Positions 1 to 64,000 of a stretch of 64,000 nt of DNA are shown piece after piece. The notes under the pieces were generated by a model. That model did not search any database. It was not told the DNA's origin and worked only from the letters and a program-made list of their open reading frames with translations. Location: NCBI GenBank assembly GCA_015055805.1, contig SVHN01000009.1, positions 1 through 64,000 of the forward strand, in the 5' to 3' direction. A program made the position numbers and the translations under genes. Source of the DNA: Clostridiales bacterium. Lineage in GTDB: Bacteria > Bacillota > Clostridia > Christensenellales > Borkfalkiaceae. Each line of letters begins with the position of its first letter. The first letter of the stretch is position 1.

Positions 1-148
1 TACCGATAAATCCAACCTTTGCACCTGCGTTTTTAGCGTTTACCGCAACGTTAAAGGGCGCGCCGCCGCAAAAGGACTTAAAGGTCAAAACGCCGTCTTT
101 AGTTTCCCCGACCATATCGGCAAGTATTTCACCTATTGCAAGTATCAT
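1..148 (-). CDS. PfkB-family sugar kinase (fructokinase-like), N-terminal fragment
   Basis: Only the first 49 codons lie in the window; the gene continues beyond the left edge. The visible start reads MILAIGEILADMVGE and is followed by GGAPFNVAVNA and GAKVGFIG. This is the N-terminal substrate-binding region of ribokinase/PfkB-family kinases, and the GGAPFNVA form is typical of fructokinases. These enzymes phosphorylate a sugar with ATP in the cytoplasm. AAAGGAG sits seven bases upstream of the ATG and supports this start. The catalytic GAGD motif lies outside the window, so the exact substrate cannot be judged. Confidence 0.85.
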   Translation of the reverse strand, partial: MILAIGEILADMVGETKDGVLTFKSFCGGAPFNVAVNAKNAGAKVGFIG

Positions 149-360
149 ACGTTTTCTCCTTTGGGCTACCAAGAAAAATACAAGTCGGTAACCTATCGAA
201 ATTATTATATCAAAACCTTTTTCAAAATACAAGTAAATGCTATAAATTAAAAGGCAAATTATAATGGCATAAAATTTTAACAATAGTTTTACAATTCCGT
301 AAATTTTCTCTAACAACGATTATATATAATAAACTCGACTTATAAAAAAGGAGAATTAAA

Positions 361-1263
361 ATGAACGCTATTGAAATAAGAAATCTTTCCAAAAGCTTTC
401 GAGGACTGTATGCGGTTGATAACCTAAATATGACTGTACCGATAGGTTCAATATGCGGTTTTATCGGTGAAAACGGCAGCGGAAAATCCACTACCGAAAA
501 GCTTATATGCGGACTTCTCGTTCCCGACAAAGGCGAAATTAAACTTTTCGGGGAAGCTTATACCGACGCAGGCAGAAGAGTAAGGGTTGGCGCGCTGATA
601 GAAAACGCTGGATGTTTCCCCGGTTCTACCGTTTGGACTAACCTTAAAATGCAAGCGATAAACCTAGGCATTAAAAACCCCGAAGAAGAGATTGATAGAG
701 TGCTTAAAATCGTGCGTATGGAAAACTCTGCTAGCGTAAAGTTTAAGTCTTGCTCACTAGGTATGAAACAGAGAATCGGCATTGCGATGGCACTTTTAGG
801 CGACCCTGCGCTGCTTATTCTAGATGAGCCGATCAACGGACTTGATACCGACGGTATGCGTATGATGCGTGAAATTTTGGTAGAGATTACCCAAAAATAT
901 TCCACTACCGTACTTATATCTTCGCATATCCTAGGCGAACTTGAAAAAATAGCAACCCATTACGGAATTATCCGCCAAGGCAAAATGATTATGGAATTAA
1001 GTGCAAAAGAGATGGAAAGTCGGTCGCGTCTTTTTGTATCATTAAAAACCGCAGATATACTAGGCGCGGAAAAGGTGCTTAAACAAAAATTCGATTGCGT
1101 AAAAATCGACGGCGATATATTAAAGGTTTACGACGTAAACGACGTAGAGTCAATAGTAGAACACCTACTTAAAAACGGTCACGTTATAAGTATGATAGAG
1201 AAAAACAAGATAGGTCTTGAAGAATACTACGTTGAACTTATGAGCAGAAAGGAGGAAAAATAA
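361..1263 (+). CDS. ABC transporter ATP-binding protein (BcrA-type), first copy
   Basis: This is the cytoplasmic ATPase of an ABC-2 exporter. The Walker A motif GENGSGKST is at residues 36-44. The signature motif is the BcrA-like form CSLGMKQR instead of LSGGQ. The Walker B motif LLILDEPINGLD and the switch-region ISSH follow. At 300 residues it matches the BcrA/lantibiotic-immunity ATPase family, which exports peptide antibiotics or related amphiphiles. AAGGAG precedes the ATG, and a TATAAT -10 box lies at 325-330 without a convincing -35. The stop codon directly abuts the start of the permease gene, so the two are surely one operon. The next ATPase (2105-3010) is a close paralogue. The substrate is unknown. 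Confidence 0.9.
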   Translation: MNAIEIRNLSKSFRGLYAVDNLNMTVPIGSICGFIGENGSGKSTTEKLICGLLVPDKGEIKLFGEAYTDAGRRVRVGALIENAGCFPGSTVWTNLKMQAINLGIKNPEEEIDRVLKIVRMENSASVKFKSCSLGMKQRIGIAMALLGDPALLILDEPINGLDTDGMRMMREILVEITQKYSTTVLISSHILGELEKIATHYGIIRQGKMIMELSAKEMESRSRLFVSLKTADILGAEKVLKQKFDCVKIDGDILKVYDVNDVESIVEHLLKNGHVISMIEKNKIGLEEYYVELMSRKEEK

Positions 1264-2094
1264 ATGCAAAACGAAAATAAATTAGTTTTTCAGTCCCCAA
1301 CTTTTATTCAGCGCATTAAGAGTATGCTCGGCGTGGACTTCTATCGCCTATTCCACACGCCTTTACTTTATATCTTCCTAGGTATAGCGGCAATTATTCC
1401 TGCAATGCTGATTGCTATGACGGGTATGCCTGCGCCCGACGGTTCGGTTTCCGAGCCGCTGTTTACTAACGTTTGGCAAGCCGTCGCCGCAAATACGCCT
1501 ATATACGTCGTATCGAACATCGGCGAATACGCTAATATGAATATGGTTTTCATTTTCGGCGGAATAATGGTTTCAATCTTTATCGGTCACGATTATAAAA
1601 GTGGATACGTAAAACAATTATTTACCACCCACTCTAAAAAAGGCGATTATATGCTATCAAAGACCTTGTCTTGCGCCTTTGCTATGGCGGCAATGTGCGT
1701 TTCGTATCTTTTTGGCGCAATAATAGCAGGCGGACTTACCGGCACGGATTTTAGCGTAAACTTCGGCTCGCTTTTAGCTGCCTTGTTTGGAAAAATCATT
1801 ATGAGTTTGGGCTGGGCAAGTCTATACACTTTCTTGAACGTTATTTTCAGAAGATATTTTGGAATATCGATACTGTCTTGTTTCTTTTTTGGAACGGGAA
1901 TTTTAATAATCGGCGCGGCGGCAATAGTCGGTTCTTCACCTATACTTAACGTCTTCTTGTATGGCTCGTCGGTTTTTGCTTGCCTATCAGGAAATTTTTT
2001 GACCATACTAAACTGCATTGCCGTTTCCCTTGCCTGGACGGTTATTTATAACCTATTAGGCACTCACGTACTCGATAAGAGCGACGTTTATTAA
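1264..2094 (+). CDS. ABC-2 type permease (BcrB-like), first copy
   Basis: This 276-residue integral membrane protein has about six hydrophobic segments, for example LLYIFLGIAAIIPAMLIAM near residues 34-52 and FGGIMVSIFIG near residue 98. It includes the GHDYKSGYVKQLFTTHSKKGDY cytoplasmic stretch typical of ABC-2 permeases (DYKSG...KQLF). It starts at the base after the stop of the upstream ATPase, with GGAGG inside that gene as its ribosome binding site, so the pair is co-translated. It presumably forms the membrane half of the exporter driven by the 361-1263 ATPase. The substrate cannot be read from the sequence. Confidence 0.85.
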   Translation: MQNENKLVFQSPTFIQRIKSMLGVDFYRLFHTPLLYIFLGIAAIIPAMLIAMTGMPAPDGSVSEPLFTNVWQAVAANTPIYVVSNIGEYANMNMVFIFGGIMVSIFIGHDYKSGYVKQLFTTHSKKGDYMLSKTLSCAFAMAAMCVSYLFGAIIAGGLTGTDFSVNFGSLLAALFGKIIMSLGWASLYTFLNVIFRRYFGISILSCFFFGTGILIIGAAAIVGSSPILNVFLYGSSVFACLSGNFLTILNCIAVSLAWTVIYNLLGTHVLDKSDVY

Positions 2095-2104
2095 GGAGAA
2101 GAAT

Positions 2105-3010
2105 ATGAACGCTATTGAAATTAGAAATCTATGCAAAAACTTTGGTGAAAAACAGGCTGTCGTCGGTCTTAATATGACCGTTCCCGTAGGTTCGGTTTAC
2201 GGATTTATCGGCGAAAACGGCAGCGGAAAATCCACTACCGAAAAAATGATATGCGGTCTTATCCGTCCAAGCAGCGGTGAAATAAAACTGTTCGGCAAAG
2301 ATTATCAAGACGACTACGTAAGGGCTAAAATCGGCGTACTTATCGAAGCACCCGGTTGCTTTCCCAACTACAGCGTTTGGAATAACCTTATGTTACAAGC
2401 GGCTAACCTTTCGTTAAAGAACCCCGAAGAAGAAATTCGCAAGGTATTAAAGACCGTTCGCATGGAAGGAAGTGCAGGCAATAAGTATAAAAACTGTTCT
2501 CTCGGTATGAAACAGCGTATCGGTATTGCTATGGCTCTGCTTGGCGAACCTAAACTCTTAGTCCTTGACGAACCTATCAACGGTTTGGACGCCGACGGTA
2601 TGCGCATAATGCGAGAAGTTATCGGCAATATTACCAAGAATTATTCAACCACCGTGCTTATATCTTCGCACGTTTTAGGTGAACTTGAAAAGGTTGCAAC
2701 ACATTACGGTATTATTCGTCAAGGCAAAATGATTATGGAAATGACGGCGGAAGAATTAGAAAACAGTTGCAGAACTTTCGTGGCTATAAACACGTCTAAT
2801 AACGATAAAGCCAAAGCATTGCTACTCACAAACTTCTCAGAAGTAAAAGAAGCGGAAAACGGTCAACTCAGAATTTACGATGCGGAAAATCCCGAAGCGG
2901 TAGTAGCTTTCCTTTATGAAAAAGGCATTTTAGTAAACTACTTAAACACCGCTAAGATTAGCCTTGAAGAATACTATATCGACCTTATGAACCAAAAGGG
3001 GGTAAGATAA
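2105..3010 (+). CDS. ABC transporter ATP-binding protein (BcrA-type), second copy
   Basis: This is a paralogue of the ATPase at 361-1263. The N-terminus MNAIEIRNL, the Walker A motif GENGSGKST at residues 36-44, the CSLGMKQR signature and the LLVLDEPINGLD Walker B are nearly the same, and the two proteins are collinear along their length. The gene lies 10 bases after the first permease, with AAGGAGAAGA before its ATG, and is followed one base later by its own permease. The four genes therefore look like a tandem duplication of an ATPase-permease pair in one operon. The two pairs may form two exporters or a mixed complex. No sensor kinase or regulator is adjacent. Confidence 0.9.
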   Translation: MNAIEIRNLCKNFGEKQAVVGLNMTVPVGSVYGFIGENGSGKSTTEKMICGLIRPSSGEIKLFGKDYQDDYVRAKIGVLIEAPGCFPNYSVWNNLMLQAANLSLKNPEEEIRKVLKTVRMEGSAGNKYKNCSLGMKQRIGIAMALLGEPKLLVLDEPINGLDADGMRIMREVIGNITKNYSTTVLISSHVLGELEKVATHYGIIRQGKMIMEMTAEELENSCRTFVAINTSNNDKAKALLLTNFSEVKEAENGQLRIYDAENPEAVVAFLYEKGILVNYLNTAKISLEEYYIDLMNQKGVR

Positions 3011-3011
3011 T

Positions 3012-3827
3012 ATGCAAAAAATCACGTTCGAAAAACAAACTTTTTGGAACAAACTAAAAAGTATGATTGCCGTGGACTTTAAAAGGGCGTTTACTATGCC
3101 GCTTATTTATATAATGATAGGCGCATCACTTATTGCCCCTATACTTATCCTTGTTATGGTAACCATGATGGAAGGTAGCGTTTCAGTCAATCCGCAAACG
3201 GGTGTAGAAACGGTTATGGAAGGCTTTGATAACGTATGGCAAATAATCGGCACGGTATCAGGTGCTAGCGCGAACGCCGCGCCCGCTATGGATATGACTG
3301 CTATGTGCAATATCAATCTTGTATATTTTGCAATCGCCGTTTTCGTTTGCCTTTTCGTGTCTGACGATTTTAAGAGTGGATATTCGAAAAACCTATTTAC
3401 CGTGCGTTCTTGTAAAACCGATTACGTCATATCAAAAACCCTTATCGGTATGGTTTGTGGTGCAGGCATGATTGTAGCTTTCTTTATCGGCGCGTTCTTA
3501 GGTGGAGCAATATCAGGTCTTTCTTTTAACACAGGTGACGGCGTAAATTCTTCTAACCTATTATTCTGTTTTTTCGCCAAGGTTTTACTCGTATCGGTTT
3601 TCGTTCCGATATACCTTGCTCTAAGCGTTGCTGCAAAACAAAGAACTTGGTTATCACTAGTTTGCTCGTTCGGCGTTGGATCGTTCCTGTTTATGATGAT
3701 ACCGCTTATCACACCCCTAAACGCTACTATCCTTAACCCCGTTCTCTGCGTAGTTGGCGGCACGGCGTTTTCATTAGGGCTTGGGTACGTCAGCAAAATT
3801 ATACTGAATAAAACAAGCCTTGTTTAA
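3012..3827 (+). CDS. ABC-2 type permease (BcrB-like), second copy
   Basis: This 271-residue membrane protein is paralogous to the permease at 1264-2094. Both begin with a short QxxTFxxRIKSM/WNKLKSMxxVDF segment and share the DDFKSGYSKNLFT cytoplasmic motif after the second hydrophobic segment. About six membrane segments are visible, including LVYFAIAVFVCLFVS and FLFMMIPLITPL. The stop of the preceding ATPase and this start are one base apart. It is the last gene of the operon; a strong hairpin with a T run follows at 3842-3879. Confidence 0.85.
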   Translation: MQKITFEKQTFWNKLKSMIAVDFKRAFTMPLIYIMIGASLIAPILILVMVTMMEGSVSVNPQTGVETVMEGFDNVWQIIGTVSGASANAAPAMDMTAMCNINLVYFAIAVFVCLFVSDDFKSGYSKNLFTVRSCKTDYVISKTLIGMVCGAGMIVAFFIGAFLGGAISGLSFNTGDGVNSSNLLFCFFAKVLLVSVFVPIYLALSVAAKQRTWLSLVCSFGVGSFLFMMIPLITPLNATILNPVLCVVGGTAFSLGLGYVSKIILNKTSLV

Positions 3828-3841
3828 TTAAAAGTAAAAAC

Positions 3842-3879
3842 AAAAGCCTAGTGGCTAAATTTTTGCCACTAGGCTTTTT
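3842..3879. terminator. Bidirectional intrinsic terminator
   Basis: An inverted repeat AAAAGCCTAGTGGC / GCCACTAGGC with a 9-base loop ends in TTTTT. It sits between the convergent ABC operon (ends 3827) and the ASRT-family gene (ends 3893 on the minus strand). The opposite strand also ends in a T run, so it can serve both genes. Confidence 0.9.
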
Positions 3880-3892
3880 CGTTGTTTTATTA

Positions 3893-4267
3893 TTAGAAAG
3901 AATATCCACTTAAACTGTAATACGCCATATTATCTTGGCGAACATCAAGCCTACCAAAGCAAGCACAAACTGGCACGTCTGATATAATATGCAGAGCATA
4001 TTGACCAAAAGGTATTTGATATTTTTCCTTACCTATCGGGTAGTCAAGCCTTAAACAAGTAGTTCTTTCAGCTTTCAAGTCGATAGTAATTTTATCATAA
4101 GGCTCTTTATCTTCAAACAACACTTTAATTCTGATATGAGCGTCTTCTTTACCGACGTTAGTTATCATAAGTGCTTCGTGTCCTAAAAAGTTAGGATTGT
4201 CGCCGTGGGGTGGCAAATCACCGTCACAGAACACCCAATTCTTCTTTCCGTTAATTCCGTTTTCCAT
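3893..4267 (-). CDS. Sensory rhodopsin transducer (ASRT, PF07100) family protein
   Basis: The 124-residue product matches the Anabaena sensory rhodopsin transducer family along its whole length. Shared features as I recall the family are the early W-x-x-x-D/E-G-x-x-P-P-x-G (here WVFCDGDLPPHG), the HEA stretch, N-x-x-x-E-D-A-H, the R-T-x-x-x-R-x-D region, and the closing R-L-D-x-R-Q. In cyanobacteria ASRT is a soluble beta-sandwich protein that binds a retinal photoreceptor and has been linked to DNA binding. No rhodopsin gene is in the window and an anaerobe is unlikely to have one, so the ligand is unknown. AAAGGAAA precedes the ATG. The downstream hairpin is shared with the ABC operon, and a MITE-like repeat lies upstream. 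Confidence 0.82.
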   Translation of the reverse strand: MENGINGKKNWVFCDGDLPPHGDNPNFLGHEALMITNVGKEDAHIRIKVLFEDKEPYDKITIDLKAERTTCLRLDYPIGKEKYQIPFGQYALHIISDVPVCACFGRLDVRQDNMAYYSLSGYSF

Positions 4268-4324
4268 AATTATTATTTCCTTTTAATATTTTTTATTGTT
4301 ATGTGCCACTATTTAAGTGATGTC

Positions 4325-4448
4325 ATAAAAGTCGTCAAATGCAAGCAGATCAAGGCGCGTGAGTATTGCGAAAGGGCGTGTACGTCCGTACACAACCCAA
4401 GCAACACGGAACGGAACAATGAGATGCGACGCATTTCACGGCTTTTAT
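4325..4448. repeat. MITE-like palindromic element A
   Basis: This 124-bp non-coding element has terminal inverted repeats ATAAAAGTCGTCAAATGC and GCATTTCACGGCTTTTAT, which match at 16 of 18 positions. Inside is GCAAGCAGATCAAGGCGCG, which resembles the conserved AAGCA..CAAGGC core of the other repeats in this window, and an internal hairpin GTGTACGTCCGTACAC. Its right end is 4 bp from the stop codon of the M24 gene (4453). Element B at 5692-5797, on the other side of that gene, has the same terminal repeats. Confidence 0.7.
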
Positions 4449-4452
4449 TTAA

Positions 4453-5625
4453 TTATTTTACATAGTTAAATAATTCCTCTTCAAACCACGGGCAAAGTGG
4501 TTCTGCGCCGTTTTCTGTTATAACGTAGCAAGTTTCTACCCTTAGACCGTTGAGAGTGGGGTGACCAAAGAAAGATACGTCAACGTTTATTATCATATTC
4601 TTTTCAATCTTGTCGTCACTATTCGGTCCAAAGAAAGGTGCTTCTGCTTCCATTAAGCCCATAGTGTGCGCAAACGGACAAACGATATATTTTAGATATC
4701 CGCCCTTTTCATAAAGAACTCTACCTGCTTTGTCTATTTCTCTGCCTGTATTGCCGATTTTAAGGGCGTCTTTAACGTCGCGCATAACTTCAATCATATC
4801 TATTAGACACTTTCTCTGTTCTGGCGTATATTCACCACTAACAGGAACGGTATGACCAAACGTACCTGCATAGCCGTTAATTCTCGGCGCAATGCCAAGC
4901 ATAACCATTTCGCCGTTCTTCATTTCTTTATTCGTTGCGGTGGGAACTACTGCGTTTGAACGAACACCGCTACCAACTATTGTTCTATATGCAAAACTAT
5001 CTGCACCGTTAGCACGACAAACCTCTTCACCAGCAGCTGCAACTTCGTACTCTTTTGCGCCTTCTTTTACTTTTGCAGCCATTGCTTTATACGCCTGGCA
5101 AGCAAGCTCAGTTGCCTTTCTTGCCTGTTCAACTTCCCAGTCGCTCTTATTGTATCTAAACTTCAAGTAATCTTCGGTGATGTCAAGAATTTCACAACCG
5201 TCAAAGCCTTTAACCAAATCTTCGTGTACGGCGTAAGGCATATCGGTAGTACCAACTAAACCTATTTTCTTAACGGGGAACTTTGCACGAAGTTCAGAAA
5301 ACAAGTCTGCAAAACTAATAATGGTTGCAAGCGGATATTCTTCGTCGGGAACCATAAACACGGGGAAACATCTTACGTCGGTAATTGCCGAGTCTTGCTT
5401 TGCAAATGGTTCGCTTTCTGGACCACCTAGTAGCATAGTCGTGCCATCTCTACCAACTAATACCGCGCCCTTTTCAAACTGACCGCACCAGCCTGTAAGA
5501 TACCAACCGTTTGCAACGTTGAGTTCGTCAAAATAAATAATTGCAACGTCAATATCCTTTTCGCCAAGTAAATTTACTACCTTTTTTACTCTGTTTTCTG
5601 TTTCTTGTTTGTTGTAATAAGCCAT
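4453..5625 (-). CDS. Creatinase/Xaa-Pro dipeptidase-like M24 family protein
   Basis: This 390-residue protein has an N-terminal creatinase-type domain (residues 1-150) and a C-terminal pita-bread fold (about 160-390), as in M24 peptidases and creatinase. The fold is recognisable from HTMGLMEAEAP and GLRVETCYVITENGAEPL. The two metal-binding aspartates of true M24 peptidases appear to be missing: the segment normally reading DxG...SDxTRT reads LGIAPRINGYAGTFGHT. The usual first metal glutamate also seems replaced in NVDVSFF. It may therefore act like creatinase, a metal-free C-N hydrolase, rather than as a peptidase. The ribosome binding site is GGAG. The gene is flanked by repeats A and B and lies next to an M81 gene, possibly acting on a related small amide or peptide. 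Confidence 0.75.
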   Translation of the reverse strand: MAYYNKQETENRVKKVVNLLGEKDIDVAIIYFDELNVANGWYLTGWCGQFEKGAVLVGRDGTTMLLGGPESEPFAKQDSAITDVRCFPVFMVPDEEYPLATIISFADLFSELRAKFPVKKIGLVGTTDMPYAVHEDLVKGFDGCEILDITEDYLKFRYNKSDWEVEQARKATELACQAYKAMAAKVKEGAKEYEVAAAGEEVCRANGADSFAYRTIVGSGVRSNAVVPTATNKEMKNGEMVMLGIAPRINGYAGTFGHTVPVSGEYTPEQRKCLIDMIEVMRDVKDALKIGNTGREIDKAGRVLYEKGGYLKYIVCPFAHTMGLMEAEAPFFGPNSDDKIEKNMIINVDVSFFGHPTLNGLRVETCYVITENGAEPLCPWFEEELFNYVK

Positions 5626-5691
5626 AATTTTTCTCCTAAAAATTATATATTTTTATTTTTTGAGCAATGTGTTAACGACCGCTTGATTTTA

Positions 5692-5797
5692 ATAAAAATC
5701 GGCAAATACAAACAAGTCAAGGCAAAGTCCGTAGGCAAGAGTTTACATCTTGACAAGGGCTTTAACGACGAATTATGCAGTATTTCACGGTTTTTAT
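5692..5797. repeat. MITE-like palindromic element B
   Basis: This 106-bp element has terminal inverted repeats ATAAAAATCGGCAAAT and TATTTCACGGTTTTTAT. These are related to the ends of element A; both right ends read ATTTCACGG[CT]TTTTAT. The internal ACAAACAAGTCAAGGC again carries the AAG..CAAGGC core. It occupies most of the gap between the M24 gene start and the end of the M81 gene. Confidence 0.65.
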
Positions 5798-5826
5798 ATC
5801 AATCGTTCGTTAAGTAATTGCTTCTT

Positions 5827-7218
5827 TTATGCTTTAAATTCAAATTCGTCTAGTGGATACATAGGACGAATAATATTTTTTAAGTTTAATCTTTTTAGTT
5901 CAACACAGCTTGCGCCGTCGGATAACGCAAAAAGTTCTCTATCCGCAAATGGTTTAAGTTCGGTAAATAAATAGCCAAGTTTTACGACCACGATACTATA
6001 CGAAAATAAGTCTACGTTAGCCTTGTCAAAGTTACCCTTTTCAATAAACGCGCTTCTAAGTTCTGTAAAAATTGCGTCTACCCTACCGAAAGAAATAGTA
6101 AGACTTCTTCCGATAATCTCTTTTGCCCAGCCCAAGATTTTGCCGTGTACTTTAACCTTTCCGCGCGCGTTGAGTTCTTCAATATAAACTTCTTCCCCGT
6201 CGGCGTTTTCCCAAAAATCGTGAACGATTCGCGGATTAGTTATTCCTGCAACGCAAACTTTCTTTCTTGAATTTGCGCTGAGAAAAAGTTTTAGAATATC
6301 CATCGACTCGCCCTCTGCGCCTGCGGTTGTATTGTCACCGCTATCGGTAATAAACACTCGTTTTCCGCGACTTTTTATGGCGCGTTTAACACACTCTTCG
6401 GGAAGTTCTGCTTCGCATAAAAATTTATAATCACGTCTAGTTGCCCAAAGTTTATTCGCTAAATCCTTAGCAACGGTTTCCGCCGTTTTTTTACTAGTTG
6501 CGCAAACCACGGTCGACGCGCTTGTGTTGGGCGCGTCTATCCAGCAATGTCCTAAAAATAAATTAGCAGTAAAAATATCTTCCTGAGCTTCAAGTTTAAC
6601 CGTTTCCGCAATCAAACTTTTAAGTGGTTCGTAAGCTGTTTGCAAGGTGTCGTTTTTAAGTAAGAAAGGAACGCGCTGCATATACGCATACGGCATAACG
6701 TTGTTCTTTAAGCAATATACGAGCGCGTTAGCCGCTCTTAATTGACACTCGACTTGGTCGGTGTGCGGTACGGTCTTAAACCCACTAATAATATTGACGT
6801 AATTACAAAGTTCGTCGGTAACGTTAGCGTGCGCGTCAAACGACAGCGCGATTAAGCAGTAATTAGAAACGATTCCCCTTATTCTTTTTACTAAATAAAG
6901 TTCACCGCTACCGATATTGTCAACTTCCATGCTGCCGTGAAAGAAAATGTATACGCCCACCGCATCAGAGTTTTCTTTTACCGTTTGTTCGATCTGCTTT
7001 TCAAAATGAAAATACACGTCTTCGGTAACGGTAGCAGACGGCAAAGCAACTGCATAAATAGACGGCACTACTTCGTAGCCCGCATTTTCAAACACTTCTT
7101 TTACTGCAAGTTTATCAAAAATCTTTTCGCCCTTAAAATACTCAAAGTCTTCTATCTTTGGGTGAAGTCTTGCCTTACTGTTGGATTCGCATTGAAAAGA
7201 TGCAACGATAATCTTCAT
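5827..7218 (-). CDS. M81 family metallopeptidase-like protein (MlrC family)
   Basis: The 463-residue product matches the MlrC/M81 family. Visible landmarks are KIIVASFQCESN at the N-terminus, FFHGSMEV, SFDAHANVTDEL, TVPHTDQVE, and DSGDNTTAGAEGESMD near the middle. MlrC proteins open or degrade cyclic or modified small peptides; many homologues have unknown substrates. I chose ATG 7218, which gives the usual MKII start; AAAGAGAAT is upstream. A longer TTG start at 7254 has no ribosome binding site. The neighbouring creatinase-like M24 protein and the divergent AraC regulator suggest a small locus for an amide-containing or peptide-like compound. That role is inferred from context only. Confidence 0.82.
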   Translation of the reverse strand: MKIIVASFQCESNSKARLHPKIEDFEYFKGEKIFDKLAVKEVFENAGYEVVPSIYAVALPSATVTEDVYFHFEKQIEQTVKENSDAVGVYIFFHGSMEVDNIGSGELYLVKRIRGIVSNYCLIALSFDAHANVTDELCNYVNIISGFKTVPHTDQVECQLRAANALVYCLKNNVMPYAYMQRVPFLLKNDTLQTAYEPLKSLIAETVKLEAQEDIFTANLFLGHCWIDAPNTSASTVVCATSKKTAETVAKDLANKLWATRRDYKFLCEAELPEECVKRAIKSRGKRVFITDSGDNTTAGAEGESMDILKLFLSANSRKKVCVAGITNPRIVHDFWENADGEEVYIEELNARGKVKVHGKILGWAKEIIGRSLTISFGRVDAIFTELRSAFIEKGNFDKANVDLFSYSIVVVKLGYLFTELKPFADRELFALSDGASCVELKRLNLKNIIRPMYPLDEFEFKA

Positions 7219-7333
7219 ATTCTCTTTTTTACCGCCTAACTTTAACTTTCTCAAATTATACCATTACTAAATCGTCAGCGCAATACACAAAAGAAAACAA
7301 AAAGAGTAAAAAATAAAACTTATTAATTTTTGA

Positions 7334-7362
7334 TTGATTTATTACTTTTTGTCTGTTACAAT
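7334..7362 (+). promoter_or_regulatory. Sigma-A promoter of the AraC-family gene, predicted leaderless
   Basis: A -35 box TTGATT (7334-7339) and a -10 box TACAAT (7357-7362) are separated by 17 bp. The ATG of the regulator follows 9 bases after the -10 box and no ribosome binding site is visible. Transcription would start within a few bases of the ATG, which suggests a leaderless mRNA. Confidence 0.7.
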
Positions 7363-7371
7363 ATTTGTGCT

Positions 7372-8229
7372 ATGAAAAAGTATTATTCTTATACGGTAAA
7401 AAAAGCCGTAACCGTCAATAATTTAGTAACGCTAGAATACCTAGACCTTTCGCCGTCGTTTACATACCCCGAAGAAGTGCACGGCTTTTATGAGTTTGCT
7501 TACGTCGATAAGGGTACTCTTATCTGTAACGTGGACGGAGAGAGTGTTTGGTTAAAGCAGAACGATTTTTATCTTATACCGCCGCTAAGTCACCACTATT
7601 ACTCAGTTGCACCTGATAATAACGCGTCGGTATTTATTGCATGCTTTAATTCTAAATCAAACATAATCAACGCTATAAAAGGGTTATCCACCTTAAAAAA
7701 ACGCCAAAGGAATTTAATCGCTAAGATTTTATCCGAATCGCAAAACGCGTTTAAGTTCCCTTTTGAAAAGAAACTTATACTGCTAGACAACCCTATTTTC
7801 GGCGCACAACAACTGATTGAACATACCATTGAAGAAGTTTTGATAAGCCTTATTCGTGATAAACTTAGCGGCGAAACCGAGATTAAGATAGTTATGAACA
7901 GCACCGAACTTGAAGATAACCTTGTTCGTGACATAACCACTATGTTAAAGGAAAACGTGTTTGGAAAAATCGACCTTGAATACGTATCTAAAAAGACCTT
8001 TTACAGCAAGACTTATCTAAATAATATTTTTCGCAAAAACATGGGATCTTCCATTATACAGTATTATATAAAGCTAAAAATTTCTGCGGCAAAATCTTTG
8101 CTTAAAGACGGACTAACGGTTACTGAAATTGCCGATAAACTCTGCTTTGATTCCCCCAACTATTTTTCCAAGGTGTTTTTTAAGCACGTCGGCGTAACTC
8201 CGTCTAAATATAAACAGGGCCTAATATAG
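7372..8229 (+). CDS. AraC-family transcriptional regulator with cupin sensor
   Basis: The 285-residue protein has an N-terminal AraC-binding cupin half (GFYEFAYVDKGTLICNVDGE near residues 45-65, then NDFYLIPPLSHHYYS). It ends in two helix-turn-helix motifs (about 195-285) with the family signature KISAAKSLLKDGLTVTEIAD and FDSPNYFSKVFFKHVGVTPSKYK. Such proteins activate nearby catabolic operons on binding a small ligand. It is divergent from the M81/M24 genes and is the likely regulator of one or both neighbouring transcripts. I chose ATG 7372 because it sits just after a good promoter. The upstream alternative would place the start inside the -35 region. Confidence 0.88.
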   Translation: MKKYYSYTVKKAVTVNNLVTLEYLDLSPSFTYPEEVHGFYEFAYVDKGTLICNVDGESVWLKQNDFYLIPPLSHHYYSVAPDNNASVFIACFNSKSNIINAIKGLSTLKKRQRNLIAKILSESQNAFKFPFEKKLILLDNPIFGAQQLIEHTIEEVLISLIRDKLSGETEIKIVMNSTELEDNLVRDITTMLKENVFGKIDLEYVSKKTFYSKTYLNNIFRKNMGSSIIQYYIKLKISAAKSLLKDGLTVTEIADKLCFDSPNYFSKVFFKHVGVTPSKYKQGLI

Positions 8230-8233
8230 GAAC

Positions 8234-8269
8234 AAAAACCGCGCTATCAACTGATAGCGCGGTTTTTTT
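8234..8269. terminator. Bidirectional intrinsic terminator
   Basis: A near-perfect hairpin AACCGCGCTATCA / TGATAGCGCGGTT with a 2-base apex is followed by a T run, and preceded by an A run that serves the opposite strand. It separates the convergent AraC and alcohol dehydrogenase genes. Confidence 0.92.
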
Positions 8270-8284
8270 GATAATATATTTCTA

Positions 8285-9454
8285 TTAAAAACTGAGTTCA
8301 AATATTTCTTTTACTCTTTGATAGTCAAGGGGCAAATAACTCTTTATTTCACGAGTTTTTCCGTAAGTGCAAAGGTCTGCAAGCCTTTCAATGCTTTGCT
8401 TTTCAATCCCAAGTTCTCTTAAAGTTAAGGGCATTTTTATATAGGCAAAAAACTCTTTTATTTTGTCTATGCCTTTCTCTGCGGCTTTTATGTCGTCGCT
8501 CTCACAAACGCCGAACACACGCCTTGCAAACTGAGCAAACCTTTGGGGGTTTTCCTTATAGATATACTTCATCCAAGCAGGGAATAAAACGGCAAGCCCG
8601 GCGCCGTGCGCAACTCTATCGAACTCTCCGCTTAACGCATGCTCTAACTGGTGCACGGCAAGATAGTTTTCTCTTCCGCAACCGGTAAGTCCGTTATGCG
8701 ATAAACTTGACGCCCACATAATCGTTGCCCTTGCGTTGTAATCGGTAGGGTTTTCCACCAAAACTTTTGCCGCATCTATTACCGATATTAATATACTTTC
8801 GGCAATGCGGTCGGTAAGATCGGTAGGTTCGTGCACGGTAAAATACCGTTCCATAGTATGACTCATTATATCTACTACTCCGCACGCCGTTTGATAATCG
8901 CTTACTGTAAAAGTTAGTTCTGGGTTCATTATGGCAAACTTCAATCTATTGAACTCGGTTGAACAACCTTTTTTCATATTTAATTCAAGGTTAGTAATAA
9001 CCGCAGAATTGCTCATTTCGCTACCTGCTGCCGCCATGGTTAGTATACACGCAACGGGCAGAGCATCTACGGGTTTTTGTTTTCCCATTGAAAAATCCCA
9101 TACGTCGCAGTCTGCTTTCGCGCCAAGTGCCGTGTACTTGCACGAGTCTATAACGCTGCCACCACCAACCGCCAAGATTAGTTCGACCTGTTCTTTTTTC
9201 GCGACTTTTATAGCCTCACGAACGAAAGTAATTTTCGGGTTGGGTTCTACACCGCCCATCTCAACTACTTCAATTCCGTTTTCTGTTAACGAATTAATAA
9301 CGACGTCGTAAAGTCCGCTTTTCTTTACGCTACCCTTGCCGTACTGCATCATTATCTTTTTATAGCCGTATTCACGAATAATACTGCCGACCTGTTTTTC
9401 GGTATCTTTTCCAAAATAAACTTTTGTCGGAGTGTTATAAATAAAGTCTTTCAT
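8285..9454 (-). CDS. Iron-containing alcohol dehydrogenase (BdhA/YqhD-like)
   Basis: This 389-residue group III alcohol dehydrogenase is an NAD(P)H-dependent reductase of aldehydes such as butanal. The N-terminal nucleotide-binding half contains AVGGGSVIDSCKY. The C-terminal half has the metal ligands in VVDIMSHTMERYF (Asp and His) and in HQLEHALSGEFDRVAHGAGLAV (two His), as in the BdhA/YqhD subgroup. AGAGGTG precedes the ATG. It stands alone as a monocistronic gene between two terminators. The role is probably fermentative or aldehyde detoxification; the specific substrate cannot be told. Confidence 0.93.
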   Translation of the reverse strand: MKDFIYNTPTKVYFGKDTEKQVGSIIREYGYKKIMMQYGKGSVKKSGLYDVVINSLTENGIEVVEMGGVEPNPKITFVREAIKVAKKEQVELILAVGGGSVIDSCKYTALGAKADCDVWDFSMGKQKPVDALPVACILTMAAAGSEMSNSAVITNLELNMKKGCSTEFNRLKFAIMNPELTFTVSDYQTACGVVDIMSHTMERYFTVHEPTDLTDRIAESILISVIDAAKVLVENPTDYNARATIMWASSLSHNGLTGCGRENYLAVHQLEHALSGEFDRVAHGAGLAVLFPAWMKYIYKENPQRFAQFARRVFGVCESDDIKAAEKGIDKIKEFFAYIKMPLTLRELGIEKQSIERLADLCTYGKTREIKSYLPLDYQRVKEIFELSF

Positions 9455-9514
9455 AATACACCTCTTTAACTATTGTAATATTATTTTACCACAACGCCTT
9501 TAAAATCCCAACAA

Positions 9515-9548
9515 AAAAATACGCAGCTCAATAAAACTGCGTATTTTT
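9515..9548 (-). terminator. Intrinsic terminator of the DUF1508 gene
   Basis: The inverted repeat AATACGCAG / CTGCGTATT with a 10-base loop is flanked by A and T runs. It lies directly downstream of the stop of the gene at 9562-10809 and upstream of the alcohol dehydrogenase start region. Confidence 0.88.
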
Positions 9549-9561
9549 ATTTTTTTCTTTA

Positions 9562-10809
9562 TTATTCTATGGTTGAATTTACTGCAAAGCGACGAACCGA
9601 TTCGATCGCGCTTTCACAAGAATCTAGCGACTCGTAAGCCTCACCGATACAGATAACCGATTTTTGCGCCGTGCGAAGTTTGTAGTAAAATCTGCCAAAC
9701 TTGTCGTGGTCTATTACGAAGTTACCTTCGGTAGCGTTCTTTCTTACAGATTCGATAGCGTTTTCCGCGCTCTTTTTCTGCGCAACTTCTTCGGTCGCAA
9801 GCATAAGTTGACCGTTATTTGCAAAAAGTTTAGCAGTGAACTTTCCTTCTTCGGTCTTTTCAATACGCCACTTACCGCGCGCGCCACCTTCGGGGATTTC
9901 CTTTGCGGTGTAACTTATATATTTTTCGCTTTCGCTAACTCCTGCTACTACGGGAGAGTCCGCCGCAATACGCTTAACTGACTCTACTGCCTTTAAGCAT
10001 TGATCCTTGGACTTATAAATTTCACCAGCGCAAAGCAATCTGTTGTTCGCGCTCTTTAATTTATAGTAGTAATTCTTGTTCTTGTCTTGGTAAATAACGA
10101 AACTTCCGGTAGTAACACCTTTTTTAATGGTTTCAACACCAGTTCTTGCGCCCTCTTCGGTAGTGTAAATTTCACTAGACAACATAACTTCACCGTTAGA
10201 CGCTAAAAGTTTGGATATGTATTCGCCCTCGCTCTTGATTTCGATTATCCACTTTCCGACAACCTTTTTGGTTTTAGCAGGTGCTTTTTCTGCCTTTTCT
10301 TCGGGGACTTCTTCTACTACGGGCTTAACTTCTTGCTTTTTCTCTTCCGCTTTTTTCTCTGCCGTCTTTGGCTTAGCCGGCGTTTTCTTTTCCTTTGCAG
10401 GTGCTTTTGCCGCAGGTTTTGCCTTTTCTTGCGCAGGCTGATCTTCAACCTTTTCTTCTATAATAGGCTCAGACTTTTCTTCTGCTACTTTTTCTTCCAC
10501 CTTTTCTTCTACCGTTTTTGCAGGAACTTCTTCTACCACGGGTTTAACTTCTTCAACAGGCTCAACTTCTTCCTTTTTCTCTTCTGCCGCAGGCTGAACA
10601 TTTTTGTCGTGCAGAACGCTGCACATTACGACTTCTTGCTCTTTCTTGTTTTTGCCTTTCTTTGTAGCCTTGACTATCAATACGATAATTAAAACGACAA
10701 CCAAAAGTGCTAAAACGAGTGCGATAATGCCAGTCACCAACAAATCAAGCCCTAAAGTATCGGCAACAGGTTTTAAAATCGGGGTAATAATTTCTTTAAT
10801 TTTATCCAT
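9562..10809 (-). CDS. Membrane-anchored protein with four DUF1508 (YegP) repeats
   Basis: The 415-residue protein starts with a single hydrophobic anchor (LLVTGIIALVLALLVVVLIIVLIV, about residues 24-47). A long charged linker rich in Lys, Glu, Ala, Pro and Val follows (about 60-180). After it come two tandem double modules of DUF1508: GKWIIEIKSEG... near 187 and GKWRIEKTEEG... near 313. Each holds paired repeats around ANNG.LML..E and Y.KL.SA. DUF1508 proteins of the YegP type have unknown function. A cytoplasmic orientation of the repeats is plausible because the linker is highly charged. The TATAAGGAGTCGG region provides a good ribosome binding site, and a sigma-A promoter lies at 10850-10878. 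Confidence 0.85.
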   Translation of the reverse strand: MDKIKEIITPILKPVADTLGLDLLVTGIIALVLALLVVVLIIVLIVKATKKGKNKKEQEVVMCSVLHDKNVQPAAEEKKEEVEPVEEVKPVVEEVPAKTVEEKVEEKVAEEKSEPIIEEKVEDQPAQEKAKPAAKAPAKEKKTPAKPKTAEKKAEEKKQEVKPVVEEVPEEKAEKAPAKTKKVVGKWIIEIKSEGEYISKLLASNGEVMLSSEIYTTEEGARTGVETIKKGVTTGSFVIYQDKNKNYYYKLKSANNRLLCAGEIYKSKDQCLKAVESVKRIAADSPVVAGVSESEKYISYTAKEIPEGGARGKWRIEKTEEGKFTAKLFANNGQLMLATEEVAQKKSAENAIESVRKNATEGNFVIDHDKFGRFYYKLRTAQKSVICIGEAYESLDSCESAIESVRRFAVNSTIE

Positions 10810-10849
10810 ATCCGACTCCTTATATAAATAATTTATTACTTGTTAATAT

Positions 10850-10878
10850 ATAGTAACACAAATTTTTGAAAAGTGCAA
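10850..10878 (-). promoter_or_regulatory. Sigma-A promoter of the DUF1508 gene
   Basis: Read on the minus strand, TTGCAC (10878-10873) and TACTAT (10855-10850) are separated by 17 bp, about 40 bp upstream of the start codon at 10809. Confidence 0.65.
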
Positions 10879-10922
10879 TAACGAAATGGCAAAAAAATAA
10901 AAAATTTTGCTTAAATTTATAC

Positions 10923-11233
10923 CAAGACAAGGAAAACGAAAAGCCACCGTCAGGCGCGTACTTTTTTGTACGTAACTGATGGTGGCTTGATGTTTGACAC
11001 AACACAATAAAATTTTAGTGAAGAGTGAATAATGAAGAGTGAAGAGTTGTGGTATAAATTTGTGTGCCGAAGAAACAAGCAAGACAAGGAAAACGAAAAG
11101 CCACCGTCAGGCGCGTACTTTTCGTACGTAACTGATGGTGGCTTGATGTTTGACACAGTATTGAAATTTTAGTAAAGAGTGAATAATGAAGGGTGAAGAG
11201 TTGTGGTATAAATTTGTGTGCCGAAGAAACAAG
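10923..11233. repeat. Two tandem copies of a 154-157 bp repeat with hairpins
   Basis: Two direct copies (10923-11079 and 11080-11233) are more than 90 percent alike. Each opens with CAAGACAAGGAAAACGAAAA, forms a long hairpin AAGCCACCGTCAG...CTGATGGTGGCTT (10941-10988 and 11098-11144) and ends with GTGTGCCGAAGAAACAAG. The last part, plus the AAGCAagaCAAGG start, equals the left end of the dispersed element at 11216-11338, so the array seems built on that element family. Short open frames here are unlikely to be genes. The array fills the 517-bp gap between the DUF1508 gene and degV. Confidence 0.85.
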
Positions 11234-11338
11234 CAATGCAAGGCTCGGAAAAGGGTTTGGACTGAGTTGACCTTGTTGGTCACGAAGGTCAAATCCCTTT
11301 TACAGTAAACGCAGCAGTGCGCCGTTTATTCGGTGCAC
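11216..11338. repeat. MITE-like palindromic element overlapping the degV stop codon
   Basis: The terminal inverted repeats GTGTGCCGAAGAAAC and GTTTATTCGGTGCAC bound a 123-bp element. Its core reads CAAGGCTCG, AAAAGGGTTTGGACTGAG, then the hairpin TTGACCTTGTTGGTCACGAAGGTCAA, then ATCCCTTTT and CAGTAAACGC. The right terminal repeat contains the last codons and the stop of degV (11326-11328). Close relatives lie at 25066-25186, 25199-25316 and 40906-41034. Confidence 0.75.
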
Positions 11339-12177
11339 AAACCGTCGTTGAAATAAAGAATACCCAAAGTATTTCCGCCGCAATGGCTTGCTATGGTGCA
11401 GCCGGCAAACGTTTCGTATATGTTCTTAAATCCACGCTCAACAAGAGCGGCTTTTGCGGCTTGAACCATTTCTGGTGTAGCAGTAGTATAGGTTACGAAA
11501 ACCTTGTCAAGATCAGGGGTATTAAATTCGTCTAGGGTTTCCTGACAGTATTTTGCAACGACTTTTTCCATCGTTCCGCGATATTTTTTATCCGCGCCCA
11601 TCTTGCCTTCTTTAACGATAATTCTTGGGCGAAGTTTTAATAGGTTCGCGCCAAAGTAAGCAAGGCTACCGCATCTGCCGCCTTTATAGAGATAATCAAG
11701 TCTTTCGATAACGAAACTTACTTGAAGTTTAGATACCCTATCTTGAACCTTTGCTGCGATTTCTTCGGGCGCAACGCCTGCATCTGCAAGTTCACGAGCG
11801 TAAATTGCAAGAAGTCCTATACCTGTTGACAAACTTAAACTGTCAACGGTGTAAACGTCGTTAAGGTTTTTTGCCGCGCGGAAAGCGTTCCCACAAGACG
11901 AAGACAGTCCACTTGATAAGCATACGTGAACGACAGCGTCGTAGTCCTTTTTAAGTTCTTCAAAGTACTCGGTGTACTCGAACTCGTTTATGGCGTTGGT
12001 CTTAGGTAAAGAGCCTAACTCGTCAACTTTTTTAAATAAGTCGGGGGTGGAAATTTCACCGTCTTTAAAGGTTTCGTCACCTAAAACTATTTGGTAAGGT
12101 ATAACTTTTATATCGTATTTTTCAAGTAAATCTTTGGTTAAATCGTTGGTTGATTCAACGGATACTGCAATTTTCAT
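11326..12177 (-). CDS. DegV family fatty-acid-binding protein
   Basis: The 283-residue DegV-family protein resembles FakB, which carries a fatty acid for phosphorylation by the FakA kinase. It has the DegV landmarks: the N-terminal KIAVSVESTNDL strand and loop, the CLSSGLSSSCGNA motif in place of the common hS-x-x-L-S-G-T-Y-x-A, the YTVDSLSLSTG segment, and KLQVSFVIERLDYLYKGGR. No fakA gene is in the window. A sigma-A promoter lies at 12205-12233 and GGAGA precedes the start. The last two codons and the stop fall inside the inverted repeat of a dispersed element, so the C-terminus may have been set by that insertion. Confidence 0.9.
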   Translation of the reverse strand: MKIAVSVESTNDLTKDLLEKYDIKVIPYQIVLGDETFKDGEISTPDLFKKVDELGSLPKTNAINEFEYTEYFEELKKDYDAVVHVCLSSGLSSSCGNAFRAAKNLNDVYTVDSLSLSTGIGLLAIYARELADAGVAPEEIAAKVQDRVSKLQVSFVIERLDYLYKGGRCGSLAYFGANLLKLRPRIIVKEGKMGADKKYRGTMEKVVAKYCQETLDEFNTPDLDKVFVTYTTATPEMVQAAKAALVERGFKNIYETFAGCTIASHCGGNTLGILYFNDGLCTE

Positions 12178-12204
12178 ACATCTAATCTCCGATTATTTTT
12201 AAAT

Positions 12205-12233
12205 ATTTTAGCATATTTTTGTTGTTATGACAA
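12205..12233 (-). promoter_or_regulatory. Sigma-A promoter of degV
   Basis: On the minus strand TTGTCA (12233-12228) and TAAAAT (12210-12205) are 17 bp apart, about 28 bp upstream of the start codon. The -35 box is part of a small inverted repeat GTTGTCATAACAAC. Confidence 0.65.
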
Positions 12234-12295
12234 CTATTTTAGCACTAAATATGCGCACACCTTTCTTTGAATTTAATTTTTTTCAAGAAAAATAC

Positions 12296-12324
12296 TTGCT
12301 TTAATTCGTGTAATAGTTTATTAT
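12296..12324 (+). promoter_or_regulatory. Sigma-A promoter of aspS
   Basis: TTGCTT (12296-12301) and TATTAT (12319-12324) are 17 bp apart, about 50 bp upstream of the ATG at 12375. Confidence 0.65.
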
Positions 12325-12374
12325 ATTAATAATTATACAATAGAGTAAAAATAACAATGCTTAGGAGTAAAATT

Positions 12375-13712
12375 ATGGACAAAATCAACGGAACAGTTTT
12401 AACCGACACCATAGATTTTTCGGAATTTAGTAAGCACGACGGAGAAGTTGTTTCTATCCGCGGTTACGTTCACCGTATTCGTGAAATGACCGGCTTTTCT
12501 TTCGTTATTATAAGAACGGCAAAAGACACCGTTCAATGCGTATACGCGCCCGAATTTTCCGATTACCGTTGGGACGAAAAGATATGCGAAGAGGCTTGCG
12601 TTAAGGTAACGGGTAAGGTCGTTTCAAGTAAGGACGCTAAGGGTAACGACAGATACGAACTTCAAATCCACGATATCAAAATTTTATCGTTGCCTGCTGA
12701 AGGTCTTCCTATCGTCATCAATAAAAAACAACTCGATAATATTCAGCTTTCAACCGTTTTGGACCTTCGCCCTATCGCTATGCGTAACCCAAAAGAGCGC
12801 GCTATCTTTAAAGTTCAGGAAGGTATCGCAAGAGGGTTTAGAGAATACCTTATGAAAAACGGATTTACTGAAATCCGTTCGCCTAAAATCGTGTTTGCCG
12901 GCGCAGAAGGCGGTACTAACATATTTAAGCTAGACTACTTCGGCAAAGAAGTTTTCCTTGCTCAGTCCCCACAGCTTTATAAGCAAGCACTCGTTGGCGT
13001 TTACGAAAGAGTTTTTGAGATCGCGCCCGTTTTCCGCGCAGAACATCACGACACTTCGCGTCACTTAAATGAGTATACTTCTATGGACTTAGAAATGGGC
13101 TTTATCAACGGCTTTGAAGATATTATGAATACCGAAGTTGGTGCGCTCAAATATATTATGAATCTTCTTAAAACCGAATACAAGGAAGAAGTTGAACTTC
13201 TTCACGCCGATATCCCCGAAATTACCGATATCCCCGTGATTAAGTTTATGGACGCTAAAGAACTACTAATGAAAAAGTTCAAGTATCAACCGCAGGATAT
13301 GAAAGACTTCGACCCACAGGAAGAAGAACTTTTAGGTAAATACGCTAAAAAGGAATTAGGTAGCGACTTTTTGTTCGTAACCCACTATCCGTCAAAGAAA
13401 CGTCCGTTCTATACTATGGACGATCCCGCAGACCCCGAATACACACTTTCTTTCGACCTTTTGTTTAGGGGCTTAGAAATAACTTCGGGCGGTCAACGTA
13501 TTCACGACTATAAAGAACAGGTTGCAAAAATGGAAAAACTCGGCATGAACCCCGAACTGTTTGAAACCTATCTTATGCTCCACAAATACGGCGCGCCACC
13601 CCACGGCGGTTTAGGTATCGGCTTAGAAAGACTTACCATGCACCTACTCGGCGCAAAGAACGTTAGAGAAACCACAATGTTCCCCCGTGATATAAACAGG
13701 GTTACACCGTAA
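12375..13712 (+). CDS. aspS: Aspartate--tRNA(Asp/Asn) ligase, archaeal/eukaryotic type
   Basis: The 445-residue class II synthetase has an N-terminal OB-fold anticodon-binding domain (about 1-105) and a catalytic domain with motif 2 (FRAEHHDTSRHLNEYTSMD) and motif 3 (GLGIGLERLTMHLLGA). It lacks the roughly 100-residue GAD insertion of bacterial AspRS and so belongs to the short archaeal-type group found in many Clostridia. Such enzymes are often non-discriminating and charge tRNA-Asn as well, with GatCAB finishing the job; that is inferred here. ATG 12375 is chosen because AGGAG lies eight bases upstream. The gene stands alone, with its own promoter and terminator. Confidence 0.92.
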   Translation: MDKINGTVLTDTIDFSEFSKHDGEVVSIRGYVHRIREMTGFSFVIIRTAKDTVQCVYAPEFSDYRWDEKICEEACVKVTGKVVSSKDAKGNDRYELQIHDIKILSLPAEGLPIVINKKQLDNIQLSTVLDLRPIAMRNPKERAIFKVQEGIARGFREYLMKNGFTEIRSPKIVFAGAEGGTNIFKLDYFGKEVFLAQSPQLYKQALVGVYERVFEIAPVFRAEHHDTSRHLNEYTSMDLEMGFINGFEDIMNTEVGALKYIMNLLKTEYKEEVELLHADIPEITDIPVIKFMDAKELLMKKFKYQPQDMKDFDPQEEELLGKYAKKELGSDFLFVTHYPSKKRPFYTMDDPADPEYTLSFDLLFRGLEITSGGQRIHDYKEQVAKMEKLGMNPELFETYLMLHKYGAPPHGGLGIGLERLTMHLLGAKNVRETTMFPRDINRVTP

Positions 13713-13729
13713 AAAAATACTGACACTCA

Positions 13730-13759
13730 AAAGGCTGTTGCAAAATCGCAACAGCCTTT
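13730..13759. terminator. Bidirectional intrinsic terminator after aspS
   Basis: The hairpin AAAGGCTGTTGC / GCAACAGCCTTT with a 6-base loop sits between aspS and the convergent ribbon-helix-helix gene, followed by a T-rich tail. Confidence 0.9.
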
Positions 13760-13763
13760 ACTT

Positions 13764-13967
13764 TTATTTTATATCTAATTCTATTGGTTTATCTATCTCT
13801 TCGCCGACGTATTTGCCGTTCTTCTTGCGCTGTTTTACACACTCTGTAAGTAGATACTCTATCTGTCCGTTTATTGAGCGGAAGTCGTCCTCTGCCCACG
13901 AGGCTATGGCGTCGAAGAGTTTTTCCGATACCCTCAAGGGTATCTGTTTCTTTCCGCTATCACTCAT
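13764..13967 (-). CDS. Small Arc/MetJ-type ribbon-helix-helix DNA-binding protein
   Basis: The 67-residue protein begins with a beta-strand KKQIPLRVSEKLFDAIASWA followed by helices with RSINGQIEYLLTE. This is the Arc-type ribbon-helix-helix pattern (the S-x-N-x-x-I turn between helices). Such proteins act as dimers or tetramers that insert the beta-strand into the major groove of short palindromic boxes. The C-terminal tail is charged. It starts one base after the stop of the SPFH gene, so the two are translationally coupled. The operon promoter carries two adjacent TGATATCA palindromes (15020-15038), the kind of paired site ribbon-helix-helix proteins bind. Autoregulation is a reasonable inference. 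Confidence 0.85.
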   Translation of the reverse strand: MSDSGKKQIPLRVSEKLFDAIASWAEDDFRSINGQIEYLLTECVKQRKKNGKYVGEEIDKPIELDIK

Positions 13968-13968
13968 A

Positions 13969-15000
13969 TTAATATAGGCTTCCCGAATTTACTATGGGTT
14001 GGGCGTCGCGGTTACCGCAGAGTACTACCAAGAGATTTGATACCATAGCGGCTTTTCTCTCTTCGTCAAGGTTGACTATATCTTTTTCGTTAAGTTTTTC
14101 AAGTGCCATTTCAACCATGCCGACTGCGCCGTCAACTATCATCTTTCTTGCGTCAATGATAGCAGATGCTTGTTGACGCTGCAACATTACTGCTGCGATT
14201 TCAGGTGCGTAAGCAAGATAAGTTATTCTTGCCTCTATAACTTCAATACCAGCCTCGTCAACTCTCGACTGAATTTCGTCACGGATTCTCTTAGCAACAA
14301 CTTCGCTTGACCCCCTTAAACTACCTTCGTCAGCCAAGCCGTCGCCAGTAGTGTCAACGTTGGGTGCAACGTCGTAAGGATAAATTCTTACAATATTTCT
14401 TAGCGCGCTATCACATTGAAGTGAAAGGTATTCTTTGTAGTTATCTACGTTAAATACAGCCTTAGCCGTATCAACGACTTTCCACATAACGGCAATTCCT
14501 ATCTCGATAGGGTTACCTAAACAGTCGTTTATTTTTTGACGACTGTTATTTAAGGTCATAATCTTTAACGATATCTTCTTATCAACCGCATTAAAAGAAA
14601 TACTGCCGTTTGCGTTTACTTTTACGCCCACGGGCTCTGCTTCCCTATTTACGTCACCGCTTTGATTGAGTTTAGTTTTAGCAGCAGGGTTTACGCTCGC
14701 GCAGAAAGGATTGACAAAATAAAATCCATCACCCTTAATAGTTCCTACGTATTTACCGAATAAGGTCAATACTAACGCTTCTTGCGGCTTTAATATTCTA
14801 AGCCCTAAATAAGGTATCCAGCCGATACACATCCACACACCGCCGACTATCATAAGCGCGCCGCCTATAACACCCGAACTTGCATTTTCAACTATAACCG
14901 CGCCAACGATAAAAAGCGCAAGCGCAACTAAATACCCGACCGACGTCAACAACAAAACCGCCATGCCGTGCTTTCTGTTATTAAGTACTTTTTCTTGCAT
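13969..15000 (-). CDS. SPFH (band 7/prohibitin-like) domain membrane protein
   Basis: The 343-residue protein has two N-terminal hydrophobic segments (VLLLTSVGYLVALALFIVGAVI and GGALMIVGGVWMCIGWI, about residues 14-65). A band-7/SPFH domain follows (about 70-260), with RSSE-like GSSEVVAKRIRDEIQSRVDEAGIEVIEARI, then a helical region rich in Gln, Arg and Ala. SPFH proteins form large membrane-associated oligomeric cages that organise lipids and proteases. In this subfamily a ribbon-helix-helix gene often follows, as here. The promoter overlaps a double palindrome shared with the ABC exporter operon at 27.8 kb, so both may answer to the same membrane or envelope signal. Confidence 0.88.
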   Translation of the reverse strand: MQEKVLNNRKHGMAVLLLTSVGYLVALALFIVGAVIVENASSGVIGGALMIVGGVWMCIGWIPYLGLRILKPQEALVLTLFGKYVGTIKGDGFYFVNPFCASVNPAAKTKLNQSGDVNREAEPVGVKVNANGSISFNAVDKKISLKIMTLNNSRQKINDCLGNPIEIGIAVMWKVVDTAKAVFNVDNYKEYLSLQCDSALRNIVRIYPYDVAPNVDTTGDGLADEGSLRGSSEVVAKRIRDEIQSRVDEAGIEVIEARITYLAYAPEIAAVMLQRQQASAIIDARKMIVDGAVGMVEMALEKLNEKDIVNLDEERKAAMVSNLLVVLCGNRDAQPIVNSGSLY

Positions 15001-15019
15001 AATTTTTCTCCTTTTATTT

Positions 15020-15058
15020 TGATATCAAAATGATATCATATATAAATCTTCTTGTCAA
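15020..15058 (-). promoter_or_regulatory. SPFH operon promoter with double TGATATCA operator
   Basis: On the minus strand TTGACA (15058-15053) and TATCAT (15035-15030) are 17 bp apart. Two 8-bp palindromes TGATATCA lie at 15020-15027 and 15031-15038, 11 bp centre to centre, and cover the -10 box. The same layout with identical spacing occurs at 27820-27858. A repressor binding both palindromes would block RNA polymerase. Confidence 0.8.
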
Positions 15059-15064
15059 GGGTTT

Positions 15065-15346
15065 TTATAAAAAAATTTTCAAGCCGTAAAAGATATAAGG
15101 AACGCCGTTGTCAAGAAGTATTTTTTCGGGGGTGGTACTAAATTTTTGGGCGATACTAATTAGGGTGTCGGTTGCCTTGACGGTATAGACGGGGCGATTT
15201 TCTATTTCTATATACAGAATATCACCTTCTAGAATTTCCTGTTCAAGGTTATTAAGGGATATAATTTTTAGGGGTGATAAATTAAAGGCAGAAGAGAGTT
15301 TAGAAACGGTATCGCCTTTTTTTACTCGGTAAAAAAACTTTTTCAT
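15065..15346 (-). CDS. Small protein with two LysM domains
   Basis: The 93-residue protein consists almost only of two LysM motifs: YRVKKGDTVSKLSSAFNLSP (about residues 6-48, ending GDILYIE) and YTVKATDTLISIAQKFSTTP (about 54-93). LysM domains bind N-acetylglucosamine in peptidoglycan or chitin. There is no signal peptide, so it is either cytoplasmic or active inside the developing spore or mother cell, where similar small LysM proteins occur. The second domain ends abruptly after GLKIFL at the stop. The gene is divergent from the spoVB-like gene and ends just upstream of the SPFH operon promoter. Confidence 0.8.
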   Translation of the reverse strand: MKKFFYRVKKGDTVSKLSSAFNLSPLKIISLNNLEQEILEGDILYIEIENRPVYTVKATDTLISIAQKFSTTPEKILLDNGVPYIFYGLKIFL

Positions 15347-15417
15347 ACTGATATTATATTTGCGGTTTTTAACGAATAGAATACTTAAAGGACAGTTTGA
15401 TTTATCGAGGTGAGTGA

Positions 15418-16965
15418 TTGAAAGGATTTTTCAAGACGGTTGCAATAGTCACCGTGTTTGCTATGTGTGAAAAATTTCTTGGGTTTTTATACCGAATATA
15501 TCTATCGAGAACGATAGGTTCGGAAGGCATAGGACTATATCAGGTTTCCCTTTCGGTATTCGCGCTGCTATTTACCGTAATCTGTTCGGGAACGCCTATA
15601 ACGGTATCTAGGCTTATGACCAAATACCGTGCCGAACAAAAGTACGATAAGGTCGGGAGGATAGTTGCCGCAGGAATTACCTATACCCTTGCCGTTGCAA
15701 TACCCGTTTGCTTATTCTTTTTATTGTTTGGAAAATCGTTCACATTTCTCTTTGCTGACGATAGATGCATGAACATATTTTTAGTGCTGCTACCTGGGCT
15801 TGTATTCACTTCGGTTTACTCGGTACTTCGCGGTGTGTTTTGGGGCAACAAAGATTTTCTGCCGTACAGCGTGACCGAACTTTTAGAAGAAATATGCATG
15901 ATACTTGTTGGGATTGTCCTTATAAACCGAGCGACGGACGTGTATCAAGGCGCGTTCCGCGCAGGGGTTGCCGTGCTTATATCGTACGTCTTTTCCTTTT
16001 CGCTTGCTACCGCCGTATTTATTTTTAGAAAGAATAAACTTAAAAACCCCGCATCTGAGTTTAAGCCACTCTTAAAATCTGCGCTACCTATAACGGCAAT
16101 GCGCACGACCAACTCACTATCCGTGTCGCTAGTATCCATTATTCTTCCGATAAGGCTGGTTGCGGCAGGCTTATCGAGTAGCGAGGCAATGAGTTTATAC
16201 GGCGCGGCAGTCGGTCAGGCAATACCGCTGCTATTTATTCCCACCACGCTTATCGGTTCGTTCACGCTCGTTTTAGTGCCTGAAATTTCCGAGAACTTTT
16301 ATAAAGGCAATCATTACGCCTTAAAACGCGACGTAGAAAAGGCGTTAAAGTTCACGGTGTTTTTATCTTCACTTTTCGTGCCCGTTTTTTTAGTTTGCGG
16401 AAAAGAAATAGGCGCGCTAATCTTCGGCGGACACGACTGCGGCGAATACCTATGTTATTCTAGTTTTTTAGTTATATTTATGAGTTTATCATCCATTACC
16501 ACGAGCATGCTTAACTCTATGGGTTTAGAACAACGCACGCTTATATATTTTATTGTCAGCGGTGTGTTTATGCTTGCAGCCGTTTATTTTCTGCCACAGG
16601 TTTTGGGTATATACTCTCTACTTGTCGGGTTTACTTTTATCTACGGACTGACTTCCGTCTTAAACCTTGTCTTATTAAATCGTCATTGCGAGAAAAAAAC
16701 TACCTACTTAAAGTTCTCTCTTCTTGCGGCGATCTTTATTTTCCCGACGGCTATTTTAGGAAAGATGCTTGAAAACCTACTTTTACCCATACTCGGTATG
16801 TTCTTTACCTTTATCGCGTGCTCGGCTGTTATGGTAATCTTTAATATTCTTTTGTTTTTAGTGTTCGGCTTAGTAAAGACCGACACTTTCAAAAGCAAAA
16901 TTAAAGATAAAAACAGCGCAAAAAAACAGCGCGGCTTTTCTGCCACGCTGAAAAAATCCATCTAA
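15418..16965 (+). CDS. MATE/MVF-superfamily flippase (SpoVB/MurJ-like)
   Basis: The 515-residue protein has about 14 membrane segments and the N-terminal pattern KFLGFLYRIYLSRTIGSEGIGLYQ found in SpoVB and related lipid II or polysaccharide flippases. SpoVB is required for spore cortex synthesis in Bacillus subtilis; here the assignment to SpoVB rather than another family member is likely but not certain. Translation starts at TTG 15418: GAGGTGA lies just upstream, and an in-frame TGA stop is the codon right before it. The C-terminal 35 residues are basic and Lys-rich. Downstream is the convergent aromatic operon with only 19 bp between stops. Confidence 0.85.
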   Translation: MKGFFKTVAIVTVFAMCEKFLGFLYRIYLSRTIGSEGIGLYQVSLSVFALLFTVICSGTPITVSRLMTKYRAEQKYDKVGRIVAAGITYTLAVAIPVCLFFLLFGKSFTFLFADDRCMNIFLVLLPGLVFTSVYSVLRGVFWGNKDFLPYSVTELLEEICMILVGIVLINRATDVYQGAFRAGVAVLISYVFSFSLATAVFIFRKNKLKNPASEFKPLLKSALPITAMRTTNSLSVSLVSIILPIRLVAAGLSSSEAMSLYGAAVGQAIPLLFIPTTLIGSFTLVLVPEISENFYKGNHYALKRDVEKALKFTVFLSSLFVPVFLVCGKEIGALIFGGHDCGEYLCYSSFLVIFMSLSSITTSMLNSMGLEQRTLIYFIVSGVFMLAAVYFLPQVLGIYSLLVGFTFIYGLTSVLNLVLLNRHCEKKTTYLKFSLLAAIFIFPTAILGKMLENLLLPILGMFFTFIACSAVMVIFNILLFLVFGLVKTDTFKSKIKDKNSAKKQRGFSATLKKSI

Positions 16966-16984
16966 CCTTAACTTTTATATTTTA

Positions 16985-17416
16985 TTAAGATTTTGCTTTT
17001 ATAATCTCGTCTATACCTTCAAGGTATCCGTCAAAGCCTTTACCCGTTATGGTTATAAAAGCAAACTTTTTAACGAAAGATATTTGACGGAAGTCTTCCC
17101 TTTCGTCCACTTTGGAAATATGCACTTCCACCGTCGGAATATTGACCGACTTTAACGCGTCTAAAATTGCTACGCTGGTATGGGTATACGCGCCGGGGTT
17201 TATGACTATGCCGTCAAACTTATTGAACGCTTTTTGTATCTCGGTAACTATTGCGCCCTCATAGTTAGACTGATAGCACTTAACCTTTACGCCCTTTTCT
17301 TTTGCGTGGTTTTTAATAAGTTTTACAAGTGACTTATAGTCCTTATCCCCGTAAATATTCTTTTCCCTAATCCCTAGCATATTTAGATTAGGTCCGTTTA
17401 TAACCAAAATTTTCAT
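16985..17416 (-). CDS. aroQ: Type II 3-dehydroquinate dehydratase
   Basis: The 143-residue enzyme of the dodecameric type II family removes water from 3-dehydroquinate to give 3-dehydroshikimate. Family motifs are the N-terminal INGPNLNMLGIREKNIYG, including the catalytic Tyr of the flexible loop, then CYQSNYEGAIVTEIQ, NPGAYTHTSVAILDAL and VEVHISKVDEREDFR. It is the last gene of the operon and its start overlaps the stop of the AroE-AroK fusion gene by four bases (ATGA), so translation is coupled. Confidence 0.95.
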   Translation of the reverse strand: MKILVINGPNLNMLGIREKNIYGDKDYKSLVKLIKNHAKEKGVKVKCYQSNYEGAIVTEIQKAFNKFDGIVINPGAYTHTSVAILDALKSVNIPTVEVHISKVDEREDFRQISFVKKFAFITITGKGFDGYLEGIDEIIKAKS

Positions 17417-18642
17417 AATTTATCCATAACTCCTTTAACAGCGTTTTCCACGCTTTGGTTATTGTCGATAATAACGTCGGCAAACTGCGCGTATAAACCC
17501 TTTCTTTCGTCAAACAGTTTTTTAACCGTTTCTAAATCTTTGGATAGCGGTCTGCCGTCGGTAACGAGTTTTTCCACGTCACGCACTATCCAAAAGATTT
17601 TGCCGTTAGACTTTAACGGGTATAAATTCTCGCTATTTTTTATTATTCCGCCGCCGGTAGAAATAACCTTGCCCGTAAGTTTACCGACGTCTAGCAAAAC
17701 TTCGGTTTCTAGTTTACGGAAATATTCTTCACCGCTTGCGCTAAATATAGTCGGAATATCCCTACCGTCCCTTTTAACTATCTCTTGATCGGTATCAATG
17801 AGTTCTCTGCCGAGTTTTTCCGCAAGAAGTTTTCCGACCGTACTCTTTCCAGACCCCGGCATACCTATAAGCACGACGTTTTGTTTTTCTTTGCTCAGTT
17901 TATCGTATACCTTTTCAATAATACCGTCGTCGCACGGCTTAGACAAGAATTTTTCCATAGCGTATTTTGCCTGAGCAATCAGCATATAAAAACCGTTGAC
18001 GGCTTTTATTCCTTTTTGCTTTGCGCTCAAACAAAGTTTAGTACAAAAGGGATTATATATAACGTCTGCAACGCCTTCTAATTTATTAAAACCGTCTAAC
18101 GTTATGGGACTGTTATAGCTGTCGGGGAACATTCCGACGGGCGTAGTATTAATAATAATCTCGGTATCCGTACGGGTTTTCATATTCTCGTAATTAACTT
18201 CGCCCGAACGAGAAACGATAATTATTTCCTTTGCGCCCTCAGACTTTGCCACGGCGCGCGCCGTCTTGCTAGTTCCGCCGCTGCCGAGTATCATAACCGT
18301 CTTTTTGCAAAGGGTTATACCCGCCGTGGATAGCATATATTTCATACCTAAAAAATCGGTGTTATAGCCGACGAGTTTTCCGTTCTCGTTTACCACGGTG
18401 TTGACCGCGCCTATAAGCTGTGCGCTTTGGTCTATTTTATCAAGGTATTGTATTATATCCGTCTTGTAAGGTATAGTAACGTTAAAGCCTTTATACTTTT
18501 TACTTTGCACAAAATCTTTAAGCGCGTTGGGTTCAAGTTCCACTAAGTCGTAAGGATAAGAGCCTAACTCTGCGTGAATAATCTTAGAATAACTGTGCTT
18601 TAACGTTCTACCTATAAGAGCGAACCTTTCCTTTTCTTTCAT
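17413..18642 (-). CDS. Fused shikimate dehydrogenase and shikimate kinase
   Basis: The 409-residue fusion has two parts. Residues 1-255 are AroE: RTLKHSYSKIIHAEL, the GFNVTIPYK substrate-binding motif, and the NADP site LGSGGTSKTARAVA. Residues 262-409 are AroK: Walker A GMPGSGKST, DTDQEIVKRDG, STGGGII, and the lid DGRPLS. Together they convert 3-dehydroshikimate to shikimate and then to shikimate 3-phosphate. Separate genes are the rule; this fusion probably favours channelling. I chose ATG 18642, one base after the pheA stop, which fits the N-terminus of AroE proteins (KERFALIGRTL). An upstream ATG at 18660 is possible. The gene overlaps aroQ by four bases. Confidence 0.93.
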   Translation of the reverse strand: MKEKERFALIGRTLKHSYSKIIHAELGSYPYDLVELEPNALKDFVQSKKYKGFNVTIPYKTDIIQYLDKIDQSAQLIGAVNTVVNENGKLVGYNTDFLGMKYMLSTAGITLCKKTVMILGSGGTSKTARAVAKSEGAKEIIIVSRSGEVNYENMKTRTDTEIIINTTPVGMFPDSYNSPITLDGFNKLEGVADVIYNPFCTKLCLSAKQKGIKAVNGFYMLIAQAKYAMEKFLSKPCDDGIIEKVYDKLSKEKQNVVLIGMPGSGKSTVGKLLAEKLGRELIDTDQEIVKRDGRDIPTIFSASGEEYFRKLETEVLLDVGKLTGKVISTGGGIIKNSENLYPLKSNGKIFWIVRDVEKLVTDGRPLSKDLETVKKLFDERKGLYAQFADVIIDNNQSVENAVKGVMDKL

Positions 18643-18643
18643 A

Positions 18644-19789
18644 CTAAACGGTTTCCTCATACGCGCCAAGGAAAGTGAACTGTTCGGTAGAATTATCCAA
18701 CTCTATCAACAAGTTTTGAACGCTGTTTTTCTTTATGTCGCACTCAAAGTCGAAGTAGAACATAAACTCAAAGCTAGACCCGACTATGGGGCGTGATTCG
18801 AGTTTAGTAAGGTTTATCCCAAGGTTTGAAAACTTGGATAAAAGTTTGTTTAAGCTTCCGGGCGCGTTCTGTGGAAGTGTGGTCATAATACTTATCTTAT
18901 TCGCGCCTTTATAAAATTCCATATTCTTTGCGATAAGGATAAAGCGAGTGTAATTGTTGTCGCTATCCTGAACGTTGGTTTCTAATAGTTTTAAACCGTA
19001 AAGGTCTGCGCATTCCCTTGAAGAGATTGCAGCAATATCCTTTCTTCCGCTCTCGGCAAGCGTTTTTGCAGCGACAGCGGTGTTTGCTACCGCGGTAATC
19101 TTTACGCCCGGGAACTGCTCTAAATATTTTTTACATTGAGTAAGTGCCTGTTCGTGAGAAATTATCTCTTTTATATCACTCATTTTAGTGTCTTTATTAA
19201 CGACTAGATTGTGCGTAACCGATATGCGGATACTCTTTACAATATAGAACTTGTGTTCTTTCATTAAGTCGTAAACCTGATTTACAGACCCAGCCGAACT
19301 GTTTTCGATAGGCAGAACGCCGTACTTACAAAAACCTTTCTCAACCGCCTGAAACACGCCGTCGAAGTTTTTGAAATAGGTTATGTCTGCAAGCTCGAAC
19401 AATCTGTCCGTAGCAATGCCCGAATACGCGCCCGACACGCCTTGACACGCAACCTTTGCCTTGGGCGAAAACTCTAAGTCGCCTTTAAGGATTGCTTCTT
19501 TAATCTTTTCGCCTATTGCCGAGTGATACTCTGCGTTCATTGTTTGATAGGCTTTGCTCGTTTCAAATATACTTTCAAACACGCGCTTTAAGTATACCTG
19601 ATTGCCTTCGGAAACCTTATCAGTTACGCGAAGTAAAATCTTCTTTTCTCTGTCGGGATCGTTTACCGCCTTTCCGCTTTGCTTTTTAGCTTCCGATACC
19701 TGTCCGACAAGCTTCATTCTCTCTTCGTAAAGTTCTGCTATTTTATCGTCTATGGCGTCAATGCCCTGTCTTATTTTATCGAGATCCAT
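18644..19789 (-). CDS. pheA: Bifunctional chorismate mutase / prephenate dehydratase
   Basis: The 381-residue P-protein converts chorismate to prephenate and on to phenylpyruvate. Residues 1-85 form an AroQ-type chorismate mutase (IRQGIDAIDDKIAELYEERM, AEAKK-like SEAKKQSGKAV, PDREKKIL). Residues about 105-285 are the dehydratase, with VACQGVSGAYSGIATDRLF, LPIENSSAGSVNQVYDLM and the catalytic-loop stretch NYTRFILIA. Residues about 295-375 are a C-terminal ACT domain (PGSLNKLLSKFSNLGINLTKLESRP), which normally senses phenylalanine for feedback inhibition. AAAAGGAG is the ribosome binding site, 16 bp after aroC. The operon leader peptide rich in Phe codons fits control by the end product. Confidence 0.95.
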   Translation of the reverse strand: MDLDKIRQGIDAIDDKIAELYEERMKLVGQVSEAKKQSGKAVNDPDREKKILLRVTDKVSEGNQVYLKRVFESIFETSKAYQTMNAEYHSAIGEKIKEAILKGDLEFSPKAKVACQGVSGAYSGIATDRLFELADITYFKNFDGVFQAVEKGFCKYGVLPIENSSAGSVNQVYDLMKEHKFYIVKSIRISVTHNLVVNKDTKMSDIKEIISHEQALTQCKKYLEQFPGVKITAVANTAVAAKTLAESGRKDIAAISSRECADLYGLKLLETNVQDSDNNYTRFILIAKNMEFYKGANKISIMTTLPQNAPGSLNKLLSKFSNLGINLTKLESRPIVGSSFEFMFYFDFECDIKKNSVQNLLIELDNSTEQFTFLGAYEETV

Positions 19790-19805
19790 TTTTGCTTTTC
19801 TCCTT

Positions 19806-20888
19806 TTATATCAAGTCGTATACTGCTATTGCAGAAATTGCTTCTATTACGGGCACGGCTCTCGGCACTATACACGAATCGTGTCTGCCCTGTATTTTAA
19901 GTTTGACGTTTTCCTTTTTCACAAGGTCAACCGTGTCTTGTTCTTTGCCTATCGACGGCGTTGGCTTTATCGCCACTCTAAACGTTATAGGCATACCGTT
20001 TGACAGTCCGCCGTTTATACCGCCGTTGTGGTTGGTTTTAGTCTTTACTTTTCCGCTATCGTCGATAAAAAACGGATCGTTTGCTTTAGAGCCGCGCATA
20101 GTGGATATATCAAACCCCGTGCCGAACTCTATTCCTTTTACCGCAGGAACGGCAAACGCTAGTTTTGATATAACGCCCTCAATGCTGTCGAACATATATT
20201 CGCCTGCGCCTATCGGCATACCCGTTATAACGCACTCTATTACTCCGCCAACCGAATCTAAATCCATACGCGCGCTTTCAATCTCTTCAAGCATTGCCGC
20301 TTTATCTTGCGCGTCAAGCACGGGGAAGTCTTGGTCAACCTTTTTAAAATCAAACTTTTCTTGGTCTATATCGTTATAGCCTTTACCACAAATTCTGCCT
20401 ATTCTAGATATATAAGCGTTTATCTCTATGCCCTTTGACTGTAATTCTTGCTTTAATATTCCGCCCGCAATACACATCGGCGCGGTAAGTCTACCTGAAA
20501 ACTTTCCGCCACCCCTATGGTCAAACCCGTCGCCGTACTTTTGCCACGCCACGAAGTCTGCGTGCGACGGACGCGGCGTCTTTACGACTTTATCGTAGTC
20601 CTGACTTTTTTGTTCGGAATTTTTAATGACGGCTTTTAGTTCACCACTTATCGCACCGTCACTTTCGCCCTGAACGAAAATCACCTTATCCCCTTCAAGT
20701 CTTTTGGTTGAAAACGCCATGTTTTTAGGTTTTCTTCTGTCCATAAACCTTTGAAGTTTATCTTTATCAAACCGCACGCCGTCTAGCCCCTTAATAAAAA
20801 CGCCTATTTCGGGTGCGTGCGATGCGCCGTATATTTTCAGGTTAAGTTTTTTTCCGCAATATACAGATTGCTGATTGTCGTTATACAT
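19806..20888 (-). CDS. aroC: Chorismate synthase (divergent)
   Basis: The 360-residue enzyme forms chorismate from 5-enolpyruvylshikimate 3-phosphate with reduced FMN. The family is recognised by RRKPKN, TPRPSHADFVAWQKYG, DHRGGGKFSGRLTAPMC and the C-terminal RHDSCIVPRAVPVIEA. Several signatures differ from common bacterial AroC: the first motif GESHG reads GASHA, and the usual GGRSSARET reads GGKFSGRLT. The histidines expected in the active site are kept. ATG 20888 is preceded by GGAGGAAAGG at good spacing. The gene overlaps the end of aroA by eight bases. Its place in a complete pathway operon makes the assignment firm. Confidence 0.93.
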   Translation of the reverse strand: MYNDNQQSVYCGKKLNLKIYGASHAPEIGVFIKGLDGVRFDKDKLQRFMDRRKPKNMAFSTKRLEGDKVIFVQGESDGAISGELKAVIKNSEQKSQDYDKVVKTPRPSHADFVAWQKYGDGFDHRGGGKFSGRLTAPMCIAGGILKQELQSKGIEINAYISRIGRICGKGYNDIDQEKFDFKKVDQDFPVLDAQDKAAMLEEIESARMDLDSVGGVIECVITGMPIGAGEYMFDSIEGVISKLAFAVPAVKGIEFGTGFDISTMRGSKANDPFFIDDSGKVKTKTNHNGGINGGLSNGMPITFRVAIKPTPSIGKEQDTVDLVKKENVKLKIQGRHDSCIVPRAVPVIEAISAIAVYDLI

Positions 20889-22071
20889 TGACCTTTCCTC
20901 CAACCGACTGTAAATCTTTGAAAAAAGTGGGGTATGACTTTTCTACGGCTTGGGCGTTTTTAATAACGCTAGTGCCTTGACATACGGTTGCAAGCACCGC
21001 CGCCGACATAACTATTCTGTGGTCGTTATACGAATCAATCTCCCCTGCCTTAGGCAGCCCACCGTAAACTATAAGATTTCCGTCCGTATACTCTGCCTTT
21101 ATCCCGAACGCGTTTAGGGTTACTATGGTACTCTCTATCCTATCGCTTTCTTTTATTTTAAGCCTTGATACGTTCTTGATTACACTCGTTCCCTTTGCAT
21201 TAGCCGCAATAACCGCCGTTATCGGAACTAGGTCGGGGCAATCTTCGGCATCTATGGTAAACGCTTTTAGCCTGCTTTTATATACGGTTACCGTATCACC
21301 TGACCTTTCAATCTTTGCGCCTGCAAGTTTTAATATTTCAAGTATCGCTAAGTCGCCTTGAACGCTATCTAGGTTAAGCCCGAAAACTTCGGTTTTTCCG
21401 CTTAACGCGCCGAGCGCAACAAAGAACGCTGCGTTAGACCAGTCGCCCTCAGGCGTAACGTTTCCTTTGAATTTTTGTCCGCCTTTTATAAAATAGCCGC
21501 TATCCGTTTTTACAATTTTTATACCGTAACTAGACAGCACTTCCAAGGTAATATCGACGTATGGCGCGGAAGATAACGGGGTTAAAAGGGTTATCGTGCT
21601 GTCACCGTCTAGCGTTGCTAGTGCCATCAACAGTCCCGATATATATTGAGAACTTATATCACCGCGAATACGGTAATCCCCTGAGGTTAGTTTTCCGCTT
21701 AGATTTATTCTATCCGTCTTTTCCCAAACTGCGCCGTGACAAGACAACGCGCCGAGCAACTCGTCGTTTGGTCTATCCATAAGTTTTCCGTGTCCGATAA
21801 ACGTGTAGTTACCGCCACGCGCCGCCATAAGCGGCAACAAAAACCTTAAAGTAGAGCCCGATTCACCGCAGTCAAGTACGCTTTTTCCCGAAAGTACGGC
21901 TTTTAAGCACTCTTCAGTAGCCGTTATGTCCTTGGACGTAAAGCCTACGCAACCGGACGATACGGCGTTACCTGCAAGAAAATTGCAAATAGCAATTCTG
22001 TGGGCGTAAGACTTAGACGGTATTGCTTTTATCTTTCCGTTCACGTCTGATTTGTCTATTCGTGCAATCAT
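20881..22071 (-). CDS. aroA: 5-enolpyruvylshikimate-3-phosphate (EPSP) synthase
   Basis: The 396-residue enzyme joins shikimate 3-phosphate and phosphoenolpyruvate. Key motifs are PSKSYAHRIAICNFLAG with the catalytic Lys near residue 19, CGESGSTLRFLLPL, QYISGLLMAL, DWSNAAFFVALGAL, LKIKESDRIESTI and YNDHRIVMSAAVLA. The active-site loop reads CGESGSTLRF rather than GNAGT, which is more like class II enzymes. Tolerance to glyphosate cannot be read from this alone. The start overlaps the aroB stop by four bases (ATGA). Confidence 0.95.
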   Translation of the reverse strand: MIARIDKSDVNGKIKAIPSKSYAHRIAICNFLAGNAVSSGCVGFTSKDITATEECLKAVLSGKSVLDCGESGSTLRFLLPLMAARGGNYTFIGHGKLMDRPNDELLGALSCHGAVWEKTDRINLSGKLTSGDYRIRGDISSQYISGLLMALATLDGDSTITLLTPLSSAPYVDITLEVLSSYGIKIVKTDSGYFIKGGQKFKGNVTPEGDWSNAAFFVALGALSGKTEVFGLNLDSVQGDLAILEILKLAGAKIERSGDTVTVYKSRLKAFTIDAEDCPDLVPITAVIAANAKGTSVIKNVSRLKIKESDRIESTIVTLNAFGIKAEYTDGNLIVYGGLPKAGEIDSYNDHRIVMSAAVLATVCQGTSVIKNAQAVEKSYPTFFKDLQSVGGKVNV

Positions 22072-23117
22072 TTTAAATATCCTTTCAATTCGTCAGCCTT
22101 TACCTTTACTTCACGAACGTCACCGACGCCGTAAACCATCATTAAGGTTATAGTATCGCCGCTGCGCTTTTTATCGTTTTGTGCAGCATCGCAAATATCT
22201 TCAATAGAAAAGGGGCAGGGATTTTCGCCCACGCATTTTTTTACTACCGCATTGATTTTTTCTAAATTTGTTTTATCGATATATCCATGCGAATAAGAGT
22301 TATCAAGTATGATATCAAGCCCTATCGCAACAGCCCGTCCGTGCGAAAGGGTATATTCGCTTAGTTTTTCTATGCCGTGCGCAGGGGTATGACCGAGATT
22401 TAATAGTTTTCTTATTCCACCCTCGAACTCGTCTTTTTCTACCACTCGTCTTTTATAGTCAACGGCAAGATAAATAAGGTCTTTTATCTGGTATTTATCG
22501 CCTGATATAACGTCGAAAATATTTTGGTCTAGTACTGCGTACTTTGCCATTTCACCCATACCGTCGATATAGATTTCATTAGGCAAGCTGTCTAACGTGC
22601 ATACGTCGATTAAAACCAAGTTCGGCTGACAAAACGCGCCGACAAGGTTCTTTCCTTCTGGAAGATCAATCGCCGTCTTTCCACCGACGGAAGAATCTAT
22701 CTGTGAAAGTAAAGTCGTTGGAATTTGTATATATTTAATTCCGCGAAGATAGGTCGCCGCGGCAAAACCTGCCATATCCCCGACTACTCCGCCGCCGAGC
22801 GCAACCAAAGCGTCCGTACGCGTTAATTTATTCTCGGCTAAAAAGCTGAGTATCTTGCCGTAAGTATCAAGGTTTTTACTCGATTCGCCGTGTTGAAAAA
22901 CGAATTTTACCACGCCAAAACCGTTTTTCTTTAATGAGTCAACCACCGTTTTTGAATAGATTTTATCCACGGTATCGTCGGTAATTACGGCAACCTTGCA
23001 CGGTTTAACCACTTCTTTTATTAATTCGCCCGACCTACTAAGTATTGCGCTATCTATTATAACGTCATAACTTTTCGAGGCGCAAACGCGAACTCTTTTT
23101 GCGGTATCAGTTTTCAT
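22068..23117 (-). CDS. aroB: 3-dehydroquinate synthase
   Basis: The 349-residue NAD- and metal-dependent enzyme cyclises DAHP to 3-dehydroquinate. Motifs include HGESSKNLDTYGKILSFL, ALGGGVVGDMAGFAAATYLRG, PTTLLSQIDSSVGGKTAID, and the metal-binding LLNLGHTPAHGIEKL and LSHGRAVAIG. The usual NFGHTIGHAIE is NLGHTPAHGIE here, with both histidines kept. The start overlaps the tyrA stop by 11 bases. Confidence 0.95.
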   Translation of the reverse strand: MKTDTAKRVRVCASKSYDVIIDSAILSRSGELIKEVVKPCKVAVITDDTVDKIYSKTVVDSLKKNGFGVVKFVFQHGESSKNLDTYGKILSFLAENKLTRTDALVALGGGVVGDMAGFAAATYLRGIKYIQIPTTLLSQIDSSVGGKTAIDLPEGKNLVGAFCQPNLVLIDVCTLDSLPNEIYIDGMGEMAKYAVLDQNIFDVISGDKYQIKDLIYLAVDYKRRVVEKDEFEGGIRKLLNLGHTPAHGIEKLSEYTLSHGRAVAIGLDIILDNSYSHGYIDKTNLEKINAVVKKCVGENPCPFSIEDICDAAQNDKKRSGDTITLMMVYGVGDVREVKVKADELKGYLK

Positions 23118-23967
23118 TGTTCCAAGTCCTTCTCATCTTTTCCGATTCAAGTTTTCTTCTGTTGCCGTCGGCAAGCAGTTCTTTCATTTTGTCGGTGTCT
23201 TTATTCATAAGCGCGGATTTATATTCGGTTAGGCTGGCTATTATAGAATCAAGTTCACCCACTAAAAAGTCAGAGTTGTCAACGGTAAGTTGCGACCACA
23301 TTTCAGGCGAAAGCCTTGCAACTCTGGTCATATCCCTAAAACTTCCTGCTGAAAAGCCCATAAAACTTACCGCCGTGTCGCTCTTTATATAAGAACTAGA
23401 TACAAGGTGGGCAAGCTGAGAAGTAAACGCTATGATCCTGTCGTGATTTTCCGCCGTGGTGATAACTACGCTGCCGAACCCAAGCGATAAGGAATACGCT
23501 TTAAGGAAAGCAACTATTTTAAGTTCGGCTTTTACGGGTACTAATATCATTGACGCTTTATCGAATAGCGTTGCCGTAGAGTGGCTTACCCCCGAAAACT
23601 CACGCCCTGCCATAGGGTGCGCGCTTATAAAGTCTAGTTTTGGATATTTTTTGGCTAGCTCTTTCATCTGAGCTACTACTCTGCGTTTATTTCCGCAACA
23701 GTCCATAACTAAGCACCCGTCTTTAAGTAGCGGACAGTATTCTTCTAACGCCTTGGATAGCGATTCGGGATAGAGCGAAAAAATAACTAAGTCCATTTCC
23801 CCGACGTTATCTTTACTCAGTTCTTCGTGGTACGCTGAAAGCAGTTTGCCGTCAAGCATAGCTTTCTTACTGATATCAAACGCATAAACACGGTCTTCGG
23901 TTTTCTTGACTATCGCGCGTCCCATTGAGCCGCCGATAAGTCCTAATCCTATAATGCCTATCTTCAT
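23107..23967 (-). CDS. tyrA: Prephenate dehydrogenase
   Basis: The 286-residue enzyme oxidatively decarboxylates prephenate to 4-hydroxyphenylpyruvate for tyrosine synthesis. The N-terminal Rossmann fold begins IGIIGLGLIGGSMGRAI. The catalytic region has SAHPMAGREFSGVSHST, and the helical C-terminal domain ends in a charged segment. It lacks a C-terminal ACT domain, so feedback may act mainly on DAHP synthase and through the transcript leader. It begins 10 bp after aroF with only a weak AAGAAAAAG upstream of the ATG, so it probably relies on coupling to aroF translation. Confidence 0.93.
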   Translation of the reverse strand: MKIGIIGLGLIGGSMGRAIVKKTEDRVYAFDISKKAMLDGKLLSAYHEELSKDNVGEMDLVIFSLYPESLSKALEEYCPLLKDGCLVMDCCGNKRRVVAQMKELAKKYPKLDFISAHPMAGREFSGVSHSTATLFDKASMILVPVKAELKIVAFLKAYSLSLGFGSVVITTAENHDRIIAFTSQLAHLVSSSYIKSDTAVSFMGFSAGSFRDMTRVARLSPEMWSQLTVDNSDFLVGELDSIIASLTEYKSALMNKDTDKMKELLADGNRRKLESEKMRRTWNNEN

Positions 23968-23977
23968 ACTTTTTCTT

Positions 23978-24997
23978 TTATTTTCCGTCGTAGTCTTTTC
24001 CGACTATCGGTAACATGGTTTTAATCTTAGTCATAAGCGATGCAAACTGAGCGGGATTTAACGACTGCGCACCGTCACAAAGCGCGCGCTTTGGATCGTT
24101 GTGGACTTCAATTATAAGTCCGTCCGCGCCTGCGCCGACTGATGCAAGCGACATAGGCTCTACGTATTTTGCAATACCCGTTGAGTGGCTAGGATCTATG
24201 ATTATAGGAAGATGCGATTTATCTTTTAACGCAGGAACAGCCGAAAGGTCAAGCGTGTTTCTCGTCATAGTTTCAAACGTCCTTATGCCCCTTTCGCAAA
24301 GAATAACTTCAGAATCGCCTTCCGCCATAATGTATTCAGCACTCATTAAAAGTTCTTGTAAGGTGTTTGCTAGTCCACGCTTTAAGAGTATAGGTTTACC
24401 CGTCTTTCCAACTTCCTTTAAGAGTTCAAAGTTCTGCATATTTCTTGCACCGATCTGAATAACGTCAACGTCTTTGAATAAATCTAAGTGGCTCACGCTT
24501 AAAAGTTCTGTAACGATAGGAAGTCCCGTTTCCTTTTTGGCTTTAAGTAAAAGTTCAATACCCGTATCTTTAAGACCTTGGAAAGCGTAAGGCGAAGTTC
24601 TAGGCTTGAACGCGCCGCCCCTAAGCATGGTTGCGCCGGCAGCCTTAACAGCCTCGGCAACTTCAATTATTTGCGCCTCTGACTCTACCGAGCAAGGCCC
24701 TGCGATAACGTGGAAGTTATTCCCGCCAAATTTATGCCCTGCAATATTTACTATAGTATCTTCAGGGTGAAATTTTCTGTTAGCGTTTTTATAAGGCTCT
24801 TGAACACGCTGAACTTTTTCAACGATATCAAGGCTGGATATAAGGTCAATATCAACCTTACTCGTATCACCCACAAGACCCAAAACGGTAGAAATTTCAC
24901 CACGGCTAACGTGTACGCCGAGCCCAAGTTCTTTGACCCAATCAATAAGATTATCAAATTGACTTTGTTCACAGGTGTTTTTAACTACGATTATCAT
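23978..24997 (-). CDS. aroF: 3-deoxy-7-phosphoheptulonate (DAHP) synthase, type I-beta with N-terminal regulatory domain
   Basis: The 339-residue first enzyme of the shikimate pathway condenses phosphoenolpyruvate and erythrose 4-phosphate. Residues 1-70 form a ferredoxin-like domain as in the Thermotoga enzyme, where it mediates tyrosine inhibition. The barrel starts at HVIAGPCSVES and has MLRGGAFKPRTSPYAFQG, GARNMQNFELL, KPILLKRG, CERGIRTFE and DPSHSTG with the metal and substrate ligands. It is the first gene of the eight-gene aromatic operon, about 390 bp downstream of the leader peptide stop and 320 bp from the attenuator hairpin. Two dispersed repeats fill most of that gap. Confidence 0.95.
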   Translation of the reverse strand: MIIVVKNTCEQSQFDNLIDWVKELGLGVHVSRGEISTVLGLVGDTSKVDIDLISSLDIVEKVQRVQEPYKNANRKFHPEDTIVNIAGHKFGGNNFHVIAGPCSVESEAQIIEVAEAVKAAGATMLRGGAFKPRTSPYAFQGLKDTGIELLLKAKKETGLPIVTELLSVSHLDLFKDVDVIQIGARNMQNFELLKEVGKTGKPILLKRGLANTLQELLMSAEYIMAEGDSEVILCERGIRTFETMTRNTLDLSAVPALKDKSHLPIIIDPSHSTGIAKYVEPMSLASVGAGADGLIIEVHNDPKRALCDGAQSLNPAQFASLMTKIKTMLPIVGKDYDGK

Positions 24998-25065
24998 AAA
25001 TTCATCTCCGATAAATTGTTTTTTTATTTATAGGTTTAATTTTATATCAAGCGGTTTGATATTTT

Positions 25066-25186
25066 ATTACGTTATAAACAAGCAGTTCAAGGCTCGCAAA
25101 AGGGTTTGGACTGAGTTGACCGTCTGGTCACGAAGGTCAAATCCCTTTTTGCAGTAAACGAAGAAATGCGAAGTTTAGAACGTATT
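25066..25186. repeat. MITE-like palindromic element in the aro leader, copy 1
   Basis: This 121-bp element has terminal inverted repeats ATTACGTTATAAAC and GTTTAGAACGTATT (12 of 14 paired). The core reads CAAGGCTCG, AAAAGGGTTTGGACTGAG, a hairpin around TTGACC..GGTCACGAAGGTCAA, and ATCCCTTTTTGCAGTAAACG. It is nearly identical to the core at 11216-11338. It lies in the transcribed leader between the attenuator and aroF. Confidence 0.75.
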
Positions 25187-25198
25187 AAAAAATTTAAG

Positions 25199-25316
25199 GC
25201 GTTATAAACGAGTTAGGCTAGGCTCGAAAAGTGGGACGGACTCGATTGGCCTTGTTGGTCATTCGAGGTCGTACTGCTTTTCAGCAAACGACGCATAACG
25301 AAGTTTAGAACGTATT
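25199..25316. repeat. MITE-like palindromic element in the aro leader, copy 2
   Basis: This tandem relative of the element at 25066-25186 has left end GCGTTATAAAC and right end GTTTAGAACGTATT, identical to the right end of copy 1. The centre differs (GGACTCGATTGGCC, TTGTTGGTCA, TTCGAGGTCG) but keeps base pairing, as expected for compensatory change in a folded element. Its right end abuts the T run of the attenuator (25317-25322). Confidence 0.75.
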
Positions 25317-25348
25317 AAAAAAGGCTTTGTAGCGATTACTACAAAGCC
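25317..25348 (-). terminator. Transcription attenuator of the aromatic operon
   Basis: On the minus strand GGCTTTGTAG and CTACAAAGCC form a 10-bp stem with a 6-base loop, followed by TTTTTT. It lies 41 bases after the stop codon of the Tyr/Phe-rich leader peptide. The sequence TAGTAAT in the stem-loop region can pair with ATTACTA just after the leader stop, which gives a possible competing structure. This is inferred, not folded by program. Confidence 0.82.
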
Positions 25349-25388
25349 CGTTTCTTTCTTCAAGCGAAAACAATCCGTATAGTAATTA

Positions 25389-25448
25389 CTAACGAGATAT
25401 TGAAAACGAGGTATTAAAGTAAAAATAAAAGTAACGAATTGATTTCAT
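25389..25448 (-). CDS. Tyr/Phe-rich leader peptide of the aromatic operon (attenuation)
   Basis: A 19-codon open frame encodes MKSIRYFYFYFNTSFSISR and ends in TAG. Codons 6-11 alternate Tyr and Phe, and a seventh aromatic residue (Phe) is at codon 15. AGGAG lies six bases before the ATG, and a consensus promoter is 25 bp upstream. A terminator hairpin with a T run follows 41 bases after the stop. This is the layout of the enteric phe and trp attenuators: stalling on Tyr or Phe codons when charged tRNA is scarce would prevent the terminator and allow the aro-phe-tyr operon to be read. It is too short to be found by ordinary gene callers. Confidence 0.88.
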   Translation of the reverse strand: MKSIRYFYFYFNTSFSISR

Positions 25449-25472
25449 AGACTACTCCTAAAAAGTAATTTT

Positions 25473-25502
25473 ATTATACTCTCGTAAAACACGGAGTGTC
25501 AA
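25473..25502 (-). promoter_or_regulatory. Consensus sigma-A promoter of the aromatic operon
   Basis: On the minus strand a perfect TTGACA (25502-25497) and a perfect TATAAT (25478-25473) are separated by 18 bp. Transcription would start about 15-20 bases before the ribosome binding site of the leader peptide. Confidence 0.9.
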
Positions 25503-25549
25503 GTATTTTAATAATTTTTTTCTGCTTTTTTTAACTTTTTTTGGGCGCG

Positions 25550-27106
25550 TTAAATTTTAGATAAGAGTTTTTCGCCTTTAATTATTATAAAGCCGTAAAC
25601 CAATGCATTAAAGATTAGTACCACACCTAAAATTATAAGCAAGTTATAAATTAAGGCAAGCGGAACAAAAAATCCTATCACGAACAAGCCTACCGCAAAT
25701 AACATTGCAACTAATATACATAAAAACACCGACAAACTCTGTTTTACTGCTTTTATAGGATTATCCCAGTTCATTGACGGAAACAAAAGGTTAAGCATAA
25801 GCCCCACACCACCGCCAAGCATAGCAATAGATACCGCTATAAAGGTTATTAGAATTACTTCATAGTAAGGCGCGCCTATAATTATAGTGGATACAAGCCC
25901 TGCAACAAAGGCCGGCGCAACTGAAAAAATCACGTTCACCATGAGTTTTGCGCAAATAAAACGGTTTGCTGATATGGGCGCAGTTTTAACTATCCAATAC
26001 GCACTACCTTCTAACGATATAGAACAGTTGGTTAGTGGCGCAAGCATGAACATAAATGCGAATATTGCCGGGAAGAAAACAAGTATTTCCCCAACGTAAC
26101 CACCGATAGACGTTCTAATAATTATAGCAAAGGCTATTGCTCCTACAATGCCGAAAATAGGACCTATAAGAGCGTTTAACGTATAAGTTGCGTTTGAAAA
26201 CAAACTTTTTATTTCCTTATTTAATAATGCGCCAAACTGAGTTTTTCCACCGTATGATTTAAGCTTAAATTCTTTTGCACGTTTTTTAGCGGTAATAAGG
26301 GTGTTCATCTTCTTATAGGTTAGAGCGCATACAACTGATATAATTATAAAGGGCAAAAGGTTTGCGCCTATATACAAAAGCAAGAATACCGCATCGTCTA
26401 ACCCCTTAACCGCCCAAGGAAAAATAAAATATATCTTCCCTATCATTACGGTTGGGTCAATCATTTCTGCGCCGGTTAAAAATCCCGATGCAAAGCAAAC
26501 TATAAACACGAAAAGGTAAAGTATAATCTGCGCTATGTTTTTCTTTCTGAACCTTGAAGATATAAGCGCGATAAGCGCGCCGAGAAAGAGCGATAGTGCC
26601 GTAGGAAGTAAAGGCGAAAAAATAGCCATTACTAAAACACTCAAAACAAAGCCTATATTTATAGCGGCGTAACCAGCGTATACCACCATGGACGGAATAA
26701 CTACAAGCAACGCAAAAATCAAGTCAAACACGTAGATAAACGTTAGTTTCGACAAAACGATTACCGATTGCTTAATAGGCATTGACATTAAAAGGTCGTA
26801 GTCTTTATAGCCGTACAAGACGTTTGCCGAAGTATAAAAGGACAGCATGAACGACAAAAGACAGGATATTGCTATCATAACGGGCAAAAGTTTCTTTATG
26901 CTGTCGGTCGGTGCTAAAACGAGTGCGAAAATATCGGCGTAAGTGTACCCCAAAAACGCTATTGCCGCAATCATTAAAAGCACGAAAAAGCACAGTCCCG
27001 AAAGCCCTGATAAACGCTTACTCTTTTTTGAGTGAAGAATTTTATTCAGTCCGAACTGTGATAAAAACTCCACTTTTACTAAAGATAAAAAGTTATTCAT
27101 TTGCAA
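25550..27106 (-). CDS. ABC-2 type exporter permease, large
   Basis: The 518-residue protein has about 12 hydrophobic segments and no soluble domain apart from short basic loops such as SRFRKKN and KKRAKEFKLKSYGG. It resembles the permeases of ABC exporters of the EcsB/YhaP type. Its start overlaps the end of the ATPase gene upstream by 14 bp, so both form one operon under the double-palindrome promoter at 27820-27858. The transported substrate is unknown. Confidence 0.8.
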   Translation of the reverse strand: MQMNNFLSLVKVEFLSQFGLNKILHSKKSKRLSGLSGLCFFVLLMIAAIAFLGYTYADIFALVLAPTDSIKKLLPVMIAISCLLSFMLSFYTSANVLYGYKDYDLLMSMPIKQSVIVLSKLTFIYVFDLIFALLVVIPSMVVYAGYAAINIGFVLSVLVMAIFSPLLPTALSLFLGALIALISSRFRKKNIAQIILYLFVFIVCFASGFLTGAEMIDPTVMIGKIYFIFPWAVKGLDDAVFLLLYIGANLLPFIIISVVCALTYKKMNTLITAKKRAKEFKLKSYGGKTQFGALLNKEIKSLFSNATYTLNALIGPIFGIVGAIAFAIIIRTSIGGYVGEILVFFPAIFAFMFMLAPLTNCSISLEGSAYWIVKTAPISANRFICAKLMVNVIFSVAPAFVAGLVSTIIIGAPYYEVILITFIAVSIAMLGGGVGLMLNLLFPSMNWDNPIKAVKQSLSVFLCILVAMLFAVGLFVIGFFVPLALIYNLLIILGVVLIFNALVYGFIIIKGEKLLSKI

Positions 27107-27800
27107 TCTCCAAGAATAAACTTTCTAACGACGCATCACCGACTATTTCTTTGGTGTCGCCCTCTTTAACAAGTTTGCCGTTCTTAATGATACCAACCCT
27201 ATCGCAGAGTTTTTCAGCCACTTCCAAAACGTGCGTCGAAAAGAAGATTGCTCCGCCTAAATCACAAATCTCTCTCATTATGGTTTTAAGTTCGTGCGAC
27301 GCTATCGGGTCTAATCCAACAAAAGGCTCGTCCATAATAAGAAGTTTGGGCGTATGTATAAGCGCGGATATTATGACGAGTTTTTGGCGCATACCGTGAG
27401 AGTATGACGATATAAGGTCGCCAAGTGCTTGTTCAAGTTCAAAAATAGCGGCGTATTTTTTAATACGCTCGTTTCGCTCTTTGCCTACCGAATATATATC
27501 CGCTATAAAGTTTAGATACTGTATGCCCGTTAGATGCTCGTAAATATCGGGATTATCAGGGATATACGCCATAACTTTTTTACAAGCAATCGGGTCGTCC
27601 TTTATAGACTTTCCGTCTATTATAATATCCCCGTCTTCAAAGCCTAGCGCACCAACAACCGCCTTAATAGTCGTTGATTTTCCTGCGCCGTTATGTCCTA
27701 TAAAACCGTAAATTTCACCGCCGTTGACGGTTAAATTCAATCCGTCGACAGCCTTAAAAGTACCGCCGTAAATCTTGGTTAGATTTTTTATTTCCAGCAT
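27093..27800 (-). CDS. ABC transporter ATP-binding protein
   Basis: The 235-residue ATPase has Walker A GHNGAGKST (about residues 36-44), the Q-loop region AYIPDNPDIYEHLTG, the signature YSHGMRQKL, Walker B LLIMDEPFVGLDP and the switch STH. The DNPDIYEHLTG form is typical of EcsA-like exporters. GGGAGA precedes the ATG. The promoter shares its operator with the SPFH operon, linking this exporter to the same regulator. Confidence 0.9.
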   Translation of the reverse strand: MLEIKNLTKIYGGTFKAVDGLNLTVNGGEIYGFIGHNGAGKSTTIKAVVGALGFEDGDIIIDGKSIKDDPIACKKVMAYIPDNPDIYEHLTGIQYLNFIADIYSVGKERNERIKKYAAIFELEQALGDLISSYSHGMRQKLVIISALIHTPKLLIMDEPFVGLDPIASHELKTIMREICDLGGAIFFSTHVLEVAEKLCDRVGIIKNGKLVKEGDTKEIVGDASLESLFLEIANE

Positions 27801-27819
27801 TTTTAGTTCTCCCTATATA

Positions 27820-27858
27820 TGATATCGAAATGATATCATATACCGTTTAATCTGTCAA
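27820..27858 (-). promoter_or_regulatory. ABC exporter promoter with double palindrome operator
   Basis: On the minus strand TTGACA (27858-27853) and TATCAT (27835-27830) are 17 bp apart. The paired boxes TGATATCG (27820-27827) and TGATATCA (27831-27838) overlap the -10. Box spacing, -10 and -35 positions match the SPFH promoter (15020-15058) base for base, although the surrounding sequence differs. Confidence 0.8.
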
Positions 27859-27868
27859 GTGTTTTTTA

Positions 27869-28672
27869 TTAATCGGCTAAAAGCCCCACTTTGCGTTTTT
27901 TAAGCTCGGTGTTTACGATAACGCCGGATATTAGCCCTAACATTAATATATACGCCCACAAAAGGAACACGACGACCGCCGCTAAGCTACCGTAAAAGGC
28001 GTTATATGAATTAAAAAATCGAAGATATAGAGTAAATCCTATCGTGCCCAAAACTATTATAAAGAGTGACACCAAGCCGCCTACGCCAACTTCCTTAAAG
28101 GATAGTTTTACTGGGCAAATAAATTTGTTTAGGACTATAATTATGATGTAACTTATTATGACTACTACCAAAAACACCGCAACGGTTAAAAGTATTTTTT
28201 GTTTACCGCTAACTGCTTTCGGGGTAAGCACGACGCTGCCAAAAGCAAACAGGAACGCCGCCGCCAAGAACACGGTAAATAAAACCGCAAGCGCACCGAA
28301 CGCCCAAAGCCGTCTAAAAAAACCGCGCTTTGTAGTAGATTCTACGCCGTAGAGAAAATCGCCGTCCTTAGACATTTGGTTTAGTAAAGTTGTACAAGAT
28401 ATACTGACTGTTATAAAAAACAATAGCGTCGCGCTTTTCGACGCGCGTTCGGCAGTAGAAACTATTGCCTCGCCCGTTGCCCTAAATTCTTCGGGAAGCC
28501 TAGACACTAAGTCGGCGGAAAGGTTTACCCCGAAAACGCCGAACGCAGTAACTATTAGAAAGGCGAGCGGAACAACAGATATCAAAAAGTAGTACACCCA
28601 AGCCCCTGCAACCGTGGTAAGACGTTTTTTATTTATATACTTAAAAAAATCGGATATCCTTTTCTTTACCAT
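27869..28672 (-). CDS. YihY/BrkB-family membrane protein
   Basis: The 267-residue protein has six membrane segments and the family start around TTVAGAWVYYFLISVVPLAFL, plus the C-terminal YNAFYGSLAAVVVFLLWAYILML. The family was once misnamed RNase BN; its true role is not settled. The start codon ATG 28672 lies right behind the terminator of the preceding gene and no ribosome binding site is visible, so either the mRNA is leaderless or an internal start is used. It may be read with the genes downstream. Confidence 0.85.
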   Translation of the reverse strand: MVKKRISDFFKYINKKRLTTVAGAWVYYFLISVVPLAFLIVTAFGVFGVNLSADLVSRLPEEFRATGEAIVSTAERASKSATLLFFITVSISCTTLLNQMSKDGDFLYGVESTTKRGFFRRLWAFGALAVLFTVFLAAAFLFAFGSVVLTPKAVSGKQKILLTVAVFLVVVIISYIIIIVLNKFICPVKLSFKEVGVGGLVSLFIIVLGTIGFTLYLRFFNSYNAFYGSLAAVVVFLLWAYILMLGLISGVIVNTELKKRKVGLLAD

Positions 28673-28676
28673 AATA

Positions 28677-28705
28677 AAACAGTCTGCGTATTTTGCAGAC
28701 TGTTT
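28677..28705 (-). terminator. Intrinsic terminator after the 1-phosphofructokinase-like gene
   Basis: The hairpin AAACAGTCTGC / GCAGACTGTTT with a 7-base loop is followed on the minus strand by TTTTATTAT. It lies between the kinase stop (28723) and the YihY start (28672). Confidence 0.85.
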
Positions 28706-28722
28706 ATTCCATAATTTGGATA

Positions 28723-29649
28723 TTAAATTTTTTGAGAGTAAATCTTGGAATAAATTTCCTTATACTTGTCGTAGTAGAAAAGGTTTGTTCCGCTAGTGGT
28801 AACCGCGGCAGTACCGGCAGCAACGCTCATCTTTAAGAGTTCGTGCATGGGCACGCCTTTAGAAAGCCCCACACAAGCCGCCGCGACCATACAATCGCCT
28901 GCGCCTACCGTAGAATTTACGGCAACCGACGCGCTCTTGCAATAATAACTGTCCTTGCCGTCGGTTAAAACTGCGCCGTCTGCGCCTAAAGATACCAAAA
29001 CGTGCTTTACGCCTAGATCGATATACTTTCTACAAGCGGCGACCATTTCATCAAGACCGTGAACGGTCTTTCCCGTAAAGCTTTCGAGTTCTCTTAAATT
29101 AGGCTTAGCCATAAAGATTTCTCTGCTTTTAATCGCTGCAAGCATATTCTGTTTTTCGGTGTCTACTATAACCTTAACGTGCTTAGGAATTACCGACAGC
29201 ACTTCACCGTAAAAATCCGAGTTTACGCCTTTGGGAAGACTTCCGCTCATTACTGCTATTTCACACTCAGGGGAAATCTTTTTAACAAGTTCAATAAGCT
29301 CTAACTGCTTATCCCTTTGTACTGTTTCGCCCCTATCGTTAATCTCGGTCAGCATTGAGCGTTTATCTATAATTTTATAATTTACTCTCGCCCTTCCGCT
29401 ACTGTAAACAAAGTTGTATTTTACTCCGTCTTTATCGAGTACGTGCTCGAATAATCTGCCGTGGTCGTCAAACATAAACCCGGTTGCAAAACTCTCTTCC
29501 GAAAGTCTTGCGATACCTTTCGCCACGTTCAGAGCCTTGCCCGAATAAGTTTCCACCTTGCTGTCAATTCTATTAAGCATTCCCACGTTTAAGCTATCTA
29601 ACTCTATGGTGCAGTCAATGCTTGGGTTCGGGCATATTGTTAGTATCAT
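28723..29649 (-). CDS. 1-phosphofructokinase / tagatose-6-phosphate kinase family (PfkB)
   Basis: The 308-residue PfkB kinase belongs to the FruK/LacC subgroup. It has TICPNPSIDCTIEL at the N-terminus, YSGKALNVAKGIARL where FruK has GGKGxNVA, VMSGSLPKGV, and the catalytic VNSTVGAGDCMVAA with the GAGD anion hole. It phosphorylates a sugar phosphate, most likely fructose 1-phosphate or tagatose 6-phosphate, with ATP. No PTS gene is adjacent, so the substrate is uncertain. The gene is monocistronic, with a clear terminator behind it. Confidence 0.88.
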   Translation of the reverse strand: MILTICPNPSIDCTIELDSLNVGMLNRIDSKVETYSGKALNVAKGIARLSEESFATGFMFDDHGRLFEHVLDKDGVKYNFVYSSGRARVNYKIIDKRSMLTEINDRGETVQRDKQLELIELVKKISPECEIAVMSGSLPKGVNSDFYGEVLSVIPKHVKVIVDTEKQNMLAAIKSREIFMAKPNLRELESFTGKTVHGLDEMVAACRKYIDLGVKHVLVSLGADGAVLTDGKDSYYCKSASVAVNSTVGAGDCMVAAACVGLSKGVPMHELLKMSVAAGTAAVTTSGTNLFYYDKYKEIYSKIYSQKI

Positions 29650-29688
29650 TTATAATCATCTCCAATCCAACGCCTAAGCGTCAGTTTA

Positions 29689-31749
29689 TTATTTATTAGC
29701 CTCTGCGATAATTTTTTCCTGCGTTGCAAACGGTACTTCTTCATAACGCAAGAACTCTGCGGCAAACTTGCCTCTGCCCTGCGTCATACTGCGTAAGTCG
29801 ATTGCGTATTTAAGCATTTCTGCAAGGGGTGCTTCGGCTGAAATTTCCTGCAAGCCGTCCACCGTTTCCATGCCGAGTATTCTGCCACGACGTTTATTCA
29901 TATCGCCTAAAATATCACCCGTAAAGTTATCGGGTACAGTTATTTTATATGAATAAACAGGTTCTAATATTACAGGTTTTGCGCGGCGCATACCGTCGTC
30001 GTAAGCAAGTTTTGCTGCCGAAACGAACGCAACTTCCTTAGAATCTACGGGGTGATATTTGCCGTCAAACAACGTGCATTTTAGATTTACTACGGGGTAT
30101 CCTGCAAGAACGCCCTTTGTTATGGCTTCTTTAAGTCCTTTTTCCACCGCAGGGATAAACTGCTTAGGAACTGCGCCGCCGACTACCGCGTCCACAAATT
30201 CAAACTCGCCGTCTGCTGCGCCCGACTCAAACTTAATGTTTACTACGCCGTACTGTCCTGCGCCACCAGTCTGTTTCTTGTGTTTGCCTTCGGCTTCCGC
30301 GCTACCCATAATGGTTTCCTTAAACGCTACCTTAGGATCTCTTAAAACTGCCTCGCAACCAAATTTCGATTTAAGTTTTTTGCATATAATATCGAGCTGG
30401 GTTTCGCCCTGACCGCGAATAACCATTTCGCCCGTTTCCTTATCCTTTTCAACCTTAAAGGTAAGATCTTCTTCTGCTAAGCGGTTAAGACCTTGGAACA
30501 CCTTGTCTTCTTCGCCGCTCTTAGCCGCAGATATCGCCATAGTAAGTACGGGAACTGGGAACGCTATGTCGTAATATTTTATCTTAAAGCTTTCGTCGCA
30601 AAGTGTGTTGCTAGTGTTGGTATTTACTAGTTTATTTACCGCGCCGATATCACCTGCCGTAAGTTCTTCAACAGGTTCTTGCTTTTTGCCTTTCATTATA
30701 TATATACTGTTTATACGCTCTTTTTCGCCAGTAGTTGAGTTATAAACGGTCATACCGCTCTTAAGCGTTCCGGTAAATACTCTTATCATATTGAGTTTTC
30801 CAACGAACGGGTCAGCAACCGTCTTAAATACTTGAGCAGAGAAAGGCTTGTCAACGTCGCATACAATCGACAAAATTTCGCCCTTTTCGTCACTAGCAAG
30901 AACGGGACGTCTTTCAAACGGTGACGGAAGAAGGTCGACTATCTCGTACATAAGGTTGATAACGCCCATGTTCTGCAATGCCGAGCCGCCCATAATCGGG
31001 ATAGTTTCACCTGCGGTAAGACCGCTGCGAACACCTGCTACTATTTCGTCGTTAGTAAGCGTGCCTTCTGCAAAATATTTGTCTAGCAATACTTCCGAAG
31101 TTTCAGCAGCCGCTTCGGTGAGTGCTTCTTTAAGCGCGGCAGCATCTTGAACTAAATTTTCAGGAACGGCGATAGGTTCTCTTCCGCCCGGCGAAAATTC
31201 AAACGCTTTACCCGATATAACCGAAACGTAACCTTTCATCTTTCCGTCTCTTAAAATCGGAAGGTGTGTAGGTGATATTTTTCTTCCGTATTTAGCGCGG
31301 AAAGCTTCAACGGTCGCTACGTAGTTAGCGTTCTCTTTGTCAACGCCGTTTACGAAAATCATAAGCGGAATATGACGGCGCAAGCAGTAATCTATTGCTT
31401 TTTCCGCGCCGACTGCAAGCGTTCCGTTTGCATCTGCTACTAAAACGGCTGAACCGATTGCGCGCATTGCACTTTCAAACTCACCGTCAAAATCATAAAA
31501 GCCCGGCACGTCGACTATGTTGATTTTTGTATCCTGCCAAGTCGTACTTGCGCACGCTAAAGATATTGATATACCCCTTTGCATTTCTTGCTCGTCATAG
31601 TCCATTACGGTGTTTTTGTCCGTAGTTTTGCCAAGCCTGTCAATAGTCTTTCCGTTAAATAATATGGCTTCAGCAAGAGAAGTTTTACCCGCTCCGCTGT
31701 GTCCTATAATTGCAACGTTTCTGATGTTTTCTGATAAAATTTTACCCAT
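29689..31749 (-). CDS. EF-G-like GTPase (FusA paralogue)
   Basis: The 686-residue translation-factor GTPase has G1 GHSGAGKTSLAEA in place of the AHIDAGKT of true EF-G, G3 DVPGFYDF, and G4 reading NGVDKEN. EF-G domains II to V follow, with GGAGQYGVVNIKFE and FTGDILGDMNKRRGRILG. This subgroup, which has the HSGAGKT form, is a paralogue of EF-G present in many Clostridia and Actinobacteria and is thought not to be the main translocase. ATG 31749 is selected because AGGGGG lies upstream and the protein then begins MGKILSENIRNVAIIGH. The exact role is unknown. Confidence 0.9.
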   Translation of the reverse strand: MGKILSENIRNVAIIGHSGAGKTSLAEAILFNGKTIDRLGKTTDKNTVMDYDEQEMQRGISISLACASTTWQDTKINIVDVPGFYDFDGEFESAMRAIGSAVLVADANGTLAVGAEKAIDYCLRRHIPLMIFVNGVDKENANYVATVEAFRAKYGRKISPTHLPILRDGKMKGYVSVISGKAFEFSPGGREPIAVPENLVQDAAALKEALTEAAAETSEVLLDKYFAEGTLTNDEIVAGVRSGLTAGETIPIMGGSALQNMGVINLMYEIVDLLPSPFERRPVLASDEKGEILSIVCDVDKPFSAQVFKTVADPFVGKLNMIRVFTGTLKSGMTVYNSTTGEKERINSIYIMKGKKQEPVEELTAGDIGAVNKLVNTNTSNTLCDESFKIKYYDIAFPVPVLTMAISAAKSGEEDKVFQGLNRLAEEDLTFKVEKDKETGEMVIRGQGETQLDIICKKLKSKFGCEAVLRDPKVAFKETIMGSAEAEGKHKKQTGGAGQYGVVNIKFESGAADGEFEFVDAVVGGAVPKQFIPAVEKGLKEAITKGVLAGYPVVNLKCTLFDGKYHPVDSKEVAFVSAAKLAYDDGMRRAKPVILEPVYSYKITVPDNFTGDILGDMNKRRGRILGMETVDGLQEISAEAPLAEMLKYAIDLRSMTQGRGKFAAEFLRYEEVPFATQEKIIAEANK

Positions 31750-31886
31750 ATTAATTGTTCCCCCTATTTCTTTGATGGTAAAAATTTCTCCGCTTTCGCG
31801 GTTGCACCTATTATAAACCAAAACTTGCAATTTTTCAAGGGGGTTTTAAAAAATAATTGGTATATTTTTCAATATTTTAGCAATTA

Positions 31887-32363
31887 TCAATAATCGTCGG
31901 TATCTATCCTTCCGCTTACGGAAGAAAATATCGAAAAGTTCTGTCCGTCGTCATCATCTTTTCTACCACCGTGTTGAGGCGGACGCGGTGGTTTTGGCGG
32001 TGGGCAGATGGGTGGACATGGTGGCGGACATGGATTTGGTGGCGGACAATGTTTAGCCTGCCCGTCGCTAGGCCGTGGTGGACTTGGTCTATTTATCCTA
32101 CTGCTATCCGAACAAAAATTTCCACACTTTAAGTCAACTAGTATCACGTCGCCACCGATTTTTATAATATTGCTTTCGTCAATGAACACCGTCGACTTAC
32201 TGAAAAGTTTTGCAAGCCTACTCATACGCCTACCCGGAACGTAAATCCCCGTTAGTACGCCACGCGGAAAATCTATCCTTAAATCGGTTATTCTGCCTAG
32301 GCATTGCCCGTCGACCACGTTTATTACGTCTCTTTTTTTGAGTTCGTTATAAGTCAATTCCAT
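31887..32363 (-). CDS. YlmC/YmxH-family PRC-barrel protein with Pro/Cys-rich tail
   Basis: Residues 1-80 form a PRC-barrel domain of the YlmC/YmxH sporulation family (LKKRDVINVVDGQCLGRITDLRIDF, then GGDVILVDL). The 158-residue length is about twice the family norm. The extra part is a low-complexity tail with repeated CPPP units and Pro, Lys, Gly and His. The conserved family start supports ATG 32363, although no ribosome binding site is seen. CATATTCT just upstream resembles a sigma-E -10 box. It lies next to sigG, a frequent arrangement in spore formers. The tail might bind metal or take part in crosslinking; this is speculation. Confidence 0.8.
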   Translation of the reverse strand: MELTYNELKKRDVINVVDGQCLGRITDLRIDFPRGVLTGIYVPGRRMSRLAKLFSKSTVFIDESNIIKIGGDVILVDLKCGNFCSDSSRINRPSPPRPSDGQAKHCPPPNPCPPPCPPICPPPKPPRPPQHGGRKDDDDGQNFSIFSSVSGRIDTDDY

Positions 32364-32409
32364 AATATTAGAATATGCTGCGCGCTTATGAAAAAATGAC
32401 AACGACAAA

Positions 32410-32446
32410 AAATCCGCTTTTGATTTGCCTAATCAAAAGCGGATTT
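32410..32446 (-). terminator. Intrinsic terminator after sigG
   Basis: A 16-bp perfect stem AAATCCGCTTTTGATT / AATCAAAAGCGGATTT with a 5-base loop lies 6 bp downstream of the sigG stop. The T tract after it on the minus strand is short. Confidence 0.8.
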
Positions 32447-32452
32447 CCTTAT

Positions 32453-33226
32453 TTATATTCTTATCATTGTTTTTATTTCTTTTAAAGCGGTCTTTTCTAG
32501 CCTTGACACTTGCGCTTGACTTATGCCTACTTCTCGGCTTATTTCCGTCTGCGTTTTCCCTTCAAAGTATCTTAATTCTATTATCTTTTTCTCTCTATTG
32601 TCAAGAGAATCTAACGCGGTATATAGAGCAACGTTTTCCGTCCAGATTTCGTCGGTGTTCTTTTCGTCGCCGATTTGATCTACTAAAAGTAGTTCATCAC
32701 CCGACTTATTATACACGGGGTCGAATAACGACACCGTGTCGGATATGGCATCGAGCGCGTAAACCACTTCGGATAATTTAATCTTCATTTCTTCGGCAAT
32801 CTTTTCTAACGTTGCCTCTTCGTCACGCTTTTCTATCTCGCCCCTTGTTTTAAGGACCTGATAGGCGGTATCCCTTATTGAACGCGATATCCTTAAAGAA
32901 TTGCCATCACGCAAAAACCTTTTTATCTCACCTATAATCATAGGCACGGCGTAAGTGGAAAACTTTACGCCAACTGACAAATCAAAATTGTCAATCGCTT
33001 TAATAAGTCCTATACAGCCCGCCTGAAACACGTCGTCGGAATTAGCGTTCTTCATCCAAAACCGCTTAATAACCGATAAAACTAAGCGCATATTTCCAAC
33101 TATAAACTCATCTCTAGCACGTTCGTCGCCAGCCTTTATCCTTTTAAGAAGTTTTACCGTCTGTTCTTCGTTTAGCCTTGGTAGAGTGGACGTATCCACA
33201 CCACAGATTACAACTTTACTGCTCAT
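32453..33226 (-). CDS. sigG: Sporulation sigma factor G (late forespore)
   Basis: The 257-residue sigma-70 family protein is very close to SigG: the N-terminus has ICGVDTSTLPRLNEEQ, where Bacillus subtilis has ICGVDTSKLP. Region 2 shows VFQAGCIGLIKAIDNFDLS and VKFSTYAVPMIIGEIKRFLRD, and region 4 the helix-turn-helix ISREVGISQAQVSRLEK. It directs late forespore gene expression. ATG 33226 is preceded by AAGGAGG. Upstream TGTATA-N17-CATACTTA matches the sigma-G/F promoter type, consistent with autoregulation. Confidence 0.96.
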   Translation of the reverse strand: MSSKVVICGVDTSTLPRLNEEQTVKLLKRIKAGDERARDEFIVGNMRLVLSVIKRFWMKNANSDDVFQAGCIGLIKAIDNFDLSVGVKFSTYAVPMIIGEIKRFLRDGNSLRISRSIRDTAYQVLKTRGEIEKRDEEATLEKIAEEMKIKLSEVVYALDAISDTVSLFDPVYNKSGDELLLVDQIGDEKNTDEIWTENVALYTALDSLDNREKKIIELRYFEGKTQTEISREVGISQAQVSRLEKTALKEIKTMIRI

Positions 33227-33269
33227 AAATCCTCCTTTATGTAAGCCCGACAAGGAAGACCTTAGACAT

Positions 33270-33300
33270 TAAGTATGTACGACAAAAAAAATTTTATACA
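33270..33300 (-). promoter_or_regulatory. Sigma-G/F-type promoter upstream of sigG
   Basis: On the minus strand TGTATA (33300-33295) and CATACTTA (33277-33270) are 17 bp apart, close to the sigma-G consensus TGAATA / CATACTA. It lies about 44 bp upstream of the sigG start and suits positive autoregulation in the forespore. Confidence 0.65.
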
Positions 33301-33335
33301 AAAAAATTGAAAGTCGACCGGTTTGTCGACTTTCA
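33301..33335 (-). terminator. Intrinsic terminator of the SipW/TasA-like operon
   Basis: The 11-bp stem TGAAAGTCGAC / GTCGACTTTCA with a 6-base loop is followed on the minus strand by a run of T. It ends the operon whose last gene stops at 33361. Confidence 0.88.
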
Positions 33336-33360
33336 TATAATTGTTAAAATTTCTAAAAAT

Positions 33361-34449
33361 TTAATTTTGCAAAGAGGCAATAATTGCTCCTATCGTTCTA
33401 TTGTCTGTTGCTTTCCACGTATCGGTGTCAAACGAACCACTACCAGGATAACCGTTATACTGTTTGATAGTTGCCGTACCTTGATACATATCGCCTACTT
33501 GATACCAAGATTCCCCGCCGTCGTCCGAACTAAATACCGAAACAAAAACAGGTGCTGTTGACGTACCAAACCAAGAATCTTTTTGCAAATCATCAGTGGT
33601 CATATAAATAGCCATTTCTCTTCCGTTTGCATCACCCGTAGACAAATTGTTATCAACGTTTTGACGCTTAATTATTATTGTAACCTCAGTATCTACACCG
33701 TCAATATTTATGCTGAGATTACCTTGGAACAACTCATCTAAAAGTTCAACGTCTTGGTCACTAGCACCTCCAACGTTTCCTATGTAAGAATCGTCGTATC
33801 TATCATTATTTTGATGGTCGTCCATTTGATTTATAAGTGTATCTAGCGTCCCTTGCTGATTTATGTCGTTGATAATATTGTCAAACTGTACAAGTGCGCC
33901 ATTAACGGCAATTTGCTCCTCCTCTGGCAGTTCGTCAAGCGGTAAAAACTGGAAATTTATGATAGATTGAAGGACGCGATCAGTAATTTTGATGCCCGTA
34001 TCATACTTAAACGTTGCATCAAATTGCAAATAATCTCCTGCCGCAATTTGGTCGCCGTGTTTCAATGACGGTAACGAACAAACAATATCCGTATTAGAAT
34101 ATTCGTTTGTACTGTGTTTCATTGCGTTATAAGCGTAAGTCTCGTTTGAACTATTATAAACGGTTACGGTCACCGTTACAAAGGAATTTCTATTATTAAG
34201 TAAAGTAACGTTGCTGTTTAGAAAAGTTTCAACAAAACCGTCAATCTCAACGGTTTCAGTAGAATTTTTATCACCAACAACGACTTTTGTAATATGCACG
34301 GTTGCAGTTCTTTCCGCACTCAACGAAAGCGACTCACTCTTTTCAACTGGTAGTAAATACTGCCAAGCCGCCGCTACCCCGACCACCGAAAACAAAAACA
34401 CCGTTAAAACCAAAATGAGAAGAATTCTCGAAAGACTCTTAATTTTCAT
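33361..34449 (-). CDS. Secreted protein, SipW-dependent type
   Basis: I do not recognise the 362-residue protein as a named family. It starts with a signal segment (LLILVLTVFLFSVVGVAAAW, about residues 10-29) of the kind cut by SipW-like peptidases. The rest is extracellular beta-rich sequence with many Asn, Thr and Ser, acidic stretches and no cysteine, much like TasA/camelysin-type surface or fibre proteins. The C-terminal part (about 240-362) repeats short beta motifs around SWFGTSTAPVFVSVFS. It overlaps the signal peptidase gene upstream by 11 bp and is last in the operon before a terminator. Confidence 0.7.
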   Translation of the reverse strand: MKIKSLSRILLILVLTVFLFSVVGVAAAWQYLLPVEKSESLSLSAERTATVHITKVVVGDKNSTETVEIDGFVETFLNSNVTLLNNRNSFVTVTVTVYNSSNETYAYNAMKHSTNEYSNTDIVCSLPSLKHGDQIAAGDYLQFDATFKYDTGIKITDRVLQSIINFQFLPLDELPEEEQIAVNGALVQFDNIINDINQQGTLDTLINQMDDHQNNDRYDDSYIGNVGGASDQDVELLDELFQGNLSINIDGVDTEVTIIIKRQNVDNNLSTGDANGREMAIYMTTDDLQKDSWFGTSTAPVFVSVFSSDDGGESWYQVGDMYQGTATIKQYNGYPGSGSFDTDTWKATDNRTIGAIIASLQN

Positions 34450-36088
34450 CTCTCTTTTCTCCCACGTAACCAGCGTTTATTGATATTACTTTTTTTACTA
34501 ATTCAACCGTCCAGCGTGCTTGTCTATCCGAAGAAATCTTAACACGCATAGGATAGTTTGCGTGCTTATTTACAGCCGAAACGTCCGTATAAATATACTT
34601 TGTATTTTCAAATTCTTTGGGGTTAAGCGCAATAAATGCGTTAAGAGTTTTTCCACGAACGGCAAAACGCGCGAGAGCAACACTACCCGATTTATAGGTT
34701 TTTTGCTTTTTACTTTCTATTACACGAACACCGTTTACACGGTCAAGCAATTCCTTAATAGCGTCAAATCTTTGTTTTGCAACTGGTAAATCGTTTAGTT
34801 TTTCATCAAAAGTCCTATTATCTTTTGCCGTTATATTAAACGCTTTTTCGCTACTCTCAATTATTTCAACTTCTTGCGGTTTATCAAGCAAGGTTATGCC
34901 GTTATTTTTAGCAAACAAAAGAATAAGTTCGTTTGCCCAACGCGCTTGACGATCGGAAGAAAGTTTTATACGCATAGGATAGTTTGCGTGCTTATTAACA
35001 GCCGAAACGTCCGTATAAATATATTTAGTATTCTCAAATTCTTTGGGATCAAGTCCTAGATAAATATTAAGTGTTTTTCCCCTAATAGTAAACCTAGCGA
35101 CTGCAAGATTACCACACCTATACGAGTGCTGTGTTTTACCCTCGATAACCCTAACTTTTTCTAACCTTAACAACGTATCGTTAAGAAGATTATATCTTGC
35201 CTTAACCGTATCACTAGCACTTTCAAGACGTTCAATAAACGTTCTCGTATCTTTCCTTGCACCGAACGAAAAGAATTTGTTTTGTTCGGTAGTAACGGTT
35301 TCTTCCGAAACTTCGCTTTCGCCCAAAATGACTTGATATCTTTTTAACCTTTCTTTCGTCAGTTTACTTTCAAGTATAGGCGTTATTACAACCGCTGCCA
35401 AAACCAACATTATGCAAAGCCACCCTGCTGGAGACTGCATAAAGGTGATAAAACTACCTATCATAGGTATTCTTTCACCACGGTAAATACCCTTTATTTG
35501 ATCGTATCTGACAGGGAAACGGTCGGGCGTTTCAACTGCGTCGCCTTGACACAAAAACCATCTCTCGTTAGGGTGCGTTTTGTTTGGCTCTTCAATTCCA
35601 ACGATACGATGAATTATCAAATTGCCGTTTACCTCATAAACGACTACGTCGTATAGTTTTAAATCGTACTCGTCGGGGGCTTTATAGGTTAAAATCAAGT
35701 CGAAAGTACTGATTTGGTTATTTATGTTGTTTTCAACTAAATAGGTGTTCTTTTCGTGTTTTGTTTCCATCGAAGAACTTCTTACAACACTTAGCGTGGG
35801 CGTTTTTTCTGAAAAATCATCTCCCTTAATGCCAACAATTAATGAGAACGCAAAAACAACACATAGGATTAAGCACAAAAGCAAGGACAAGACGTAGTCT
35901 ATGCCCTTGCATTTTTTGTTCTTTCCTTGCGTTTTTGCGTATTCTTCTTTAATTTTGTCGTCCTCTGCTCCGCACCTAATTAGTTTTAGTGAAAGTTTTA
36001 CAATCGTCGTCAACAATACTGAAGACAAACCGACCAGTAATACGAATACTATAAGGCACAGCACTAAGGAATAGAGGTCGTAACCCAA
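34439..36088 (-). CDS. SipW-like signal peptidase I with two C-terminal repeat domains
   Basis: Membrane segments lie near residues 10-35, 65-90 and 220-240. Between them is an S26B peptidase: VVRSSSMETK (catalytic Ser), LIIHRIVGIEE (His in place of Lys, as in SipW and ER signal peptidases) and GDAVETPDRF (Asp). The C-terminal half has two copies (about 280-395 and 425-540) of an unrecognised domain. Both copies share RGKTLN, LxPKEFENTKYIYTDVSA, NKHANYPMR and SSDRQARW, and the DNA is so alike that the duplication must be recent. The start is TTG 36088 with AAGGTGG seven bases upstream. SipW enzymes mature fibre proteins such as TasA; the flanking genes encode suitable substrates. Confidence 0.82.
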   Translation of the reverse strand: MGYDLYSLVLCLIVFVLLVGLSSVLLTTIVKLSLKLIRCGAEDDKIKEEYAKTQGKNKKCKGIDYVLSLLLCLILCVVFAFSLIVGIKGDDFSEKTPTLSVVRSSSMETKHEKNTYLVENNINNQISTFDLILTYKAPDEYDLKLYDVVVYEVNGNLIIHRIVGIEEPNKTHPNERWFLCQGDAVETPDRFPVRYDQIKGIYRGERIPMIGSFITFMQSPAGWLCIMLVLAAVVITPILESKLTKERLKRYQVILGESEVSEETVTTEQNKFFSFGARKDTRTFIERLESASDTVKARYNLLNDTLLRLEKVRVIEGKTQHSYRCGNLAVARFTIRGKTLNIYLGLDPKEFENTKYIYTDVSAVNKHANYPMRIKLSSDRQARWANELILLFAKNNGITLLDKPQEVEIIESSEKAFNITAKDNRTFDEKLNDLPVAKQRFDAIKELLDRVNGVRVIESKKQKTYKSGSVALARFAVRGKTLNAFIALNPKEFENTKYIYTDVSAVNKHANYPMRVKISSDRQARWTVELVKKVISINAGYVGEKRDEN

Positions 36089-36127
36089 CTCTAAACCACC
36101 TTAATAATAGTTAAATTTTACTAAAAA

Positions 36128-36769
36128 TTAAGCTTTAGGATTTTGACTAGTAATATGTACGTCGAACGTTACTAAACCACCTGCGGTAAGTGCCGCATAG
36201 AATTCAGAATAATCGTCATAAGTTGGAAGTTCAACATCCATCAACTCAATAGCATCAAGAATAGTTTGTGTAATATTGCATTTAAACTCTACTTGTCCAG
36301 ATGTGTTGGTTTCCTTTATAAATTCAAGTGCTTCACCAGAGCCTACCTTTCCTATTTTTATAGCGTTTTCAGCACCGCTACCGTCAACGTAAGAAAGTAT
36401 CTGCGTACTTTCATAAGTTTTCGAAGCCAAGAACTCTGCGTTAGTGAAGTAAAAATATGTATCCAATCCGACTTCTTGAGCCATTTCAGATGCATTGCTA
36501 TACGGCGTAAACACTAGATAAATGTCGCTTGTATTAGTCAATTTAGCTTTGTAATCAGAACTACTTGTAGGCTCAATCTTTATCGCCGCAGTTTCAGGTC
36601 TAACAATTTTGTATTCACCTTCGGCACCATCTTGTGAAAAGTCCATGCCAAGAGCAATCGGAACGTCGTGCTTGATTTCTTGAGCAGTATTACGATAACT
36701 CCACGTTGCATACACGCCACCGATGGTTACGCAAAGAATCATTGCAATAAGTGTGCTTAATTTTTTCAT
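36128..36769 (-). CDS. TasA/camelysin-like secreted protein
   Basis: The 213-residue protein starts with MKKLSTLIAMILCVTIGGVYATWSY, a signal sequence with the G-x-Y-A-x-W/F-S motif recognised by SipW peptidases. The mature part is a beta-rich extracellular domain of the TasA/CalY type without cysteine. In Bacillus such proteins build the amyloid-like fibres of the biofilm matrix. It is the first gene of a three-gene operon with the SipW-like peptidase and a second secreted protein. AGGAGAAAA is its ribosome binding site. Sequence similarity to TasA is general, so the role is inferred from the signal and neighbours. Confidence 0.72.
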   Translation of the reverse strand: MKKLSTLIAMILCVTIGGVYATWSYRNTAQEIKHDVPIALGMDFSQDGAEGEYKIVRPETAAIKIEPTSSSDYKAKLTNTSDIYLVFTPYSNASEMAQEVGLDTYFYFTNAEFLASKTYESTQILSYVDGSGAENAIKIGKVGSGEALEFIKETNTSGQVEFKCNITQTILDAIELMDVELPTYDDYSEFYAALTAGGLVTFDVHITSQNPKA

Positions 36770-36811
36770 ATTTTTTTCTCCTTATTTAGGCTATGCGCCT
36801 ATTAGATTTAG

Positions 36812-36844
36812 TTAGAGTACATACTCTAAAATTTTAAAAGTCAA
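36812..36844 (-). promoter_or_regulatory. Promoter region of the TasA-like operon with an 18-bp palindrome
   Basis: A perfect interrupted palindrome TTAGAGTA-CA-TACTCTAA (36812-36829) covers the predicted -10. On the minus strand TTGACT (36844-36839) is followed 17 bp later by a weak -10 TGTACT (36821-36816). The palindrome probably binds a dimeric regulator. Confidence 0.55.
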
Positions 36845-36887
36845 GTGTTTTTCACAAAAATAAAATCGTTCTTTACATAAAATATAA

Positions 36888-36916
36888 TTTACACGCTCGG
36901 CTAATTGTGATACAAT
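36888..36916 (+). promoter_or_regulatory. Sigma-A promoter of the dehydrogenase gene
   Basis: TTTACA (36888-36893) and TACAAT (36911-36916) are 17 bp apart, followed by a 33-bp leader with AGGAG before the ATG at 36950. Confidence 0.7.
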
Positions 36917-36949
36917 GTATAAAAAATTATAATTTTTAGGAGAAAAGAT

Positions 36950-38014
36950 ATGAAAACACATAAAATAGCGGTAATTGCTGGCGACGGTATAGGTCCTGAA
37001 GTAATTAATGAAGGAATAAAAGTGCTTAACGCCGTTGCTGAACTTGACGGCAACTTTAAGTTTGAATTCACGCATTTTCCTTGGGGGTGCGAATACTATA
37101 AAGAAACGGGCAAAATGATGGCTGACGGCGGTATGGACGAACTTAAAAAGTACGACGCGGTTTTTCTCGGCGCGGTAGGCGCACCGGGTGTTCCCGATCA
37201 TATTTCGTTATGGGATTTACTGCTCGTTATTAGAAAACAGTTTGATCAATATATAAATCTTCGTCCCGTAAAACTCTTAAAAGGCGCGCCGTGTCCCTTA
37301 AAAGACGTAAAGGAAGAAGACGTCAATATGATATTCGTCCGCGAAAACAGCGAAGGCGAATACGCTGGTAGCGGAAGTTGGCTCTTTAAGGATAAACCCA
37401 ACGAAGTAGTTATCCAAGACGGCGTTTTCTCTCGCGTGGGTTGCGAAAGGGTTATTCGCTACGCCTACGAACTAGCAAAAAAAGAAGGCAAGACTTTAAC
37501 CAGCATAAGCAAGGGCAACGCGCTCAACTACTCAATGGTGTTTTGGGATAAGATTTTCAAGGAAGTTGGAAAAGATTACCCAGAAGTTAAAACCTATTCT
37601 TACCTAGTAGACGCCGCAAGTATGTTTATGGTTAAAGATCCTAAGCGTTTTGAAATCGTCGTAACGTCTAACCTATTCGGCGACATTCTTACCGACCTTG
37701 GCGCGGCAATCGCCGGTGGTATGGGACTTGCTGCTGGCGCAAACCTTAACCCCGAAAGAAAGTTCCCGTCTATGTTCGAGCCTATCCACGGCTCTGCGCC
37801 CGACATTGCAGGAAAAGGCATTGCTAACCCCTTAGCCACTGTTTGGTCGGCAAGCCAGATGCTAGACTTTTTCGGACACGAAGACTGGGGCAAAAAACTC
37901 ATTGACGTTATAGAAGAGATTTTAGTTGAGAAAAAGGTTCTCACCCCCGACCTCGGTGGAAACAGTTCTACCAAAGACGTGGGCGCAGAAGTTATAAGAA
38001 AACTTAAAGCATAG
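36950..38014 (+). CDS. Tartrate/D-malate dehydrogenase-type beta-decarboxylating dehydrogenase
   Basis: The 354-residue enzyme of the isocitrate/isopropylmalate dehydrogenase family has GDGIGPEV at the N-terminus, the substrate-binding RENSEGEYAG, the metal-binding SNLFGDILTD, and HGSAPDIAGKGIANP. The segment AVGAPGVPDHISLWDLLLVI resembles tartrate and D-malate dehydrogenases rather than LeuB, which would read GGP. It oxidises a 2-hydroxy acid such as D-malate or tartrate with NAD, releasing CO2. No leu genes are near. It is monocistronic and shares a terminator with the convergent sigE operon. Confidence 0.88.
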   Translation: MKTHKIAVIAGDGIGPEVINEGIKVLNAVAELDGNFKFEFTHFPWGCEYYKETGKMMADGGMDELKKYDAVFLGAVGAPGVPDHISLWDLLLVIRKQFDQYINLRPVKLLKGAPCPLKDVKEEDVNMIFVRENSEGEYAGSGSWLFKDKPNEVVIQDGVFSRVGCERVIRYAYELAKKEGKTLTSISKGNALNYSMVFWDKIFKEVGKDYPEVKTYSYLVDAASMFMVKDPKRFEIVVTSNLFGDILTDLGAAIAGGMGLAAGANLNPERKFPSMFEPIHGSAPDIAGKGIANPLATVWSASQMLDFFGHEDWGKKLIDVIEEILVEKKVLTPDLGGNSSTKDVGAEVIRKLKA

Positions 38015-38021
38015 TAGCAAT

Positions 38022-38065
38022 AAAAAGATAAATCCGAAGTCAAAGCACTTCGGATTTATCTTTTT
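38022..38065. terminator. Bidirectional intrinsic terminator
   Basis: A 19-bp perfect stem AAAAAGATAAATCCGAAGT / ACTTCGGATTTATCTTTTT with a 6-base loop lies between the dehydrogenase and sigE. On the right it reaches the sigE stop codon. Confidence 0.93.
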
Positions 38066-38771
38066 AGACCATTTTGGAAAACTCTTTTTTTAGCCTAACT
38101 ATAATTTTCTTTTCTAGCCTTGAAATATAGCTTTGCGATATCCCAAGCATATCCGCCACTTCTTTTTGGGTTTTTTCGTCACCGCCGTTAAGTCCGTATC
38201 TAAGTTCCATTATTTCGCGTTCTCTATTGTTTAACCGCTTTAACGCAATGGATAAAAGTTCGGTTTCCACTCCGTTTTCTATCTTTTTATAAACGACGTC
38301 GCCGTCCGTTCCCATAACGTCGGATAGCATTAGTTCGTTGCCTTCCCAGTCGGTGTTTAAAGGCTCGTCAAAAGACACTTCGCTCTTTATCTTTACCGTT
38401 CGACGAAGATGCATAAGTATTTCGTTTTCAATACACCTTGACGCGTAAGTAGCAAGTTTGATATTCTTTTCGGCGTTAAAAGAGTTTACGGCTTTAATAA
38501 GCCCTATCGTGCCGACCGACACAAGGTCGTCAAGGTCAACGCCCGTGTTTTCAAATCTGCGCGCTATGTATACTACTAGCCTAAGGTTATGCTCGACCAG
38601 CTTATCCCTTATATCCTTTTCGCCGTCGGCTAGTCTTCCCACCATTTCCGCCTCTTGCTCGGGCGAATATGGTTGTGGTAAGACTTCCCCGCCACCAATA
38701 AACCTAAGTAGGTTTTGATTAAGCTTAAATATTTCAAGAAACTTCTTTAACTTTAACAGCATCAACTTCAC
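38064..38771 (-). CDS. sigE: Sporulation sigma factor E (early mother cell), pro-form
   Basis: The 235-residue sigma factor is close to SigE. Motifs are [80 protein letters not shown] and [13 protein letters not shown]. The N-terminal 20-odd residues, rich in Leu and Lys, form the pro-sequence that SpoIIGA removes. The start is GTG 38771, with GGAGG nine bases upstream; the gene then overlaps spoIIGA by 38 bp. It governs early mother-cell transcription. Confidence 0.95.
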
Positions 38772-39561
38772 AAATACTTTCCTCCATAAAGTCAGGGTGC
38801 AAAATAACGTCGTAACCGTCCCCTAAAAGCTTTGCGGATACGCATACCGTAACGTTATTATATATATTCACTTTGTCCTTTTTATATATCTTTAACTCGG
38901 CAATTTTAAAGGCTAAATTTTTGCTTTCACCTATCACCGTTTTAACGCTTATCTCTATTATTTTTACGCAGTGAAAATCACCTAAAAGTTTTTTAGCAAA
39001 GCTTTTATTAATAATTACAACGGGGTCTTGACCGTGATATAGCGCATTCCCTGTATCAAAAAAACCGCGACCTTTAACGACTGTGCCGTTTAAGGATAGT
39101 TCCACTTCTAAACACTTGCTCATAACGTTTTTTTGCCTATAAATATATCGCACTATCTCACTTGCCGCCTTTACGGCAAGATAGGCGGGAATTATCATTA
39201 CGGCAATCGACAGTTCGTTTGAATAATCTAGGTTTAGAATTGAAAACACGCCTATAATCGCGCCGCCGGTCAAAAAGGTTAAAACAAAAAACATAAGAGC
39301 GGTTATATAGTATTCACGAAAAGTTTTATAACTAGTTGCCGTTAAAACTATAAGCAGTCCCGACAAAAGTTTAACTAAAACCGATATGAGTTTTACTCCG
39401 CTAATTAGCGGATAAGTCAGCGCAATAACTGCGCCTAAAATCGCCGAAAAAAACAGTCGTTTCTTTCTTGCCGTACGCCCCGTAATAAAGCAAGCGGCTT
39501 TTAGCAGTAGATAGTCAATGACTAGATTATCGATTAATACGTATTCGATATATACCTGCAT
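38734..39561 (-). CDS. spoIIGA: Sigma-E processing peptidase SpoIIGA
   Basis: The 275-residue membrane-bound aspartic protease cleaves pro-sigma-E. The N-terminal half has five membrane segments (from [20 protein letters not shown]). The C-terminal half has the catalytic [14 protein letters not shown], with the conserved Asp-Thr-Gly-Asn. The gene overlaps sigE, as usual for the pair. Its ATG comes right after the T run of the hemW terminator and no ribosome binding site is visible, so translation initiation is unusual or the start region is read in another way. Confidence 0.93.
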
Positions 39562-39605
39562 AAAAAAAGCCCCCGTGCCTAAAAAATGATAGCACTAGGG
39601 GTTTT
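39562..39605 (-). terminator. Intrinsic terminator between hemW and spoIIGA
   Basis: On the minus strand CCCCTAGTGC pairs with GCACGGGG (2-base bulge, 13-base loop), followed by seven T that run into the spoIIGA ATG. It terminates hemW. Confidence 0.8.
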
Positions 39606-39651
39606 AATTTTTAAGTAATATTTTTGATTAAATCAAACTTTTTTGTAGAAT

Positions 39652-40764
39652 TTAGTTCAACTGGAACTCTAATATAATATCGTTTTGAACGTACATATAA
39701 TCGTCTTGTATCCTAATATAATCACCGTCACGGACGAGATATTTGCCTTTCTTTTGAAGAGCGGCTTTATATTTCTGGTCAAAGTCTACGTTAAACTCTT
39801 CATTAAATTCTTTTACGTTAAGCCCTTTAGCCGTGCGAAGCGCAAGCATAATCTTTTCAAACTCCGCGTCGTCACCTTCTATTAGGTCGCTACTTATTTC
39901 AGGGGATTTATTATAGATAACCGCGTTCATATATTCGTCGATTTTGAAAGTGTTGGTAAAACGTCTGCCGTTCATAAACGAGCTTGCCGACACACCGACA
40001 CCTATGTATTCACCCCTATCCCAGTAAATTTGGTTGTGCTTGGATTCGTAACCGGGGATAGCGAAGTTAGAAACTTCGTAACGGTTAAAACCTTTTTCTT
40101 TTAAGTAGGCTACTACTTCTTGATAAATATCCGCTACTTCGTCGTCCGATAAAAGTTCGCCGTTAAGATAATCGGTGTAGATAGGCGTACCTACTTCGGG
40201 CGTTAGGGCGTAAACGGATAAATGTTTTACTCTGCCAGCAATAGCAAGTTCAATGGTCTTTTTGACTTGGTCAATAGTTTGGTCGTGTAGTCCTATCAAA
40301 ATATCCGCGCTGGTGTTTTCGCCTTTCAAAAGGTTGGTCGTCAGCAAAAAATCTTTTGCCGTATGTATACGGTTAAGACGCTTTAATTGATCGTCAAACC
40401 CCGTTTGAAGTCCAATTGAAAAACGGTTTACGCCCACGCTTTTATATTCTTTTATTTTGTTGGCGTCTACCGTACCCGGATTAAGTTCTATGGTTATCTC
40501 TGCGCCCTTTTTTAGGGTGAAACATTTTTTAACCTGTCTAATTGCGCCTGCAATATATTTAGCGTCCACCGCCGACGGCGTACCGCCGCCGATATATACG
40601 GTATCAAATATCTTGTCGGGATATTGCTTTGCTCGTCCCTCAATCTCACGGTAAAGACAAGCAAAATAACTCTCGGTCTTTCCTATCTCTTTGGGAAAGG
40701 ATGCAAAGTCACAATAAGTACATTTTTGTTTGCAAAAGGGAACGTGTATATAAATACCTTTCAT
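39652..40764 (-). CDS. hemW: HemW-like radical SAM protein (heme chaperone)
   Basis: The 370-residue radical SAM protein has the CxxxCxxC cluster motif at Cys11, Cys15 and Cys18 (PFCKQKCTYCDF), then YIGGGTPSAV, IELNPGTVD, RFSIGLQTG, and the C-terminal HemN_C domain. HemW is related to oxygen-independent coproporphyrinogen oxidase but works as a heme chaperone. CDF after the cluster is the HemW form. AAAGGAG precedes the ATG. The gene is monocistronic with terminators on both sides. Confidence 0.92.
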   Translation of the reverse strand: MKGIYIHVPFCKQKCTYCDFASFPKEIGKTESYFACLYREIEGRAKQYPDKIFDTVYIGGGTPSAVDAKYIAGAIRQVKKCFTLKKGAEITIELNPGTVDANKIKEYKSVGVNRFSIGLQTGFDDQLKRLNRIHTAKDFLLTTNLLKGENTSADILIGLHDQTIDQVKKTIELAIAGRVKHLSVYALTPEVGTPIYTDYLNGELLSDDEVADIYQEVVAYLKEKGFNRYEVSNFAIPGYESKHNQIYWDRGEYIGVGVSASSFMNGRRFTNTFKIDEYMNAVIYNKSPEISSDLIEGDDAEFEKIMLALRTAKGLNVKEFNEEFNVDFDQKYKAALQKKGKYLVRDGDYIRIQDDYMYVQNDIILEFQLN

Positions 40765-40822
40765 AGTTTACTCCTTTATTTACGGTAAATATTATATAAT
40801 GAAACGGTTATTTTATCAAGCA

Positions 40823-40853
40823 AAAAAGGCGGAAAAAACTTTTCCGCCTTTTT
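40823..40853. terminator. Intrinsic terminator-like hairpin
   Basis: The stem AAAAAGGCGGAAA / TTTCCGCCTTTTT with a 5-base loop and T run lies upstream of hemW. It can end the transcript of the large ABC gene on the minus strand. Confidence 0.85.
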
Positions 40854-40865
40854 GTTTCACTATAA

Positions 40866-41034
40866 AACGCAGTATTGCGCAATAAAGAAAGAACAAACAC
40901 TTCTATTATAACAGCTTTATTTCAAGCAAGACAAGGCTCGCTCAAAGGGAAGGACTGCTGCGACCTTGTTGGTCGTAAAGGTCTTTCCTGCCGAGCAGTA
41001 ACGCAGTATTGCGCAGTAAAGAAAGCCGTTATAA
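40866..41034. repeat. MITE-like palindromic element next to the ABC gene, with a duplicated end
   Basis: The main element spans 40906-41034, with terminal inverted repeats TTATAACAGCTTT and AAAGCCGTTATAA and the core GCAAGACAAGGCTCG, a hairpin around GACCTTGTTGGTCGTAAAGGTC and GAGCAGTAACGCAG. The right part AACGCAGTATTGCGC[AA/AG]TAAAGAAAG is present twice (40866-40891 and 41000-41025), so a second partial copy sits at the left. The right end carries the stop codon of the ABC gene (41029-41031). Confidence 0.75.
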
Positions 41035-44000
41035 AGCTCTGATGCTCTCAACAGGCGACTTCTTCGCAGCTAGATATACGGGGAAGAAGGTCGCTATAAT
41101 AGAGATACCGAACGATACGGCAAAGACTAAGCCTACGTTGATAATGCCGAAGTCTAAGAGTTTCATCTTTACTATAGTTAGCATTGACGTATTAATTACG
41201 TTGCAAACAATAAACCCACCAACTGATGCGAGCAAGAAACAGATACTTGCAATAATGAACGCTTCCGAGAAGAAAATCTTGAACACGTCCGAACCCCTTG
41301 CGCCAACCGCACGAAGTATACCGATATCTTTCTTCTTTGCCGAGATAGATACGGATATAAAGTTAAGTAGCATCAACGCCGCAAACACGCCGAATACCGC
41401 ACCTAAAATCAAGAATATCTGCTTTAATTCGGTAATCATTTCTAGGAACATAGAAAGTTCTTCATAGACTTGGTTTTTAATACCTATAACGACTGCCCCG
41501 TCCGCTGCAAGTAAACTTGCAATATGTTCCTGAGAGTTGTCGGTCTTAGTAATTAAATAGTTATACTTAGCATCTTCAGGCGCAACGTAGTCGGTAACGT
41601 CTTTGCTAGTCCAGATATAATCTTGTTCGTAAGTGTTTACGCTACCGTATTGATCGATAAATTCGTCTGATACAAAGTAATTGACTTGGTTATCGCTATC
41701 GACCGTAAAGAAACCAACGACGTCAAGTTCGCCCGACGCACCCGTATACGACTTAAAGTAAACCTTTGAAGGTATGGTTGCATCAATTCTAGGTTCAAAC
41801 ATTATTGAAACGTTTTGTTCAATCGCGCTAAACGAATAACCGAAACACCTTTCACTATTTTCTTCAAGCGCGGCCTTTATGCCATTTATGTTCTGTTCGT
41901 AAAGTTCACGTTCTTCTGGAATTGGGCTTCCTTTTCCATATACCAAGTTGCCTAACACACTATTAAAATCTCTTCCGTTAACATACTCGTTTAAGTATGA
42001 AACATCTCCCTTATCACTTGAAGAGCGATATAGTTTCTCACCAAAATATCTATAATAATCTTCGGGAGAATCTGTTTTTAGACTCGCTATGTTTTCATTT
42101 ACCAAAGTTTGAACTTTTGCCCACTCAGCATTAGTTGGAACATCAGGAGTTATTCCTTCATCAGGGTTAACGTATTTGTTAATTTTTGTTATAATGTCTT
42201 GCACTCCTTCAACTGACGAATAATAAGCACTCATATTATTTGCCATATATAATACGTATTCTCTATAACCGATAGTTGCATAATGTTTCACAATAAATTC
42301 TTGCATCTCTGCAACTGCACCCTCGTCCAAAGAATACATATTGTTGTAATTATTTCTAAACCAACCGTCTTCTCCTAACGCCTCAACCGTTTCGGGCACG
42401 AGTTTATAATTAAGATTGTACATCATCGTCCATGCTACGCTAGACACGGCGTTTCTGTACGACTGCATAATCATATTTTGAGAGATTAAGACTTGATTTT
42501 TCTCTAATTTCAAATCGGTGATTTCTTTAACCCCTTCTTCTGTGTCAACCATTTCATAGAACTTAAAGTATTCTTTAAAGTTTTCTAAGGTCTTTTCAGA
42601 ATAAGGCTGTTCGTACCAAGAATTTTCTTCAATTATTTCATCAGATGATATTTCGTACTCAGAAATTCTAAATCCGCCAGCATTAGCCGTTTCAATATAC
42701 GTTCCTTCAGAGTGAATATTGTTTTTATATTCGTCATAAAACCCTTCGGTAACAAACACTAACGAACTAAATCCGCCAGCGATATAGTCGGTCAAAGACT
42801 CGGTTAAATCTTCTTTTTCTTTTGCGCTTATCGAAGAATCGTTAGCATCTTTAAGCACGTCGTATTTAGCAGGGATTTGACCTACGCCGTAAACGCCTAC
42901 GATAGTAAATTCTTCAGACGAGCCGATAGCGTTACAACCTGAGAATTTAACCTTTTTGTCAATTAAATTACTTGCGTTAGCAACGCCGAACCCTTCGGAA
43001 TTGATAAACAGATTTGCAGCGTATTCGGAAATAGCAATTTCTTCTACAGTTTCAGGATATCTACCAGCAAGCAGATTAAAGCCGTTTCTATTCATATAGT
43101 CTGCGCCACAATCAGTAAATCCCGTCACGTAGCTAGTAGGATAGTAGGACTTTAAATCACTCTTTACGTTAGCCCTTTCGTAAGCGTTGCCCGATTTACC
43201 TAACAAGAGATCTATACTAGTACCATCGTTATACGAATACTTACTGTTTGTAAAGTTATATACGCCTGCGTAATCTAAGCCGCCGCCAGCAGCGTTCCTA
43301 TCCTTTAATTCCTGAACGCCAAAACGAGTGTTATACTTTTCTTCATACTCGTAGTCTACTTCGCTTTCGCCCGTATTAACGTCAGTCTTTATCTGTTGTC
43401 TTAAAACGTTGTACTGCTTACTTATCATAAGGCTCGGATAATCGGCTTCTCTTAACGCTTCGGATACCGAATAACTTTCGTCGTACAACATAAATGTCGA
43501 TACTACGCCGAACATAAGGAAAGCTACTACCGATAAAAGTATGGTAAATATAAGCCTAATAGGCTTGGTTTTAAGACCGCTTGCGCCCATCTTGAACGCG
43601 CGTGATGCGGGAAGACGAGATTTAATAAACTTAGTTTCTCTTCCGTCGTATTCTTTAATGTCTACTTGGTCGGTTTCCTTAAAGTATTCCTTGTTACCGC
43701 TGTCGTTAATACGGCAAGCGCGCTTAACGTCGGGAATATCTTTTTTGCCTGCGCTGATTATGGCTTCGCCGCCGTTCTTTTTAAGCATAGCGACGATATT
43801 TTTAACGTCCGTCTCGGTAATCTTGTCTGCGTTTTTAATAGCGATAGTATCTTCGGACACCATCTCAACGTTTTCACTTACCGCCTTGGGAACGGACTGC
43901 GCCTTAGTTACGTCGGATATAATCTGACCGTCTTTAAGTTCTATAATTCTGTCGCCGTACTGTTCTGCGAACTCTCTATCGTGCGAAACGATAATAACGA

Positions 44001-44571
44001 GTTTGGTTTCGGAAAGTTTTTTCAATGTATCCAAAACCTGCTTACCCGTGTTTGAATCGAGCGCACCTGTCGGTTCGTCCGCCATAATTATTTCCGGCTC
44101 TTTAATAAGCGCACGCGCAATAGCAACCCTTTGTTTTTGACCGCCTGACAAGGTGTTTGGTTTTCTTTTACCAAAGCCCGTCAAGTCAACCTGATCCAAA
44201 AGGTCTTCAACCGCTTGCTTGTCGCTAGGCTTATTCTGCAACTGCAAAGCAAGCGCAATGTTCTGTTCAACCGTAAATTCGTTCAAGATATTATATTCTT
44301 GGAATATAAAGCCTATAAACGTGTTGCGGTAACTGTCAAAATCGGCAGGACTAAAATCTTTACTACTTCTGCCCTTAACTATAATTTCACCGCTGTCGGG
44401 TTTGTCAAGACCGCCTGAAACGTTAAGCAATGTAGATTTACCCGAACCGCTTCGTCCGAGCAAAAACACCATACCCGTTTCGGGGAACTGCACGGAAACG
44501 TCGTCAAGTGCTTTGACCGTTACACCGCCTTTAGTAGAGTAATATTTGGCTAAATTTCTGACCTCTAACAT
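41029..44571 (-). CDS. Large MacB-like ABC transporter with fused ATPase and FtsX permease
   Basis: The 1180-residue protein has an N-terminal ATPase (residues 1-225: Walker A GRSGSGKST, LSGGQKQRVAIARAL, IIMADEPTGALD). A charged linker follows, with a first membrane helix near 335-360 (FTILLSVVAFLMFGVVSTFML). A very large extracytoplasmic part (about 365-1045) comes next, then three C-terminal FtsX-type helices (from IFLILGAVFGVFAALMLLNF, with AKKKDIGILRAVGARGSD). The MacB/FtsX family acts by mechanotransmission on envelope substrates. The roughly 680-residue outer domain is much larger than that of MacB. Its stop codon lies inside the repeat of a dispersed element. AAGGAGAAC is the ribosome binding site. 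Confidence 0.88.
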   Translation of the reverse strand: MLEVRNLAKYYSTKGGVTVKALDDVSVQFPETGMVFLLGRSGSGKSTLLNVSGGLDKPDSGEIIVKGRSSKDFSPADFDSYRNTFIGFIFQEYNILNEFTVEQNIALALQLQNKPSDKQAVEDLLDQVDLTGFGKRKPNTLSGGQKQRVAIARALIKEPEIIMADEPTGALDSNTGKQVLDTLKKLSETKLVIIVSHDREFAEQYGDRIIELKDGQIISDVTKAQSVPKAVSENVEMVSEDTIAIKNADKITETDVKNIVAMLKKNGGEAIISAGKKDIPDVKRACRINDSGNKEYFKETDQVDIKEYDGRETKFIKSRLPASRAFKMGASGLKTKPIRLIFTILLSVVAFLMFGVVSTFMLYDESYSVSEALREADYPSLMISKQYNVLRQQIKTDVNTGESEVDYEYEEKYNTRFGVQELKDRNAAGGGLDYAGVYNFTNSKYSYNDGTSIDLLLGKSGNAYERANVKSDLKSYYPTSYVTGFTDCGADYMNRNGFNLLAGRYPETVEEIAISEYAANLFINSEGFGVANASNLIDKKVKFSGCNAIGSSEEFTIVGVYGVGQIPAKYDVLKDANDSSISAKEKEDLTESLTDYIAGGFSSLVFVTEGFYDEYKNNIHSEGTYIETANAGGFRISEYEISSDEIIEENSWYEQPYSEKTLENFKEYFKFYEMVDTEEGVKEITDLKLEKNQVLISQNMIMQSYRNAVSSVAWTMMYNLNYKLVPETVEALGEDGWFRNNYNNMYSLDEGAVAEMQEFIVKHYATIGYREYVLYMANNMSAYYSSVEGVQDIITKINKYVNPDEGITPDVPTNAEWAKVQTLVNENIASLKTDSPEDYYRYFGEKLYRSSSDKGDVSYLNEYVNGRDFNSVLGNLVYGKGSPIPEERELYEQNINGIKAALEENSERCFGYSFSAIEQNVSIMFEPRIDATIPSKVYFKSYTGASGELDVVGFFTVDSDNQVNYFVSDEFIDQYGSVNTYEQDYIWTSKDVTDYVAPEDAKYNYLITKTDNSQEHIASLLAADGAVVIGIKNQVYEELSMFLEMITELKQIFLILGAVFGVFAALMLLNFISVSISAKKKDIGILRAVGARGSDVFKIFFSEAFIIASICFLLASVGGFIVCNVINTSMLTIVKMKLLDFGIINVGLVFAVSFGISIIATFFPVYLAAKKSPVESIRAL

Positions 44572-44601
44572 AAAGTTCTCCTTTTTTAGATATTATTTAA
44601 A

Positions 44602-44660
44602 TCTACCAAGGACTGCCGTCTACCTTGGATTTTTTCAAGGTAGACGAGGGCGCGCCCTCG
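44602..44660 (-). promoter_or_regulatory. Structured leader between lepA and the large ABC gene
   Basis: On the minus strand a perfect 16-bp palindrome CGAGGGCG-CGCCCTCG is followed by a 10-bp hairpin GTCTACCTTG / CAAGGTAGAC (8-base loop). Then CCTTGGTAGA can compete for the same TCTACC arm. The arrangement could be a terminator plus an alternative fold in the ABC gene leader. No T run follows the palindrome. Confidence 0.5.
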
Positions 44661-44681
44661 TTAATTTATTAGGTTAAAAAA

Positions 44682-46493
44682 TTATTTGCTATTGTCGGTT
44701 TTAAGAATAGATATAAACGCTTCGGACGGAATTTCAACCGTACCGATAGAGCGCATCTTTTTCTTACCTTCTTTCTGTTTTTCTAAGAGTTTCTTCTTTC
44801 TAGTGACGTCTCCGCCGTAACACTTTGCAAGCACGTCTTTTCTAAACGCTTTAACCGTTTCTCTTGCGATAATCTTTCCGCCAACTGCCGCTTGAATAGG
44901 TATTTCAAACATTTGACGTGGGATAACGTCCTTTAATTTTTCGGCTATCTGTCTGCCACGCTCGTAAGCCTTATCCTTATGCACGATAATTGAAAGCGCG
45001 TCGCATATATCGCCGTTAAGCAACATATCTAGTTTTACTAAATCACTTCTTTGATAGCCCGACACTTCGTAGTCGAAAGACGCGTAGCCTTTAGTGCGTG
45101 ATTTTAGGCTGTCGAAAAAGTCGTAAATAATTTCGTTAAGCGGAAGAACGTATTTCAGTTCAACGCGCGACTTATCGAGATATACCATATCTTTATAAAC
45201 GCCGCGCTTATACTGACACAGTTCCATAATCTGCCCAACGTAGTCTGGCGGAGTGAGAATACTTGCGTTAATTATAGGCTCTTCCATATAATCTATTTCT
45301 GTTGTTGGCGGTAAATGCGTAGGATTTTCCACCGTTAATTCCGTACCGTCGGTTTTATAAACCTTATACGAAACGGACGGCGCGGTGGTTATTATATCAA
45401 GGTCGAATTCCCTTTCTATTCTTTCCTGAATAACGTCCATGTGCAATAGTCCCAAAAATCCGCATCTAAATCCAAACCCTAGCGCAGCCGAATTATCAGG
45501 CTCGATTGAAAGCGCAGCATCGTTCAGTTTAAGTTTAAGTAGCGCGTCTTTTAAGTCGTTAAACTTACTGCCGTCAAGTGGGAACACGCCCGAAAACACC
45601 ATGGGAAGTGCCTTTTTATAACCCGACAACGGCTCTTTTGCTGGATTATTAACGTCGGTTATGGTATCGCCAACTGCCGTGTCTTCAATACTTTTTATGC
45701 TTGCGGCAATATAGCCTACTTCACCTGCCGAAAGAGTATCCTTTTGTTGCATTTTAGGTGAGAATACGCCGACTTCAGTTACGTCAAACTGCTTGTCCGA
45801 CATAAAGGTTTTTATCTTCGTGCCTATCTTTACTTGTCCGTCCATTATCCTAACGAAACAAATAACGCCCTTAAAGTTATCGTAATAACTATCGAAAATA
45901 AGTGCTTTTAAAGGCGCGTTCTCGTCACCTTTGGGCGCGGGAATTTTTTCTATTATCTGTTCCAAAACGTCTTCAACGTTAAGCCCCGTCTTAGCGGAAA
46001 TCCTAGGCGCGTCCGACGCGTCCACCCCTAAAATCTCTTCGACTTCGGTTGCTACTTCGTCGGGACGTGCGGACGCCAAGTCCATTTTGTTTATGACGGG
46101 CATAATTTCTAAATCGTTATCTATCGCAAGGTAAGCGTTAGCAAGCGTTTGAGCCTGAACGCCTTGGGTTGCGTCAACTATTAGGATTGCCCCCTCGCAC
46201 GCCTTTAACGAACGTGAAACTTCGTAAGTAAAGTCCACGTGACCAGGGGTGTCGATAAGGTTAAATATATATTCTTGTCCGTTCTTTGCTTTATAGAACA
46301 TACGAACAGGGGTTAGTTTTATGGTTATTCCCCTTTCACGCTCTAAATCCATTGAGTCAAGAAGTTGTTCTTCCATATCGCGCTCTGATACTTGACCGGT
46401 CTTTTCCATAAGACGGTCTGCAAGCGTACTCTTACCGTGGTCGATATGCGCGACTATGCAAAAATTTCTGACGTTTTCTTTGTTTACTGACAT
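44682..46493 (-). CDS. lepA: Elongation factor 4 (LepA)
   Basis: The 603-residue GTPase has G1 [17 protein letters not shown]3 [16 protein letters not shown] and G4 NKMD, the LepA-type [19 protein letters not shown], and the C-terminal [26 protein letters not shown]. LepA binds ribosomes and influences initiation and back-translocation. The start has a weak ACAGGTAG upstream. The first 14 codons are duplicated 1160 bp upstream, before an inserted nuclease gene, so lepA may now be expressed together with that gene. Confidence 0.96.
46452..46489. repeat. 38-bp direct repeat, copy in the lepA 5' end
   Basis: These 38 bp are identical to 47612-47649. Here they encode lepA codons from just after the start through ATAGTC. 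The two copies bracket the Mrr-type nuclease gene. Similarity continues a few bases on the upstream side with mismatches. Confidence 0.9.
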
Positions 46494-46544
46494 ACACTAC
46501 CTGTATCATAAAATTATAATTTCTTAGTTTTTCAACATAAAGGT

Positions 46545-47588
46545 TTACGGTTTTACAAATTCTTTTAAAAATATTTCTTTCCGTTCAAAATCACTAGGAG
46601 CATTATAACATATAACATTTTCACCCCTATTAAATTTAACATAGATTTTACATTGTTCTATTCTAGTAATAGTGCCCCAACCATAATCTCTACTGAGAAC
46701 TTGTTTATTAACAACAATTGGAATGCCTTTATATTCCAATTTTACAACCTTATCTTCTTTTTTATTATCGCCTCTAACGGCATTATTAACTTTACTCTCT
46801 ACATAAATTCTTTTATTTGTTCCAATAAGTATATTTTCTTTGGTTTTTCCAAACTTGTCATTTATCGCAATTAAGTCTTCTCTACTTAAAAGATAAATTT
46901 TAAACTTACTTCCAAGTGCGGTTTCTTGCGCCCCCACGGAAAATCCATTTAATGAAACAAATATTCCACTTGTGTAGCCACCATCTAAAACAACTCCAAT
47001 TAATGCTCTTATATCATTAGGACCAATCTTTGATTTGTGATGCTTACATTGAACTGCAATTTTCCCAATATTGTTGTAAATAATAATGTCTACGCCACCA
47101 TCACCTGTCGCTTTAGTCACCCTTGCAGAAAACCCCATGCTTATAAACAAGTTAGCCACTTCTTCTTCAAATTGATATCCCGTTAGATTATCCCAAAATT
47201 CTTTTTTTGTCCTTTGAATATATGCATCATACTCTATCAACGCACGCTTATAATCAAAAATTTTTTTCTCTAATTCTGAGTCTATGTAAGAATTTTTTAA
47301 AAAATTTTTTTCTCTTTCGTCTTTCTTTCCATGATAGCCATCAAGTACTGCTAATACAACAAGTGAAATCAGTAAAGAAATAATTATTGCGGAAGGAACA
47401 TCTGAACTATTTATTGATAAAACAACAATCAATGATAATATTTCTACAATAAAAAACACCCATATTTTTACATTTCGTTCCTTTTTCTTGCGAAGTTCGT
47501 TAGCCGCATAAAACTTGTTTTTCTGCCGTTCATATATGGATTCTGAATCTTCCGTTAATCCATAATCTGCCAATTCTGGTTTTTTCAT
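46545..47588 (-). CDS. Membrane-anchored Mrr-type restriction endonuclease-like protein
   Basis: The 347-residue protein has two membrane segments (WVFFIVEILSLIVVLSI and AIIISLLISLVVLAVL, about residues 40-85) and a coiled region. An Mrr/PD-(D/E)xK nuclease domain follows (about 140-255) with FEEEVANLFISMGF, GDGGVDIII and IAVQCKHHK, which give the catalytic Asp and Q-x-K. A C-terminal region with GWGTITRIEQCKIYVKF is unassigned. Mrr-type enzymes attack modified or foreign DNA. ATG 47588 overlaps by ATGA the stop of a short frame made of the lepA 5' end, with GGAG upstream. The gene is AT-rich compared with lepA, a sign of transfer. Confidence 0.82.
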   Translation of the reverse strand: MKKPELADYGLTEDSESIYERQKNKFYAANELRKKKERNVKIWVFFIVEILSLIVVLSINSSDVPSAIIISLLISLVVLAVLDGYHGKKDEREKNFLKNSYIDSELEKKIFDYKRALIEYDAYIQRTKKEFWDNLTGYQFEEEVANLFISMGFSARVTKATGDGGVDIIIYNNIGKIAVQCKHHKSKIGPNDIRALIGVVLDGGYTSGIFVSLNGFSVGAQETALGSKFKIYLLSREDLIAINDKFGKTKENILIGTNKRIYVESKVNNAVRGDNKKEDKVVKLEYKGIPIVVNKQVLSRDYGWGTITRIEQCKIYVKFNRGENVICYNAPSDFERKEIFLKEFVKP

Positions 47589-47653
47589 GTAAAAAATCTC
47601 CAAAGTCTTTTGACTATGCAAAAATTTCTGACGTTTTCTTTGTTTACTGTCAT
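47585..47653 (-). pseudogene. Truncated lepA 5' end acting as a leader frame for the nuclease
   Basis: A 22-codon frame starts with [14 protein letters not shown], identical to the LepA start except for Thr at position 2. It then runs into unrelated codons and ends in TGA overlapping the ATG of the nuclease gene (ATGA). It follows the former lepA promoter, so translation of the nuclease is probably coupled to this remnant. Confidence 0.8.
47612..47649. repeat. 38-bp direct repeat, upstream copy
   Basis: This is the second copy of 46452-46489, without a mismatch over 38 bp. It marks the left junction (in gene direction) of the nuclease insertion. Confidence 0.9.
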
Positions 47654-47685
47654 ACTATACCTAAGTCTAAAAAATTATTTTTATT

Positions 47686-47714
47686 ATTCTATCATATCTT
47701 GCAGTATTTTACAA
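47686..47714 (-). promoter_or_regulatory. Former lepA promoter, now ahead of the nuclease gene
   Basis: On the minus strand TTGTAA (47714-47709) and TAGAAT (47691-47686) are 17 bp apart, about 33 bp upstream of the truncated lepA start codon. Confidence 0.65.
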
Positions 47715-47753
47715 GCATATTAATAAATTTTCCCTTTACGTTCACTTGGTTTT

Positions 47754-48575
47754 TCAAAGGTTTTTATTTAAGTGCGCTAGGTCGTAAAACCCACAAGCCT
47801 GCGCTATTTCGGTTTTGCTTATCTTTTTTTCTTTTATGAGCCGAGCGGCTTTTTCCACCCTGCATTTTTTAACGTATTGCATAGGCGTTAATCCAAGATT
47901 AGCCCTAAATATTCTATTAAGCGTTGCGCTCGACACGCACGCCCTTTCACATAAAATAGGCAAGGTTATCTTTCCGTCAAGGTTTTCGTTGACGTAGTTT
48001 ATGCACTTAATAAGTTCCGCGCCCGACCTTTCGGGTTTATTTGTCATCTTCTCTTGATAGAGTTTAGATAGGTAACACACTAGTGCAAGCGCGGTGGCGT
48101 TCTGGTAAGAAAATTGTTTTTCTTCACCTGCACTAACTATCTCTTTAAGCGCGCCGCCCACCCTTTCAAGTTCTTTTAAGTTTAGTTTTAAGTTATAACC
48201 TTTTTCGGCTGAACGCCTTACCGACGGCTCTGCATCAAACAGTATTCCGAACCCTTCCGTGCCCTTTAACTGACGACTAAACTCGGAAAAAAACTGCTTG
48301 AAAAATAGCAAATGATAAACGTCTATTCTTAAATCCGACCTATAACAATGCTTAGCAAAAGGCGGTATGACGAAAACGTCACCCTCTTGGGTTTTAAGTT
48401 TTGCGCCGTCAATCAAGTGTTCGCCACTTCCACGCCAAACGATATTCAGTTCGTAAAAATCGTGAGCATGCATGCCGATAGCATAGTTTTCGTGAAGATA
48501 CGCTTTTACTAAATTCAACTCGTCTTGATAAAAATTTTTATCGCTATAAAAATCTTTCATGCCGTAATTACTCAT
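47754..48575 (-). CDS. AraC-family transcriptional regulator with cupin sensor
   Basis: The 273-residue protein has an N-terminal AraC-binding cupin region (MHAHDFYELNIVWRGSGEHLIDG, then GDVFVIPPFAKHCY) and a C-terminal pair of helix-turn-helix motifs (ITLPILCERACVSSATLNRIFRANLGLTPMQYVKK and ISKTEIAQACGFYDLAHLNK). The C-terminus is short: it ends right after HLNKNL, where other AraC proteins continue with the F-K-x-x-G-x-x-P segment. The second motif is therefore cut, perhaps by a frameshift or a late mutation. It is divergent from the ADP-ribosylglycohydrolase-family gene, which it probably regulates. AAAAGGA precedes the start. Confidence 0.85.
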   Translation of the reverse strand: MSNYGMKDFYSDKNFYQDELNLVKAYLHENYAIGMHAHDFYELNIVWRGSGEHLIDGAKLKTQEGDVFVIPPFAKHCYRSDLRIDVYHLLFFKQFFSEFSRQLKGTEGFGILFDAEPSVRRSAEKGYNLKLNLKELERVGGALKEIVSAGEEKQFSYQNATALALVCYLSKLYQEKMTNKPERSGAELIKCINYVNENLDGKITLPILCERACVSSATLNRIFRANLGLTPMQYVKKCRVEKAARLIKEKKISKTEIAQACGFYDLAHLNKNL

Positions 48576-48690
48576 TGTTTATCCTTTTGTTTATGATTAA
48601 ACCATACTAGTTTTTGATTATATTTTACTATCATTATACCATAAAGTATAGTATAATTCAATCAAACATACAACTTTTAAGGGGTGGGAT

Positions 48691-50151
48691 ATGATAAAAT
48701 TAAATAAACAAGTATATCTTGACAAACTTCGCGCGTGCTGGATAGGCAAAAACGTCGGCGGAACTTTGGGCGCGCCGTTTGAGGGGTGGAGAAAGTTTTT
48801 GGCGGTTACGGGATTTTCCACGCCGTCGGGCGAACCGCTACCGAACGACGACCTTGACCTTCAATTAGTGTGGCTATGCGCGCTTGAAAAGGCAGGGGTT
48901 AAAAATTTTGACGCCAACGTTTTAGCAGAGTTTTGGCTGGACTGGATCGCGCCACATTGGAACGAATACGGAATAGCAAAGACCAACCTTTCCTTAGGGC
49001 TTTTGCCACCTATGAGCGGTGAAGTTGACAATGAAAAATGGAAGACGTCTAACGGCGCGTGGATTAGAAGTGAAATTTGGGCGGCTATCGCACCGGGCGT
49101 GGTGGACGTCGCTATAAAATACGCCGTAATGGACGCTATGGTTGACCACGGTATTGCAGAAGGAACTATTGCTGAGATATTTACCTGCGCAATGCAGAGT
49201 TTAGCGTATATTGAAAGCGACGTAAGGGTTTTAATTGAGTCTGCGCTCAATAAAATACCCACTCAATCAATGGTTGCAAAAACCGTTCGTAAGGTAATGG
49301 AACTTTACGATAAGGGCGTGGACTACGAACAGACAAGGTCGGAAATAGTCGAATTAAATAAAGAACTCGGCTGGTTCCAAGCACCCATTAATTTGGGGTT
49401 TGTAATCATAGGTCTTTTATACGGTAACGGCGATTACAAGAAGTCCGTTCTATACGCGGTAAACTGCGGTGACGACACCGACTGCACGGCAGGAACGGTC
49501 GCATCAACGCTTGGTATTATCGGCGGAACGGCGGCTATCCCCGACGACTGGAAAGCGTTTGTCGGCGACAAGATTTTAACAGTCAGCATCAACGGTAACT
49601 ATCAGTACGAATACCCAAGAACTTGTACCGCGCTGACAGAACGCGTCGCTAAGATTTTGCCCGAAGTTATGAGAGAAAATCACGTTGATTTTGAACTAAC
49701 CGACGGAGAAAACGAAATAGATTTTGAGAGCGTTAAAAATTATAACCGCTTGACGTCTGCGGACGTTATATATAAAAATCCGTACACTTTCGAGTATAAC
49801 TTTTTCCGTCCGTTAAAAATTGAAGTTTCGCTTGACGGCTCGCCAAAACTATCTGAAAAAGATAACGGAAATCTTGAAAGAAAAATCACTTTTACCTTTA
49901 AGAACGTCAGTCAGCAGCCGTTCAAACTTTTCTTTAAGGTTATTCTTCCCGACGGTTGGACTTGCGACACTTACCAAAAGACAATGACGTTAGGTTATCC
50001 GCAATACATTCACGGGTTATACGGTGTTAAATCAGCAGAGTTTAAGGTTAACGCCAACGGCAACGTGGCAGACGTAAACAGAGTGTGCCTACAAGTGACG
50101 TCCTCAGCTATACCGTACCCTATCGTCGTTCCCGTAACTTTTTTAGGCTAA
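48691..50151 (+). CDS. ADP-ribosylglycohydrolase-family protein with C-terminal beta domain
   Basis: Residues 1-320 match the ADP-ribosylglycohydrolase (DraG/ARH) family: GKNVGGTLGAPFEG, the metal-binding NDDLDLQLVW, and CGDDTDCTAGTVASTLGIIGG with the second Asp cluster. Residues about 340-486 are a beta-sandwich region of the NPCBM/Ig-like kind. Family members hydrolyse ADP-ribosyl or related N-glycosidic bonds. Those with extra beta domains next to AraC regulators are probably catabolic glycosidases on nucleosides or glycans. No signal peptide is present. AAGGGGTGG is the ribosome binding site, and a TATAAT box is at 48652-48657. Confidence 0.85.
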   Translation: MIKLNKQVYLDKLRACWIGKNVGGTLGAPFEGWRKFLAVTGFSTPSGEPLPNDDLDLQLVWLCALEKAGVKNFDANVLAEFWLDWIAPHWNEYGIAKTNLSLGLLPPMSGEVDNEKWKTSNGAWIRSEIWAAIAPGVVDVAIKYAVMDAMVDHGIAEGTIAEIFTCAMQSLAYIESDVRVLIESALNKIPTQSMVAKTVRKVMELYDKGVDYEQTRSEIVELNKELGWFQAPINLGFVIIGLLYGNGDYKKSVLYAVNCGDDTDCTAGTVASTLGIIGGTAAIPDDWKAFVGDKILTVSINGNYQYEYPRTCTALTERVAKILPEVMRENHVDFELTDGENEIDFESVKNYNRLTSADVIYKNPYTFEYNFFRPLKIEVSLDGSPKLSEKDNGNLERKITFTFKNVSQQPFKLFFKVILPDGWTCDTYQKTMTLGYPQYIHGLYGVKSAEFKVNANGNVADVNRVCLQVTSSAIPYPIVVPVTFLG

Positions 50152-50162
50152 ACTTTTTTGCG

Positions 50163-50191
50163 TTGACTATTTTGATAAAACCGTGTATAAT
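50163..50191 (+). promoter_or_regulatory. Sigma-A promoter of the GDPD gene
   Basis: TTGACT (50163-50168) and TATAAT (50186-50191) are 17 bp apart, 36 bp before the ATG at 50227. Confidence 0.8.
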
Positions 50192-50226
50192 TAGTTTTAT
50201 AGGAAATAATTATCTACGGGGTTATT

Positions 50227-50952
50227 ATGAGAATTGACGATAATCATTGGTTAAAGAGTAAACCTATCGCGCATAGGGGGCTTTGGGGAAACAAAGTGGT
50301 TGAGAACTCTTTAACTGCGTACGAAAAGGCGGCAATACAAGGTTTACCTATAGAGATTGACCTTTATATGACCACAGATAAAGAGCTTGTAACCTTTCAC
50401 GATAAAACATTAAATCGTATGACGGGTGAAAACGGGTTTATTTATGAAAAAAGCCTAGCGGAACTGAAGAGTTTAAGTCTTGGCGGTACGGCAGAAAAAA
50501 TACCGACGCTCAATGAAGTGTTAGAGATTGCTAAGGATAGATCGCCATTGCTGATTGAACTTAAAAATCAGCCGAACGACGGATACGTCGATCAAGTGAT
50601 TAAAATTCTTAACGACTATAAAGGCGAGTTTGCCGTGCAGTCTTTTAACCCTTTCTTTATCAACAGAATAAGAAAGGTTGCGCCACAATTTATTCGCGGA
50701 ATACTCGGCACGCACCAGCACGCAAAGGAAGAAAATTTCCTGACCCGCTACGTTCTAAAACACTTACCGTTTAACGGTATTATTAAGCCCGACTTTATAA
50801 GTTACGATTATGAAGGCTTAAAGTATATCGAAAAAAAGCGCGGTGACCTTACCGTGCTCTGCTGGACGGTCACCGAAAAAAGTGTTGCCGAAAACCTAAA
50901 AGGCAAGGTTGACAATATTATCTTTGAAAACTTTTTGCCAGATTGCTTATAA
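50227..50952 (+). CDS. Glycerophosphodiester phosphodiesterase family protein
   Basis: The 241-residue cytoplasmic protein of the GDPD/UgpQ family hydrolyses glycerophosphodiesters to an alcohol and glycerol 3-phosphate. It has the family signature PIAHRGLWGNKVVENSLTAY with the catalytic His-Arg, then PIEIDLYMTTDKELVTFHD with the metal ligands Glu and Asp and the second His, and LLIELKNQPN. The C-terminal part has LTVLCWTVTEKSV. There is no signal peptide. It has its own promoter and terminator. Confidence 0.92.
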   Translation: MRIDDNHWLKSKPIAHRGLWGNKVVENSLTAYEKAAIQGLPIEIDLYMTTDKELVTFHDKTLNRMTGENGFIYEKSLAELKSLSLGGTAEKIPTLNEVLEIAKDRSPLLIELKNQPNDGYVDQVIKILNDYKGEFAVQSFNPFFINRIRKVAPQFIRGILGTHQHAKEENFLTRYVLKHLPFNGIIKPDFISYDYEGLKYIEKKRGDLTVLCWTVTEKSVAENLKGKVDNIIFENFLPDCL

Positions 50953-50969
50953 TCAATGCTTACGGCGCA

Positions 50970-51009
50970 AAAAAAGGACCTACGGAATATTTTCCGTCAG
51001 TCCTTTTTT
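50970..51009. terminator. Bidirectional intrinsic terminator
   Basis: The outer stem AAAAAAGGAC / GTCCTTTTTT and inner stem ACGGAA / TTCCGT surround a 4-base loop. It separates the GDPD gene from the convergent three-gene module ending at 51008. Confidence 0.88.
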
Positions 51010-51514
51010 ATTTCGTCAATTTACTAATTAGCCTAGAATAAATTTTAATTTGCTCATCATAATCCACAATTTTTGATGCGTATAGTACAACAATTGAATG
51101 ATACTTTTCGTAGGCTTTTTTGCGTATCTTTTTTGCAACAATAAAAAACGCCACGCAAGGTAGAGCAAACACACTTATAATAGGCAATGAAAAAATGCAA
51201 AGCATAAAAAATATTGCAATAGCTAACGCTATAAAAGAAAAACACTCTAATTTACGCATAGTTTCCTTTGCCGAATATATTGACAATAATTTTTTATCTC
51301 TATACTTTTTTATTTCTAGTTCTTCAATTTTTTCATAAAATGCAGTTTTTAACTCTTCAATAAATATTTTGTTGCTATCGTTTATTTCTAGATTTTGCAA
51401 ATCATAATTAAATTTTTGATTACAATATTCGCAAAGAAAAATATCTTCTTCAACAATATTAAATCTATCCGAACCACAATGTGGACATCTTAAAGCACTA
51501 TAAACTGCTCTCAT
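51008..51514 (-). CDS. Zinc-ribbon membrane protein of unknown function
   Basis: I do not recognise the 168-residue protein as a named family. It begins with a zinc ribbon (CPHCGSDRF...CEYCNQKF, residues 10-34), followed by a charged coiled-coil region. Two adjacent membrane helices (SFIALAIAIFFMLCIFSLPIISVFALPCVAFFIVA, about 93-127) and a second coiled region come after. It overlaps the YidD-like gene upstream by 17 bp and is the last of three genes under the XRE-controlled promoter. Base composition is clearly more AT-rich than in neighbouring housekeeping genes. Confidence 0.7.
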   Translation of the reverse strand: MRAVYSALRCPHCGSDRFNIVEEDIFLCEYCNQKFNYDLQNLEINDSNKIFIEELKTAFYEKIEELEIKKYRDKKLLSIYSAKETMRKLECFSFIALAIAIFFMLCIFSLPIISVFALPCVAFFIVAKKIRKKAYEKYHSIVVLYASKIVDYDEQIKIYSRLISKLTK

Positions 51515-51980
51515 ATTCTTTATTCATTTTTTTCCTTGGGAAATCTATTTTATATTCTTCTCCATTACAAGTTTGATACAATCTTTTTCTAATCTTTATA
51601 ATTGCAACGATTAAAGGAAATATCATTTTTAACGACATTATAGCGTATTGACTGCAAGATGGAATACACTTGCACCGCCTACGTATTTTTTCATCAGTAT
51701 AATGTTGATAATATTTAATAGATAAAATAAAACAATACCGTAAATGCGTTTCAATTACTAAAATCAACAAAAATACAGATATTAACATTTTAATAAGCAA
51801 TGTAAACTCTGTTAAATACGGCAAAATACAAACAGACATTAGAAACGGCAATATAATATACATTGCCGTTAAATGCCATTTTTTTGTTTTTGGCCGTTCA
51901 AGAATTCTATTGTTTACAATATTTTCAAGTTTTTTTTGAATTCTATACTCTCGTCTAAAAAACTCAATGTCTTTATCCAT
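51498..51980 (-). CDS. Membrane protein with a YidD-like domain
   Basis: In the 160-residue protein, residues about 25-80 hold two membrane helices. Residues about 85-150 resemble YidD: IKYYQHYTDEKIRRRCKCIPSCSQYAIMSL fits the family pattern YQ...I.P....C.F.PTCSQYA, and a short segment near the end, TCNGEEYKIDFP, replaces the usual RC-P-W. YidD assists membrane protein insertion with YidC. Classical YidD proteins are about 70-90 residues long, lack the two added helices and lie next to rnpA and yidC. This copy is in an accessory module, so its role is likely different. Confidence 0.65.
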   Translation of the reverse strand: MDKDIEFFRREYRIQKKLENIVNNRILERPKTKKWHLTAMYIILPFLMSVCILPYLTEFTLLIKMLISVFLLILVIETHLRYCFILSIKYYQHYTDEKIRRRCKCIPSCSQYAIMSLKMIFPLIVAIIKIRKRLYQTCNGEEYKIDFPRKKMNKEYESSL

Positions 51981-51982
51981 TA

Positions 51983-52621
51983 TTACTTTTTGTCAGCAAA
52001 TGATATGCACCCTGCTTTTTTAGGCATTTCGTAAGACGGCTCAATCTTCTTAATCTTTTCCGCATAAATTTCCGCTTCGCCTTTAGGTGCGTAAGCATAC
52101 CATTTTTGCGCTAATGACACGTACTCTTTCCACGCAATAACTGCAAGGCGTTTTGCCTCTGGATCTGCTATAAATAGTTTATCTAGTTCGTCCCCTAAAT
52201 CACGTATAGCAAACATACCGTTTTTACAGCAAGATACGATCGAAGAATTGTCAAATACTTTTACGTATGAATCACCTATCTTAGTTTCGTGGTTTTTGTG
52301 ATTCATATAACGGTTTTCCGCCCAAACTTCTGGAACAAAAACATTAACTATTTCTTCTATGGATTTTAACTGCTCTTCTTTGGGCAATTCCGAATTTCTT
52401 ACCATTTTAATAGAAGATATTACCACTTTACAGAGATTTAAAAATCTTGTAGGCACTTCTATATTTTTTCCTTCATACAACGAATAGTAAGCATAAAAGA
52501 ATTTTGCCTCTCCGTTTTCTGGATCTTCTTCCCTTACTTTATTGTAGTAAGTTTTAGCATCTTCGGTATTATTATCCGCTTTTGCTTGTCTAGCAAGTTC
52601 TAAAAATTTGTTTTTTTCCAT
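51983..52621 (-). CDS. TPR-like protein of unknown function
   Basis: The 212-residue soluble protein has one or two TPR-like helical pairs at its N-terminus (FLELARQAKADNNTEDAKTYYNKVREEDPENGEAKFFYAYY, about residues 5-48). An alpha-helical remainder with two adjacent Cys (SIVSCCKNG near 130) follows. No catalytic motif is seen. It is the first gene of the module and is read from a perfect TTGACA/TATAAT promoter with a repressor operator in the spacer. AAAGGAG lies 11 bases before the ATG. It probably acts as an adaptor for the two membrane proteins that follow (inferred). Confidence 0.65.
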   Translation of the reverse strand: MEKNKFLELARQAKADNNTEDAKTYYNKVREEDPENGEAKFFYAYYSLYEGKNIEVPTRFLNLCKVVISSIKMVRNSELPKEEQLKSIEEIVNVFVPEVWAENRYMNHKNHETKIGDSYVKVFDNSSIVSCCKNGMFAIRDLGDELDKLFIADPEAKRLAVIAWKEYVSLAQKWYAYAPKGEAEIYAEKIKKIEPSYEMPKKAGCISFADKK

Positions 52622-52665
52622 TTCCCTAATCTCCTTTTGTATAAAAAATTTTATTTTGTAATATT

Positions 52666-52720
52666 ATTATAGTAACAATTTTTGTTACTGTCAAGCGTTT
52701 TGTAACAATTATTGATACTA
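52666..52720 (-). promoter_or_regulatory. Consensus promoter with two XRE operator sites
   Basis: On the minus strand TTGACA (52694-52689) and TATAAT (52671-52666) are 17 bp apart. Operator 1, AGTAACAA-TTT-TTGTTACT (52671-52689), is a perfect inverted repeat in the spacer. Operator 2, GTAACAA-TTA-TTGATAC (52702-52718), lies 30 bp away, centre to centre, and covers an extended -10 (TGATACTAT) in front of the divergent XRE gene. Confidence 0.85.
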
Positions 52721-52727
52721 TTTTAAT

Positions 52728-52928
52728 ATGGAATTTAGGGAAAGATTAAAAGAATTAAGAATAGAAAAAGGTGTTTCACAAATTGACGTGGCTAAATTGT
52801 TAAACATGTCAAAAATGGCAATATCGCATTGGGAAAAAGGAAATAGTGAGCCGTGTATAGAGCAATTAAAAATACTTGCTCAATATTTTTGCGTTACCGT
52901 TGATTATTTAATAGGATATAACGATTAA
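52728..52928 (+). CDS. XRE-family (Cro/CI-like) repressor
   Basis: The 66-residue protein is a single helix-turn-helix domain: FRERLKELRIEKGVSQIDVAKLL, then MSKMAISHWEKGNSEPCIEQLKILAQYF and VTVDYLIGYN. It is divergent from the three-gene module, and two operator-like inverted repeats occupy the space between, so it is the likely repressor of the module and of itself. No ribosome binding site precedes the ATG, which lies 6 bases after an extended -10 box, suggesting a leaderless transcript. Lacking a sensor domain, it needs another partner or signal for induction. Confidence 0.9.
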   Translation: MEFRERLKELRIEKGVSQIDVAKLLNMSKMAISHWEKGNSEPCIEQLKILAQYFCVTVDYLIGYND

Positions 52929-52952
52929 TTATTAATAAAATTTACACAAACT

Positions 52953-52990
52953 AAAAGGCGCATTGACTTTTTTGGTCAATGCGCTTTTTT
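52953..52990. terminator. Bidirectional intrinsic terminator
   Basis: The 10-bp stem GCGCATTGAC / GTCAATGCGC with a 7-base loop has an A run before it and a T run behind it. It lies between the XRE gene and the convergent DUF2156 gene. Confidence 0.92.
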
Positions 52991-52994
52991 TAAT

Positions 52995-53891
52995 TTATTC
53001 TTTTATCTTTTCTCTTGCCGTATATTTAACTATGCGGTGGTGAGGATAATAACTGAGTTTTGCCTTTCTTAAACCTTCAATTCCCATGTCTTCTTCCCTG
53101 TCGAGATATTTTATTTCGGGGAATTTTTCTCTAACGTATTTAGCGTATCCGTTATTTATTGCAACGTACGCGCCGTCGACGTCCGTTCTTGCCTTTTCAA
53201 AGTGAACGTCAAAGGTATCGTCCTGCATTTTACTGCCGAAAGTTACCGCTAAGACTTCACCCTTGTCCATAAGCGCAAGTCCGACTAGACCTAAACCATC
53301 AAAGTTATCGATAGCGCGACGGAATACTTCCATTTCGTAATCAAACTCACCCGTGCTTTCCGCCTGCCTGTCCTTATACCACTTTTCCACCATGGATTTT
53401 ATTTTATCTATATTATCCCTAGAAAACGGCTCTAACTGATAATCGGGGTGTTCGGTCATAAACCGCCTTAGGTGGGTACGTTTTTTGTGGTACTTTTTAC
53501 CCGAAAGATCGGCAAGGTCGTCAATATTATATACGTAGTCGTAAGAATTTTCGGTAGTTGCAAACTCGAACCTATCGGGGTAAAGCCTTTCAAGTTCTGC
53601 TTTCATTTCTTCTGTTATGGAAGTTAAATATAGGCTTAAATTTCTCTCTTTGGAATCCAAAATAATTTCATCGATTATCGGTTTAATATCGCCGCTGCCA
53701 ACTGGGAAAGGATAAAAACTTTTGCTAAAAGTTGCAAAAAAGACAGCGTATCCGTTTATATACGCTATCTTTTGATCGCCCCACAAAAAAAGATTACCGA
53801 AAGACATTTCGCAACCGCGTGGGGCTGCGCCCTGTTTATAGTTTTCATAAATCGTCTTATCGGCAAGTTCAATGCTCTTAAAATTTATCAT
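52995..53891 (-). CDS. DUF2156 protein (LPG synthase C-terminal, acyltransferase fold)
   Basis: The 298-residue protein resembles the GNAT-like double domain of the phosphatidylglycerol lysyltransferase C-terminus (DUF2156). It has CEMSFGNLFLWG, KRTHLRRFMTEHPDYQLEPFS (K/R-x-H-L-x-x-F), and a C-terminal YLDREEDMGIEGLRKAKLSYYPH. Cytoplasmic members without the membrane part have no firm function; aminoacyl transfer has been suggested. It ends next to the XRE terminator and begins 9 bp after cysK, so it may be co-transcribed with cysK. Confidence 0.82.
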   Translation of the reverse strand: MINFKSIELADKTIYENYKQGAAPRGCEMSFGNLFLWGDQKIAYINGYAVFFATFSKSFYPFPVGSGDIKPIIDEIILDSKERNLSLYLTSITEEMKAELERLYPDRFEFATTENSYDYVYNIDDLADLSGKKYHKKRTHLRRFMTEHPDYQLEPFSRDNIDKIKSMVEKWYKDRQAESTGEFDYEMEVFRRAIDNFDGLGLVGLALMDKGEVLAVTFGSKMQDDTFDVHFEKARTDVDGAYVAINNGYAKYVREKFPEIKYLDREEDMGIEGLRKAKLSYYPHHRIVKYTAREKIKE

Positions 53892-53899
53892 TTGTTTTT

Positions 53900-54832
53900 T
53901 TATTCACCTTCAAAAAGCGGTGTAGAAAAATAACGTTCCGCCGTATCGGGAAGAACGGTTACCACGGTTTTTCCTTCGCCCAAAATCTTAGCAAGTTTTT
54001 TTGCTGCGGCAACGTTAGTACCCGAAGATATCCCGCACATAATCCCTTCTAGTCTTGCTAAGTCCTTAGAAGTTTGCAACGCCTCTTCGTCGGAAATTAT
54101 GCAAACGTCTTCGTAAATATTGCAATTTAGTACGGGTGGAATAAGTCCGTCGCCTATGCCCATCTGTATATGCGAACCTATCGTTCCGCCTGCTAGAATA
54201 GCCGCGTTTTCAGGCTCTACCGCCCAAATCTTAATTTCGGGGTTTTGCGCCTTTAATACTTCGCCTATACCGGTAATAGTTCCGCCCGTGCCTATCCCCG
54301 AACAAAAACCGTGGATAGGTCCTGCAACTTGTTCTAATATCTCTAATCCCGTATGGTGACGGTGCACGGTGGGATTAGCTGGGTTTTCAAACTGCTGCGG
54401 AACGTAAACCTTGGGGTTTTCTTTCGCCATTTTAAGCGCGCGCTTTAAGCACCTATCAATGCAGTCGCCGATATTGCCGTCGTCGTGCTCTAAGATAACT
54501 TCCGCGCCGTAATGACGAACGAGTTTACGCCTTTCTTCGCTGACCGAATCGGGCATAATGATTATGGTTTTATAGCCCTTTACCGCGCCAACTAACGCCA
54601 AGCCTATGCCTTGGTTTCCGCTAGTCGGTTCAACGATAATAGAATCTTTAGTGATAAGTCCTTTGTTTTCGGCGTCGGTTATCATGTTAAAGGCAACTCT
54701 AGTCTTGATTGAACCGCCAACGTTAAGACCTTCAAACTTAACCAAAATATCCGCCGAACCTTTCTCTTTCATTTTATTGAGTTTGATAATCGGGGTATGC
54801 CCGATTGCTTGTAAAACGTTTTCGTATATCAT
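53900..54832 (-). CDS. cysK: Cysteine synthase A (O-acetylserine sulfhydrylase)
   Basis: The 310-residue PLP enzyme makes cysteine from O-acetylserine and sulfide. It has VGGSIKTRVAFNM with the PLP lysine (family form SxKDR; Asp is Thr here), EPTSGNQGIGLA for the substrate, the phosphate loop GIGTGGTITG and PDTAERY near the C-terminus. Translation most likely begins at ATG 54832: a promoter TTGATT-N17-TATTAT ends seven bases before it, implying a leaderless mRNA. A strong AAAGGAG further upstream is followed by an ATG-TAG start-stop only. Confidence 0.93.
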   Translation of the reverse strand: MIYENVLQAIGHTPIIKLNKMKEKGSADILVKFEGLNVGGSIKTRVAFNMITDAENKGLITKDSIIVEPTSGNQGIGLALVGAVKGYKTIIIMPDSVSEERRKLVRHYGAEVILEHDDGNIGDCIDRCLKRALKMAKENPKVYVPQQFENPANPTVHRHHTGLEILEQVAGPIHGFCSGIGTGGTITGIGEVLKAQNPEIKIWAVEPENAAILAGGTIGSHIQMGIGDGLIPPVLNCNIYEDVCIISDEEALQTSKDLARLEGIMCGISSGTNVAAAKKLAKILGEGKTVVTVLPDTAERYFSTPLFEGE

Positions 54833-54839
54833 ACCTAAA

Positions 54840-54868
54840 ATAATACTACATCTCTCCTTTAAAATCAA
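54840..54868 (-). promoter_or_regulatory. Sigma-A promoter of cysK, predicted leaderless
   Basis: On the minus strand TTGATT (54868-54863) and TATTAT (54845-54840) are 17 bp apart, and the cysK ATG follows 7 bases after the -10. Immediately upstream is a hairpin GAAAATTTCGC / GCGAAATTTTC (54869-54895), possibly a terminator for the kinase operon or a regulatory site. Confidence 0.65.
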
Positions 54869-54915
54869 GAAAATTTCGCACTCGGCGAAATTTTCCTTGT
54901 CAAAAGTATATTACG

Positions 54916-56349
54916 TTACGTTCTATTAAAACGTTCCTCGTAGTTTAGATATTTTTCTCTGTACGAAGAAACTAGTTGTTCTTTTGGTGAAATGGTGTAT
55001 CCGTCAAACTCAAACTTCTTATAGTCACCGCCTAGATACCCTTTCTTTGCTATCGAAAAAGCACCGAAACACGTTCTATCCGACTGATTTGATATATAGA
55101 CTTCCTTTTCAAGCACGCTTGAGAGTATTTCCATCCAAACTCTGCTTCTAGCCGCGCCGCCGCTGACTATTATTCTGTCTTCGTTAATCCCACTTGCGCG
55201 GTAGATAGAAATAATTTTCTTTATCTCGAAAGCAACGCCTTCCATAGTTGCCCTTGCGATATCGAACTTATCGTGTCGCATTGCTCCGCCAACAACCGAA
55301 TAACTGAGTTTATTTTTGCCACGGTAACCGCCACCACCCGATATAAATGGATATACCAAAAGGTCCTTATCCACGGCGCGTTTTTCCGCTTCTTCGTCAA
55401 GCGTCTTAAAATCCACCGCCAAAAAGTTCTTCGTCCACTCCATAACCGTTCCCGAACTTACCGCCGAAACGATAACGCCGTATCCGCCTGCTGGGTGTTT
55501 ACCTGGCGCAAGGTAGTAATCGTTGAACACGGGTTTTTCAGAATTGCCGAAAAGCACCCAAGTAGTTCCAGTAGATATAACTAGGTCGTTCTTAGAAAAA
55601 TAGTTCGAGCCAAGGCTTGCCGCATACTGATCGTGCGCGCCGCTATAAAGCATAACCCCGTTTTTAAGACCTAAATCCTTTGCAACGTCGGGTAAAATTT
55701 CGCCCAAGCACTCGCCCGTTGGAACAAGTTTAGGTAACAGTTCTTCACTAACGCCTGCAACGCTCGTAAGTTTTTCGTCCCATTTCGCGTCTGAAACGTT
55801 GAACATACCCATCATTGCCGCGCTTGAATAGTCTATTACTAGTTTGCCAGTAAGCCTATAATAGATATAATCGGCAGTTGACAGAATAATCTTGGTTTTA
55901 TCAAATATTTCAGGCTGATGTTTTTTTAGCCAACGAAGTCTGCATATTGCAGAGCCTCTACCCATTCTCCAACCGGTTATGCGGTAAACTTGGTCTGGCG
56001 ATATCTCTTGTTTTGCTTCTTCAAATTCTTTTTCTGCGCGGACGTCCATCCAAGTAAGCGCGCGGCATAGCGGAATAATTTTTCCGTCCACGATATCCGC
56101 AAGAAAAAAACTTCCGCCCTGTGACGACAAGGATATGGCTTTTATATCAAGGTCGCTGTCCTTTACTGCGTCAATGATGCTCTGCTTTAACGACAAATAC
56201 CAATCTTCGGCATCTTGTTCGTATGCGCCTTGAAAAGGCGTATATAGATTATAGCCTTTATAACCCCTTCCAACGGCGTTATCGTTGCCGTCGAAAAGCA
56301 TGGTTTTTGTTCCTGTCGTGCCGATATCAGCACCTAAAAAACCTATCAT
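54916..56349 (-). CDS. FGGY-family carbohydrate kinase
   Basis: The 477-residue sugar kinase of the xylulokinase/rhamnulokinase/fuculokinase group begins LGADIGTTGTKTMLFD with the phosphate-1 motif. It has SLSSQGGSFFLAD, TWMDVRAEKE, SGAHDQYAASLG, STGTTWVLFG and the C-terminal IIVSGGAARSRVWMEILS adenosine-binding motif. It phosphorylates a ketose with ATP. Its ATG overlaps the isomerase stop by one base (TAATG), so both are translated together. It is the last gene of the DeoR-controlled minus-strand operon. The sugar is unknown. Confidence 0.92.
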   Translation of the reverse strand: MIGFLGADIGTTGTKTMLFDGNDNAVGRGYKGYNLYTPFQGAYEQDAEDWYLSLKQSIIDAVKDSDLDIKAISLSSQGGSFFLADIVDGKIIPLCRALTWMDVRAEKEFEEAKQEISPDQVYRITGWRMGRGSAICRLRWLKKHQPEIFDKTKIILSTADYIYYRLTGKLVIDYSSAAMMGMFNVSDAKWDEKLTSVAGVSEELLPKLVPTGECLGEILPDVAKDLGLKNGVMLYSGAHDQYAASLGSNYFSKNDLVISTGTTWVLFGNSEKPVFNDYYLAPGKHPAGGYGVIVSAVSSGTVMEWTKNFLAVDFKTLDEEAEKRAVDKDLLVYPFISGGGGYRGKNKLSYSVVGGAMRHDKFDIARATMEGVAFEIKKIISIYRASGINEDRIIVSGGAARSRVWMEILSSVLEKEVYISNQSDRTCFGAFSIAKKGYLGGDYKKFEFDGYTISPKEQLVSSYREKYLNYEERFNRT

Positions 56350-57725
56350 TAGACTTTATATACCTCTAAACCTATAAGTTTTCCAAAATATTCCATGGCT
56401 TTTATATTTACGTCGTAAACTAAGAAACTGTGATGTATTGCGCCGTACTCAGACAATACTTCCAAGAACTCGTCGATAGGACGTTCAGGTCTAAACCAAC
56501 CCCTAATACTGTTTTCAAAGCCCGGTATTTCAGGTAACATTTCTACGTTAGCAAGAAGTAGTTTATATTTTCCGTCGCTATCCTTATAAACGTTAGCAAA
56601 CACCGCAGGTCCACTCTTATAGCACGCCAACGCTTTGACAGCGTTTCCAGCATCAGTATAGGGGAATCCCTGCTCTACCATAACGGGCTTTTTGTCTGCA
56701 ACGTTATAATTCATTTCGCCCATGTGGCTGATAAGCAGTTTGTCGTTCTTCCAGTCGGGGCAGAAAATCTCAACGAACGACGTTTCCTTAAAGGTTTTAA
56801 GTAATGCGCCGACGAAAGATGCGGTCAACACGTCGCCTTCTCCTGCATAGCCTACGCCGTTTTGCATTTCTTTACAAGCCTCAATAAACGGCATTGAGCC
56901 TAGGTTGTTAGAATTTATATCTAAGAAGTTAGCCGAGAACGCGTCTAAACCGTATTCTTTAACGCCTTTTCTTACTGCAAGCGACGCCTTAACTGCTTTA
57001 ATTAAATCTGCGCTTTCTTCAACGTTAAATTCAAAGTCTTTTTTATAAGCAGCAATCTCAGCTTTTATCTCTTCGTCAGTTACGCTTAAAACTAATTTTT
57101 TCATCTCTTCGTCGGTAAATGAAATAAGGTCTACGCCGAAAATCTTTTTAAGGTCTTCCTTGGAAATAAGGAAATCGCCCATACCGTCAAAAGAAGTTCC
57201 AAAGTTACCGACCTTGCTACCTTTAAGCGATTTTGCAGCCACAGCCGCTTTAACTAAATCAACGGTTTTCTTGATAACCTTTCCACCGTTTTCATGACCT
57301 GCCGCTATCGCGTAAGCCTTTCCACGCTGTTTTAATAGGTTGCACATATCCATTACACCGTGTATACCATGGTTATTACTGATAGGATTAGGCGTTTCAA
57401 ACTTGTTGAGCGCGTAAGCTTCGGTTGCGTCAAGAACTACGATAGGTAGATCGGTTGAGCAAAGGGCGTCTATACTTTCTAAAGACGGCGAGTACGCCAT
57501 GTGTAGCGTTACGATACAGTCTGCGCCCTCTTCTTCAAACTGTTTTACAGCAGCCTCAAATTCAGGTTTAATTCTGCAATAGTCAATCTTTATGACGTCA
57601 AGGTTTTGATTTTTAAGAAGTCCTGCCATTCTATCGTAAAACGCTTTGGTATACGTTCTATCCGATCCTGCGTCGTCGTAGAGTTTAATGTATAAAGGCA
57701 ATAAGCCAACTTTAATCTTTTTCAT
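56349..57725 (-). CDS. L-fucose/L-arabinose isomerase-family sugar isomerase
   Basis: The 458-residue protein belongs to the FucI/AraA superfamily. The N-terminal alpha/beta domain (VGLLPLYIKLYDDAGSD) is like AraA-type family members of unclear substrate. Later motifs include GYAGEGDVLTASFVGALL and LLISHMGEMN, expected to carry metal-binding Glu and His, and a C-terminal beta domain. It would interconvert an aldose and a ketose that the FGGY kinase then phosphorylates. A 17-bp gap separates it from the amidohydrolase gene. It is not close enough to FucI or AraA to name the sugar. Confidence 0.82.
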   Translation of the reverse strand: MKKIKVGLLPLYIKLYDDAGSDRTYTKAFYDRMAGLLKNQNLDVIKIDYCRIKPEFEAAVKQFEEEGADCIVTLHMAYSPSLESIDALCSTDLPIVVLDATEAYALNKFETPNPISNNHGIHGVMDMCNLLKQRGKAYAIAAGHENGGKVIKKTVDLVKAAVAAKSLKGSKVGNFGTSFDGMGDFLISKEDLKKIFGVDLISFTDEEMKKLVLSVTDEEIKAEIAAYKKDFEFNVEESADLIKAVKASLAVRKGVKEYGLDAFSANFLDINSNNLGSMPFIEACKEMQNGVGYAGEGDVLTASFVGALLKTFKETSFVEIFCPDWKNDKLLISHMGEMNYNVADKKPVMVEQGFPYTDAGNAVKALACYKSGPAVFANVYKDSDGKYKLLLANVEMLPEIPGFENSIRGWFRPERPIDEFLEVLSEYGAIHHSFLVYDVNIKAMEYFGKLIGLEVYKV

Positions 57726-57742
57726 AATTTTTCCCCTTTTAA

Positions 57743-58777
57743 TTAAAATTTAATACCGTAAAGATCGGTAGCGTTTTTCCACATAACGTTGTCGATATCT
57801 TCCTTAGAAAGGGTAAGATTTGTCGCGGCTTTCTTGAACGCGCGAAGAATTTCGTAAGTGAAGTTAGTAATATCCTTTTCGTCGGTTTCTCTCATGTGGA
57901 TATCGCCCGTAACGTCGCCGTACATGCCGCGCGGAACAACGTTTACGTACACGCCGTTTTCTGATACACGATACATTCTCATTTTTGCAATCGGCATATC
58001 CGTACCGAACATAACTCTCTTACTACCCATAAGGTCAATACACTTTTCGATAGCGTAAGAATAAGTGTTTGCGCAGAAATCGAACATCATATTCTTGGTG
58101 TTCTTTTGCAAGGTTTCAAGCGCGTCGCCCAAATCTTCTGGACAATATGCTCTTCCGATATGCGCAACTATAAGTTTTACGTTCGGATATTTTTGTTCAA
58201 TCTCTATAAGTTGTTTAACGTTGGTTGGGTTTTTAAGTCTGTCAGGTTTAGAAATATGAAGAACGACTTTCCAACCGTGTTTATCGCAAACCTTTAAGTG
58301 TTCGTGCGGAAGAAAATCAAAGATATCCGCCTCTGCGCCCAAAACAGCAGGATTACAACTGTTAAGGTACGGCTTTAAACCTTGGAAACCGCCTTCAATA
58401 ACAGACTGCTCAATAAACTCCGCGCTATCGCCGTATTTATTCATAAATAATGCGGGATATCCCGACTTTTTAGAGCATTCGGAAACGTATTCGTTGCTCT
58501 TTGGAACGATACCGCTCGGCGTGCCAAACATTACGGGCACGGTCTTTTTGCCGGGGAATAAATCAAGATAGGTCTGTTTTATATCTTCAAGACCACACTG
58601 GTCGTAAACTAGACTAACCCATTTATTTTTCGTTCCCGTCTTAGATTCGTCTCTAGGTTTTTTATGTTCGGGCAAAAATATATGCGTATGTGAGTCCACT
58701 ATTTTATCAGGCAAAAATTCCGCTAATTCTTCTTCCCAAACTTTCTTATCGTAATCTGTTCTTGTAAATCCGTACAT
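57743..58777 (-). CDS. Amidohydrolase_2-family metal-dependent hydrolase (TIM barrel)
   Basis: The 344-residue enzyme has the metal-binding H-x-H in KIVDSHTHIFLPEH near residue 35, KVVLHISKPD, LIVAHIGRAYCPEDL and the Asp in MFGTDMPIAKMRMY. This is the order of Amidohydrolase_2 proteins, which include sugar lactonases and decarboxylases. In this operon a lactone or a sugar-acid derivative is a sensible substrate. ATG 58777 is preferred (AAGGTG upstream) over a longer start. It is first in the minus-strand operon, with a promoter at 58804-58832 and a GAGCG box just upstream of the -35. Confidence 0.82.
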   Translation of the reverse strand: MYGFTRTDYDKKVWEEELAEFLPDKIVDSHTHIFLPEHKKPRDESKTGTKNKWVSLVYDQCGLEDIKQTYLDLFPGKKTVPVMFGTPSGIVPKSNEYVSECSKKSGYPALFMNKYGDSAEFIEQSVIEGGFQGLKPYLNSCNPAVLGAEADIFDFLPHEHLKVCDKHGWKVVLHISKPDRLKNPTNVKQLIEIEQKYPNVKLIVAHIGRAYCPEDLGDALETLQKNTKNMMFDFCANTYSYAIEKCIDLMGSKRVMFGTDMPIAKMRMYRVSENGVYVNVVPRGMYGDVTGDIHMRETDEKDITNFTYEILRAFKKAATNLTLSKEDIDNVMWKNATDLYGIKF

Positions 58778-58803
58778 AATATTACACCTTCTCATTTTTT
58801 TAC

Positions 58804-58850
58804 AGTATAACACCACAAAAAACAACTGTCAAGTAATTTTTGAGCGGTTC
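58804..58850 (-). promoter_or_regulatory. Promoter and DeoR box of the sugar operon
   Basis: On the minus strand TTGACA (58832-58827) and TATACT (58809-58804) are 17 bp apart. TTTTTGAGCGGTTC (58837-58850) lies immediately upstream of the -35 and matches the boxes around the deoR promoter. Confidence 0.8.
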
Positions 58851-58852
58851 AA

Positions 58853-59635
58853 TCATTTTTTTACTATTCTTAAATTTATACCAGCCTGCTTCATTGCCTT
58901 TACACCGTCTTCTGGAAGTTTAGAATCGGTTATTACCACCGAAATATTATCACCCTTTGTAAAGCAAATGACCGCTGCTTTTTTATACTTGTGCGAGTCC
59001 ATAAGGATTATCGAATTATCCGCTCGTTCAATCGCCGTTTCACAAATTTTTGCCGATTCAAAGTCGGTAGTAGTAAACCCGGATATCACGTTATATCCGT
59101 CAGTTCCCAAAATGCATTTATCAAAGTGACAGTCTTTCATTGCCTTTTCCGCCATATATCCGCAAAAATCCTTTCTGTTCGGACGATAAGTTCCACCTAT
59201 AAGCACCACTTCCGCAAGGTCGTTAAGAATATTAATTATCATATACGAATTAGTGAAAACCTTGATATTTTGCACGTTTTTCTGCCTTAACGCCTCGGCG
59301 AGTGCCATACTGAAAAGACACACCGTCGTTCCAGAGTCCAAAAATATTGCGTCGCCGTTTTTAATGAGTTTAACCGCCTCTTCTGCAATCTGCTTTTTTT
59401 CCTTAACGTAAAGTTCTTCCGACGCCTCGTAGCGGTAGAAATTATAGGTGCTGTCGGGAAGGCTTATTTTTCCGTGCGAACGTATGCCTAATCCTTTACT
59501 TTCTATTCTCGTAAATAGTCTTCTTGCCGTAGCCTCGCTTATGCCAAACTTGCGAGTAGCCTCCTTTAAGGTAATACACCCGTTAAGTTGCAATTCTTTA
59601 AGCAGTATATTCTCTCCCGCCTCTGTCTTTTTCAT
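58853..59635 (-). CDS. DeoR-family transcriptional regulator
   Basis: The 260-residue protein has the N-terminal DeoR helix-turn-helix (ITLKEATRKFGISEATARRLFTRIESKGLGIRSHG, about residues 17-52). A C-terminal sugar-phosphate sensor follows (about 75-240) with IFLDSGTTVCLFSMALAEAL and VVLIGGTYRPNRKDFCG. Such proteins repress a sugar operon until its phosphorylated intermediate binds. It lies between the two arms of the sugar locus. Three GAGCG boxes surround its own promoter and one lies upstream of the amidohydrolase operon, consistent with autoregulation and control of both arms. Confidence 0.92.
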   Translation of the reverse strand: MKKTEAGENILLKELQLNGCITLKEATRKFGISEATARRLFTRIESKGLGIRSHGKISLPDSTYNFYRYEASEELYVKEKKQIAEEAVKLIKNGDAIFLDSGTTVCLFSMALAEALRQKNVQNIKVFTNSYMIINILNDLAEVVLIGGTYRPNRKDFCGYMAEKAMKDCHFDKCILGTDGYNVISGFTTTDFESAKICETAIERADNSIILMDSHKYKKAAVICFTKGDNISVVITDSKLPEDGVKAMKQAGINLRIVKK

Positions 59636-59650
59636 TTTTCTTTTCTCCCG

Positions 59651-59711
59651 TTTGAGCGTTTTTGTTTATTATACCCCAAATCGCTCATTTTGTCAATAAA
59701 ACCGCTCAAAA
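59651..59711 (-). promoter_or_regulatory. deoR promoter with three GAGCG operator boxes
   Basis: On the minus strand TTGACA (59696-59691) and TATAAT (59673-59668) are 17 bp apart, both perfect. Boxes: TTTTGAGCGGTTTT (59711-59698) upstream of the -35, AAAATGAGCGATTT (59691-59678) in the spacer, and TTTGAGCGTTTTT (59651-59663, opposite orientation) in the 5' untranslated region. Consensus TTTGAGCGNTTT. Confidence 0.85.
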
Positions 59712-59734
59712 TTTTCCCAAGTTATTAAAAGTTC

Positions 59735-59764
59735 TTGACAAAACGTGCGCTTAAAAATTATGAT
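59735..59764 (+). promoter_or_regulatory. Sigma-A promoter of the TIM-like/YjbQ/DUF4432 operon
   Basis: TTGACA (59735-59740) and TATGAT (59759-59764) are 18 bp apart. The nearest GAGCG box (59698-59711) lies 24 bp upstream of the -35, so shared control with deoR is likely. Confidence 0.75.
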
Positions 59765-59816
59765 TAGATTGAAACTATGTATGAATATATAAAATAAATT
59801 TTTGGAGAACAATACA

Positions 59817-60521
59817 ATGAGAAAGATTAGAACGCCTTTTTTTGAGATCGGAACTAAGAACTACATTTACGGTGACGACGTTTTAGAACTTGCAATGGCT
59901 GCCGACAAAATGGCTGAGAAATACGATATTGACGTATTGATGACCACGCCTTACGCAGATATTAGACGCGTTGCTGAAAACACCAAGAACCTTATTATAA
60001 TCGCGCCGTATATGGATACTTTACGCCCTGGTAGAGGTATGGCGGCAGTACTTCCTGAAAGTTTAAAAGCAGCAGGCGCGCACGGCGTAGTAATAAACCA
60101 TTGCGAAAAGCCGATGAGTCTTCCCCAAATGAAAGAGACCATTGCCCGCGCAAGGGAAATGGACTTTATCGTTTTTGCGTGCGCAGATACTACCGCAGAG
60201 GCTCAAGCATTAGCGCATCTTAACCCCGACATTATTAACCCTGAACCATCAGAGCTTATCGGCGGCAACGGCGGTCAGGTAAGTGATATGGGATTCGTTA
60301 AGAATACCATTGATGCGATTAAGGCTATTAACCCCGATATTTACGTTGAACAAGCGGCAGGTATCACCACGGGAAAACAAGTTTACAATTTTATAATGGC
60401 TGGCTCTGAAGGCGCAGGCGCGGCAAGCGGTATATGTAACGCCAAAGACCCCATCGCTACTATGGAAGAAATGATAAAGGCTACCCGTCAAGCGGCGGAC
60501 GACCTAAAAAAGATAAAATAA
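59817..60521 (+). CDS. Triosephosphate isomerase-like protein
   Basis: The 234-residue TIM-barrel protein resembles archaeal-type or compact triosephosphate isomerases. It has APYMDTLRPGRGMAAVLPE (where TIM has QN.....G..TGE), INHCEK, the Glu-containing INPEPSELIGGNGG, and the C-terminal phosphate loop MAGSEGAGAASGICNA. The catalytic His/Glu arrangement seems kept, but the usual N-terminal NWK is missing. It is probably a specialised isomerase, for example of a four- or five-carbon keto-sugar phosphate, as EryH in erythritol catabolism. ATG 59817 is chosen because GGAG lies nine bases upstream; a TTG at 59802 lacks one. Confidence 0.8.
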   Translation: MRKIRTPFFEIGTKNYIYGDDVLELAMAADKMAEKYDIDVLMTTPYADIRRVAENTKNLIIIAPYMDTLRPGRGMAAVLPESLKAAGAHGVVINHCEKPMSLPQMKETIARAREMDFIVFACADTTAEAQALAHLNPDIINPEPSELIGGNGGQVSDMGFVKNTIDAIKAINPDIYVEQAAGITTGKQVYNFIMAGSEGAGAASGICNAKDPIATMEEMIKATRQAADDLKKIK

Positions 60522-60533
60522 GGAGTGAAAATT

Positions 60534-61028
60534 ATGATTTTCAAGAATAAAATTAAAGTTGAATCCGACCACAAGGAAGTAAGCTTCCACAACGTAACCG
60601 CAGCGGTTAAAGAAACGGTTAAAAATTCGGGTATTAAAGACGGTATCGTCGTAGTATACTCACACCACACCACTTGTTCGGTTATCACCCAAGAGTGTGC
60701 TTTCGATATGAGTATGACTGGAAGAGAAACACTTCAGCAAGACTTAGTTGACGTGTTTGAAAAAATTTGCCCCAGCTATACTAGAGAAGGTTTATATCTA
60801 CACCCCGGTCCTAAGGCGTTAAAGTTTGCAGAAGAACACGGCGAAGATGCGCGCGGCTGCCACAACACCGAGGCACACCTTATATCTTCTATTATCGGCA
60901 GAAACGTAACCGCAGTTATCGACGACGGTGAAATCGACCTTGGCGAATTTGGATTTATTTACTTTATCGACTGGGATAAAACACGTGGCAGAACCAGAAC
61001 GGTTCAAATCATGGTTATAGGCGAGTAA
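60534..61028 (+). CDS. YjbQ/UPF0047 family protein
   Basis: The 164-residue protein has the UPF0047 signature: VVVYSHHTTCSVITQE, the GCHNTEAHLISSIIG region with the conserved His, and DLGEFGFIYFIDWDKTRGRTRTVQIMVIGE. YjbQ homologues show weak thiamine-phosphate synthase-like activity, but their real function is unknown. Its constant place here, between a TIM-like protein and a DUF4432 sugar-binding protein, suggests a role on a phosphorylated sugar. AGGAG lies eight bases before ATG 60534; the gene is 12 bp after the TIM-like gene. Confidence 0.88.
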   Translation: MIFKNKIKVESDHKEVSFHNVTAAVKETVKNSGIKDGIVVVYSHHTTCSVITQECAFDMSMTGRETLQQDLVDVFEKICPSYTREGLYLHPGPKALKFAEEHGEDARGCHNTEAHLISSIIGRNVTAVIDDGEIDLGEFGFIYFIDWDKTRGRTRTVQIMVIGE

Positions 61029-61035
61029 TTATTTT

Positions 61036-61941
61036 ATGGAAAAGAGAAAATTAGGTAACGTAAAACAAATAATGTCCGCTTACGAAATGGAAATCACCAG
61101 CGGAACGGCGACAGGCAAAAAAATTCTGCTTGTAAATAACGGTGCTATGGAAGTTATGTTTAACTGCGACAACGCGCTTGATATCGGTTGGGTTAAATAT
61201 CACGGTCAAAATATTTCTTTCCTTACCAAGAACGGATTTAACAACAACGCTGGTCCGTTCGGGCAAAAGTTTGAAGGCGGTTTTATTTACACCTGTGGTC
61301 TTGACAACGTTAGCAGTTGCGATAAAGAACAGGCTATCCACGGAAGTTTACATTATAGAAAAGCCGAAAACCTTAGGTACGAAGTCGGTGAAGATAAAAT
61401 CGAAGTTTTCGCAACCATATATAATACCCAACTTTTTGGTCAGAACCTTATTCTAAACCGCCACTACACCGTTTTTGAAGATAAAATTCTTCTTGACGAC
61501 ACTATTGAAAACCAAGGCTTTAAGCCAACGGGATACGTCGCGCTTTATCACGTAAACTTTGGCTATCCTTTCCTTGACGAAGGTCTTGAACTCGACTTTA
61601 ACGCGACCAAAACTATTCCTGCAAACGCAAAGTCGGTAAACACCATTGACGATTGCAAAAAAATCGTTGCGCCCCAAGACGAAGGCAGCGAAGACTTGTT
61701 CTTCCATATACTAGATAAAGGCGAAGTTTCATTAAAAAACAACAAACTTAAAATATCTTGCAAAATGGAATACGACGTAAATAAACTTCCCTATCTCGTA
61801 GAGTGGAGAAACCTTTACAGCGGCGATTACGTCTTAGGTATCGAACCGTCAACCGTTCGCTTTGACGAGTTCAAAAGAATAGAACTTAAACCCGAAGAAA
61901 AAGCAAATCTTCAAATATCTTTTTCATTTAATAAATTCTAA
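61036..61941 (+). CDS. DUF4432 aldose-1-epimerase-like protein
   Basis: The 301-residue protein has the galactose mutarotase-like beta-sandwich fold of the DUF4432 family: ALDIGWVKYHGQNISFL, KFEGGFIYTCGLDNVS with Cys and GL, the HGSLHYRKAE histidine, and YHVNFGYPFLDEG. The conserved Asp, His and Glu positions for sugar binding are present. Family members are found in sugar catabolic operons and probably interconvert anomers or similar isomers. Eight bases separate it from YjbQ. A strong terminator follows at 61954. Confidence 0.88.
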   Translation: MEKRKLGNVKQIMSAYEMEITSGTATGKKILLVNNGAMEVMFNCDNALDIGWVKYHGQNISFLTKNGFNNNAGPFGQKFEGGFIYTCGLDNVSSCDKEQAIHGSLHYRKAENLRYEVGEDKIEVFATIYNTQLFGQNLILNRHYTVFEDKILLDDTIENQGFKPTGYVALYHVNFGYPFLDEGLELDFNATKTIPANAKSVNTIDDCKKIVAPQDEGSEDLFFHILDKGEVSLKNNKLKISCKMEYDVNKLPYLVEWRNLYSGDYVLGIEPSTVRFDEFKRIELKPEEKANLQISFSFNKF

Positions 61942-61953
61942 TGAATTTAAGTT

Positions 61954-61987
61954 AAAAGGCAGATACTTCCTTGGTATCTGCCTTTTT
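61954..61987. terminator. Bidirectional intrinsic terminator
   Basis: The 13-bp stem AAAAGGCAGATAC / GTATCTGCCTTTT with a 7-base loop and T run lies between the DUF4432 gene and the convergent MFS gene. Confidence 0.93.
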
Positions 61988-61997
61988 TGTATAACCG

Positions 61998-63230
61998 TTA
62001 TTTATTCTGTGGATTTTTCTTAAAAAACCTTATCATTGCTATCACCACGAATATTCCTATTAACGGGAACAGCGCGTTAGTTAGCATACCGAACTTCATA
62101 GAAAATTCACTTACAGTTAAGCCGAGTGCCGAACTACTTTTTGCCGCGAACTCACTTGATGCAACCTTATCTACTACTACGCCCAAAAGTTGCGGCGCGA
62201 ACGACGAACCGAGATCGCCCCCTACCGCCATAAGCGCAAACGCCGCAACGCTAGGTGCTGGAACTTTTTCTTCCATAAATATCAGCGTTCCCGGCCAAAG
62301 CATTGCCGAGAAAAATCCGACTAAGATACACGATATAAAGGACAAAACCACACTCATTGATACGCCGACCACAACGTAACAGATGGTAGAGCCTATCATA
62401 CTTATAAGCAAGGTCTTACCTATATTCGGCGCAAACTTTGCGTAAAGAACACGAGTTAGCGCAATTAAAAGCGCAAACACCGCAAGCCCTATAACGTCGC
62501 CGAACGCCTTAGGTATTCCAAGCGCAATTTCTGCAAAACTAGATATCCAAGCCGTCATAGTATTTTCCGCGCATGCGCCAAGGAAAATGCAGACGGTACA
62601 CAAGAACAGTCCAAAACTTCTGCCACCTTTTCCCATCGGTTTTTGAGTATTCATTTCGGGGAAAGGCGAAACGCAGAAAAAAACACAAGATATAATAGGA
62701 AGTATAGCAAATATTAAGACTAAATACTGCCAGTTTTCCGTGCCTAAAATATTGAAAAACGCTACGCTTATTCCAACCGACATAACCACGCCCCAACCGT
62801 AGAGCGAGTGAAGAAAACTCATATCCTTTTCCGGCTTATCCGACGGACAAGCGGCAACTATCGGACTTATAAGTACTTCGCAAAGACCCGACGCGACCGA
62901 GAATATCACCGTACCTATTACAAGACCTATAAAGACGTTGTTTGGCATAAGCACGGGAAGCGCGGCGTAAGCAATTAATCCAACCGAAGTTATAAGTGGC
63001 ATTACGCGCACGGTTATCTTGTAATTAAACTTATTAGACAATGCGGTAAACACCAAATCTATCAACATCTGCGTTAAAAAGTTTGCCAAAACGAGCGTTC
63101 CGAGCAGAGTAAACGAGATGTTATACATTTGGTTAAACGTCACAAAAAGCATAGGCGGAACGACAAACACGGACGCCATTGCTGGGTATGAAAAATAACA
63201 CGCGCGACGCGTTGATTTGTAGTTTGTCAT
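61998..63230 (-). CDS. Major facilitator superfamily transporter
   Basis: The 410-residue membrane protein has about 12 helices. The first is near the AxxxSYPAMASVFVVPPMLFV stretch, and the loop between helices 2 and 3 reads LVFTALSNKFNYK. The C-terminal half contains FFSAMLWPGTLIFMEEKVP. It resembles the fucose/galactose permease group (FHS). Being next to the DeoR-controlled locus, it may import the sugar whose catabolism that locus encodes. AGGAGGG precedes the ATG. No GAGCG box is visible upstream, so co-regulation is unproven. Confidence 0.85.
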   Translation of the reverse strand: MTNYKSTRRACYFSYPAMASVFVVPPMLFVTFNQMYNISFTLLGTLVLANFLTQMLIDLVFTALSNKFNYKITVRVMPLITSVGLIAYAALPVLMPNNVFIGLVIGTVIFSVASGLCEVLISPIVAACPSDKPEKDMSFLHSLYGWGVVMSVGISVAFFNILGTENWQYLVLIFAILPIISCVFFCVSPFPEMNTQKPMGKGGRSFGLFLCTVCIFLGACAENTMTAWISSFAEIALGIPKAFGDVIGLAVFALLIALTRVLYAKFAPNIGKTLLISMIGSTICYVVVGVSMSVVLSFISCILVGFFSAMLWPGTLIFMEEKVPAPSVAAFALMAVGGDLGSSFAPQLLGVVVDKVASSEFAAKSSSALGLTVSEFSMKFGMLTNALFPLIGIFVVIAMIRFFKKNPQNK

Positions 63231-63296
63231 ACGGTTTACCCTCCTAAAAACTTTTGCTTTTTATAGCAGCCAAGATATTGTAATACAAATAAATAA

Positions 63297-63326
63297 AAAT
63301 AGCAAACGAATATCGCTTGCTATTTT
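63297..63326 (-). terminator. Intrinsic terminator of the esterase-like gene
   Basis: The stem AAATAGCAA-A-CG / CG-C-TTGCTATTT with one mismatch and a 5-base loop is flanked by A and T runs. It lies between the truncated esterase (stop 63344, minus strand) and the MFS gene. Confidence 0.8.
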
Positions 63327-63343
63327 CTTTTTTATTAGCGTCA

Positions 63344-64000
63344 TTACCAATTAAGTTCTTTCATTATCCTTTTTAGTTCGGGCCAAACGATATCGACGTT
63401 CCACCAATGACCGTGGTGAGTTACTATAAGTTTGCTGTTCTCTTCTGCTCCGACCTTTTTATATACTTCTTTTACCGTTTCGTATCCCCTTTGAACTCCA
63501 CTCACTAAGAAAGACGGATCAAGTTCACCTGTAGTTATTAACAGTTTTCTCGGTGCGATTAAACATGCTAAGTCCTGCATGTCAAAATACTTATACGCAT
63601 GCGGTATATAGTTACAAGAACAATGATAAAATCTAAGTATACTTTCTTTATAAGGGCAGAACGCGCTTGACGGCATACATACCTTTATTCTCTCGTCGTA
63701 GCACGTTGCATAGTACGACGCAGTCCCACCACCAGAGTTGCCTGTTATCACTATCTTATCGGTATCGCACTCGGGGAAGTTAGAAAGCACGTCTATCGCA
63801 CGGCTTATATCCCAACATCTTTCACCGATAACCGTTCTTCCTAAAAGGGTTGCGGTGATTGATTCGTAATAGCAACGCCCTATTCTTTTATCCAGTTGAA
63901 CACGCCTAAAATCGGTATTTTCCGCGCTGCGCTCACCCATTGCCCTTTGCTCAATCGCTAAGGCAATATATCCTTCTTTTGCAGCCTGAATAGCAAACTG
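63344..64000 (-). CDS. Alpha/beta hydrolase (acetyl xylan esterase / dienelactone hydrolase-like), partial
   Basis: This is the C-terminal part of a serine hydrolase; the open frame runs through the right edge without a start codon (the edge reads QFAIQAAKEGYIALAIEQRAMGE). The nucleophile elbow is GNSGGGTAS, the acid residue lies in TTGELDPSF and the His in VTHHGHW, in the normal order. RAIDVLSNFPECDTDKIVI and the QRAMGER stretch point to the acetyl xylan esterase (AXE1/Abhydrolase_7) group, which removes acetyl groups from xylo-oligomers. That would fit the adjacent sugar locus. No statement can be made about a signal peptide. Confidence 0.82.
   Translation of the reverse strand, partial: QFAIQAAKEGYIALAIEQRAMGERSAENTDFRRVQLDKRIGRCYYESITATLLGRTVIGERCWDISRAIDVLSNFPECDTDKIVITGNSGGGTASYYATCYDERIKVCMPSSAFCPYKESILRFYHCSCNYIPHAYKYFDMQDLACLIAPRKLLITTGELDPSFLVSGVQRGYETVKEVYKKVGAEENSKLIVTHHGHWWNVDIVWPELKRIMKELNW

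Follow-up and report, generated by a model that had tools for sequence, protein, structure and literature searches.

How is the expression of an operon for the synthesis of phenylalanine and tyrosine set in a clostridial host? The question is raised by a stretch of DNA of 64,000 nucleotides from a Clostridiales bacterium (contig SVHN01000009.1), which is referred to below as the window. In a preliminary description, the region between positions 25,317 and 25,502 of the window was regarded as a leader-peptide attenuator located ahead of the aromatic operon. The following features were found in this region and next to it:

25473..25502, minus strand: sigma-A promoter TTGACA-18-TATAAT, 12/12 consensus matches (TTGACA at 25502–25497, TATAAT at 25478–25473, spacer of 18 nt)
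25455..25459, minus strand: leader ribosome-binding site AGGAG (sequence)
25389..25448, minus strand: leader peptide frame MKSIRYFYFYFNTSFSISR of 19 codons with the stop TAG (ATG at 25448–25446, TAG at 25391–25389; sequence and relatives)
25416..25433, minus strand: predicted control codons Tyr6–Phe11, TAC TTT TAT TTT TAC TTT (codon comparison, 15 upstreams)
25388..25394, minus strand: segment 1, putative partner of segment 2 across the leader stop, CGUUAGU / ACUA-u-ACG (covariation and fold)
25375..25386, minus strand: segment 2, putative upstream arm of the antiterminator, AUUACUAUACGG (complementarity and fold)
25364..25371, minus strand: T-rich element GUUUUCGC, present as GUUUUUGC in many relatives (pairing search)
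25335..25348, minus strand: segment 3, the 5' arm of the terminator and putative downstream arm of the antiterminator (covariation, complementarity and fold)
25323..25332, minus strand: segment 4, the 3' arm of the terminator (covariation)
25317..25322, minus strand: six-T tract of the intrinsic terminator (sequence and fold)
25060..25316, minus strand: two copies of a dispersed repeat in the interval between the terminator and aroF (genome search)

The promoter had been called perfect in the preliminary description, which agrees with its consensus score, and both AGGAG and the 19-codon frame rich in tyrosine and phenylalanine were present where they had been placed. The operon behind the leader was expected to make phenylalanine and tyrosine, and eight frames on the same strand matched the corresponding enzymes:

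23978..24997, minus strand: aroF, DAHP synthase (protein family match)
23107..23967, minus strand: tyrA, prephenate dehydrogenase (Pfam cut-off passed, below the NCBIfam cut-off)
22068..23117, minus strand: aroB (protein family match)
20881..22071, minus strand: aroA (protein family match)
19806..20903, minus strand: aroC (protein family match)
18644..19789, minus strand: pheA, chorismate mutase-prephenate dehydratase (protein family match)
17413..18669, minus strand: aroE-aroK fusion (Pfam cut-offs passed, below the NCBIfam cut-offs)
16985..17416, minus strand: aroQ, type II dehydroquinase (protein family match)

These genes, in the order aroF-tyrA-aroB-aroA-aroC-pheA-aroEK-aroQ, lie close to each other or overlap, begin about 320 bases past the terminator and comprise the complete shikimate route with both the tyrosine and the phenylalanine branch. 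Note that shikimate dehydrogenase and shikimate kinase are encoded in a single frame of 418 residues. The repeat located between the terminator and aroF is about 125 bases long, its two copies are 130 bases apart and 21 further matches, many of them partial, were found in the genome. The bases ahead of seven repeat copies were inspected by eye and with one fold each, and no clear terminator was found there. Since the distance between leader and aroF varies from 70 to 539 bases across the genus and the repeat is dispersed in the genome, the repeats were rejected as a part of the switch and are considered dispensable for it.

The upstream regions of aroF were compared in chosen relatives (61 genomes searched, 51 with a match, where the upstreams of G013, G040 and G047 and second aroF copies were left out) and in the genus (38 of 44 genomes had an aroF match), and further stretches were added. 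A frame was accepted when it had 8–60 codons, a ribosome-binding site and at least seven F, Y or W per 12 residues. Such a strict frame was found within 600 bases in 82 of the 130 upstreams, the window counted, and was not found within this distance in 48; the reverse strand gave 1/130 and dinucleotide shuffles 3/2600. Among named contigs, for which the best 80 of 594 places were used, the frame was present within 600 bases of aroF in 47 of 78 loci, and 600-base control windows contained it neither farther upstream (0/130) nor downstream (0/151). Because of these differences, the leader frame is, as judged by comparison of sequences, not a product of chance. The misses are partly an effect of the thresholds, since the frame of L009 lies beyond 600 bases and several loci score 5 or 6; when the search was widened to 900 bases, 84 upstreams had a frame.

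A hand tally for the genus gave the strict frame in 31 of the 38 genomes with an aroF match, including that of the window. In two of the seven others the aromatic frame is weaker, and three lack one; another offers only 246 upstream bases and the last was left out. A sample of the phylum, in which 135 of 149 genomes had a match, yielded the frame in 10 of the 29 loci scanned, which were taken from the best matches and leave out 105 of the 135, the gene start being poorly placed in five. Named relatives that carry the leader include Angelakisella massiliensis (L049) and Oscillibacter valericigenes (L097). Aromatic leader frames before aroF were also seen in two contigs labelled as other phyla, Lentisphaerae SIG87 (L059) and Treponema RGIG8218 (L073); either horizontal transfer of the operon together with the attenuator or mislabelled bins may account for them.

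Two sets of similar loci were analyzed at the level of single positions. They were delimited by eye from the leader and terminator sequences, without a tree: group A consists of the window and its 14 nearest upstreams, and group B of 14 other members of the genus together with L023, L040 and L052. Both promoter hexamers, TTGACA and TATAAT, were found upstream of the leader in all 15 group A upstreams, the window counted. In the YFYFYF block of group A, a single one of 180 cells at first and second codon positions differs (a change from Phe to Tyr in L007), and at each of the three Tyr codons TAC and TAT are about equally frequent. The leaders of L003, L005, L010 and L015 terminate sooner, and the nucleotides beyond the block, approximately AUAUCNCGUUAGUAAUUACUAUACGG, are mostly kept. 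The conservation of the block with synonymous drift and the retention of these later nucleotides therefore indicate that the control codons are constrained as coding sequence and the part beyond them as RNA. Thus, the relatives' upstreams retain the frame and its Tyr and Phe codons with synonymous changes, both in the large set and in the 15 closest sequences, which was the comparison proposed in the preliminary description. The ribosome-binding site and the synonymous drift suggest that the leader is translated, and a short frame in which codons for the products of the operon are clustered in runs is what is expected of an attenuator. In addition, the Phe control codons of group A are TTT in all cells, with no TTC, while the Tyr codons drift; decoding speed or a need for U-rich, unstructured RNA are possible reasons.

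Between the frame and the first gene, an intrinsic terminator was found, as is also expected of an attenuator. Its stem GGCUUUGUAG/CUACAAAGCC (25348–25339 / 25332–25323) is followed by six T at 25322–25317 and the fold has an energy of -17.7 kcal/mol (z = -6.15), so that the 10-bp hairpin with six T of the preliminary description was recovered as such. The pairing of segments 3 and 4 was retained in 99.3% of the cells in group A and in 94.7% in group B, with changes on both sides in 6 of 10 pairs in either group. Of the 84 frames found within 900 bases, 83 were assigned a T-tract hairpin by the search; 80 of the hairpins reached -8 kcal/mol or better and, after one correction by hand, 81 loci were available.

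A further hairpin, which goes beyond the layout described earlier, is formed by segments 1 and 2 (CGUUAGU with ACUAuACG) and spans the leader stop. In group A, changes on both sides were found in 2 of its 7 pairs, a result matched by 4 of 500 shuffles, and in the window the hairpin taken alone is weak (-2.0 kcal/mol). In group B, its covariation did not exceed that of the shuffles, and covariation support for the hairpin in this group was set aside for this reason.

The preliminary description had proposed a possible antiterminator in which ATTACTA after the leader stop pairs with TAGTAAT in the terminator. Both motifs are present and the pairing is longer than proposed, extending to AUUACUAUA/UGUAGUAAU and two more pairs, so that the partners in the window are AUUACUAUACGG and CUUUGUAGUAAU; however, its energy in the window alone lies within the range of shuffled sequences (p = 0.18). 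When the RNA of the window is cut after segment 3, it folds with segments 2 and 3 paired at -10.8 kcal/mol (z = -1.1, 25 of 200 shuffles being equally good), and the complete RNA folds into the 1:2 and 3:4 hairpins.

Over the set of loci, the segment after the leader was complementary to the 5' arm of the terminator at p < 0.05 in 31 of 80 loci and at p < 0.01 in 13 of 80 (shuffle test), while 49 of the 80 missed p < 0.05; the mean energy was -12.9 kcal/mol versus -9.2 kcal/mol for shuffled sequences. The same test with the 3' arm served as a control and gave 5/80 at p < 0.05 and 0/80 at p < 0.01, and pairing of segment 2 with this arm was rejected as being near chance. The partner sequences differ between loci, being AUAUCGGUUAUU/AAUGACCGAUAU in group B, AGCGGUCGUU/AGCGACCGU in L040 and GGCUCC/GGAGCU in L045. 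In group B, segments 2 and 3 covary (score matched by 1 of 500 shuffles), with 85.7% of the cells paired (2/500 shuffles) and changes on both sides (32/500 shuffles). In group A, 95.0% of the cells are paired and no covariation was found because segment 2 hardly varies; none of the 14 group A loci tested for complementarity to the 5' arm reached p < 0.05. Thus, an antiterminator that pairs with the 5' arm of the terminator, another feature expected of an attenuator, is found across the relatives but is not significant in the window alone.

Folding with a ribosome placed on the leader had been suggested as a further check. In a thermodynamic, not kinetic, model of 81 loci, the 5' arm of the terminator was held by upstream sequence with a mean probability of 0.64 when the ribosome stood on the aromatic codons and 0.49 when it stood at the stop; with shuffled linkers, the same model gave 0.53 and 0.51. 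The difference between the stalled and the stop position was 0.15 in the real sequences and 0.02 in the shuffled ones (Wilcoxon 7e-6, 81 loci). For the window, the thermodynamic values were 0.68 with the ribosome stalled, 0.50 at the stop and 0.72 without a ribosome. Of the 12 bases in segment 2, the footprint modelled at the stop leaves 3 exposed. In this model, the computed shift was seen over the whole set and in the window; the order of the two positions was reversed in several loci, e.g., L003, L005 and L098.

All these characteristics allow us to assume that a ribosome-mediated transcription attenuator very probably sets the expression of the phenylalanine and tyrosine operon, and the leader-peptide attenuator suggested in the preliminary description is in this respect supported by the conserved frame, the synonymous codon drift and the competing folds across relatives. 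Sequence and comparison argue for the frame, the control residues with their drift, the terminator, the 2:3 pairing across relatives and the fit with ribosome position; translation, co-transcriptional folding and the dependence on the supply of Phe and Tyr are what we infer from them. According to this model, a ribosome would trail RNA polymerase along the leader frame. With ample charged tRNA-Tyr and tRNA-Phe, it would reach the TAG at 25391 and cover segment 1 together with the greater part of segment 2; the 3:4 hairpin would then form and transcription would stop at the six U. If charged tRNA-Tyr or tRNA-Phe were scarce, the ribosome would stall at codons 6–11, which would leave segment 2 (AUUACUAUACGG) free to pair with segment 3 (CUUUGUAGUAAU), so that no terminator would form and the operon would be read. 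In RNA without translation, the 1:2 hairpin would form and termination would follow.

One more pairing was considered. In a part of the genus and in near relatives, the leader ribosome-binding site (GGAGCAAAAAC and similar) is complementary to the conserved element GUUUUUGC located between segments 2 and 3. This pairing reached p < 0.05 against shuffles in 5 of 15 loci of group A, in 8 of 21 loci of group B and near relatives, and in 4 of 47 loci elsewhere. Long pairings were found in the single loci L014, L018, L019 and L024 and, in one version only, in L023; in the window, the pairing is weak (-3.8 kcal/mol). The first version of a permutation test, in which some elements had been wrongly picked, gave 0.02 for group A, 0.41 for group B and 0.02 for both, and the second version gave 0.25 for group A, 0.009 for group B and 0.0016 for the rest. 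As a general feature, the pairing was set aside, being uneven between groups, weak in the window and judged differently by the two permutation tests. As a lead, it could hide the leader ribosome-binding site in some relatives; in the enteric trp leader, translation of the leader is controlled by such a pairing.

Three other explanations of the locus were weighed. The nascent peptide itself could sense free Phe or Tyr and arrest the ribosome in a TnaC-like manner, in place of a stall caused by scarce charged tRNA. In known examples, aromatic residues favour arrest, and the peptide end ...FGYYFKKPY is conserved in group B. However, the specificity of arrest peptides normally lies in a few residues at fixed positions, and across clades only the aromatic run of these leaders is kept, while its position, length and order and the C-termini vary; moreover, in group B the CC conserved at the PY/PC end also pairs in the 1:2 hairpin, where the two pairs are kept in 17/17 and 16/17 sequences. 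This explanation is considered improbable.

It was also considered that the palindrome TAGTAATTACTA past the leader could serve a repressor as its operator, at the level of DNA or RNA, with the frame being incidental. The 12 bases of the palindrome are matched exactly in 9 of 15 group A linkers and with at most one mismatch in 14 of 15, the arms and loop of the group A terminators contain a similar run, and the genome encodes a TrpR-family protein two genes upstream of hisG. However, the palindrome was found within two mismatches in 0 of the 68 other linkers, though these keep the frame and the terminator and many of them carry a new complementary pair, and a repressor needs no synonymous drift in Tyr codons; an operator at this place is thus highly improbable. 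Scarcely credible is the simplest explanation, a constitutive partial terminator which merely lowers expression, the frame being a chance AT-rich run. It is true that the leader and the linker are AT-rich and that the 2:3 energy in the window is inside the shuffled range, but the 3/2600 frames in the AT-preserving shuffles, the 0/281 in the control windows and the synonymous drift speak against it.

If the attenuator reading is adopted, the choice of control codons can be compared with the biosynthetic capacity of the host. The leader contains Tyr and Phe codons and no Trp codons. In the genome of the window (G000, 95.72% complete), no gene of the Chorismate_bind type (TrpE, PabB and kin) was found by a search that was positive in 14 of 14 control genomes, and such a gene was present in 0 of the 21 genomes of the genus searched, including this one; the genome-wide search for chorismate outlets covered the Chorismate_bind type only. 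Despite a complete shikimate route, the host is thus likely unable to make tryptophan (and p-aminobenzoate) from chorismate, and the absence of a Chorismate_bind gene matches a leader without Trp codons. Among 79 genomes with a leader, a Trp codon was found in the leader of 8 of 18 with a Chorismate_bind gene versus 3 of 61 without (Fisher 1.8e-4), and Trp in or beside the aromatic block in 8 of 18 versus 1 of 61, in a comparison of leaders made by hand and uncorrected for kinship, with many incomplete genomes and three of the eight from one family. A joint reading can be put forward tentatively, and we regard it as somewhat doubtful: the control codons of clostridial aroF attenuators may have been retuned to the chorismate products of the host, and UUUUUGC in the genus may act as a second switch that masks the leader ribosome-binding site. 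As parts of this same tentative reading, Tyr and Phe would be used alone where TrpE-type genes are missing and Trp would often be added where they are present, and UUUUUGC between segments 2 and 3 would let a terminated or idle transcript block leader translation.

T-boxes, which sense tRNA charging, are present in the same genome. Seven T-box matches were found there, four of them above the curated score, and one is located directly upstream of pheS (L117/L180, contig C15), with the specifier UUC as read from the alignment. With a T-box at pheS and the leader attenuator, the same cell would therefore sense the charging of Phe-tRNA in two ways; the T-box would serve the synthetase and the translating ribosome the synthesis of phenylalanine. 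Both devices would be tied to tRNA charging, but at the locus described here the sensing would go through the translating ribosome. The TrpR-family gene (PF01371) mentioned above is separated from hisG by a gene that, by its position, is a putative hisZ, and it resembles the HisR of PMC9413887.

Searched against Rfam 15 at the gathering score, neither the window nor any of 12 loci, of which L002 is the window's own region, matched a cis-regulatory family, and the T-box model RF00230 had no match at this locus. Among the open-access papers searched, none was recognised as describing a clostridial leader attenuator for aroF or for Phe/Tyr. Because there is neither an Rfam match nor a clostridial precedent in this search, the clostridial aroF attenuator is taken as a new, widespread case of a known type. 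These results suggest that translation-coupled attenuation, which is best known in enterics, guards the entry to aromatic synthesis in many Clostridia, and it stands beside T-boxes in one genome, where pheS carries one. In addition, the loci provide natural versions of one switch, rebuilt with different sequences, on which the dependence of leader codons on host biosynthetic capacity is testable, and they point to a gap in the libraries of RNA families.

In the enteric pheL/pheA and trpL leaders, the control codons specify the product amino acids, the stop adjoins segments 1 and 2, an antiterminator is formed by segments 2 and 3, and a terminator by segments 3 and 4. The leader described here is similar in its product control codons, in the position of the stop by segments 1 and 2, in the competition of 2:3 with 3:4 and in the biosynthetic operon downstream. 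Unlike the enteric leaders, it has alternating Tyr and Phe codons, a clostridial host and no Rfam leader match. The attenuation mechanism in general is treated in PMC1183508.

The assumption of the preliminary description that leader-peptide attenuators are unusual in Bacillota should be revised, since his, ilv and Acholeplasma aroF cases are proposed or described in PMC2965389, PMC9413887, PMC5794164 and PMC8632094, and the present type is common before clostridial aroF in the loci compared here. According to PMC9413887 and PMC2965389, his leader peptides have been proposed for the Bacillus cereus group, Peptostreptococcaceae and Erysipelotrichales; as proposed, they too are classical amino-acid leader attenuators, and they differ in the amino acid and the operon. 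The Leu/Ile leader attenuator of the S. aureus ilv operon has experimental support, and in its antiterminator fold the terminator stem-loop remains intact and the U-tail pairs (PMC5794164). It is also a leader-peptide attenuator of Firmicutes, with other amino acids and another antiterminator fold. The closest case by gene is uORFC-13-1, a proposed uORF attenuator with at least one Phe codon and a terminator before aroF of Acholeplasma, reported from 24 sequences that belong only to Acholeplasma and to environmental sequences of unknown origin (PMC8632094). Like the leader of the window, uORFC-13-1 combines a uORF containing a Phe codon with a terminator upstream of aroF; unlike it, the clostridial leaders have runs of both Tyr and Phe codons, occur in many Clostridia and have their 2:3 and 3:4 pairings tested.
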